A DNA stretch of 35,784 nucleotides from positions 1 through 35,784 of the forward strand of contig JAFIGH010000051.1 in assembly GCA_020831525.1 (NCBI GenBank), in the 5' to 3' direction. The position numbers and the translations under genes were made by a program. This stretch comes from Opitutales bacterium (lineage in GTDB: Bacteria; Verrucomicrobiota; Verrucomicrobiia; Opitutales; Oceanipulchritudinaceae). Numbering within the stretch: position 1 is the first letter of the stretch; each line of letters opens with the position of its first letter. Under the pieces are notes generated by a model that saw only the letters and a list, made by a program, of their open reading frames with translations, was not told where the DNA came from and did no database searches. Positions 1 to 35,784 of this stretch are shown here, one piece after another.

Positions 1-2
1 TG

Positions 3-212
3 GCGGCGCACGAGTTGCTGCGCCTGCGGCTGCGGTTCATGACGCGGGGCCGGGCGTTGGGCCGGGAGGAGTGGCTGACGGAAGGCGGCGGCGCGCGGGC
101 GCTGGGAAAGTTGAAGAAGCCTCCCGGAGCGGCGCGCGTGGAGATGGTTTCCGGGCTGCCGCTGGCGGCGGCGAATGCGCGGGCGGCGGGCCGGGCAGAG
201 GCGTTCGGATAG
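3..212 (+). CDS. C-terminal end of an unidentified protein (cut by window start)
   Basis: The frame is open from the first bases of the window to a TAG at 210-212, giving about 69 residues of a C-terminus. Nearly every third codon position is G or C, as in the confident genes here, which supports real coding. The sequence is basic and rich in Arg, Gly and Ala, with a segment reading FMTRGRALGREEW followed by a Pro/Ala-rich tail. That segment faintly recalls the end of REP-associated (Y1) transposases, but the resemblance is too weak to name the gene. No domain can be assigned from this fragment. Confidence 0.45.
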   Translation, partial: AAHELLRLRLRFMTRGRALGREEWLTEGGGARALGKLKKPPGAARVEMVSGLPLAAANARAAGRAEAFG

Positions 213-296
213 GTCGGACGGATTTCCCCGGACCGGTTGCCGGTCTACATAGGTTGAACTGATCCGCGGCGTGACCTGCTGTCCGTGTTTCCGTGT

Positions 297-339
297 GCCC
301 GGCTATGCGAGCGCCGTCGCAGTTAGACGGCGGCCGGGC
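297..339. terminator. Nested GC-rich hairpin between converging genes, possible bidirectional terminator
   Basis: An outer stem GCCCGGC (297-303) pairs with GCCGGGC (333-339), and an inner stem GCCGTC (313-318) pairs with GACGGC (326-331) around a seven-base loop. The structure lies between the end of the rightward partial gene (212) and the end of the leftward oxidoreductase gene, and its loop contains that gene's TAA stop. There is no T-run on either side, so a classical intrinsic terminator is not proven. Confidence 0.3.
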
Positions 340-1882
340 GGAGGGACGCGGGTGTTTCGAGGATTTGCCCTGCGGTAAGCAGTTCTGGACGTAGATCCGC
401 GTAGGAGAGGTCCTGAACGGCGGCATCAGCGTCGAGGGCGAGGTCGGCGGCAATGGCGGCGGACTCAGCGAGGATCATGAAGACGGGTTCCATGCGGATG
501 GAGCCGTAGGCGATGTGCGAGGCAGAAAGGCAGACGGGCACGAAAAGGTTGGTGCATTGCCCGCGCGCCGGGATGATGGCGCGGTAGGATACGCCGTAGG
601 GTCCGTGGGGCGGGACTTGCACATCGCCTTCGTTGCGGACGCCGCCCTCGTGTACGATGCGGCAGCAGTTGTGGGAATCCATCTGGTAGGAGGCGAGACC
701 GACGGGATCATCGGCGGTGCGTGCGGCGAGACAGTCGTTCTCCGTGACGATGTACGAGGAGATCATACGGCGTGCCTCGCGGATGTAGAGCTGCGGAGGC
801 CAGTGCCCGGTGTCTGTGAACTCGTCGCGCGCGAGACCCCAGCGGCAATAGGTTTCGCGGAAGCGTGCCGGGACGTCCGGGTCGAACGCCATTGTCCAGT
901 GGTAGCCCTGCTGGTAGGCGACGTGGCGCTGGAAGAGGGTTTCGCGGGTTTCGTAGTCGGCCTCCGGCCATGCCCAGTTGGCACCGATGTAGTCTGTGGA
1001 AACGGCTCCGTGGTTGTTGGTGTCGGTTTTGCGGGGATTGGCGAGGCGGTCGAACTTCGTGAAGATGTCGTCGCGCGTATTCTTGAGCCAGCGTTTGAGG
1101 AGGATGTATTCGCGAGGGTCGAACGCTTCGGGTCTTGGGAAGGGCACGCGCAGGCTGGGTTCGTCGGTCATGCAGACGCGGAAGCAGTAGGCCTGGATGC
1201 GCCGGTCGCCGGTGCCGGGGAGAAACTCTTCTTCGTTGTAGACATGAGGCAGAAGGCCGCTCAACGGATCGCCCTCGCGGAAGAAAGGATCGACGAAACA
1301 GTCGAACTGGTGGGTGCGGCGGCTCTGGCGGCCGTTAAGCGTTTCGCCATAAGTATCATTGCTCTCGCGCCCGACAGCGTACCGCAAACCGGCGCGGGCC
1401 ATGAGGTCGCCCTCGTAGCTTGCGTCGATGAAAGCCCGCGCGCGGACACGCATGCCGCCGAGGCAGGCGAGGGCGGCTATGCGCCCGTTGTCGAGTTCCA
1501 CTTGTTCGACGTAAGCGGCGGACCGCACGTCGAGGCCGCTGTCGCCTATCCACTTGCGGAAGACTGCCTGCGCGACGTGCGGCTCGAAGTGCCATTCTTC
1601 GTCGCGGCCGTAGTGTCCGCCGACGGCGCGGTAGAAATCGCGGGCCGTCCCGCCGATGGCGTCGCGTTTGCCGTAGTCGGTCCAGCCGAGGCCGCCGGTG
1701 GTCATGCCACCGAGGAACCATCCGGGATTGAGGAGAACAACGGAGCGTCCGCGCCGCAGCGCAGTGAGGGCGGCAACGATACCGGCGGCAGTTCCGCCGT
1801 AGACGCAGACGTCGACGGACAGTCGCTCGTCCGAGGGCTGGATCCATGACGGATGAAAGTAGTTGAGTCCTGCGGGGTTCAT
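323..1882 (-). CDS. FAD-dependent oxidoreductase, FAD_oxidored (PF12831) type
   Basis: The 519-residue protein has a Rossmann dinucleotide-binding start, with GGTAAG at residues 29-34 after a short beta strand (VDVCVY) and a basic helix ending before VVLLNPG. LGGMTTGGLG follows at residues 57-66, which is characteristic of the FAD_oxidored family found in glycan and sulfatase islands of planctomycetes and Verrucomicrobia. A later FIDASYEGDLMARAG segment matches the second FAD contact of the family. There is no signal peptide, so it is probably cytoplasmic. The substrate is unknown; relatives are often annotated only as FAD-dependent oxidoreductases. The gene starts 21 bases after the stop of the leftward secreted-protein gene, so the two are probably co-transcribed. 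No clear Shine-Dalgarno sequence precedes the ATG. Family assignment is firm; the reaction is not known. Confidence 0.85.
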   Translation of the reverse strand: MNPAGLNYFHPSWIQPSDERLSVDVCVYGGTAAGIVAALTALRRGRSVVLLNPGWFLGGMTTGGLGWTDYGKRDAIGGTARDFYRAVGGHYGRDEEWHFEPHVAQAVFRKWIGDSGLDVRSAAYVEQVELDNGRIAALACLGGMRVRARAFIDASYEGDLMARAGLRYAVGRESNDTYGETLNGRQSRRTHQFDCFVDPFFREGDPLSGLLPHVYNEEEFLPGTGDRRIQAYCFRVCMTDEPSLRVPFPRPEAFDPREYILLKRWLKNTRDDIFTKFDRLANPRKTDTNNHGAVSTDYIGANWAWPEADYETRETLFQRHVAYQQGYHWTMAFDPDVPARFRETYCRWGLARDEFTDTGHWPPQLYIREARRMISSYIVTENDCLAARTADDPVGLASYQMDSHNCCRIVHEGGVRNEGDVQVPPHGPYGVSYRAIIPARGQCTNLFVPVCLSASHIAYGSIRMEPVFMILAESAAIAADLALDADAAVQDLSYADLRPELLTAGQILETPASLRPAAV

Positions 1883-1903
1883 GCTTTTGCGCGATTTCGG
1901 GGG

Positions 1904-4024
1904 TTACGGTATATCGGCCGGTTTGGTGCGGAATTCGGGGCGTGTGCCGCTGAAGTCGACGACGTGCGTGGCCTCTTTGCCGCGGAGGCGGAGGATGCCG
2001 CCGTCGAGTGTGAGATTCGGGCCGTCAAAGACGGCGCGGCGTGCGGGGAGGTCGGAGGGGACGCCATCGATGCTCCATGAAGCGAGTCGCCCGTGGCCTT
2101 CGCCGGAGGGCCAGTCAGGTTGATTCCAGTCGTCGGTCGTGAGGACGACGCGTTGTTCCGTGACCCCGTAGTTCCAGTCGTAGTCCGGTTCAACCCATTC
2201 GCCGGCGGTGTTGAAGCGGACATCAATCTCGCGGCCTGCGAGGTCGGTGTAGACAAGGCGGCCCCCGGCGAGGCGGGAGCGGTCGAGAGCAGTGCGGTCG
2301 AGAATGGCGCGCCGGAAGTCTTCGAAGGCGCCGTGCGCGGGGAAACTGCCGACTTCGACGACGAGTCCGGCAAGCGTGCCGGGGGTGCCATGATCGCTTA
2401 GGCGGCCCTCTCCGCGGCGGGGCGACTTTTCGGCGAGCGACCGCACGGCGAGCCATGTGCCAGCGTAGGCGGCGAAGACGACGCCGTCGGCTTCGATGAC
2501 TTCGGCGTCGGACGGAAGGAAGAGATGAGAGTGGGGTGCGTCGTCGAGCGAGCCCTGGCCGCCGCGGCCGACCGGGTTGTGGTCGCTGTCGTTGCCCCAA
2601 CGCTGCTCGAAGTCGCGGCGGTAGGCTTCTTTCCATTCGTTGATGAGTGTATTGACTTCGTCGCGGAGGGCGGCGGCGTTCTCCGGCACAAGCGTCATCT
2701 GGACGAGGACAGACTCGTGCTGGGCGAACTGGTCGAAGGGATTGCGCCCGCGGCCGTGGCTGTCGCTTTTCATGCCGCCGTTGCCCCAGACAATGCCGGG
2801 CGCGCCGCTCGGGTTTTCGATGACCATCTTCCAGTTGACCGTGCCGTAGGAACTGTCCGCCCATCCGCCGTAGGGCGTGAAGACGCTGCCGAGAGTGTAG
2901 GTCTCGCCGATGTGGAAAACTTCGACGGATTCCGCCGGGCGGGTGAGCAGGTAACTTGGCTTGGTGTTGATGTAGGTCGCGGGGCGGGAGAACTCTTTGC
3001 GAGCGAGCGCCACGGCGGCGGCCGGCGGGCGGTAGTCGGTGAGCGCGGCGTAAACGGACTGAATGTACTCTGACGTACGCCAGAAGTCCGGTTCGCCCGC
3101 TTCTTCGGCTTGCCCGAACCAGAGCCAGCCGAGGTATTCCGAGGCGCTCGAACGCCGCGTGTAGTTTGTCGTGCCGCGTGACTCCGGGCCGCCGTGAACG
3201 CGCTGCGTGTATTTCAGCGCGAGGGCCGCCGCGTAGTAATCGAGCACGGCCCGCGCGGCGGCGCGGATCTCCGCGTCGCCGGAGTGGTCGTGGAGGTTGA
3301 TCCAACCAATGAGGTTGTAGGTGGTGTAGACGGCGGAGTCCCACTCGCCGGTGCCCACTTGGTAGATCTTGCGCGCCCAGTCGAGCGCCCATGCCTTGAT
3401 GCGCGCCTCCCAGTCTTCCGCCGTATCGGCGAGCGCGGGCATATCGCGGGCCTCGGTGGCGAAGAGGTAGCCGCTTGTGCGCGACATGCCGATGTGGTTC
3501 TCCGTGCCCTCGGCGGTAAGCGCGTTGTAGTGGCTTGTGTCGTGGAGGATGCGATCGAGAAACTCATCGCGGTGCTCCGCCAGCGCGGGGGCTTCGGGAA
3601 ACTCTTTCATGAGCCGCGACATGCCGACGAAGGGAAAGTGAAAAAAGCCGTAGCCGTGCCCGCTCTCGCGGGCGTATTCGGCTATGTAGCCGTTGCCCGC
3701 CTCATCCTCCGTACCGTGAATGTAAAACCGCGCGAGGGCCTTCGGAAAACTGTATTTGCCGCGGTCGTGCCACTCGGTGGGGCGGTAGTGCTCGGCGATT
3801 TGCTCCATGAGGAGGCGGCGGCGTTCGGCAAAACCCGCTTCCCACTCGTCCGGTGACTCCGGGCCGCTGGCGGCGGCAAAGTCCGGTGGCTCGACCGGGG
3901 CGGGGGCTTCAGGCTCCGCGGTGCGGCGTTGCATGGCTTCGGCGTCGGCAGGGAGCGCCGCGGCAGCGGCGAGGACGAGGGTCGCGGCAAAAATGCCACG
4001 TTGTAAACGGAGAAGGCGGTGCAT
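1904..4024 (-). CDS. Large secreted protein of unknown function, perhaps an alpha/alpha-toroid glycan-active enzyme
   Basis: The 706-residue protein begins with a typical signal peptide: basic HRLLRLQRG, then a hydrophobic core LVLAAAAALPADAEA to about residue 30. The first half is helical and rich in Trp, Tyr and His, with repeated short segments such as YNLIGWINLHDHSGD and ASEYLGWLWFG. The second half looks beta-rich, with VNWKMVIENPSGAPGIVWG and a C-terminal end of short hydrophobic strands. This helical-then-beta layout, in a neighbourhood holding a heparinase-like lyase and a GH10 enzyme, fits a polysaccharide lyase or glycoside hydrolase with an alpha/alpha toroid. I do not recognise a catalytic motif, so function is inference. 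It is the first gene of a leftward pair and is divergent from the transporter operon across a 250-base gap. Confidence 0.75.
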   Translation of the reverse strand: MHRLLRLQRGIFAATLVLAAAAALPADAEAMQRRTAEPEAPAPVEPPDFAAASGPESPDEWEAGFAERRRLLMEQIAEHYRPTEWHDRGKYSFPKALARFYIHGTEDEAGNGYIAEYARESGHGYGFFHFPFVGMSRLMKEFPEAPALAEHRDEFLDRILHDTSHYNALTAEGTENHIGMSRTSGYLFATEARDMPALADTAEDWEARIKAWALDWARKIYQVGTGEWDSAVYTTYNLIGWINLHDHSGDAEIRAAARAVLDYYAAALALKYTQRVHGGPESRGTTNYTRRSSASEYLGWLWFGQAEEAGEPDFWRTSEYIQSVYAALTDYRPPAAAVALARKEFSRPATYINTKPSYLLTRPAESVEVFHIGETYTLGSVFTPYGGWADSSYGTVNWKMVIENPSGAPGIVWGNGGMKSDSHGRGRNPFDQFAQHESVLVQMTLVPENAAALRDEVNTLINEWKEAYRRDFEQRWGNDSDHNPVGRGGQGSLDDAPHSHLFLPSDAEVIEADGVVFAAYAGTWLAVRSLAEKSPRRGEGRLSDHGTPGTLAGLVVEVGSFPAHGAFEDFRRAILDRTALDRSRLAGGRLVYTDLAGREIDVRFNTAGEWVEPDYDWNYGVTEQRVVLTTDDWNQPDWPSGEGHGRLASWSIDGVPSDLPARRAVFDGPNLTLDGGILRLRGKEATHVVDFSGTRPEFRTKPADIP

Positions 4025-4274
4025 ATGCGTGGTTCACACGGGTTCCGGCAATATCGGCCTTGCGCCGGGGATAACGAAGGCGGAAGACTGAAAGCGTCAT
4101 TGCCAGTGTAGCTTCCGCCGCAAGAGATGTACAGGCCTAATACCGCCATCAATGCGTTGATTTGCGCCACGTGCGGCGGGTGTTCGTATCTGGTTGACAA
4201 AGGCTCTCCACAGTCCGTTTTTTTCTAGTCTTTCGGCAAACAACCGCCCCCTGAATCACCCTTCGAAAAACCTC
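4025..4274. promoter_or_regulatory. Divergent intergenic region likely holding promoters for both directions
   Basis: This 250-base gap separates the leftward secreted-protein gene from the rightward nine-gene operon, so both promoters should lie here. A perfect TTGACA occurs at 4194-4199 on the plus strand, followed by a T-run (4218-4224) and TAGTCT at 4226-4231. The 26-base spacing between TTGACA and TAGTCT is too long for a standard sigma-70 promoter, and no good -10 hexamer sits at 17 bases. I therefore report the region rather than a defined promoter. No operator-like palindrome was obvious. Confidence 0.35.
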
Positions 4275-4862
4275 ATGTCCCGAAATCTGTGGGAAATAAA
4301 GCGTCTACGCCTGAAACCGGAGTTGATCTGGTCGATGGCACTCAGCAGCCTGCGCCTACGCATGGGTCGGACGCTTCTGACGCTCCTGACGGTGTCGGCA
4401 TGCTGCGCCTTTTTGCTTTTTCTCCTCACTGCCCCGATCTCGGACGATCCCGCCGACCGCCAGATGTGGGGCCTCATGATCACCCTGAGCCTGCTCGTGA
4501 GCGTGGCGGGCGTGCTCAACACCATGTTGATGTCCGTGACACAGCGCTACCGGGAGATCGGAACAATCAAGTGCCTCGGCGCGCTGGACTCCTTTGTGCT
4601 TCTGAGCGTCATGCTGGAATCGGCGCTGCTTGGGCTCACGGGCGCGTTGCTGGGGATCGTGGGCGGACTCATCCTGAGTTTCGGCATGGGCCTGCTCGAC
4701 GCGGGGGCCGGTGTCTTCGCGGCGGCTTACTGGTCCGGCCTCGGGTGGAAAATCCTTGTTTCGGCGTTTGTGGGGCTGGCGCTGACGACGCTCGGAGCGG
4801 CCTTTCCCGCCGCCGTGGCGGCGCGCATGCCGCCGGTGGAAGCGATGCGGGGAGAAAAATAG
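4275..4862 (+). CDS. Minimal FtsX-type ABC permease lacking an extracytoplasmic domain
   Basis: From the ATG at 4275 the protein has 195 residues and about four membrane segments (near 33-54, 64-85, 107-140 and 158-182). It carries the FtsX landmarks: TQRYREIGTIKCLGA at 89-103 (the coupling region after the second segment) and a C-terminal PVEAMRGE. The family usually has a domain of 200 or more residues between the first and second segments; here only about nine residues (55-63) separate them. The frame is open further upstream to a TTG at 4194, but that extension (Ser/Asn/Pro-rich, across the presumed promoter) looks non-coding. The ATPase gene follows after 11 bases. The likely partner is the FtsX half of the 1855-residue fusion encoded downstream. 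Permease identity is firm; the cargo is unknown. Confidence 0.82.
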   Translation: MSRNLWEIKRLRLKPELIWSMALSSLRLRMGRTLLTLLTVSACCAFLLFLLTAPISDDPADRQMWGLMITLSLLVSVAGVLNTMLMSVTQRYREIGTIKCLGALDSFVLLSVMLESALLGLTGALLGIVGGLILSFGMGLLDAGAGVFAAAYWSGLGWKILVSAFVGLALTTLGAAFPAAVAARMPPVEAMRGEK

Positions 4863-4873
4863 GAGACGCACCG

Positions 4874-5668
4874 ATGCCGGAAGCGACAGCCAAAACGAAC
4901 GCCGATTATTGGATGGCCGACCTCTCGCAGGCGGTCGACTGCACCGTCATGGCACGGGGTGTCGAGGTCGTCTACGAAATGGGCAGTGAGAAGATTCATG
5001 CCCTGCGCGGTGTCGACGCGCAGATTTTCACGGGGGAATATATCTCGATCATGGGCCCCTCGGGTTCGGGGAAGACGACATTCTTCAATGTTGTCGGCGG
5101 ACTCATGAAACCCACGGCGGGAAGCGTCTACATCGATGAGATTGACATCGCGCAGCTTGACGCCGGGGAACTTGCGTGGCTGCGGTGCCGGAAAATCGGA
5201 TACATTTTCCAGAGCTACAATATCGTCAAAGTAATGACGGCGCTCGAGAATGTCATGCTGCCGATGCTCTTCGCGGGCGTGCCGCAGGACGAGGCGCAGT
5301 ACCGCGCCGTGGAGATCCTCACCCGTGTCGGGCTGGGGGAGCGCGTCCTCCATACGCCGAAGGAGTTGTCCGGCGGGCAGCAGCAGCGCGTGGCCATTGC
5401 GCGCGCTTTTGCCAACCGCCCCGCCATCATCCTCGCGGACGAACCGACGGCGAACCTCGACATGCGCACCGGCGAGGAGATTATCGCGCTCATGAAGGAG
5501 ATGAACCGTGAGCAGGGCGTGACGGTCATCTGTTCGACGCACGACCACAAGATGCTCGATATCTCCGACCGGATCATGTGGATGGAGGACGGGCTGGTGA
5601 AGAAGCTGGCCCGCCGCGACGAGGTCGATATCCAGATCGATGAATTTGAGGAGGAGCACAGAGAGTGA
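4874..5668 (+). CDS. ABC transporter ATPase, LolD/MacB family (first of two)
   Basis: The 264-residue ATPase has Walker A GPSGSGKTT at 61-69, signature LSGGQQQRVAIARA from 165, Walker B ending in catalytic Glu190 (ILADEPT) and the switch His223 (STHD). The Q-loop lies in YIFQSYNIV. These are complete, so it should hydrolyse ATP. Compared with LolD it has an N-terminal extension of about 30 residues and an acidic C-terminal tail (DEFEEEHRE). The start at 4874 is chosen because AGGAGA at 4861-4866 gives a well-placed ribosome site and the sequence before it in this frame is an overlap of the permease gene. It overlaps the next ATPase gene by four bases (GTGA), implying translational coupling and probably a heterodimer. 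Confidence 0.95.
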   Translation: MPEATAKTNADYWMADLSQAVDCTVMARGVEVVYEMGSEKIHALRGVDAQIFTGEYISIMGPSGSGKTTFFNVVGGLMKPTAGSVYIDEIDIAQLDAGELAWLRCRKIGYIFQSYNIVKVMTALENVMLPMLFAGVPQDEAQYRAVEILTRVGLGERVLHTPKELSGGQQQRVAIARAFANRPAIILADEPTANLDMRTGEEIIALMKEMNREQGVTVICSTHDHKMLDISDRIMWMEDGLVKKLARRDEVDIQIDEFEEEHRE

Positions 5669-6393
5669 GTGCCACATCCCTTATCGACGCGCGCGATGTG
5701 CAGCGTTACTACAAAAGCGGCGCCACCGTGGTGAAAGCGCTCGACGGCGTTACGCTGGAAATCCGCGCGGGCGAATACCTCTCGCTCATGGGGCCCTCGG
5801 GCTCGGGCAAGACGACCTTTTTCAACATTATCGGGGCGCTCGATGTTCCCACCGGCGGCAGCGTGAAACTTGGCGAGCGCGAACTGGCGAGCCTGAGCAT
5901 GGCGGAGCTTTCGTACCTGCGCTGCGCGAACATCGGATATATTTTCCAGAACTACAATCTCGTCGAGGTCTTCAGCGCGCTGCGCAATGTGACGCTGCCG
6001 ATGCGCTTTCTCGGTCTGACCGAGGCCGAGGCCAACGACAAGGCGGCCATGCTCCTCAAGCGCGTTGGGCTTGACCACCGCATGCATCACCTGCCGAACG
6101 AGCTTTCCGGCGGGCAGCAGCAGCGTGTGGCTATCGCCCGCGCCCTCGCGAACGACCCCATGCTTGTCCTCGCCGACGAGCCCACAGGCAATCTCGACAC
6201 AAAGACGGCCACTTCCATCGTGGAGTTGCTCAGTGAGCTGAGCCGCGAGAAGGGGGTCACGATTGTATCCGCCACCCACGACCACCGTATGCTCAGTGTT
6301 TCCGACCGCGTTGTCTATCTGCGGGACGGAAGAGTAGAACGCATCCTCAACCGCGATGAACTCAAAATCTCAGTCGGATCCATCGGCTCCTGA
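5665..6393 (+). CDS. ABC transporter ATPase, LolD/MacB family (second of two)
   Basis: The 242-residue ATPase starts with GTG inside the stop of the preceding ATPase gene. It has Walker A GPSGSGKTT at 43-51, Q-loop YIFQNYNLV, signature LSGGQQQRVAIARA, Walker B with catalytic Glu172 (LADEPTGNLD) and the ATHD switch motif. It resembles its neighbour closely through the core but lacks the N-terminal extension, which suggests a duplicated pair that has specialised. In the LolD/MacB family such ATPases drive FtsX-fold permeases, and exactly two FtsX permeases are encoded in this operon. The last 38 bases overlap the start of the next gene. Confidence 0.95.
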   Translation: MSATSLIDARDVQRYYKSGATVVKALDGVTLEIRAGEYLSLMGPSGSGKTTFFNIIGALDVPTGGSVKLGERELASLSMAELSYLRCANIGYIFQNYNLVEVFSALRNVTLPMRFLGLTEAEANDKAAMLLKRVGLDHRMHHLPNELSGGQQQRVAIARALANDPMLVLADEPTGNLDTKTATSIVELLSELSREKGVTIVSATHDHRMLSVSDRVVYLRDGRVERILNRDELKISVGSIGS

Positions 6394-9295
6394 AGGCACA
6401 CCCCGGCGCCGCGAAGGAGTGCGGCCGGTTCTGACCGTTTTCAGCGGACTGCTGTTGATTGCGGTGATCACGCCCCTTGCGCAATTTCTTACGATCCTGA
6501 CAATCAATTCCGCGATGGAGACCACGACCCCCGCCGGCTGGGTGGTGGGTGTGATTTTCAGCCTTGCCCTCGCGGGCGTGGCTCTGCGGTCTCTCGCCAA
6601 GCGCGACCTGTGGAGCCGAGCGGAGCTGGCGCTTCTCTACACGATGCTGGCGATCGCCGTGCCGGTGATGAATCTCGGGCTCATGCGCCCGTTCTTCAAC
6701 GCGGGCCACGCTGTGCTGCGTGAGTATGTATATCAGGGCACTTCGACCTACCGCACGGCCTACGACGTGCTGGACGACCGTTGGTTCCCAAAGGTGCCGT
6801 CCTTTGAAGGTCTTGCATGGAACAAAGCCGACCGTCTTCTGCGGCTCCTCGAGGATGGTGCGGAGGCGCGGCGGCAGCGCGACGCCCGCCGCGCGGTGAC
6901 GCTCGCGCTCACCGACGAGCTGATGCGGCGGGAGTTGCTGGAGCGTGCGCAGGAAGACCCGGAGCATCCGGATCTCGCCGCCCTTCGCGAGAGCGTGCGC
7001 AGGTTGAGTTACGACGGCACACAGGAGATTCGTGCGCACGGTTTAGACGATGCTCTGCGTGAACTGGGCCTGCTGGTGCCGCTTCGCGAGCGCGCCGATG
7101 CGGCGGCGGCGGCAAGCCAGGTGGCCGCGGAGGTTCTCGGGGCGGAGATTGCGGCCTTCAATGAATGGCACGCGAGTTTGCTCCCGCGCAATCTCGAGAC
7201 GATGGATTTCAGCGCGCGGGAGCGCCTCATGGAGGCGATGGAGGGATTGACGCGGGAAGAGCGGGCCGCCAAGGAGGAAGCCGTCGGGCAGTTGGCAGGG
7301 CGCGTGGACGACTTCCGGCGCATGGTCACCGCGCTTTCCTTTTCGGACCGCGACCGGTTGCTCGAACAATTGCGCGCGCAGGAGGAGGAGCGACTGGCGG
7401 GTTTGTCACGGGCGGCGTTCGACGCCGAGCGCAACAGCTTTGTCTTCCGAATGACCCGTGAGGAACGCCGCGCCCTCATCCGGCAGGACGGCGACCTTGG
7501 CCCCAACCAGAATCTGTGGGCTGTCGAGTACAGCCTCTGGAGCGATTCTCAGGCACGCGAGGCGCGCGAGCGGGCCTCATGGCGGGAGAATATGGCCACG
7601 CTTGTGGAGGGGATACCATGGGGCCTCTACCTGCGTCCGCTCTTTTCGTGGGCCGTCCTCTTTCTCGCCCTGTATTTCTTTCTCATGTGTCTCGCAGAGT
7701 GGTTCCGCCGCAAGTGGGTGAGCCGGGAGAACCTCACCTTTCCGCTCGTCGAGATCGCCGATAACATCATCCGGCACGACTACCGCATAGAGCTAGGCGG
7801 AGACGGCTTGAATCCCGAGCGGCGCACGCGTCCGTTCTATCCGCTCGCCATGATGGGCTTTGCCGTGGGTTTCCTCATGCTCTTTTTCGAAGCCCTGAGC
7901 CATTACGGTTTTCTCGCCCGCGACGCCACCTTCTTTTTCCACTTCAACGACGATGTCTTTGTCCCCGCGGGCGGGGCCTTACGGGAGGTTCCCACGATGG
8001 TGTTCGTGCTTTCGCCCATCATCGTCGGGATCGTCTTCCTGCTCAGCCTTGAGGTGGGTTTTGCCATTTGGGCGACCTTTCTCATCTATGTTTTCGTGGC
8101 GTGGGTCGTCCGGATCATGTTTCCGAATCTCCAGGACAGCGGATGGACGGGATTCGGCGACGGACGCTTTTACCCGTGGCCGATGGAACAAATGCTCGGG
8201 GCCTGTATTGTTTTCGCCGCCTTCATGATCTGGAAGAGCCGCGGGAACACGGCTGTGCCGAAGACCGCGCAGGAGAAGGCAGAGGCCTATCTGCCGCCCG
8301 CGCTCACACGCTGGGGGCTTATTCTCACGCCGGTTCTTATCCTCGCGTTGCTCTGGAGCCTCGGCGTGCGTAGTATCGCGTTGCTCTCGGCCTTCAGCAT
8401 CGTGCTTCTCGCCGTGGCAATCGCGGCGGCACGGGTGCGGGCGGAGACGGGGCTACCGACGACCCACGTCTTTTATGAGAACACAAAGCTGCCCGTCATC
8501 CTCGGTCTCACCGGTGTTTCGGGGGCGAAGAATTACGCGGCTTTTGTGAATATCGTCTTTCTGCCGATGACGCTCCTTTTCCGCACGCTGCCGCAACAGC
8601 TTGAGAACATGGAACTGGCGCGGCGTTACCGGATTTCCTTCCGCACCGTGGCGGTGAGCGGAGCCTTCTCTTTCGCCACCGCGGTCGGCGTCGGTCTCGT
8701 CAGCTTCATGCTTTTCGCATTTTACCTTGGGCGCGACTTTTACGGGGGAGGCGACTTCCTTCCGCCGCACGCGGGCGAACCCGGCGGCGTCCAACTGGCG
8801 ACCTATCCGCTCTGGGTCTCGCACTTTCTCGGCGAGCCGGGGCTCGACCAGTTCGACTCGCCGAATTGGATTCGTATCGGCGCTATCGCCGTCGGCGCGG
8901 CGATCATCGGACTGCTCCTCTTTCTGCGGCAGAAATTCCTACGCTTTCCGCTCCATCCCGTCGGTTATCTACTGCTTCTATTGAGCATTCACTACGCTTG
9001 GGTGTCTCCCTATATGGGCACCGGCGAGACCCGCATCCTGCAGGGTTCGACGCTGTGGGGCGGGGCTTTCGTCGCGTGGCTCTTGAAGAAAATGATCGTG
9101 AAGTACGGCGGCATGACCTCCTACAAGCGGGCAAAGCCGTTTTTTGTCGGCCTTGTCGTGGGGTCGGTCGTATGTGTCTTCACGTGGAACATGATTCACC
9201 TCGTATGCGGGATCTACGCCCGCCGCGTGAACGAGCCCGGTGCTTTTGCCCGCACCTTCATCGAATACGTTCCCTACATACCCGCCCTTTACTGA
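6356..9295 (+). CDS. DUF6785/DUF6784-like polytopic membrane protein, putative OPT-superfamily transporter
   Basis: The 979-residue protein has a cytoplasmic Arg/Pro-rich N-terminus, about three membrane segments to residue 110, a long charged helical stretch (roughly 120-420, full of Glu, Arg and Ala), then about ten further membrane segments. Just after the re-entry into the membrane comes WVSRENLTFPLVEI, which matches the RERLTFPLVQL-type signature I associate with DUF6785. Near the end KYGGMTSYKRAKPFFVGLVV matches the DUF6784 C-terminal pattern. Relatives are thought to belong to the OPT transporter superfamily; substrates are unproven. The 300-residue soluble insertion after the first segments is unusual. 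The start is 38 bases inside the upstream ATPase gene, and the stop overlaps the next start (TGATG), so it is translated with the ABC genes. Confidence 0.85.
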   Translation: MNSKSQSDPSAPEGTPRRREGVRPVLTVFSGLLLIAVITPLAQFLTILTINSAMETTTPAGWVVGVIFSLALAGVALRSLAKRDLWSRAELALLYTMLAIAVPVMNLGLMRPFFNAGHAVLREYVYQGTSTYRTAYDVLDDRWFPKVPSFEGLAWNKADRLLRLLEDGAEARRQRDARRAVTLALTDELMRRELLERAQEDPEHPDLAALRESVRRLSYDGTQEIRAHGLDDALRELGLLVPLRERADAAAAASQVAAEVLGAEIAAFNEWHASLLPRNLETMDFSARERLMEAMEGLTREERAAKEEAVGQLAGRVDDFRRMVTALSFSDRDRLLEQLRAQEEERLAGLSRAAFDAERNSFVFRMTREERRALIRQDGDLGPNQNLWAVEYSLWSDSQAREARERASWRENMATLVEGIPWGLYLRPLFSWAVLFLALYFFLMCLAEWFRRKWVSRENLTFPLVEIADNIIRHDYRIELGGDGLNPERRTRPFYPLAMMGFAVGFLMLFFEALSHYGFLARDATFFFHFNDDVFVPAGGALREVPTMVFVLSPIIVGIVFLLSLEVGFAIWATFLIYVFVAWVVRIMFPNLQDSGWTGFGDGRFYPWPMEQMLGACIVFAAFMIWKSRGNTAVPKTAQEKAEAYLPPALTRWGLILTPVLILALLWSLGVRSIALLSAFSIVLLAVAIAAARVRAETGLPTTHVFYENTKLPVILGLTGVSGAKNYAAFVNIVFLPMTLLFRTLPQQLENMELARRYRISFRTVAVSGAFSFATAVGVGLVSFMLFAFYLGRDFYGGGDFLPPHAGEPGGVQLATYPLWVSHFLGEPGLDQFDSPNWIRIGAIAVGAAIIGLLLFLRQKFLRFPLHPVGYLLLLLSIHYAWVSPYMGTGETRILQGSTLWGGAFVAWLLKKMIVKYGGMTSYKRAKPFFVGLVVGSVVCVFTWNMIHLVCGIYARRVNEPGAFARTFIEYVPYIPALY

Positions 9296-12200
9296 TGACT
9301 TCCGGCCCCCGCAGATTCTTCCCCTTTCTCCTCGCGGCGGCGGCGCTGTGCGCCCCGGTGCTGAGCGGCTCCTTCAATGAGGAGATCGCCGGACGTATCC
9401 CGCCCACGCAGGTGAAGCAACTCGACGTAATCGAAGGCCTCTCCACCGCCTCGCTCAACGAGGTGGCGGAACATACCCGGCCCGAGCGCATACGCGCTCT
9501 CACGGAGGAACTCCTCGAACTCGACATTCCCGCCGTGGGCTCGCGCACGGTCGACGAGGACGGACGTTCGCCCGTCCACCGCTTCATCCAAGAACGCATC
9601 GAGGCGTTTGGAGGCGACGGGCTCGAGTTTGCCGGGACGCTCCGCTCGCGGATCGCCGCGCCGGTGGCCTTGGACCGCCTGCTCGACGCCGACGCGCGGG
9701 GCGAGCGGGCGCATGTGGCCTACGGCGGTGAACGCTGGGATGTGCATCCGCTCTGGCCCAATGGACCCATGCCGTCGCTCACGCCACGCGACGGCCTGCG
9801 CGGCCCGCTTGTCTATGTGCGGCAGGCGCGCTGGGACGACTTGCGGGGCATCGATTTGGATGGCGCGGTGGCAGTCATTGATTTCGGGGGAGGGCGCCGC
9901 GTGGAACGCCTTTTCTCGCTCGGAGCAGTGGCCGCCATCGTGGTCGAAGACGACCTCGTGCAGTACGAGAACGCGCGCATGCTTTTCACCAGCACGCCGA
10001 ATCCCTACCCGCGCTTTTTTATCGACCGTGCCTCCGCTTCCGGGCTCATTGAGGCGGGCCGTGCGAATGTCGAACGTATCCGCGCCGGAGAAGACGCGGC
10101 AAAGGCGCATATTGTCGGCGGCAATGTCTACGAGGCGCGTCCCGTGGAGAGTCTCTTCGCCTATCTTCCCCCGACCGATCCCGTGCGGTTCGAGGTCCGC
10201 GAATCCACGCTCCTCGAACTTATCGCTTCAGACTACGGCCTGACGGCGGAAGACCTTGCGGTGGCAAACGACCTCGAAACGCACGGCCTTGAGGCCGGGC
10301 AAACGATCCTCATTCCCGGCGGCCGCGGCTCTTACACCGTCCGCGCGGGCGAGCTTCTCGACCGGATATCCACGCTTTACGGAACAGACGCTTCGGAAAT
10401 CCGTGCGGCAAATGACCTTGCCCCCGGCGCATCCGCCCGCGCCGGGACAACGCTGACGATTCCGAACCGCGGAACCCCCATGGTTTTCTCCGTGCCGATC
10501 GACAGTGCTTCGGTCGTACCCGATGCTCCCCATGGTGCCCGTGCGATGGCGAATCTTGCCTCCGCCCTGACCCTCATGGAGCACTTCGCCACAAGCCGCT
10601 TTATCAACCGCAGGCGCGGTGTGGTCTTTGCCTTTATCGACGGTGACACACTCGGAGGACAGGGGAGCCGCTTGCTTGCCGAGTATTTCCTGGAACACCA
10701 GGGCGGCCTGACCCTGAGCGGCGGCACAACCGCAGTGGATGCCGAAGGCGTCATCCGCCGGTATGAAGAGGGCCTGCCGTGGATGCGCGGCGAGGCACCG
10801 CCGACAAGCGAGGATTCCGCCGCATGGATTGCTGAAGAGTGGCTCATGGGGCGCGTCGAGGAAGTCCGCATTTCCCTTGCGGAGAAACGCATCCCGGAGG
10901 TCCTCGCATTCAACCGGGCGGTGACGGAGGAGGAGCGGGAGGCCGCGCGCAAGCGCCGCGAATCCATCGAAGCCGAGTTGAACTTTATCGTCGACGTGCG
11001 GCGGCGCAGCCTCGACCTGCGGGTGACGGGCCGGGAGCGACTGCGTGCCTACGCGGAAATGCTCGAAGACGGGAACAAACGCGGGCGGCTACGGGAATAC
11101 GGCCTCGACCGGGAATCGCTCGCCGCCATCTTCGAACGCGAACTGGCCGAGGAGCAACTCGCGCGCAACAACCACGAAAACAACTTGGAAACGAGTGAGC
11201 GCCTCCTCGCGCACCTGCGCGGCGATGGCTCCAGCCGCCTCCGGATGGGTTGGCAGCTCGACCTCCTCGACGGCAGCAAGAATCTTGGAACGACGGGATT
11301 TCATTCGGACCGCCTCCGCGAAGGCCGCGGGGGGTCTTTCCTGAGTCGGGCGAATCCCCGCTTCCGTGCCGTCGCGGCGTTTGCGGCGGAGCGTGCGGGG
11401 TGGGAGGAGGACTACACCTTCATCGCCGACGACGACCGTGCCACGCTCTCTATAATCCCCACGCGCGCTGTACCGGTCTATGACGACTTCTGGCTCTACG
11501 GGGACGTACTCCTGATGCCGTTGTCGGGCCAAAATGACCGTACCCCGTTGCTCGATACGCCGGGTGACACATTGGAGAGCGTTCGGTTCGAGAACCTTGC
11601 CGTCCAGGCCCGCACGGCCGTGACGCTCGCGAAGCTCACGGTCGAGAGTCCGGTCGATTCCTCCATCGATATTACTGTGCTGCGGCGCGACATCTCGAGG
11701 TTGGTGGGGCGCACGACGCAGTTCAATATCCGTTCCGGTATCGACGCGCGCGATCCGGTCGCGGGCACGTATGTCTACCTGCCGATGGAACCCTCGGACG
11801 GGGCGTTTGTGGAGCCGAACGTTTCCGGGTTCTACGGCTACCGGCGCGGGGTAGTCGCCATCACGTTGCTCAACGGCTCCTTCCGTATGCCCGTCGAAAC
11901 ACAGGGATTCCACTCCCGTCCGCGTGTCTACGCCCACTGGCTCGACCGCGACGAGGGCCTCTTCCGCAAGGTCATGACGCAAGGGCAGGTCGGCACACAA
12001 CCGCAGACCAATGAATTCCAGTACCGGCGCGGCGCGGAGCTGGAGCGCAACCTTGTCCTCATCGACACATACCCGAAGGTCATTTTTCCCGGCACCGATC
12101 CGCACGAATACGACTCCATCGGAGGCACGCCGCGCGGAGCGGTGCGCATGCAGTTAGTCGACGCGGTGATCGAGGGCGAGCCGCGCGATTTTGCTGTCGA

Positions 12201-14862
12201 CAACCCGCTCGCCGACTTTCGCGAGGTGGATGTTGAGGGTGTGACGATCCATATGCCATTGGAGAGCCGGTTCCGGGCCGTTGTGCAGCGCGGTTTGAAT
12301 TACCGCATGCTCCTTGTCGGCAATGTGGAAGAGGGCGCGGGCATAACCCGCTCGCGCGGCGAGGGCATCAGCGTCGGTCCCGGCCCGGACGGCGACCGCA
12401 ACCTCTACCTTGCCCTCACGCCGTTTCACATCGCGGAGCAAATGGTGGCACTCGGGCGCCAGCGGCTCGATATCTACCGTACGTTCGGGATTTCCTCGCG
12501 GATGCTCGATGCCGCCGTGGAACGCGGCAGCGAGAAACTGGAAGCGGCGCGGGCGGCCAAGGAAGAGCGCGACTGGATGGATGCCGTCGGCTCTTCCCGT
12601 GAGTCGTGGGGCATCCTCGTGAAGAATTATCCGCGGATCCTCCAACTGGGCCGCGAGGCGGTCTTTTCCGTCATTCTCCTTATGGCGTTTCTCGTTCCTG
12701 CTTCGTGGTTCGCGCAGTCGCTCTTCACAAAGTCAAAGGGCATCGTCTCCAAGCTTGGATGGACCGCCGGTATTTTCACAGCGGGTACATTATTTCTCAA
12801 TTACTTCCACCCGGCCTTCCGTATAGCGCTCTCGCCCTTCATTGTCGTGATTGCGTTTACGATGATCCTCATGTCCGTCATCGTTATCGGGATCTGCTAC
12901 CAGCGCTTTGAGGTGCTCCTGCGACGCTTTCGCTCGGCCTCCGGTGAGGTGGAAAGCGAGGAAATCAGTTTCTTCAGCTCCCTGTCGACAGCCTTTTCGC
13001 TCGGCGTATCGAACCTGCGCAAGCGGATGTTCCGGACGGTCCTGACGGTCCTCACGGTCACGGCCCTCACCTTTTCAATCATTGCCTTCGTCGCCGTCAC
13101 CGGGCAGGACACGGTATCGCGCACAACGCTGAGCCTCGACACCTTCCTCGACGGCGAACGGGTGGATCCGCTGCCGCCGGCTTACGAGGGCGTTCTCTTC
13201 CGCGAGTTCCAGTGGCAGGAGTTTCCCGCCGCCGCCATCGACGCGCTGGAGACGGAGTTCGGCGACACACTCGGCATCACCGTGCGCGCCCACTACCTCG
13301 AAGTCGAGGGCGGCAACAACGCGGCGCGCGAGGGCGTGAACCAGATTCCCGTGCGCCACGCGGGCCTCACCCATGTCCTCACCGGTATTATGGTCTTCCA
13401 GCCCAATGAGCCGGAGTTCAGTAAACTGAACGAAGCCGTCACCGCCGGACAATGGTTCTTGCCCGAGCGCGTGGCGGACGACGGGCAGCGTATTCCGCCC
13501 GACCGCTTCAGTTTGATCCTCCCCGATATCGCGGCGCAGAATCTCGGGATCGAAGCGGAGGACCTTGTCGACGCCGACGGCAACCGGCGCCCGGACGGTG
13601 AACTGCCCCTCGTGCGGATGAGCGGCCATGAGTGGCGGGTTATCGGTATTTTGGATACGGACCGAGCCAATCAAATCCGGGATGTCAACGGGCGCAGTCT
13701 CGCCATGGTCGACTACCTGCGCAGCGGAATGCATCCCGCCGTGGGCGGAACTCTGGAGCAGGAGGGGGATTCCTTCCACATGAACTGGGCGCGGCTCGCC
13801 ATTGTCCCCTTCGCCGCGCGTCAGGACGTCGGGGCGAAGCTGCGCGCCGTGGCCCTCGCCTTTCCCGACAGTCTCGACCAAGACCGGTTTTTCCGTGACA
13901 TCGCCCTGCGTCTCAACCGGCCGTTCTTCGCGCACGGGGGAGGGGACGTGAGCTTTGTCGTGCCGCGCCAGACTTTTGATATGGCAGGCTTAGCCAAGGT
14001 GGTTCTGCCTATCATTCTTTGCATTCTCATCGTCATGAACACGATGCTCGGCACCGTGGAAGAGCGGAAGGGCGAGGTGGGCATGCTCGGGGCCATCGGC
14101 TTGTCGCCGCGGCAGATCTCGTTTCTCATGTTCTCGGAGTCGACGGTATTCTCCATCATGGGCATTGTTCTAGGAACTTTCGGGGGACTACTCTTTGCCA
14201 ACATTGTGCAGGGGCTGAACGCGGCGGATATCGCCTTCCTCAGTGGATTGTCGTTCAACTTCACCTCCATTCTTTCCATGCTTCTCGCGGCGGGTACCGG
14301 TCTTGTCGTGCTCATGGCTACGCTGATTCCCGCGAAACAGGCGGCGGCCCTTGCCGCCCCGAGCGGTATGGCGGCGTGGGAACTGCCGCCGCCGGGCGCT
14401 GACGGGACCATCCGCTTCGACCTGCCCTTTACGCTCACCCGCGGCAACGCCGTCGGCATGGCCGCGTTTTTCCGCCAGTTTCTCCTCAATCACACGGAAC
14501 CGACGAGCGAGGACTTCAATTGCCGTGAAGTGAGTTTGGAGCAAACCGAAGAGGAGGGACAGCCTGCCCTCATCCTGGAAACGGCGATGTGGCTGAGCCC
14601 TTACGATCTCGACGTCGCGCAGCGCTTCCGCATGCGCATGTATCCGGGCGACGCCGAGGGCGTCTACGCCGTGCGGCTGGTGCTCACGCGCTCTTCGGGA
14701 TCGGAGGACAATTGGCAGCGCACGAGCTACAACTTCCTCAATCTTGTCCGGCAGCAATTCCTCTTCTGGCGCAACCTCTCGCCCGAAGCCCGCACGGAGT
14801 ACATCAAGCAGGGGGCGTCCCTCCTCGCCGGTGAACCTATTGAAGAGACCCAACCCGCATGA
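9295..14862 (+). CDS. Giant fusion: LysM-containing, M28-peptidase-like ectodomain plus FtsX permease
   Basis: The 1855-residue protein starts at the ATG overlapping the previous stop (TGATG). Order: signal anchor (about 6-26); PA-like and M28-like region (about 30-560) interrupted by two LysM repeats at 299-343 and 347-391; a long helical and beta ectodomain to about 1117; three membrane segments (about 1120-1200); the first FtsX segment near 1245-1270 after LGVSNLRKRMFRTV; a second ectodomain of about 290 residues; the FtsX core from about 1563 with NTMLGTVEERKGEVGMLGAI; and a cytoplasmic tail of about 155 residues. LysM binds peptidoglycan or chitin-like chains. The M28-like part reads VVFAFIDGD where active enzymes have FxDxEE, and PIDS where they have HxD, so it looks catalytically dead. 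The FtsX half should pair with the minimal permease and the two ATPases upstream. Function is inference. Confidence 0.88.
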   Translation: MTSGPRRFFPFLLAAAALCAPVLSGSFNEEIAGRIPPTQVKQLDVIEGLSTASLNEVAEHTRPERIRALTEELLELDIPAVGSRTVDEDGRSPVHRFIQERIEAFGGDGLEFAGTLRSRIAAPVALDRLLDADARGERAHVAYGGERWDVHPLWPNGPMPSLTPRDGLRGPLVYVRQARWDDLRGIDLDGAVAVIDFGGGRRVERLFSLGAVAAIVVEDDLVQYENARMLFTSTPNPYPRFFIDRASASGLIEAGRANVERIRAGEDAAKAHIVGGNVYEARPVESLFAYLPPTDPVRFEVRESTLLELIASDYGLTAEDLAVANDLETHGLEAGQTILIPGGRGSYTVRAGELLDRISTLYGTDASEIRAANDLAPGASARAGTTLTIPNRGTPMVFSVPIDSASVVPDAPHGARAMANLASALTLMEHFATSRFINRRRGVVFAFIDGDTLGGQGSRLLAEYFLEHQGGLTLSGGTTAVDAEGVIRRYEEGLPWMRGEAPPTSEDSAAWIAEEWLMGRVEEVRISLAEKRIPEVLAFNRAVTEEEREAARKRRESIEAELNFIVDVRRRSLDLRVTGRERLRAYAEMLEDGNKRGRLREYGLDRESLAAIFERELAEEQLARNNHENNLETSERLLAHLRGDGSSRLRMGWQLDLLDGSKNLGTTGFHSDRLREGRGGSFLSRANPRFRAVAAFAAERAGWEEDYTFIADDDRATLSIIPTRAVPVYDDFWLYGDVLLMPLSGQNDRTPLLDTPGDTLESVRFENLAVQARTAVTLAKLTVESPVDSSIDITVLRRDISRLVGRTTQFNIRSGIDARDPVAGTYVYLPMEPSDGAFVEPNVSGFYGYRRGVVAITLLNGSFRMPVETQGFHSRPRVYAHWLDRDEGLFRKVMTQGQVGTQPQTNEFQYRRGAELERNLVLIDTYPKVIFPGTDPHEYDSIGGTPRGAVRMQLVDAVIEGEPRDFAVDNPLADFREVDVEGVTIHMPLESRFRAVVQRGLNYRMLLVGNVEEGAGITRSRGEGISVGPGPDGDRNLYLALTPFHIAEQMVALGRQRLDIYRTFGISSRMLDAAVERGSEKLEAARAAKEERDWMDAVGSSRESWGILVKNYPRILQLGREAVFSVILLMAFLVPASWFAQSLFTKSKGIVSKLGWTAGIFTAGTLFLNYFHPAFRIALSPFIVVIAFTMILMSVIVIGICYQRFEVLLRRFRSASGEVESEEISFFSSLSTAFSLGVSNLRKRMFRTVLTVLTVTALTFSIIAFVAVTGQDTVSRTTLSLDTFLDGERVDPLPPAYEGVLFREFQWQEFPAAAIDALETEFGDTLGITVRAHYLEVEGGNNAAREGVNQIPVRHAGLTHVLTGIMVFQPNEPEFSKLNEAVTAGQWFLPERVADDGQRIPPDRFSLILPDIAAQNLGIEAEDLVDADGNRRPDGELPLVRMSGHEWRVIGILDTDRANQIRDVNGRSLAMVDYLRSGMHPAVGGTLEQEGDSFHMNWARLAIVPFAARQDVGAKLRAVALAFPDSLDQDRFFRDIALRLNRPFFAHGGGDVSFVVPRQTFDMAGLAKVVLPIILCILIVMNTMLGTVEERKGEVGMLGAIGLSPRQISFLMFSESTVFSIMGIVLGTFGGLLFANIVQGLNAADIAFLSGLSFNFTSILSMLLAAGTGLVVLMATLIPAKQAAALAAPSGMAAWELPPPGADGTIRFDLPFTLTRGNAVGMAAFFRQFLLNHTEPTSEDFNCREVSLEQTEEEGQPALILETAMWLSPYDLDVAQRFRMRMYPGDAEGVYAVRLVLTRSSGSEDNWQRTSYNFLNLVRQQFLFWRNLSPEARTEYIKQGASLLAGEPIEETQPA

Positions 14863-16955
14863 GTGCCGACAAAGACAAGTCCACCGCTCCCGAAGGTGCG
14901 AAGAAAGAGCCGAAGCAGGAGTCTTTCTTCGACGCGAAGTTTTCGATCGAGGCGATCCAGAACGAACCCTACGAAGGGGGCTTCACGTGGCGCACGGTCC
15001 TCGGGGCGTTTTTCATCTGCTTTGTCATGCTCCCCGGCATCATCTTTATGGGGTTGATGATCGGGCAGGACCTCGGCACGGCAGCGGAGTGGGTGACGAT
15101 CATTCTCTTTGTCGAGGTATCGCGGCGGGCCTTCATCACCCTGCGGAAACAGGAGTTGTATATTCTCAAATACACCGCCAGCCAGTTGACCTCCGTGGCG
15201 GGGGGATTGTCGCTCGGCGGCGGGGTGTTCGCGTGGCTCGTGTGGCACCGCTACATGCGCAACTCGGAAGCCTTCCACAGTTTCGGTATCTCCCATGAGG
15301 TAGCCGACTGGGTGGCGCCCTACGGCGACGAGGCCTACCAAAGTTTCCTCTCCAGCGCATGGTTTCCGGCTTTGTCGGTCATGCTCATGGCGATGTTGCT
15401 GTCCAAGCTCACGCAGCTCTCGCTTGGCTTTATCGCTTTCAAGGCGACGGCGGATATGGAGAAGCTTCCGTTTCCGCTCGCCCCCATCGCGGCGGAGGGC
15501 GCCATCGCCCTCGCGGAAACGAGCCAGGACAAAAACAAGAACAGCTACCGCCAGTATTGTTTTTCCGCCGGCGCGATCATGGGTGTGGTTTTCGGGATTA
15601 TTTACATCGCTGTGCCCACGCTCACGGCGGCTTTTCTGGGGCGCCCGATCCAGCTCCTGCCCATTCCGTTTCTCGATCTCACGACATCCTTCGAGCGCTG
15701 GCTGCCGGCGGGGACGATCGGCCTCAGCCTGAATCTCGCGTTGCTCTTCTTCGGCTTTGTCCTGCCGTGGCGGATTGTCGTGGGCATGTTTGTCACGGCG
15801 ATCACATTTCAGATCATCCTCAACCCGATCCTCCAGCGCATGGGTTACATCCCGAGCTGGGCACCGGGCAAGGACGCCATCGAGACACACGTCGCGACGC
15901 AGATCGACCTCTATATTTCGGTCGGTATCGGCACTTCCTTCGCCATCGCCGTGGTGGGCTTTTACGGCGTCGGCAAAGCGATCGCGAAGGAACTGCGCTC
16001 CCGCCGGAAAAAGCTCATGAAGGAGGACGACAAGCAGCCGGGCGATCCCGGAGCGGGCTTCGAATTGAAGAAGCTGTGGGAGCGCGATATCCCGCGCGGG
16101 GATCCGCCGACATGGGTGGCCCTCGCCGTGTGGATCGGTTCGTCCATCGGATTCATCGTCCTCTCCAATTACCTCATCAATTCGGGCCTCGAGGATCACG
16201 AGCGCTTCAGCATCTGGTGGCTCATTGCCTTCGCCTTCCTCTTTTCGCCGATCAACACCTACATCAATGCGCGCATGTCGGGTATCGCGGGCCAGCACGC
16301 GGGGATTCCGTTTGTCTCGGAGGCGGCCATTTTCGCCTCGCGCCACCGCGGGGTGAACATCTGGTTCGCGCCGCTGCCGATCTTCAACTACGGGCAGATG
16401 GCGGACCTCCTGAAGGAGACGCAGCTCACACGCACAAAATTCACGTCCATTCTGCAGGCGGAGCTTCTCGTGTTTCCGCTCATGATCGTGTCTTCTTTTG
16501 TCTTCTGGAGCTACATTGTCGGTCTCGGGCCCATCCCGTCGGACAACTATCCGTATGTGCAGAAGTTCTGGCCGCAGTTCGCACAGTTGAAGGCCTTGTG
16601 GGCGGCCTCCATGCAGGAGGGGCAGAGTCTCCTTCTCGAATCGCTCAAGCCCGGACTTATCGGTTTTGCGCTCGTTGCATCGCTTGCCTTTTTCAGCGGA
16701 TTCGCCGCCCTCGGGATCAGCGCGCAGTACATCTACGGCGGTCTCGGCGCGATGGTCGCCTATCCGCACAACGCCGTCCTCATTTTCCTCGGTGCCGTCC
16801 TCGGCAAGTATGTATTCGCCAAGAAGTTCGGGCGCGAACAGTGGACCAACTACACGCCCATCCTCGCCGTCGGGTTCATGGCCGGGATGGGGCTCACCGG
16901 AATGTTTTCCATCGCCCTCAACTTCCTCTGGACCTCTATCGGAACAGCCTATTAG
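14859..16955 (+). CDS. Second large OPT-like polytopic membrane protein (peptide-transporter-annotated family)
   Basis: The 698-residue protein starts within the stop of the giant fusion gene (ATGA). A charged Lys/Glu-rich N-terminus of about 45 residues precedes some twelve membrane segments, with a basic cytoplasmic loop near 376-420 (KELRSRRKKLMKE). RRAFITLRKQELYILKY and the following Gly-rich segment match a family often annotated as peptide transporter in Verrucomicrobia, Lentisphaerae and Planctomycetes, apparently OPT-related. It is a different size from the DUF6785-like protein and lacks its soluble insertion, so the operon encodes two distinct large transporter-like proteins, which could act as a pair. 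Membrane topology is clear; OPT membership and substrate are inference. Confidence 0.8.
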   Translation: MSADKDKSTAPEGAKKEPKQESFFDAKFSIEAIQNEPYEGGFTWRTVLGAFFICFVMLPGIIFMGLMIGQDLGTAAEWVTIILFVEVSRRAFITLRKQELYILKYTASQLTSVAGGLSLGGGVFAWLVWHRYMRNSEAFHSFGISHEVADWVAPYGDEAYQSFLSSAWFPALSVMLMAMLLSKLTQLSLGFIAFKATADMEKLPFPLAPIAAEGAIALAETSQDKNKNSYRQYCFSAGAIMGVVFGIIYIAVPTLTAAFLGRPIQLLPIPFLDLTTSFERWLPAGTIGLSLNLALLFFGFVLPWRIVVGMFVTAITFQIILNPILQRMGYIPSWAPGKDAIETHVATQIDLYISVGIGTSFAIAVVGFYGVGKAIAKELRSRRKKLMKEDDKQPGDPGAGFELKKLWERDIPRGDPPTWVALAVWIGSSIGFIVLSNYLINSGLEDHERFSIWWLIAFAFLFSPINTYINARMSGIAGQHAGIPFVSEAAIFASRHRGVNIWFAPLPIFNYGQMADLLKETQLTRTKFTSILQAELLVFPLMIVSSFVFWSYIVGLGPIPSDNYPYVQKFWPQFAQLKALWAASMQEGQSLLLESLKPGLIGFALVASLAFFSGFAALGISAQYIYGGLGAMVAYPHNAVLIFLGAVLGKYVFAKKFGREQWTNYTPILAVGFMAGMGLTGMFSIALNFLWTSIGTAY

Positions 16956-16980
16956 ATTATCCCCAATTCCCCGCAGAAGA

Positions 16981-18429
16981 ATGACAGACAATACCAAGGG
17001 ACGTCCGACCGGTCCCTCCGCCCCGCCTGACGGCGAAGAGTGGCGCGAAATGGACCGGAGCGGCGACCTCTACAATCCCTCGCTCTCCGAAGGCGTCTTG
17101 CGCGCCGCGCGGGAGGGCATCGAACGTTACCGCATTTCGGAGGCGACGCTCCGCCTTGTCGACCGCGCCGGAGAGCCGCTCAAAGGAGTTTCCGTCGCCG
17201 TCGAGCAGCAGCGCCATGCTTTCACTTTCGGCGAAGGCCTCTGGAGTCTCGATGCCATGTACCGCGACGGCGAATGGGAGACCGGCCGGTGCCGCGCATG
17301 GCGTGAACGCTTTCTCGATGTCTTCAACGGCGCGACAAATCTCTGCTACTGGACGGAGCGGCCCCGCAATGATGCCTCGAAGACAGAGGACCGTCAGGGC
17401 GAACCGCGCGTGGAGAATTTCGCGGCCACCGTCGACTGGTGCCTTGCCAACGGCCTTACGGCCAAGGGGCATCCACTCTTCTGGTCCATCGAAAAATGCA
17501 CGCCGGAATGGGTGAAGCGTTACGATATCGAAACCCGCATGAAATTCGCCGAGGTGCGCGTGCGCAATCTCGTGGCGCGCTTCCGCGGGCGGGTGACCGT
17601 GTGGGACGCTGTCAATGAGGCGCTCTGGGAGCCCGCTCCGAAGAACCTCGACTGCCGCAACTGGCCGCACATCGAAAGCACGGAGGACATGTCTGCGTAC
17701 ATTGGCGAGGTCCTGCGCTGGTGCCGCGAGGAAGATCCGGACGCGCTCTACCTGCTCAACGACTACGGCGTGGAGAACGAGTCGCGCGGCCACACCGGTT
17801 CGGATGGCAGCGAAGTCACGGCGGCCTCCCAGCGGGCGCGCTATATTGCGCTCGCCGGTCGCCTGCGGGACGCGGGTTTGCCGCCGGATGCCCTCGGCCT
17901 TCAGTCGCACACGGGGTGGTTGACGCATCACCGCGAACAGACCGACGTCTACGATGAATACGCGGCTGCGGGGTGGCCGGTGCACATCACCGAATTCTGG
18001 GCGCACCTCAAGACACTCCGCGAAAAGCATCCGGAGGTTCCCGAGGCGGAACTCCATGAGTTGCTTGCCGAATACGTGGCCAATTATCTTACCGTGGCCT
18101 TCGGCCATCCCGCTGTGGAAGCCTTTTCCTTCTGGGGCTTCATGGGCATGGCGGTGGAGTGGAGGGAGCGTTCCGGCCACGAACTCCGCCCCGTCTTCCA
18201 CAGGGTCCGTAATCTCATCCACGACGAGTGGAAGACTACGCTTGAAGCGGTGACGGATGCCGAAGGTATCGTCCGCTTCCGCGGATTCCACGGAGACTAT
18301 GCATTGCGCATGGCGGGACCGCCGGAGGCTCCCGGTGCACGCGTAGGCAAGCGCTTCCGCGTGGAGCCGGACTCTTCCGGACCACAACTTCTCAAGCTCA
18401 ACTGTCCGGATGCGGGGAGAAATCAATGA
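16981..18429 (+). CDS. Glycoside hydrolase family 10 enzyme (endo-xylanase-like), no signal peptide
   Basis: The 482-residue protein carries the GH10 retaining pair: Glu213 in WDAVNEA as acid/base and Glu338 in HITEFW as nucleophile. Other family marks are KGHPLFWS before the first strand pair, LLNDYG, and LQSHTGW. GH10 enzymes cleave beta-1,4-xylan and related glycans. The N-terminus is polar and acidic with no hydrophobic stretch, so no export is predicted; an enzyme kept in the cytoplasm would act on imported oligosaccharides. A beta-like module of roughly 80 residues follows the barrel (DAEGIVRFRGFHGDYALR). The start at 16981 follows the upstream stop by 25 bases with only a weak AGAAG before it. 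Its stop overlaps the lyase start (ATGA). Confidence 0.92.
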   Translation: MTDNTKGRPTGPSAPPDGEEWREMDRSGDLYNPSLSEGVLRAAREGIERYRISEATLRLVDRAGEPLKGVSVAVEQQRHAFTFGEGLWSLDAMYRDGEWETGRCRAWRERFLDVFNGATNLCYWTERPRNDASKTEDRQGEPRVENFAATVDWCLANGLTAKGHPLFWSIEKCTPEWVKRYDIETRMKFAEVRVRNLVARFRGRVTVWDAVNEALWEPAPKNLDCRNWPHIESTEDMSAYIGEVLRWCREEDPDALYLLNDYGVENESRGHTGSDGSEVTAASQRARYIALAGRLRDAGLPPDALGLQSHTGWLTHHREQTDVYDEYAAAGWPVHITEFWAHLKTLREKHPEVPEAELHELLAEYVANYLTVAFGHPAVEAFSFWGFMGMAVEWRERSGHELRPVFHRVRNLIHDEWKTTLEAVTDAEGIVRFRGFHGDYALRMAGPPEAPGARVGKRFRVEPDSSGPQLLKLNCPDAGRNQ

Positions 18430-20309
18430 CGACATCTAAACCCGCATTCATCGCGGCGGAGCCGCGCCTGTGGATCACTCCGGAAGCATTGGAACGGAGG
18501 CGCGGCGATTTCCGTGCCGGCCCGCTTGCCGCCGCCATGGATTCGTGGATTGCGGAGGGCGACCGGTTGCTGTCATCGTCGACGCCGGAGGCGGACACCC
18601 CGCTCCACGAGCGCAAACGAGAATGCGAACGCGCTGTCGACATCTGGACCTCTCTTTATCTCGCCACGGGCGAAGCGCGCTATGCGGAGGCTGCCGCGAA
18701 TGCCGCCCTGGAGAACCGTGCCATGGGCATCGACTCCTGCCTCGGCCGCGCCGCCATCGCCCGGCGCTGTGCCACCGTCCTTGATTTTTGCGCGGGCGCT
18801 GTCGACCCGGCGATTGCGGCGGAACTCGCATCTGTCACCGGCGATCTCGCGCGCGACTTTGTCAACATCACCGACGGCAATCCCGACAACCCCTTCAACA
18901 ACTGGTGGGGCGTGACGCACTCCGCCGAAGGACTCGCCGCACTTGCCGCGATGCCTTACGACCCCTCGCTCGAAGCGGTCTTTGAAGCGGCGGCGGAGAA
19001 AGTGCGCTTTTATATTTCCCACTACGGCGAGCACGGGCACTGCTACGAAGGCACGGGCTACGGGCAGTACGCCTTCTCGCACTGGGCACCGTTCGTGCTC
19101 GCCGTGCGTCACGCCACGGGCCGGGACCTCACCGTCGGCTATGACGGCGTTGCCCGCATGGGCGCGCTCATCGCCGCGATGACCGTTGCCCTGCCGCATT
19201 CTCCGGAGGCCTCCGGTATGGAGCCGCCGCGTCGTCTCGGGCGGCGCATCCACTGGAACGACGACGGCGGCAACGGAGGTTTCACCGGAACGGGGATGCT
19301 GCACTTCGCCCTTTCCGACCGACGGTATCTCGGGTCTCTCCGGAGCTTTTGCGACGCCCTCCACGGCAGCGAAGGCGACAACGGCTACGCGCTTCCTGTG
19401 GCAGAACTCTTGTGGACGTTTCTCTATTATCCTCTCGATACGAAGACGGAGGCACCCGGCGACTTTCTCCCACTCTCACCCGTTGACTTCCGCACCGGTC
19501 TTGCGGTCTTCCGCAACGGCTACAACGGTGCTGACGACTGTGTCTTCGGTGCCTACGCCAAGAACTGGCACGGCGGCGGGCATGTTCATGACGACGCCGG
19601 GAGCTTCCGGTTCATTGGTCTCGGCGGTGAGTGGGCGCAGAACGGCGGACAGGCCAAGTTCGGCCCGGAAAACCAGTGTGCCATCCTCGTCGACGGAGGC
19701 CAGCAACCGGAAGGCTGGCCCATCGTGCCCGGTAAGATCCTCTACCACGCGGCAAACCCCGGAGGCGGAGGCGCCGTCAGCCTGCGGCTGGACAAGACCT
19801 ACAATGTTTCCCGGGTCGACCGCCATTTTACAGTCGATTATAGCGGTGCGCTCAATTGTGAGGCGATCCTCGCCGTGCACGACCGCTTGTGGGACCGGCG
19901 CGAACGCTTGTGGACATGGACGCTTTGCCTCGGCCCGGACACGAATTTCGAGGTTGTGCCCGGCGGAAATGGTTTCACTCTCCGCGCCGGTGGTGCCGCC
20001 GCCCTCCACGCCTCTTTCATGCAGCCGCAACCCGTCGAGATCGAGTTGCGCGAGGGACCGCCGAGCGAGCGGACGTTCAGCAACGGTGCCCACCGGGTGT
20101 ATCCGGGCGTCCGGCACGTGCGCGCTTCGGTGCGGGCGCAGAGGACGGACTTTTTTGTGGTCCTCTCCCTGTGTCGGGGTACCGCGCCGCAGTGGAACCG
20201 GGAGGACCGCAACGGGATCGCCGCCGCCGTATGCGGCGGCACGGAGATTGCGTTGCAGATGAGCCGCTGGCACGAGGGGCCGCTCAGGATTCAAAACATG
20301 AATGCATAG
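18426..20309 (+). CDS. Heparinase II/III-like polysaccharide lyase, cytoplasmic
   Basis: The 627-residue protein has a helical N-terminal half with NPFNNWWGVTHSAEGLAAL and HCYEGTGYGQYAF, both typical of the alpha/alpha-toroid of heparinase II/III and alginate lyase families (PL12, PL15, PL17, PL21 fold). The C-terminal beta half contains GGGHVHDDAGSFRF (His386, His388, Asp389, Asp390), the conserved region of the heparinase II/III domain (PF07940). Such enzymes cleave uronic-acid-containing glycans by beta-elimination. No signal peptide is present, so it would act on imported fragments together with the GH10 enzyme, with which it is translationally coupled. Exact family and substrate cannot be assigned by eye. 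Confidence 0.85.
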   Translation: MTTSKPAFIAAEPRLWITPEALERRRGDFRAGPLAAAMDSWIAEGDRLLSSSTPEADTPLHERKRECERAVDIWTSLYLATGEARYAEAAANAALENRAMGIDSCLGRAAIARRCATVLDFCAGAVDPAIAAELASVTGDLARDFVNITDGNPDNPFNNWWGVTHSAEGLAALAAMPYDPSLEAVFEAAAEKVRFYISHYGEHGHCYEGTGYGQYAFSHWAPFVLAVRHATGRDLTVGYDGVARMGALIAAMTVALPHSPEASGMEPPRRLGRRIHWNDDGGNGGFTGTGMLHFALSDRRYLGSLRSFCDALHGSEGDNGYALPVAELLWTFLYYPLDTKTEAPGDFLPLSPVDFRTGLAVFRNGYNGADDCVFGAYAKNWHGGGHVHDDAGSFRFIGLGGEWAQNGGQAKFGPENQCAILVDGGQQPEGWPIVPGKILYHAANPGGGGAVSLRLDKTYNVSRVDRHFTVDYSGALNCEAILAVHDRLWDRRERLWTWTLCLGPDTNFEVVPGGNGFTLRAGGAAALHASFMQPQPVEIELREGPPSERTFSNGAHRVYPGVRHVRASVRAQRTDFFVVLSLCRGTAPQWNREDRNGIAAAVCGGTEIALQMSRWHEGPLRIQNMNA

Positions 20310-20316
20310 GCCGGTT

Positions 20317-21567
20317 ATGAAATATGTCGCGATTATCGGGGTTACGGGTTATGCCCGCGTTCATCTGGATGTGTGTCTGGAGCATCACGGGGCGGGGCGA
20401 TTGCGCCTGCGCGCGGCTGTCGTCGTCAATCCGGACGAGGCCGCCGACCGTGTGGAGGCACTGCGTTCAGTCGGCTGCCGTATCTACCCGGACGATGACT
20501 CCATGTGGGCTGCGGAGTCGGGCAACATCGACCTCTGCATCATTCCGGTGCCGATTGCCCTGCACGCGTCCATGAGCATAAAAGCCCTCCGCGCGGGTGC
20601 CAATGTGCTTGTGGAAAAACCGCTTGCGGGTACCGTGCAGGAAGTCCACGCCATGATGGAAGCGGAACGCGAGACCGGGCGCTTTATCGCGGTAGGATTC
20701 CAAGACATGTATTCTCCGGAAGTGAAGGCGGTCAAGGCGGCCCTCGTCGAAGGCGCCGTCGGGGACATCCGTTCGATTCACTGCTTCGGCCTGTGGCCTC
20801 GCCCGCCTTCCTACTACGACCGTAACGACTGGGCGGGACAGCTCAAAGTGGGAGAAAACTGGGTTCTCGATTCACCCGTCAGCAACGCCATGGCCCACTT
20901 CCTCAATCTCGAGTTGTTTTTCGGGGCCGTCGGCTTCTGGGAAATGGCTCGGCCGGCTTTTGTCGAGGCCGACCTCTACCGCGTGAAACCGGTCGCGAAC
21001 TTCGATACGGCGGCGATTCGGATCACCACAATGGAAGGACTCGGGATTCTCTTCACTGTTTCGCATGCCTGCGATGTGCGCGTCGATCCGGTAATGCGCA
21101 TCGAAGGTTCGGCAGGCCGGGTCGAGTGGTCCCATTGCGGACCCTTCCGCTTATTGCGCGACGGCGCTCAGCCGCACGAGACGATTTTTCCTTTCACGGA
21201 CTACGCCGAAGTGCGCACGAATATGATGAACCAAGTTCTGGAGCGGCTTGACGACCCTTCCGTCTGCGTTTGCACCACGGCCATGGCCCTCTCCCATACG
21301 TCGGTCGTCAACGCGCTCTACGAATCCGCCCGGATAACCGATGTGCCGCTGGAGTGGCAGAAATCAAAAGAGGTGAACGGCGAGGAGAGCCTGTGTTTGA
21401 AGGATCTTCCCGAGGCGATCCAGACTGCTTTCGACGAAGGAAAACTCTTCCGCGAACTCGGGCTTCCTTGGGCCCGCGGCCACGGCCGCAAGTTCAACCT
21501 CGCCGGCTACAGCCACTTTTCCGGCGGACGTCTCGAAGAGGCGATGAGCGCCGGCGGCATGGCCTGA
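20317..21567 (+). CDS. Gfo/Idh/MocA family NAD(P)-dependent oxidoreductase
   Basis: From the ATG at 20317 the protein has 416 residues. It opens with a Rossmann strand and glycine turn (YVAIIGVTGYA, residues 3-13) and has the family's EKP motif at 100-102 (VLVEKPLAG). The C-terminal half follows the usual alpha/beta dimerisation fold. Family members oxidise or epimerise sugars, sugar acids and inositols. An in-frame ATG at 20302 lies inside the preceding lyase gene; the later start is preferred because it puts the Rossmann strand at the N-terminus as in relatives. It ends the nine-gene operon and would process the sugar released by the GH10 and lyase enzymes. Its substrate is inferred from context only. 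Confidence 0.9.
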   Translation: MKYVAIIGVTGYARVHLDVCLEHHGAGRLRLRAAVVVNPDEAADRVEALRSVGCRIYPDDDSMWAAESGNIDLCIIPVPIALHASMSIKALRAGANVLVEKPLAGTVQEVHAMMEAERETGRFIAVGFQDMYSPEVKAVKAALVEGAVGDIRSIHCFGLWPRPPSYYDRNDWAGQLKVGENWVLDSPVSNAMAHFLNLELFFGAVGFWEMARPAFVEADLYRVKPVANFDTAAIRITTMEGLGILFTVSHACDVRVDPVMRIEGSAGRVEWSHCGPFRLLRDGAQPHETIFPFTDYAEVRTNMMNQVLERLDDPSVCVCTTAMALSHTSVVNALYESARITDVPLEWQKSKEVNGEESLCLKDLPEAIQTAFDEGKLFRELGLPWARGHGRKFNLAGYSHFSGGRLEEAMSAGGMA

Positions 21568-21683
21568 ACCAATGCCCGGATCGCGCCGGTTCGTGAGCCG
21601 CGAGACGGTGCTGTACACCGCCTAACCGCGGAGGGTGAAGATGGTGTAATGGCGAAAGCCCTTGTCAATGGACACCCATTGCG

Positions 21684-23984
21684 ATGCAGTGCAGCGTTAT
21701 GACTGATCTGTATACATTCAAACCGTCTGCGAAAATTGTCCGATTGGTTCGGGCAGGCTTTACCGGATACCGCTGCAAGGTTCCCAAGTTTGCGGCGCTG
21801 GCCGCCTTTGTTGTGCTGCCGTTGCAGAGTGCCGCCGACGACCCATGGGGCTTTTTCCTGACGTGGCAGAGAGATCCCGCCACAACCATGACCGTCCAGT
21901 GGCTTCAGGCTTCCGACCCAGTCCCCTTCGCTGACGGCGCGGAGAGCGGGGCTTTTTCGTTTGATGTGCCGAATGTGGGCTACGTTTCGATCGATGGCCA
22001 TATCGACGAGTGGTGGGAACGCGGTCTTGAGGTCGCTTTGCTTGGCGATGAAAACAATGTGCGCCCGGCAGAGAATGAACTCAGTGCCGAAGCACGGGTC
22101 GGCTGGAATGAGGACGGCCTCCTCGTTGCCCTTCGCGTCCGCGATGACACGACTATTGAATACCCGCAGGCCTCGCGTCTCTGGGCGGGCGACTCCGTTG
22201 AGCTTTTTGTCGCGGATGAGCTGGGTTCGAACAATCGTTATCAGGCAATAGTCACTCCTGGCCACGATCCGGAACATCCCGAACCGCGCCGCTTTTTCAC
22301 AAGCGCCGGCACGGCACTCCCGGTCGCTGAGCTTTCCGTGTTGAGCGGGCGAAGGGTGACCGCTGACGGTTACGAAATCGAGTTCCTCCTGCCGTGGACA
22401 AACCTACCGGAGTTTTCCGCCCGACCGGGTGCGGAGGCGGCACTTCAAATCTACGTCAATGATCGCCGAAGCTCACCGGACGAGGGTGTGCACGCGGGCC
22501 GCCAGCGGATACTGTGGTATCCAGAGGAAAACTCGTTCGCCAATCCGATGGCGATGCACAGAATTCGGCTGGCCGAAGAAACCACTGCGGCCGCCCGCGT
22601 ACGCCTTTCGTATGACGCAACGGACAAGAGCCTTCAAGTTTATGCGTCGCCGGAAAACGCTGGTGAAACAATAGACATGTTCGCCGGCGAGCGCGAACTG
22701 GGGGGCGTTGAGCTTGTCAGCAGGGATAGCTTTGCGTACGCCCGGTTCTCCGTTCCCGCGGCTCCCGAAGGCCGCCAATGGGGTGCAGTCTCCGCTCGGC
22801 TCAACGGCACTCTCGTCGGACTGGGGACGCTTCCCCGCCAGTTCAAACCGCCTCAGGCTGCGGAGATTTCTTATTGGCCGGCCGATAAGGGCGACGCGGA
22901 GAAGCAGACCGCGCGAATGGAGGTTTCACAGATTGATGGCTGGGCCGCCCAGTCGGTTCAGCGCATTGAATTGACGGATTTGAAGCCTGGCACCGATTAC
23001 CGTTTCAGGGCGGGCGTTGATGGCCCGGAGTTCGGGTTCCGCACCATGCCGACTGACTTGACGCACCCCCTGAGAATCGCGGTCGGCGGCGATACACGGC
23101 ATACGCAGGAATGGATGGAACGCACCAATCGCGTAGCGATGCGGTATAGCCCCGATTTCATTATCTGGGGCGGCGACTTCGCCTACGCTGACGGATTGGC
23201 CGCAAGGATCTATCGTTGGGAAGAATGGTTCGATGCCCTCGACAGGACCCTCATCGACGAAGACGGGCGGATTGTTCCCATCGTGGGTGCCATTGGAAAC
23301 CACGAGGTACAGCGCGGGTATTATACGAACCACGCGGACTTTGAACCAACCGACGAGTGGCGGCTTCGCGTGTCCCCGTATTTCTATCAGTTGTTTGCCT
23401 TTCCGGGCCACCCTGGCTATGCCACTCTCGATTTTGGAGAATACATGAGCCTTATTATTCTCGACACGGATCACACGAACCCGGTCGAAGGGGAGCAGAC
23501 CGAATGGCTCGAGAAGGCATTGGGCGAGCGGGCACACCTTCCGCACGTATTCCCCGTCTATCATGTCCCCGGATTCCCGTCACACCGCGACTTCATGGGA
23601 CGCACCTCGGTGCGGATTCGTGAGCACTGGGTTCCACTTTTCGAATCTCATGATATCGCTGTTGCTTTTGAGAATCACGACCATACCTACAAACGTACCG
23701 TCCCCATCCGTGACGGCGAGCAGCACCCCCGTGGCGTTGTATACCTCGGCGACGGTGCATGGGGTGTCGGAGTCCGCTCGGTCCACGATCCCGCGGAAAC
23801 GTGGTACCTCGAGCGTGCCGATAGCCAGCGCCACGCGATCATAATGACGCTGCACGGCACCCACCGCCACTTCCTCGTTGTCAATGAAGACGGGGAAGTC
23901 ATCGACGAGTACCCCGAGACTCCCGTTGCCGAACCGCCGCCGTCAGCATCGAACCCTCGGCATGAACGAGCGAGAACTCCTTGA
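21684..23984 (+). CDS. Exported purple-acid-phosphatase-like metallophosphoesterase with nested CBM9-like domain
   Basis: The 766-residue protein has a long basic N-region and a hydrophobic segment (FAALAAFVVLPLQSAA) consistent with a signal peptide, though a later start than 21684 (ATG at 21699 or a TTG further in) is possible. GFFLTWQRDPATTMTVQWL is the first strand pair of a purple-acid-phosphatase N-terminal domain. About 200 residues resembling a CBM9-type domain follow (VSIDGHIDEWW, WAGDSVELFVADEL), and the N-terminal domain then resumes at AAEISYWP and LKPGTDYRFRAG. The catalytic domain keeps all metal ligands: GDTR (Asp470), GGDFAY (Asp498), GNHE (Asn539, His540), His627 and NHDH (His665, His667). 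It should hydrolyse phosphate esters outside the cytoplasm. A gap of 116 bases separates it from the operon. Confidence 0.9.
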   Translation: MQCSVMTDLYTFKPSAKIVRLVRAGFTGYRCKVPKFAALAAFVVLPLQSAADDPWGFFLTWQRDPATTMTVQWLQASDPVPFADGAESGAFSFDVPNVGYVSIDGHIDEWWERGLEVALLGDENNVRPAENELSAEARVGWNEDGLLVALRVRDDTTIEYPQASRLWAGDSVELFVADELGSNNRYQAIVTPGHDPEHPEPRRFFTSAGTALPVAELSVLSGRRVTADGYEIEFLLPWTNLPEFSARPGAEAALQIYVNDRRSSPDEGVHAGRQRILWYPEENSFANPMAMHRIRLAEETTAAARVRLSYDATDKSLQVYASPENAGETIDMFAGERELGGVELVSRDSFAYARFSVPAAPEGRQWGAVSARLNGTLVGLGTLPRQFKPPQAAEISYWPADKGDAEKQTARMEVSQIDGWAAQSVQRIELTDLKPGTDYRFRAGVDGPEFGFRTMPTDLTHPLRIAVGGDTRHTQEWMERTNRVAMRYSPDFIIWGGDFAYADGLAARIYRWEEWFDALDRTLIDEDGRIVPIVGAIGNHEVQRGYYTNHADFEPTDEWRLRVSPYFYQLFAFPGHPGYATLDFGEYMSLIILDTDHTNPVEGEQTEWLEKALGERAHLPHVFPVYHVPGFPSHRDFMGRTSVRIREHWVPLFESHDIAVAFENHDHTYKRTVPIRDGEQHPRGVVYLGDGAWGVGVRSVHDPAETWYLERADSQRHAIIMTLHGTHRHFLVVNEDGEVIDEYPETPVAEPPPSASNPRHERARTP

Positions 23985-23989
23985 TTTGT

Positions 23990-24404
23990 CGGGCATGGCG
24001 GGCACCTGTGCTTCCAATGTGAGGGGCGCGTCGCCTGACGTAGGTTACGGTCTCGGTCGAGTCGACTCGCCGTCTTCCGTTCCGTGTGCCGCCCGCCCTG
24101 TCTGTTGCCTCCGCACGGTCGCCGAAGAGCCGGGTGATCTCCTCGATAGGCTCCGGCCTTCGTTCCTTGCGCACTTCCATTTGGATCTTCTTCCACTCCA
24201 CGCCAAGCAGTCCATACTGCCGGTACCCCAAAAAAACCATCCGGACCCTTCCACGTAGCGACGGAGCCACGCCTCCGTCGACCAAACCATCCCGAAACCC
24301 GCCATCGTGTCGTCCAACCCCTGTTCCTACAACCTGAGCCCCCCCACGGAGAGATCCGGCAGCTTCTCGGAGTTGAAGCGGCACGACTTGCGAGCGCCCG
24401 GCAT
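23990..24404 (-). pseudogene. Frameshifted gene of unknown family downstream of a two-TM protein
   Basis: Reading leftward from an ATG at 24402-24404, the first frame gives MPGARKSCRFNSEKLPDL, is lost at a run of seven G (minus strand, about 24338-24346), returns as DDTMAGFGMVWSTEAWLRRY, and is lost again at a run of seven T (about 24232-24238). It continues in another frame as GYRQYGLLGVEWKKIQMEV and RKERRPEPIEEITRLF. Joined, these make one plausible protein; separately they make none. The breaks fall on homopolymers, so either the gene is decayed or the assembly carries indel errors. It begins eight bases after the stop of the 88-residue membrane protein gene, as in an operon. I do not recognise the family. 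Confidence 0.4.
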
Positions 24405-24412
24405 AGCCGCGC

Positions 24413-24679
24413 TCAAATTGAGCTGGTCGTTGGGTCAACCCACGGGCAGGGCTCGTTTCCGGACAGGTGTACGAAGTTGAAGACGGCCAGCAGGACTCCG
24501 GAAAAAACGAGCGGAACGTCGGCAAACATCAGCAGCGCCGCATACTTGATTGGGCTGCGCTTCTCTTTTGCCCGTGTTTCGTCCGCGGCCTTGTCCAGAA
24601 TCCTTCTTCGGACGGTCGCGACATACGCTGTCAGCGCAATGATGATCCCCAGCAGGTTCCACACGGGTTCGTCTGGCAT
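24413..24679 (-). CDS. Small membrane protein with two predicted transmembrane segments
   Basis: The 88-residue protein has two hydrophobic segments: about residues 8-27 (NLLGIIIALTAYVATV) and about 46-70 (YAALLMFADVPLVFSGVLLA), joined by a charged loop (DKAADETRAKEKRSP). A good ribosome site, AGGA, lies seven bases before the ATG at 24679, which supports real translation. Its stop is eight bases from the start of the frameshifted gene to its left. No family is recognised. If its neighbour is truly broken, this gene may be a leftover of the same module. Confidence 0.55.
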   Translation of the reverse strand: MPDEPVWNLLGIIIALTAYVATVRRRILDKAADETRAKEKRSPIKYAALLMFADVPLVFSGVLLAVFNFVHLSGNEPCPWVDPTTSSI

Positions 24680-24805
24680 TGGTGAATCCTTTTCGTCGCA
24701 TCAAGCCTGGCTCTCACGGGAACTCAGGCCGGTCCGCCATCGTCCCGTTTTACGGGACGGCGGCGGGAACTCAGTTTCCCGAACTGTCTGCCCCGCCATA
24801 GCCCA

Positions 24806-26104
24806 TCAGGGCGACGGCGTGCGGGCGAGCCGGAAGCCGCCGGCACCCCAACGTTGGTCCGTGACGCCGCTGAGGCGGTTCGAACTGAAGCCGACCCTGC
24901 AGACGATCTCCCAGCTGTCAATACTGCCGCCGCGGTAGAAGCGGCGCGTGCCGGCGTCGTTCTTATCCCAGCACCACTCCCAGAGGTTGCCGGTCATGTC
25001 ATACAGCCCCAACTCATTCGGCGCTTTCTCTCCAACAGGCCAGGTGCTGGGGTTAGGTCCAACTCCGCAGGCGCCGCCGACGCTGTTGTCCAGATACCAA
25101 CCCACCGCATCCAGGTCGTTGCTCCCGGCGTAAGTGTAGCCTTGGCTCCGGTTACCGCCCCGCGCTGCAAATTCCCACTCCGCTTCCAAGGGAAGGCGGT
25201 AGCCGTTGGCTGACAGGTTCTGCGAAATCGCGGTGTGCCAATGTTGGCCGCTGCGATAGACATCCCCGTCGACCCTGTAAACCGGTGCCAGCCCCTGCAT
25301 CTCGCTCTTGGCATTGCACCACTTCACCACATCGAGCCAATTGACGGAGTCGACAGGATGATCGTCCGTGCAGCCGCGACCTGCGGAGGGCGGCCAATCA
25401 TACCCGTTGGCTTCGCCCCATGCTTGCACCGCCTGCCACTCCTTCCACGTTACTTCGTAGCGGCCGATGTAGAAGGTGTCCACCGTGCGCGTGCCCATGC
25501 TCATGTCGAGGGTGCCGCCCTCGACGAGCACCATGTCCCCGTGAACAGGCCCTCTCAGGTCAGTCTCCTCGTGCCAGCTCAATGTGGAGGCATCCATGAA
25601 CGAACGCTCGCCCGGCGTTCCGCCGTCCGAGTACCAAGTCCAGTGGTCCGGGACAATCGGGCTGTACCAGTAGATCCAAGGGTAATGGAGCCCGGAAATC
25701 CACCCCCAGGATGCGAGCGCCGAATCGTAGATGTGGAATCCATCCGTGCTCGCTCCCTCACAGTACAACCAGCCGTGTTCGGCATGGTAAATCCAATCCC
25801 CGTCCTCAACAAACCTTCCGAACCACTCCAGATACAGCCAGTCCTCACCGAGGTGTTCGGCGTCACGCCACAAATCGGATGACGGCCCTCCCTGCGCCGC
25901 CACCGTCCAGGTTTCCACGTCGGTCGACTCCGCCAACTCATACTGGATGCCGGAATCGGTCGCCCAACTGACGCGGTGCGTTTCCGCGGCATCCGGCTCG
26001 TCGACCGGAAGAACAATCGGCCCATCGGCAAGAGCGGCCAACGGCAACGGCAGCAAAACAGCAAGCCAGCCAAGAATGAAGGTGCGAAGAGAGGTCGTTT
26101 TCAT
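24806..26104 (-). CDS. Secreted SUMF1-domain protein with Trp/Tyr-rich module
   Basis: From the ATG at 26104 the protein has 432 residues. A signal peptide (about 1-26, hydrophobic FILGWLAVLLPLPLAALA) is followed by a beta-sandwich-like stretch with GIQYELAESTDVETW. Next comes an aromatic module at about 80-165 (GDWIYHAEHGWLYCEG, WGWISGLHYPWIYWYS), of a kind seen beside SUMF1 and surface domains in Verrucomicrobia. The SUMF1/FGE-sulfatase domain runs from about 190 to the end, with MVLVEGG, IGRYEVTWKEW, YRLPLEAEWEFAARGG and MTGNLWEWCWD. Near the end, the position of the first catalytic Cys of formylglycine-generating enzyme holds Cys, but the second holds Ser and the end reads GFRLA instead of GFRCA, so true FGE activity is unlikely. 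It probably has a surface or binding role. Both neighbours are broken or mobile. Confidence 0.85.
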   Translation of the reverse strand: MKTTSLRTFILGWLAVLLPLPLAALADGPIVLPVDEPDAAETHRVSWATDSGIQYELAESTDVETWTVAAQGGPSSDLWRDAEHLGEDWLYLEWFGRFVEDGDWIYHAEHGWLYCEGASTDGFHIYDSALASWGWISGLHYPWIYWYSPIVPDHWTWYSDGGTPGERSFMDASTLSWHEETDLRGPVHGDMVLVEGGTLDMSMGTRTVDTFYIGRYEVTWKEWQAVQAWGEANGYDWPPSAGRGCTDDHPVDSVNWLDVVKWCNAKSEMQGLAPVYRVDGDVYRSGQHWHTAISQNLSANGYRLPLEAEWEFAARGGNRSQGYTYAGSNDLDAVGWYLDNSVGGACGVGPNPSTWPVGEKAPNELGLYDMTGNLWEWCWDKNDAGTRRFYRGGSIDSWEIVCRVGFSSNRLSGVTDQRWGAGGFRLARTPSP

Positions 26105-26117
26105 CGTGTTTCCTTCC
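26105..26117 (-). promoter_or_regulatory. Ribosome binding site that fixes the SUMF1 gene start
   Basis: On the minus strand GGAAGGAAACACG directly precedes the ATG at 26104, putting AGGA six bases from the start codon. The reading frame stays open for 49 more codons upstream, but that extension has no signal peptide at its beginning, while a clean signal peptide begins at 26104. Confidence 0.6.
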
Positions 26118-26281
26118 ATGTAGAGGCCATTGTCAATCGCAGCCACGCCCCCCCCCGAAACCGCCGCAAGGCAAAGCCATCCCGAATAGAGCGGACCAAG
26201 AATAGATAGAGTGGATCCAGTAAAGCCGCCCGCATTTGAATACGTCAACATCGTTTTCGTAAAAACGACGTAACGGGTCCG

Positions 26282-26425
26282 TCACCGCCCGGCAATTCCG
26301 CAATCCGCCTGCAACGCCGCGCCGCCGATGGATCGGAACGCCCCTACCGTCATTGAAAGGAACGTGTGCCGCATCACATCGTAGGGAAGGTCCCACCGCC
26401 GCCGCACATCCGCGAAAGTGAAGAC
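26282..26425 (-). pseudogene. C-terminal remnant of a tyrosine recombinase (phage-type integrase)
   Basis: A 48-residue leftward segment contains DLPYDVMRHTFLSM followed by a Gly/Ala-rich stretch, FRSIGGAALQA, and ends at a stop in 26282-26284. This resembles the conserved box of tyrosine recombinases, where an Arg-His pair is followed by Thr and a helix leading to the active-site tail (typically RHTFISYHVA, then A-LQAGNS). The downstream Gly-His motif and catalytic Tyr are missing, and upstream the frame runs into repeat sequence that is antisense or unrelated to an integrase. It is therefore a fragment, not a working gene. It lies about 0.6 kb from a phage-type membrane protein gene, which supports a former prophage or integrative element. 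Confidence 0.42.
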
Positions 26426-26426
26426 G

Positions 26427-26441
26427 GTCGTCCAGCCCGCC
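26427..26441. repeat. Short direct repeat, copy 1 (pairs with 26802-26816)
   Basis: GGTCGTCCAGCCCGC here recurs with one change as GGTCGTCCGGCCCGC at 26802-26816. Each copy is followed by Ser/Arg-codon-like GC-rich sequence ending in the second repeat (26510 and 26815). The copies bracket the GIY-YIG gene. The first copy abuts the broken end of the integrase remnant. Confidence 0.5.
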
Positions 26442-26509
26442 TCCGCTCTGCGGGCTTTCCGCCTTCGCTCCGCGAGCTTCAGCGGACACGGCGGCGGGGG
26501 CCATTCATC

Positions 26510-26527
26510 GCTTTCGCTGCGCTCAGC
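26510..26527. repeat. 18-base direct repeat, copy 1 (pairs with 26815-26832)
   Basis: GCTTTCGCTGCGCTCAGC is identical to the sequence at 26815-26832. This copy covers the last codons of the leftward GIY-YIG gene, and the other lies just before its start, so the gene sits between identical repeats about 305 bases apart. Confidence 0.6.
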
Positions 26528-26777
26528 GGAAGCGCTTGTTGGCGAACGCCTTTCCGGATGCGGATTTGAGGTACTTCTCCAGAGCACGGGCGGTTTCCTT
26601 GCCGCGAACGGCATGGTAGCTGAGGATCCGCCAAGGCCGGAGGGGGCGGGTGGCGATGCAGTTTCCTGCGTTGTGCGCGGCGAGGCGCGCGCGCAAATCT
26701 TCCGTAAACCCGACGTAGGTGGCACCGGGCTTTCGTTCACTCTCGAGGATGTAGACGTAATAGAAATGGCCTGCCAT
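26523..26777 (-). CDS. GIY-YIG domain protein (UPF0213-like putative endonuclease)
   Basis: The 84-residue protein begins AGHFYYVYILESE and continues TYVGFTEDLRARLAAHNAG, which gives the GIY-YIG core as YYVYIL and YVGFT with the conserved Arg of the following helix (DLRARL). The later PWRILSYHAVRGKETARALE segment and basic C-terminus (SGKAFANKRFR) match the short YhbQ/UPF0213-like group. The fold is a nuclease fold, but the cellular role of these small proteins is not settled. The start at 26777 is chosen because the domain begins there; upstream sequence in frame is part of a palindromic repeat. The gene is enclosed by direct repeats and starts within an inverted repeat, so it may travel with a repeat element. 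Confidence 0.85.
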   Translation of the reverse strand: MAGHFYYVYILESERKPGATYVGFTEDLRARLAAHNAGNCIATRPLRPWRILSYHAVRGKETARALEKYLKSASGKAFANKRFR

Positions 26778-26841
26778 TCGTAGCTGAGCGCGGAATTCGA
26801 GGGTCGTCCGGCCCGCTTTCGCTGCGCTCAGCTTCGAATGG
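26774..26841. repeat. Imperfect inverted repeat spanning the GIY-YIG start
   Basis: The arm at 26774-26791 (CCATTCGTAGCTGAGCGC) is the reverse complement of the arm at 26824-26841 (GCGCTCAGCTTCGAATGG) at 17 of 18 positions, with a 32-base loop. The first arm contains the GIY-YIG start codon, so a transcript of that gene could fold its translation start into the stem. The right arm overlaps the second copy of the 18-base direct repeat. Confidence 0.65.
26815..26832. repeat. 18-base direct repeat, copy 2 (pairs with 26510-26527)
   Basis: This copy is identical to 26510-26527 and lies upstream of the leftward GIY-YIG gene, partly inside the inverted repeat at 26774-26841. The paired layout resembles REP-type intergenic elements. 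Confidence 0.6.
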
Positions 26842-26880
26842 CGGAGGGTGAGGGACTCCACGCCTTTCCTGTAAAATCCT

Positions 26881-27000
26881 TAATTAGAATACTTTGTAGT
26901 GAATCGGGAAAATCTTGTTTAGGCATAATCAAGGCACTCCAGTTAATTTCAGTCGAGTGAATCGCTAATGGGGTGTCGGAGTGTTCTACTGAAAATTGGG
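26881..27000. other. AT-rich scar without a recognisable gene
   Basis: By my count G+C is about 38 percent here, against well over 60 percent in the flanking genes. A leftward frame reads MPKQDFPDSLQSILIKDF and then runs into the repeat element, so it could be the first codons of a gene cut by the repeat, but it is too short to support. No tRNA or other RNA fold was seen. Confidence 0.4.
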
Positions 27001-27018
27001 GTTCGCAGCTTGATGCCC

Positions 27019-27447
27019 TCACTTCGCCAGCCCGCCGCCGAAGTAAAATCCGCTGATCGCGGCGGCCATCTGGGTGTGGACGGGGAGGATGACGTAGCCC
27101 TGCATCCGCTCGAAGCGCATGCGGTCGATGGACTCGAAGACGAACCAGAAGCCCCGCGTCTTTTCGGCGTAGGCATAGAAAACGGGGGTCTCGGGGAAGA
27201 AGGCGGCGAGGATGAAGGGCGCGATGAAGACGGCGAAGAGCACGGACATTACGATGATGCGGCGGGTCAGGGGGCCACCCGGTGGCACAAAGTCCCGCGT
27301 CCGCTGCCGGTCGTCGATGATGACCCCGGCTTTCATGGCCCAGAGATCGGCTTGATGGCGCTGGGCCTCCATTTGCTTGGCCTTGAGCTTGATCCATGCG
27401 CCAATGGCGGTGGAGACGGTGAAGGTCATGATTTCGGTGGGGATCAT
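27019..27447 (-). CDS. Phage-type small membrane protein of unknown function
   Basis: The 142-residue protein has an N-terminal hydrophobic patch (EIMTFTVSTAIGAWIKL), a basic helix rich in Gln and Ala (KAKQMEAQRHQADLW), a strong membrane segment at about 63-85 (IIVMSVLFAVFIAPFILAAF) and a C-terminal Gly/aromatic end (ISGFYFGGGLA). This layout recalls small membrane proteins encoded after tail-fibre genes in tailed phages; I cannot name a family, and holin function is not shown. No clear Shine-Dalgarno sequence precedes the ATG, and the frame closes five codons upstream, so the start is well bounded. It is on the same strand as the phage-tail-type genes near 34-36 kb. Confidence 0.65.
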   Translation of the reverse strand: MIPTEIMTFTVSTAIGAWIKLKAKQMEAQRHQADLWAMKAGVIIDDRQRTRDFVPPGGPLTRRIIVMSVLFAVFIAPFILAAFFPETPVFYAYAEKTRGFWFVFESIDRMRFERMQGYVILPVHTQMAAAISGFYFGGGLAK

Positions 27448-27609
27448 GACGAGGAGGCGCTGTCAAAAAACACCCCTCTCCCAGCCGAATGTCGATCGAT
27501 CCAAAAAGGCACCACTGGTTGAGATCGCGCTTCAAATACCGTATGCCCGAAGGCTTTTTTCGAGATCCAGCGCCATTCCCCGTTCGCGGGCTTCGCGAGG
27601 CCGAAATCC
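27448..27609. other. Intergenic stretch with no supported gene
   Basis: Leftward frames give fragments such as KRDLNQWCLFGSIDI, but no start, ribosome site or family can be assigned. The region separates the phage-type membrane protein gene from the ruined DUF3616 gene. Confidence 0.3.
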
Positions 27610-28525
27610 CTAAAGGTTCAATTGGTATCGTAGAAGCCCTGCCAAAGGCAGGCTATCGTAGATGAACGCACTCTTCATGAACTGGCGACCCTCTTCGAGA
27701 ACGAGTAAGCCCTCTTCTTTGCCCTTCCCTTTGGATGGAAGGGTGGCCACGTGACGGGTTTCGTTCCGGGAGGGATTCCATAGAAAAAGTTCGGGGAGAC
27801 GCCCTTCGGTGAAGTCAATTGTGTCCGGGAAGCGTTTGTTGCTCTCCGAACCCGCGTGATTGGCAATGACGAGGAACCCGTCGGCGACCGGAGCCATGCC
27901 CCGCATTCCCAAGCCGGGGCCGAGGGGGACGTGGTGCCCCCCCCAGATCGTCTGACTTGCCAAAGACCGCATCCGGCGAAAGGGGTAAGCACAAGCGCGT
28001 TTCTTCCGATATTCGGGCTGCAGTCCGATATAGAGGTGCCCGTCTTTTGCGGCGACGCCTTCGATATTGAGTCCCCTCTGTTGGAGGGGGCCTCCGTGGA
28101 AGGGTCGCAACTCGGTGTGGGCAATGAGTTTGTCGGTGAGCGATGCCGCATCTCTAGCCTCAAATCAGAGGCCGGTTTCATTCAGGCGGGAGCGAAAAAT
28201 GCGTGAGCGGTTTGGCTCAAAGGAGCCTATCTTCTTCGCTGCGCTACGGGAGCCGACGGACAATATGGAGGAAAGTGGATGCTTCGAAATCAATTTCTTC
28301 CTGTGGATCGTCACCGCGTAAAAGGTTTGCCACGATCGTGGCTGCATTCCCGGAATCGGCGAACCGGAGAACCTAGATGGTGGATCCTTCATCCGAAACG
28401 ATGATTCCGAGCATCCCCGCTCCACGGGTCGCGGTGCTCACATCCCGCAGTTCGAGAACCCGCCCGTCCAAGCGAAGGGGCGAATCCAGCTCAACAAGGG
28501 TGGACGCAAGGGCGCGAAAGCATTT
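27610..28525 (-). pseudogene. Decayed DUF3616 gene (two in-frame stops and a frameshift)
   Basis: Three leftward segments join into one DUF3616-like protein. The first, upstream of 28375, reads LRLDGRVLELRDVST and GIIVSDEGSTI and meets TAG at 28373-28375, then continues FADSGNAATIVANLLRG and DPQEEIDFEAS. The frame shifts near 28260-28275. The second reads SFEPNRSRIFRSRLNE and meets TGA at 28165-28167. The third reads TDKLIAHTELRPFHGGPLQQ, RGLNIEGVAAKDGHLYIGL, and on to a stop at 27610. RIFRSRL plus GLNIEGVA...LYIGL is the hallmark order of DUF3616 (cell-surface or periplasmic proteins of unknown role). The three lesions are not in long homopolymers, so true decay is likelier than sequencing error. 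The last 166 codons form an intact frame from an ATG at 28110 but lack the N-terminal half. Confidence 0.7.
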
Positions 28526-28641
28526 CGTTATCCGCATCCTTGGTTGAGAACGTTTCCTTTTACCGTGCCGTCGGAGCGGGCGAAGCCAGCGGGAGAGGGC
28601 CAGCGGGTTGACTTAAGCCGGGAGGTGGACAGCATTTCGGG

Positions 28642-29964
28642 GTGCATCGGAAACAGAACACCAGGTCCGTTTCGCGCAGTCTTCTTGCGTTGGGTGGGAT
28701 CTTTATCGGGGGAACGGCGGCTCTTTCGGCGGCACCGCCCATGCATGAATTCAGTTTGGATCAGGCCTGGTCGGCGAGTGTGTCGGCGCAACCGCGCTAC
28801 GTGGCGGGAATACTTCGCCTCGAGGCGGAAGAGTTCGAGGCGCGCGCCTTAGCGCGCGAACGGTGGCCCGACCTATCGCTGGAGGCGGGGGGTGATTATG
28901 GCCAGCGGGCGCGCCCGGGGGAGGAGCGCGATCAAGGTATCTCGGCACGGGGTGAAATCCTTGCGCGGGTAAACTGGAATCTCTTCGAGAGCGGCCGGGC
29001 AGCGCGCGAACGCGCTGTGGCTTTGCGCCGCGAGGGTGTGCGCGAGTCGAACGCCGCCTTCGACCACGCCTTTCGCGCGGAGGTGGCGCGCACTTACGTC
29101 TCCGCGTCGCTTGCCCTCGAACGCCGCGAGCACCTGCTGGCCGCGCGCAGGGAGTTTTTGGAGATTGCGGAGGTGGCCCGGCGGCGCATGCGCGAAGGCG
29201 TGGAGCCCGGCGCGGCGCGGGAGCATTTGGAGCAGGCCGAAGCCGCGTGGGCGGCCCGCTGGAGGGAGGCGGACACCGCCGCCGAAACCGCCCGCCTGCA
29301 ACTCGCCCTGCTGGCGGATCGCACGGAAGTCCAGCCGCTTCCCATACGCCTGTCGAGCGTCCCCGAAGCCTCTCCCGGGGATTCCCCGCCACCCGCCCTT
29401 GCCGCCCTGCGCCTGCAGGCCGGGGAGCGCCGCGCCCAGGCCGAGGCCGTAGCCTCGGGCAATCGCTGGCGGCTCGATGCCATCGGTCAAGCCGGACCTT
29501 ACTTTTCCCGCGCTTTCGACGGGCGCACCGAGGAGGAGTATTACGCCGGACTGCGTTTTTCCTGGTCGCCGGACGCATCGGGCGTGCAGCGCGCCCGCGC
29601 CCTTGCGGAGACCCGCCGTGCCCGTGCCCTCGAGGCCGAAGAGGCCGCCCTCAAGCGCGATTTGGCGCGCCGGGACGAGGAGGTGCGGGGGCTCTTCCGC
29701 GATCTCTCCTCTCAAGCGGAGGAGTGGGATGAGGCCGTGAAAGGGGCGGAGGCAACTGAACGGGCCGTCCGCCTGCGTTGGCGCGAAGGTGTCACCTCCT
29801 GGCGCGCGTTGCTCGATGAACGCGAGCGCCTCCTCAGTGCCCGCCTTGGCGAATTGGCATGGCGCGAACGCCTCGCCCTTCTCCTTGTGGATTATGCCGA
29901 GAGTGCCGCGGCACTGGATGAACTGCCGGTCTGGATCGGCCAGACGGAAAGAATTTTGCCATGA
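28642..29964 (+). CDS. TolC-family outer membrane efflux protein
   Basis: The 440-residue protein starts with GTG at 28642 and has a signal peptide (SLLALGGIFIGGTAALSAA, ending near residue 31). The rest is two long, charged, Ala/Arg/Glu-rich helical repeats with short beta stretches (ISARGEILARVNWNLFESG and EYYAGLRFSW), the standard outer membrane efflux protein layout (PF02321). It would form the outer membrane channel of the adaptor and RND pump encoded next. A GGGAGG lies about 20 bases upstream, too far for a normal ribosome site, so translation start strength is uncertain. The stop overlaps the adaptor gene by four bases (ATGA). Codon use is the same GC-rich type as the main operon. Confidence 0.85.
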   Translation: MHRKQNTRSVSRSLLALGGIFIGGTAALSAAPPMHEFSLDQAWSASVSAQPRYVAGILRLEAEEFEARALARERWPDLSLEAGGDYGQRARPGEERDQGISARGEILARVNWNLFESGRAARERAVALRREGVRESNAAFDHAFRAEVARTYVSASLALERREHLLAARREFLEIAEVARRRMREGVEPGAAREHLEQAEAAWAARWREADTAAETARLQLALLADRTEVQPLPIRLSSVPEASPGDSPPPALAALRLQAGERRAQAEAVASGNRWRLDAIGQAGPYFSRAFDGRTEEEYYAGLRFSWSPDASGVQRARALAETRRARALEAEEAALKRDLARRDEEVRGLFRDLSSQAEEWDEAVKGAEATERAVRLRWREGVTSWRALLDERERLLSARLGELAWRERLALLLVDYAESAAALDELPVWIGQTERILP

Positions 29965-30992
29965 ACCTGTGGATACGCTCACTCCTCGCCGGTGTTGTCC
30001 TGCCGGCCGCTCTCATCATTCTTACCGGCTGCGGCGGCGCAACCGCCGAGCCTTCCGGCGGATCGGCTCCCCGTGTCGATGTGATCGATGTTGGTGTGGA
30101 GAAAATAACAACAGAGCGCGGCTGGGCAGGCATCCTTCGTCCCCTGCGAAGCGTGGGGGTGAGCGCCCCCGAGGCGGGGACGATTGCGGAGCTGTTCGTC
30201 GCCGAGGGCGACCTTGTCGAGCGCGGTGACCGCCTCGTGCGCATGGACGGACCGGAGTTGGGGGCACGCCGGGAGGTGCTCGCGCAGCGACGCGGTTCGC
30301 TCGCCGACGAACTTGCCCGTTGGGAACGCCTCGCGGCGGCGGAGGCGGCGGGTCCCGGGGAAGTGGAGGCGGCGCGCTTGCGCCTTCTCGAAGTGGAGGA
30401 AGCCCTTGCCGAACTGGAGGCCCGGATGCGCGCGGCCGATCTGCGCGCGCCGGTGAGTGGACGCGTCATCGCCCTCATGGTTCCGGCGGATGCCACCGTG
30501 GGCGCGGGTGAGCCTCTCATGCGTATTGAAGACGCGAATACGAGCGGTCTCCAGTTGCGCGTGCCTGCCGCCGAGGCCCGCTACTTTGCTTCCGCCGACC
30601 ACCTGCAGCTTGCCATGGATGACGGCGAGATCATCGCCATCGAGCGCCTTATCGTGACCGAAGATACCCTCGCTCCCGGATTCGTTGCCGTGGAGGTGCG
30701 GGTGGCTTCGCCCGGGCCGGTTGCGCCGGTGAAGGCGCGCTTGCGCCACATCGTCGAGCGGAATGCCCTTCTCGTGCCGTGGACGGCGGTGGCGCGTGAG
30801 GACGATCACCACTGGGTGGCTGTCGTGCGGGGTGATCCACCGGTGATCGAACGCCGCCGCGTGGAAATCGGTGCGGGCCGGGCCAACGGTGTGGAGGTGC
30901 GCGCGGGCCTGGAGGCGGGCGAACGCGTTCTCCGCTTTGAGCCCCGCTCGCAACCCGAGGGCCGCGAGGTCGCCGTTCATCAGAGCCGATAA
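29961..30992 (+). CDS. Lipoprotein membrane-fusion adaptor of RND efflux pump (HlyD/AcrA family)
   Basis: The 343-residue protein has a lipoprotein signal with lipobox LTGC (Cys24). SVGVSAPEAGTIAELFVAEG is the first half of the lipoyl-like hinge, followed by a short alpha hairpin (about 95-150, Arg/Glu/Ala-rich) and the second half, RAPVSGRVIALMVP. A beta-barrel and membrane-proximal domain follow, ending ARGNGVEV-type sequence around residue 305. It should link the inner membrane pump to the TolC-like channel. The gene is translationally coupled to the channel gene, and the RND gene starts three bases after its stop. Confidence 0.9.
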   Translation: MNLWIRSLLAGVVLPAALIILTGCGGATAEPSGGSAPRVDVIDVGVEKITTERGWAGILRPLRSVGVSAPEAGTIAELFVAEGDLVERGDRLVRMDGPELGARREVLAQRRGSLADELARWERLAAAEAAGPGEVEAARLRLLEVEEALAELEARMRAADLRAPVSGRVIALMVPADATVGAGEPLMRIEDANTSGLQLRVPAAEARYFASADHLQLAMDDGEIIAIERLIVTEDTLAPGFVAVEVRVASPGPVAPVKARLRHIVERNALLVPWTAVAREDDHHWVAVVRGDPPVIERRRVEIGAGRANGVEVRAGLEAGERVLRFEPRSQPEGREVAVHQSR

Positions 30993-30995
30993 CCG

Positions 30996-33900
30996 ATGCG
31001 CGGACCGCTCTATTCTTTTTTTCGCGCCCTCGCGGAGTACCGCCTCGCGGTGGGTGCGGTGGCCGCGTTGATTGTCCTCCTCGCGGGCATTGGCCTCGCG
31101 CGGATGCCCCTGCAATTGCTCCCGGAGGTGCACTACCCGCACGTGCGGGTGATCGGCGACTTCCCGGGCCAGACCTCGGCGGTCATTGAGGAAAGCATCA
31201 ACGAACCCCTTGAAGCCGCCCTTGCCGGACTACCCGGGGTCCGCCGAATGGAAAGCCGCGCGGGCGACGGGCGCTCCTACGTGGAGCTGTTTTTCGAGCC
31301 CGCCTATGACATGGACCGCGCTCTCCGCGATGTCTCGCAGGCCGTGCAACGCGCGCGCGCCTCCATGCCTCCGAATCTACCCGAGCCCCGCGTGTTTGAA
31401 GTCGCGACTTCGGTCGAGCCGGTCATGCAATATGCCTTCGGGTCCGGCACACATACAGCGGCGGAGTTGCGCCAGCTCCTCCGGTCCACTTTGCTTCCGC
31501 GCCTGCGGGCCATTGACGGGGTGGACATGGTTTTCATCGGGCGCGAGGAAGATCCCGAGCTGGTCGTCGAGATCGACCCCTGGGAACAACTCGCCCTCGG
31601 CGTGCCCTTGGAGGCGGTCGAGTCCACCCTGTTGGAGGCAACCGCGCCCCCGGCGGCGGGGCAGCTCCTCACCTCCGGATTCGAAGGGGTGGGCGTCCTT
31701 GGCGAAGCCGTTTGGGAGGCCGACCGCCTCCTCGAACGCACCCTGCATCCACGCGGACGCATGGATGTCGCCCTACCGCTTGCTTCCTTCGCGCAAGCCT
31801 ACCGCGCTCCCTCCGAGACGAGTCTGCGCACCCGCCTGAACGGCGACCCCGCCGTTCTCGTGACGATTCATCGCTCCCCCCGCGCGCAATCCCTGCGCAT
31901 GGCCGCCGAAGTGCGCGCGGCCGTGGACAGCGTGATGAGCCGAAGCTCTTTTTCAGACCTTACCGCCACGCTCCTTTTCGATGACTCGGTTGTCACGGCG
32001 GGCGCGGTGCGGAGCGTTCTCGTAGCTGCGGGCATCGGTTCGCTTCTCGCCATGGGGCTCGTCTTTTTTGCCCTGCGCCAGGGGCGGAAGGTGATCCTGG
32101 TGGGGCTTGTTATCCTCACCAGCCTGGCCTGCGCCACACTCGCCCTCGCCGGAGCGGGCATGACCCTCAACCTCCTCACGCTCGCCGGTCTCCTCATCTC
32201 GGTTGGGCTCGGCCTCGATTATGCGATTATTTACTTCGACCGCCTCGACCGCTTGCAGGGCGAAGCGGACGGGCGGGAGGCGCGGGCCATGGTCGATGTG
32301 GCCGCGCCCCTCCTCGGCGCCCTTCTCACGACCGTCGCCGCGATCACCCCTTTTCTTCTCGTCGAAGGTCTGGTGGCACAGCTTTTCCGGCCGCTCATCC
32401 TCACGGTCATCTTCAGCTCTGTTTTTGCCTATCTCGCGGCTTTTCTCATTCTCCCGGCCTTCGCCGGATGGGGTCGGCAATCGCATACAAGCGCCGGCAA
32501 GCTGGAATTGGTGCCTTGGAAAGGACGCTTCTGGCGCACGAGCCAGCGGGTGTGGATCGCCTGGCCGGCTACTGCCCTCCTTCTCGGAGGAATTCTGATC
32601 CTCGGGCGGGCGCTTCCCTTTGAGGTCCTTCCCACGGTCGACGACGGTTTTGTGGATGTGCGGCTGGTGCATCCGGTGGGCATTTCGCCCAATACCATGG
32701 ACGCGCTCACCCGCCGAGCCGAACGGGCACTCCTCGAAGTCGAAGGAACAGCGGGGCTCTTCACCACGGTGGGTGGCTATTTTCGCGAAGGGCTTCCAGC
32801 TTTCCGCCCGGCCACGGCCAACTTCATGGTCCGGGTGGATACGCGCGGGGGCGACCGCCCCTCGGCGGAATGGGCCGATGACGCGCGACGCGCCCTACGC
32901 GAACTCGACGTTCCTTCCCTCAGCGCCCGTTTCGGACTCCCGCGTATCCGCGGCGTGCGCACCCGCTTGTCCGATTCCGATATCGAAGTCGTCCTCACGC
33001 GCCCCGACGGCGATCTCCTTGCCCTTGCCGACGCCGAAGTTCGCGCCGAGCAAGCCCTCCGGGAGGTTTCCGGCCTGATCGACGTCCAGCGTCTGCGCGG
33101 TGGCGTGAGCCCACGCTGGCGGATCGAGCCCCGCTATCCCGACCTCACCCGCTACGGCGTTGTCACCGCCGATCTGAACAGAGCCGTCGTCTACACACTC
33201 GAAGGATCGGTGCTACGCGAGCGCATGGAGCGTGGCGATCTCCTCGCTCTGCGCGTGCGCTTCGACCGGCGTGAGGCGGGCGGACCCCACCACTTGGAGC
33301 AAGTGCGCGTGCCCGCCGGAAACGGTGCCTGGGTTCACCTCGCGGACGTCGCCGATTTTCAGCTCATTGAAGAGCCCACCCACATCGAACGACGCGAAAA
33401 CCAGCGCGTCGTGCGCATCGGGGCACAGCTTGACCCCGCCGGCCCCGGCCCCGGCAGGGTCGCCGCCGAGGTCGAGCGCGTCCTTTCCGGGATTGAGCTG
33501 CCTGGCGACGTGAGCTGGTGGCTCGAAGGTGAAATCGAGGCCCTCGAAGAAACCCGCCGCACCTTTGCCGCCGCCCTCGTAATCGCGCTCCTTGTCGTGT
33601 TCATGATCCTCCTCGTGCAATACGGCTCCTTCCGCTGGGCCCTCGCCGGCTGGATGGCCATTCCCCTCTGCGGCTTCGGAGCCGTCGCCCTCCTCGCTCT
33701 CATGGGCCAGTCACTCGATGCCATGGTCCTCGCCGGCCTTCTCATCTCGGTGGGTATCGTGGCCAACAGCATGATCCTTGTCCTCTCCGAAGCCCAGTGG
33801 CGACGGACAACGGCGGCTGATGAACCCCTCGGCGACGTTCTCGCCTACGCCAGTCGCGCCCGCCTGCGCCCGATTCTCTTAACCGTTGCCAGCACCACCC

Positions 33901-34046
33901 TCGGGATGAGCCCCCTCCTCTTCGGCGGGAGTGAGGTCTTCGGGCTCCTGCAGCCCCTCGCCATTGCCCTGACCGGTTCCCTCCTGCTTTCGGTGCCCGT
34001 AGCCTGTCTGGTTCTGCCCGGCATTCTTCGGCGCTTGGGAAGGTGA
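30996..34046 (+). CDS. RND efflux transporter (AcrB/MMPL superfamily, ACR_tran type)
   Basis: The 1016-residue protein has the duplicated RND layout: a first membrane segment at about 18-35, a large periplasmic loop, about five segments (around 340-490), a second loop starting after about residue 545 and a final set of segments from about 860. FPGQTSAVIEESINEPLEAAL and GVRRMESRAGDG are the usual porter-domain start. In the fourth segment the AcrB Asp-Asp pair reads Asp-Tyr (GLGLDYAIIYF), and in the tenth the proton-relay Lys of AcrB is replaced in GIVANSMILVL. Many RND proteins vary at these places, so activity is not excluded. Cargo is unknown. Its 3' end converges with the leftward phage-type gene. 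Confidence 0.93.
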   Translation: MRGPLYSFFRALAEYRLAVGAVAALIVLLAGIGLARMPLQLLPEVHYPHVRVIGDFPGQTSAVIEESINEPLEAALAGLPGVRRMESRAGDGRSYVELFFEPAYDMDRALRDVSQAVQRARASMPPNLPEPRVFEVATSVEPVMQYAFGSGTHTAAELRQLLRSTLLPRLRAIDGVDMVFIGREEDPELVVEIDPWEQLALGVPLEAVESTLLEATAPPAAGQLLTSGFEGVGVLGEAVWEADRLLERTLHPRGRMDVALPLASFAQAYRAPSETSLRTRLNGDPAVLVTIHRSPRAQSLRMAAEVRAAVDSVMSRSSFSDLTATLLFDDSVVTAGAVRSVLVAAGIGSLLAMGLVFFALRQGRKVILVGLVILTSLACATLALAGAGMTLNLLTLAGLLISVGLGLDYAIIYFDRLDRLQGEADGREARAMVDVAAPLLGALLTTVAAITPFLLVEGLVAQLFRPLILTVIFSSVFAYLAAFLILPAFAGWGRQSHTSAGKLELVPWKGRFWRTSQRVWIAWPATALLLGGILILGRALPFEVLPTVDDGFVDVRLVHPVGISPNTMDALTRRAERALLEVEGTAGLFTTVGGYFREGLPAFRPATANFMVRVDTRGGDRPSAEWADDARRALRELDVPSLSARFGLPRIRGVRTRLSDSDIEVVLTRPDGDLLALADAEVRAEQALREVSGLIDVQRLRGGVSPRWRIEPRYPDLTRYGVVTADLNRAVVYTLEGSVLRERMERGDLLALRVRFDRREAGGPHHLEQVRVPAGNGAWVHLADVADFQLIEEPTHIERRENQRVVRIGAQLDPAGPGPGRVAAEVERVLSGIELPGDVSWWLEGEIEALEETRRTFAAALVIALLVVFMILLVQYGSFRWALAGWMAIPLCGFGAVALLALMGQSLDAMVLAGLLISVGIVANSMILVLSEAQWRRTTAADEPLGDVLAYASRARLRPILLTVASTTLGMSPLLFGGSEVFGLLQPLAIALTGSLLLSVPVACLVLPGILRRLGR

Positions 34047-34538
34047 GGTAAGGAAATGGGGCAGAACCGGACGGGTATCTCCGACGATCACGAGGGCGCA
34101 GCAGACTTGAAGGACGGTGATGCGCCGCCCGTCGTCCCGGCGCACCCGCCTCAGGACCACCTCCCGCATGGGCGGCATCGCCGGGTTGGCGTTGTAGAGT
34201 GTCCAGTCGCCGCAGGAAATCGCCCACCAACGCGGTTTTCCGCGAAGCGTGATGTCCTCGAAGATAGCCCGGAGACCTCCGCCCTTCGTGGTCACGAAAA
34301 CGCGGGTCTTGGGTCCAGCTTCCATGATGCAATCGCGCACGTGAAGGTGGCCGACGCGCACGGCATCGAGGCAGTCTTCCCAGCCGCCAATCAAATGTTT
34401 GTGGGCGATCTCGGCGCGGGCGGTGTAGGTGACCTTGAGGGCCTCGGCGTCGGCGCGCCCGTCGATGGTTTCTTCGACCGTGTCCACGACGCTGCCGGGA
34501 CCCGCGTTGATCAGTTTGGTGTGGGTGTCTGTCTTCAT
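33879..34538 (-). CDS. Phage-tail-associated beta-helix-like protein, probably about 165 real residues
   Basis: The frame starts at the ATG overlapping the stop of the preceding leftward tail gene (ATGA), so the two are coupled. Up to about residue 160 it looks like a right-handed beta helix with short rungs (HLHVRDCIMEAG, TRVFVTTKGGGLRAIFEDI, ITVLQVCCALVIVG). The last 56 or so codons run antisense through the end of the RND gene and have no such pattern. A natural stop may therefore have been lost where the element meets the efflux operon, near 34047. No family is named with confidence; pectate-lyase-like tail-spike rungs are the best guess. Confidence 0.5.
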   Translation of the reverse strand: MKTDTHTKLINAGPGSVVDTVEETIDGRADAEALKVTYTARAEIAHKHLIGGWEDCLDAVRVGHLHVRDCIMEAGPKTRVFVTTKGGGLRAIFEDITLRGKPRWWAISCGDWTLYNANPAMPPMREVVLRRVRRDDGRRITVLQVCCALVIVGDTRPVLPHFLTSPSQAPKNAGQNQTGYGHRKQEGTGQGNGEGLQEPEDLTPAEEEGAHPEGGAGNG

Positions 34539-35784
34539 GGAATGATGTATCCGCCGTCTCCGGGGAGGAGGCTCTTGGTGTAGGTGAGTGTTGGGGAACT
34601 ATTGCCGCTGCCATCGGTCGCCCAGATGCTCGCCCAATCGCCGTTGAGCAGAACGGTTCCCGGATTCCACGGGGAGGCTGTCGAGGTGATGGCGGTGCCC
34701 CCGTTGACGGAAACATGGGTCGTGGTCCCTCCCCCGCTTGGGCGCGAGATGCTGTTGATAGTGAGGGAGAAGTTTGTCTCGGAGAACGAAACCACAGGGC
34801 GGGCCAAGGGCGCGGGCGGCGGTTCGGCCACGCGGGTGTAGTTCGCGCTTGCCTCCGGACCGAAGAACCCCGCCGCATCGAAGAAGCGCACCCGCAGGGT
34901 CGTATCGACGGAAAAGGTCAGGTTTCCATTGGACCACACGGGCGACATTTCCGTGACCTCGGACCCATCGGTTGTGTGACGCAGGGTTATCCCGGTGGGG
35001 ATGGACGGGCGGGCGACGGTGATGGAGCCGCTGAAGGTCTGCGAGGGTGTCGGCATCTCCGGGCGCGGCAAAGCCCCGGGATGGATGAAGCCGGGCATGC
35101 GGTGAAGGAGGCACCCGCCGCAGAAGCAGGCGTAGTTCAGATTGGTGGAGGCCCCGGATTCGTTCGGCGCTCCCTCGGCATATCCGTTGTCCTCGTTGCG
35201 GCCCCGGTGCAGCTCGTAGGTGAGAAAGCGAACATTCTCGGGCACGCGGAAGGCGAACTCCAGATACCCCCACTCCTGCCGGTCATACATGGGCGAGAGA
35301 AGGGTGTCGATTTGGCCGGGGATCTGGGCGTTGCCGATCCAAACGCCATCGGCTCCGTAGAAGACGATGAGGATGCGCAGACCGGGGTTGCGGCAGAGAG
35401 CGCGGGCCATGAAGCGCTCACCCGCCAGCACGGGAATCTTGAGGGCGTTGGCGGATCGGATGAAGGCCCAACGGTTGGTGCTCCAAAAGGAGCGAAAGCG
35501 CATCCCGACGCCAGGCACGCCAGGGGACTCTGCATCGGTGCGGTAATTCGGGCCGAAGTTGCCGCGCTCGATCCATTCGGCGCTGCCGGAGATGTCGAAA
35601 TACCATCGCCCCCAGCCCGCCGCGAGGTTGGGCAGGGTCGCATGGGGAACGGTGAAGTTCGGGTTGTAGAGAAGAATCGAGGGATCGTGCAGGAGGATGT
35701 CGTCGGGCGTGATAATGCCCTTGCGGAGAGTCAGTTCGTTGAACTCGGCGCTGCCGTCGCTCTTGATCTTCCACCCGACCGATC
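34535..35784 (-). CDS. Phage tail tip or fibre-type protein (cut by window end)
   Basis: The frame is open from the right edge of the window to the stop at 34535-34537, giving at least 415 residues of a C-terminus. It begins (at the edge) with SVGWKIKSDGSAEFNELTLR, the pattern of phage host-specificity or central tail proteins just before their C-terminal binding region (G-I-ADGSAEFNNL-type). A GWGRWYFDISGSAEWIERG region follows, then Cys-rich ACFCGGC, and repeated beta-sandwich-like modules (TFSGSITVARPSIPTGITL; SFSETNFSLTINSISRPSGG; HVSVNGGTAITSTASPW) resembling chitobiase/Big-type adhesion folds. The N-terminal part lies outside the window. Confidence 0.7.
   Translation of the reverse strand, partial: SVGWKIKSDGSAEFNELTLRKGIITPDDILLHDPSILLYNPNFTVPHATLPNLAAGWGRWYFDISGSAEWIERGNFGPNYRTDAESPGVPGVGMRFRSFWSTNRWAFIRSANALKIPVLAGERFMARALCRNPGLRILIVFYGADGVWIGNAQIPGQIDTLLSPMYDRQEWGYLEFAFRVPENVRFLTYELHRGRNEDNGYAEGAPNESGASTNLNYACFCGGCLLHRMPGFIHPGALPRPEMPTPSQTFSGSITVARPSIPTGITLRHTTDGSEVTEMSPVWSNGNLTFSVDTTLRVRFFDAAGFFGPEASANYTRVAEPPPAPLARPVVSFSETNFSLTINSISRPSGGGTTTHVSVNGGTAITSTASPWNPGTVLLNGDWASIWATDGSGNSSPTLTYTKSLLPGDGGYIIP

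Follow-up and report, generated by a model that had tools for sequence, protein, structure and literature searches.

Two-hairpin units behind the CCA ends of tRNA and tmRNA genes, probably moved by a GIY-YIG nuclease, and a likely decayed member in an Opitutales bacterium

The described systems closest to the locus presented here are the REP and REPIN sequences with their RAYT nucleases of the Y1 (HUH) type. REP and REPIN sequences are short imperfect palindromes that are arranged in inverted pairs and spread as dispersed non-autonomous copies, with the RAYT nuclease gene linked to some of these copies (PMC8049555, PMC3733652). As far as GIY-YIG nucleases are concerned, the portions of the 2006 superfamily survey covered here report no link to tRNA ends or to a hairpin unit (PMC1564403), and the open-access literature, preprints excluded, yielded no description of a tRNA link for the GIY-YIG genes treated below. 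These genes belong to a seemingly undescribed family of very small mobile elements, in which a GIY-YIG nuclease replaces the usual transposase. The stretch of DNA analysed, 35,784 nucleotides of contig JAFIGH010000051.1 of an Opitutales bacterium and called the window hereafter, is likely in our judgement to contain a decayed member of a group of short mobile elements whose insertion site is immediately behind the CCA at the 3' end of tRNA and tmRNA genes, always with the same orientation.

The family unit comprises two hairpins, H1 and H2, and the features of the window locus, in the direction of transcription of the nuclease gene, are the following.

26839..26863, minus strand: tRNA-Ser 3'-end stub ending in CCA, directly at the hairpin
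26773..26842, minus strand: hairpin H1, CCATTCGAAGCTGAGCGC...GCGCTCAGCTACGAATGG, with the layout of the family H1
26814-26832, minus strand: upstream copy of the 19-nt direct repeat CGCTTTCGCTGCGCTCAGC, 19/19 identical to the downstream copy
26802..26814, minus strand: GGGCCGGACGACC, a short piece common to both flanks of the gene
26523..26777, minus strand: GIY-YIG nuclease gene of 84 aa, with ATG at 26777 and TGA stop at 26523
26509-26527, minus strand: downstream copy of the 19-nt direct repeat, overlapping the stop codon of the gene
26457..26552, minus strand: a second two-hairpin unit, degenerate, behind the gene
26426..26438, minus strand: GGGCTGGACGACC, downstream counterpart of the short flank piece

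The sequence-only reading of this DNA had described a perfect direct repeat bracketing the gene and an inverted repeat over the gene start. Both are real, with their dimensions amended from 18 to 19 nt for the former and from 17 of 18 to 18 paired positions in arms of 19 nt (26773-26791 and 26824-26842) for the latter, and both the tRNA stub and the second unit had escaped that reading. The 5' arm of the window H1 opens with the CCA of the stub and its 3' arm enters the ATG of the gene (ATGGCAGGCC), with a stem that is the CCATTC/GAATGG of the lineage; the longest open frame for the gene starts further upstream, with the GTG at 26861. When folded as DNA, the hairpin region reaches -22.1 kcal/mol (z -4.7, 0/200 shuffles as good), and covariance model R1 matches over H1 at 26707-26841 with an E-value of 0.037. 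The best R1 match of the whole window is the degenerate unit behind the gene (E 7e-4, filters off), where the opposite strand is also matched at 26458-26549 (E 4e-3), and the H2 of the window copy is barely recognisable. Compared with the 3' end of the tRNA-Ser on contig C12 of the same genome, the stub agrees at 19 of 25 positions, which is the best value in the window (runner-up 16/25), and ARAGORN found no full tRNA in the window. The TGA stop falls inside the downstream 19-nt repeat, and Bradyrhizobium copies have similar junctions of a stop codon with an H2 remnant. By eye, the upstream repeat resembles the apical and 3' part of H2 in units of the CGC type (AGCTGGAGCGCAGCGGAAGCG, locus L246), an internal piece of that hairpin; the 19-nt repeat is neither an element end nor a target-site duplication. 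The window copy is degraded, consisting of the stub, H1, a gene start within the 3' arm of H1 and a decayed unit behind, and the long branch of its protein on the protein tree may be due to this decay. An empty version of the window site was sought in relatives and none was found, their flanks not being syntenic. Elsewhere in the window, a dispersed repeat of about 31 nt at 24252-24284 has many near-exact copies in two genomes of the same genus (G001 and G002), and the gene to the left of the unit, at 24806-26251, has several diverged relatives within these two genomes.

A genome-wide search for the repeat, which had been proposed as a check, returned three occurrences of the 19-mer in 5.3 Mb with up to two mismatches (control 0), namely both window copies and C12:6302-6320, and the latter adjoins another GIY-YIG gene (C12:6401-6613) in the same relative position as in the window. 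The short flank piece GGGCYGGACGACC also has three sites in this genome, 26802-26814 and 26426-26438 of the window and C184:675-687, the last beside a paralogue with 89% identity to the window gene. The two other non-UvrC GIY-YIG genes of the genome each lie immediately behind the 3' end of a tRNA-Ser gene of the same orientation, and the one on C184 was apparently joined at the tRNA CCA through a deletion.

The same adjacency is found across a wide range of bacteria. Scanning GTDB genomes for the protein yielded 542 relatives, and the loci of the best 80 of these 542, chosen by similarity to the window protein, were examined; they come from Alphaproteobacteria, Verrucomicrobiota, Lentisphaerota, Desulfobacterota, Planctomycetota, Acidobacteriota, candidate phyla and others. 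Of the 64 testable loci, those with at least 600 nt upstream, 57 have a tRNA or tmRNA gene of the same orientation within 420 nt upstream of the nuclease gene, versus 5 of 2065 random points in these loci, and because the loci were chosen by protein similarity this figure describes the present subgroup and not GIY-YIG proteins at large. Eleven RNA types, tmRNA included, precede the gene, and in relatives the genes preceding the homologues are those for tRNA-Ala, Arg, Phe, Gly, Lys and tmRNA. Several loci that have no full tRNA nearby possess a tRNA or tmRNA 3' stub like that of the window (L045, L048, L052, L072, L088, L091 and L101); such a stub is present in the window and at a minority of the loci, and most units have none. 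No family members were found in plasmid and phage records, which suits an element bound to the tRNA genes of the chromosome; viral contigs contained three relatives, none with a tRNA gene nearby, and searches with PADLOC and PHROGs gave chance-level matches only. Direct repeats framing the gene were considered as a defining feature of the family and rejected, as repeats of at least 20 nt occur in only about 14% of loci (control 1.5%).

Between the tRNA CCA and the gene lies a conserved leader of about 90-110 nt that contains the two hairpins. H1 has the form CCAnnC-TTC-GC ... GC-TTC-GnnTGG, its stem opening with the tRNA's own CCA, and is followed by CAGGCC or CAAGCC; H2, of the form GCCCTCC-GAA-GC ... 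GC-GAA-GGAGGGC, is inverted relative to H1. The hairpins occur in two arrangements: in order A, H1 (CCAnnCTTCGC...GCTTCGnnTGGCAGGCC) is followed by a reverse-complement copy of its 5' arm and then by H2 (GCCCTCCGAAGC...GCGAAGGAGGGC), and in order B, H1 encloses H2. In alignment A2, 95.1% of the cells of H1 and H2 are paired versus 83.5% upon shuffling and 28-43% in slid controls, and 44 cells are changed on both sides versus 12.8 in shuffles (0/500 as high), with strong covariation also for an alternative pairing of the first with the third box. Single strands of family units fold far better than their shuffles. Rfam had no match over the unit, the nine sources searched giving tRNA and tmRNA and, elsewhere, sub-threshold matches.

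Genomes, many of them metagenome bins, were searched with a covariance model of the leader, whose genome E-values are rough. Units were found in 13 of 55 relatives and in all of ten further genomes chosen for holding the gene. In the latter ten, 49 sites were inspected, of which 32 start exactly at a tRNA or tmRNA CCA and 6 lie shortly after such a gene, as shifted copies or in tandem; the other 11 are without one, although some of them follow stubs; 21 of the 32 copies at tRNA ends are without a GIY-YIG gene. Units have the same orientation as the tRNA, and a genome contains about 1-20 copies, carried by only some of its tRNAs. The similarity between copies of one genome is 89-94% in Mesorhizobium neociceri and reaches 93% in Bradyrhizobium, and such near-identical copies are found behind different tRNA isotypes with flanks that are 43-56% alike, which is chance level. 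Occupancy also varies at single sites of Bradyrhizobium: with matching flanks, the tRNA-Tyr site holds either of two unit types, both of which occur with and without the gene, and the tRNA-Met site holds a unit in about 10 of 30 cases, other DNA directly following the CCA in the rest. A third tRNA site carries a unit in 29 of 29 species examined, with two alternating types, and at two such loci (L248 and L260) a remnant of one type lies behind the other, as if a newer unit had landed at the CCA ahead of an older one. Bradyrhizobium genomes (L274-L303 and others) also contain many separate tRNA-Met 3' ends of about 47 nt, apparently attachment-site remnants of islands.

These properties recall REP sequences and their RAYTs in that H1 and H2 are mutually inverted imperfect palindromes with internal loops (TTC/TTC and GAA/GAA), gene-free copies are dispersed and the nuclease gene accompanies some copies. 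The earlier suggestion that a REP-type unit carries a GIY-YIG nuclease gene of its own fits the family in these respects, including the preponderance of gene-free copies; it had overlooked the specific target at the CCA end, visible in the window as the tRNA-Ser stub, and the 19-nt repeat is not the element's end. Unlike in REP/RAYT systems, the nuclease is of the GIY-YIG and not of the Y1 type, in most rows of A2 the H1 foot, CCA/TGG, gives way to CA(A/G)GCC and has no GTAG or CGTC tag, and the units are found strictly at tRNA or tmRNA CCA ends and not in general intergenic spread or in hundreds of copies.

The window protein matches the Pfam GIY-YIG domain PF01541 at 5.1e-12, better than the curated cut-off, and consists of this domain alone. 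Positions Y9, G23, R31 and E67 are invariant and Y21 exceeds 90% in an alignment of 49 sequences; the AF2 model (pLDDT 95) has Slx1 and UPF0213 as its closest folds, and 1zg2 and Slx1 are the best matches by sequence and by fold. Slx1 is a structure-specific nuclease. Stand-alone UPF0213 and SLX1-like proteins share the minimal fold and the conserved catalytic positions, whereas the present group is tied to tRNA ends and the two-hairpin unit. Units and genes co-occur among the 55 related genomes (Fisher p between 4e-5, for strong gene matches, and 1.5e-4), and in 4 of the 13 relatives with units no gene of this GIY-YIG family could be detected. No Y1_Tnp was found in five unit-bearing genomes (G057, G058, G062, G063 and G064), hence these genomes do without the mobiliser known from REP sequences; since the window's genome has many Y1 genes, the argument does not apply to it. 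That genome has 49 Y1_Tnp matches, many of them partial, and thus an expanded HUH family.

The close attachment to tRNA genes could instead reflect a service to the host, with the unit acting as a tRNA 3' trailer in RNA protection, processing or termination and the gene exploiting the tRNA promoter. Units are indeed always co-oriented with the tRNA and start at its CCA, their structure is conserved, and the 29/29 occupancy of one Bradyrhizobium tRNA site could mean a host function. However, the two variable H1 pairs of 115 distinct elements, many of them related, comprise 226 Watson-Crick, 0 G-U and 4 unpaired cases out of 230, and A2 contains only 3 one-sided (G-U) cells, unlike a selected RNA; the missing G-U pairs suggest selection on DNA hairpins or cruciforms. 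Together with the restriction to some tRNAs per genome, the variation in presence and type at a single site and the near-identical copies behind different isotypes, this makes a trailer quite unlikely. The GIY-YIG domain and the same Bradyrhizobium site with and without the gene between species would also suit a free-standing homing nuclease that cuts element-free tRNA alleles and spreads through gene conversion, the hairpins being recognition sites or insertion scars. GIY-YIG homing endonucleases resemble the present proteins in these two traits, but the latter have no NUMOD or other DNA-binding domain and are not intronic. Homing requires flanking homology, yet the isotypes are of 11 kinds, a tree of poor resolution implies at least 29 isotype switches among the proteins, and most copies are gene-free yet dispersed between non-homologous sites, so we take homing to be unlikely.

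Passive carriage by integrase-type islands attaching at tRNA genes would explain why several loci and the window hold just an attR-like tRNA 3' stub, but it is very improbable given the intact tRNA genes before most units, with no duplicated tRNA 3' end, and the 90-nt units that are nearly identical behind different tRNAs of one genome. Integrative elements with tyrosine recombinases share the tRNA 3' end as target; unlike them, the present units insert after the CCA, so that the tRNA need not be rebuilt, and measure about 90 nt without a recombinase. For a chance meeting of an ordinary UPF0213-like gene with unrelated repeats, one may cite the rarity of exact repeats in the window's genome, but GIY-YIG genes adjoining all three repeat sites, the tRNA stub and the adjacency statistics already contradict it and leave it a negligible probability.

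The locus is thus best explained as a tRNA-end-targeting, REPIN-like element whose GIY-YIG nuclease is probably what moves it. Dispersal and CCA targeting are established by sequence comparison, which covers the exact CCA boundary, orientation, covarying structure, site polymorphism and gene co-occurrence; the role of the nuclease as mover, the strand chemistry and copying in rather than cut-and-paste are what we infer. The mobile unit would be H1 plus H2, to which some copies add a stand-alone SLX1-like GIY-YIG gene just behind H2. The nuclease would recognise the hairpins, as cruciforms or single strands, together with the tRNA end and cut at that end, the unit would be copied in beside the CCA with the tRNA staying intact, and gene-free units would be mobilised in trans, in the way RAYTs move REPINs. 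We lean towards regarding this as a new class of bacterial transposable element, with a two-hairpin unit that takes the universal CCA end of tRNA genes both as its target and into its own hairpin, a stand-alone, structure-specific GIY-YIG nuclease as its mover and non-autonomous copies mobilised in trans. If so, a GIY-YIG nuclease performs a task that in REP elements is known only from HUH (Y1) enzymes, and the CCA end, common to nearly all tRNAs, offers a safe harbour in every genome. A widespread but unannotated set of repeats, and of small 'GIY-YIG nuclease' genes that follow tRNAs in many phyla, would thereby obtain a mechanism, and the system would be a candidate tool to place DNA at tRNA ends.

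Small GIY-YIG genes of another, more distant group were observed behind tRNA-Met (L029, L019) and tRNA-Asn (L020, L021, L031, L036). Repeated tRNA 3' ends frame these genes, and in these ends the part with the anticodon stem and variable loop is replaced by a hairpin of the TCCCGC...GCGGGA type. At four other loci (L051, L085, L111 and L115), array-like repeated hairpin units lie directly upstream of the GIY-YIG gene.
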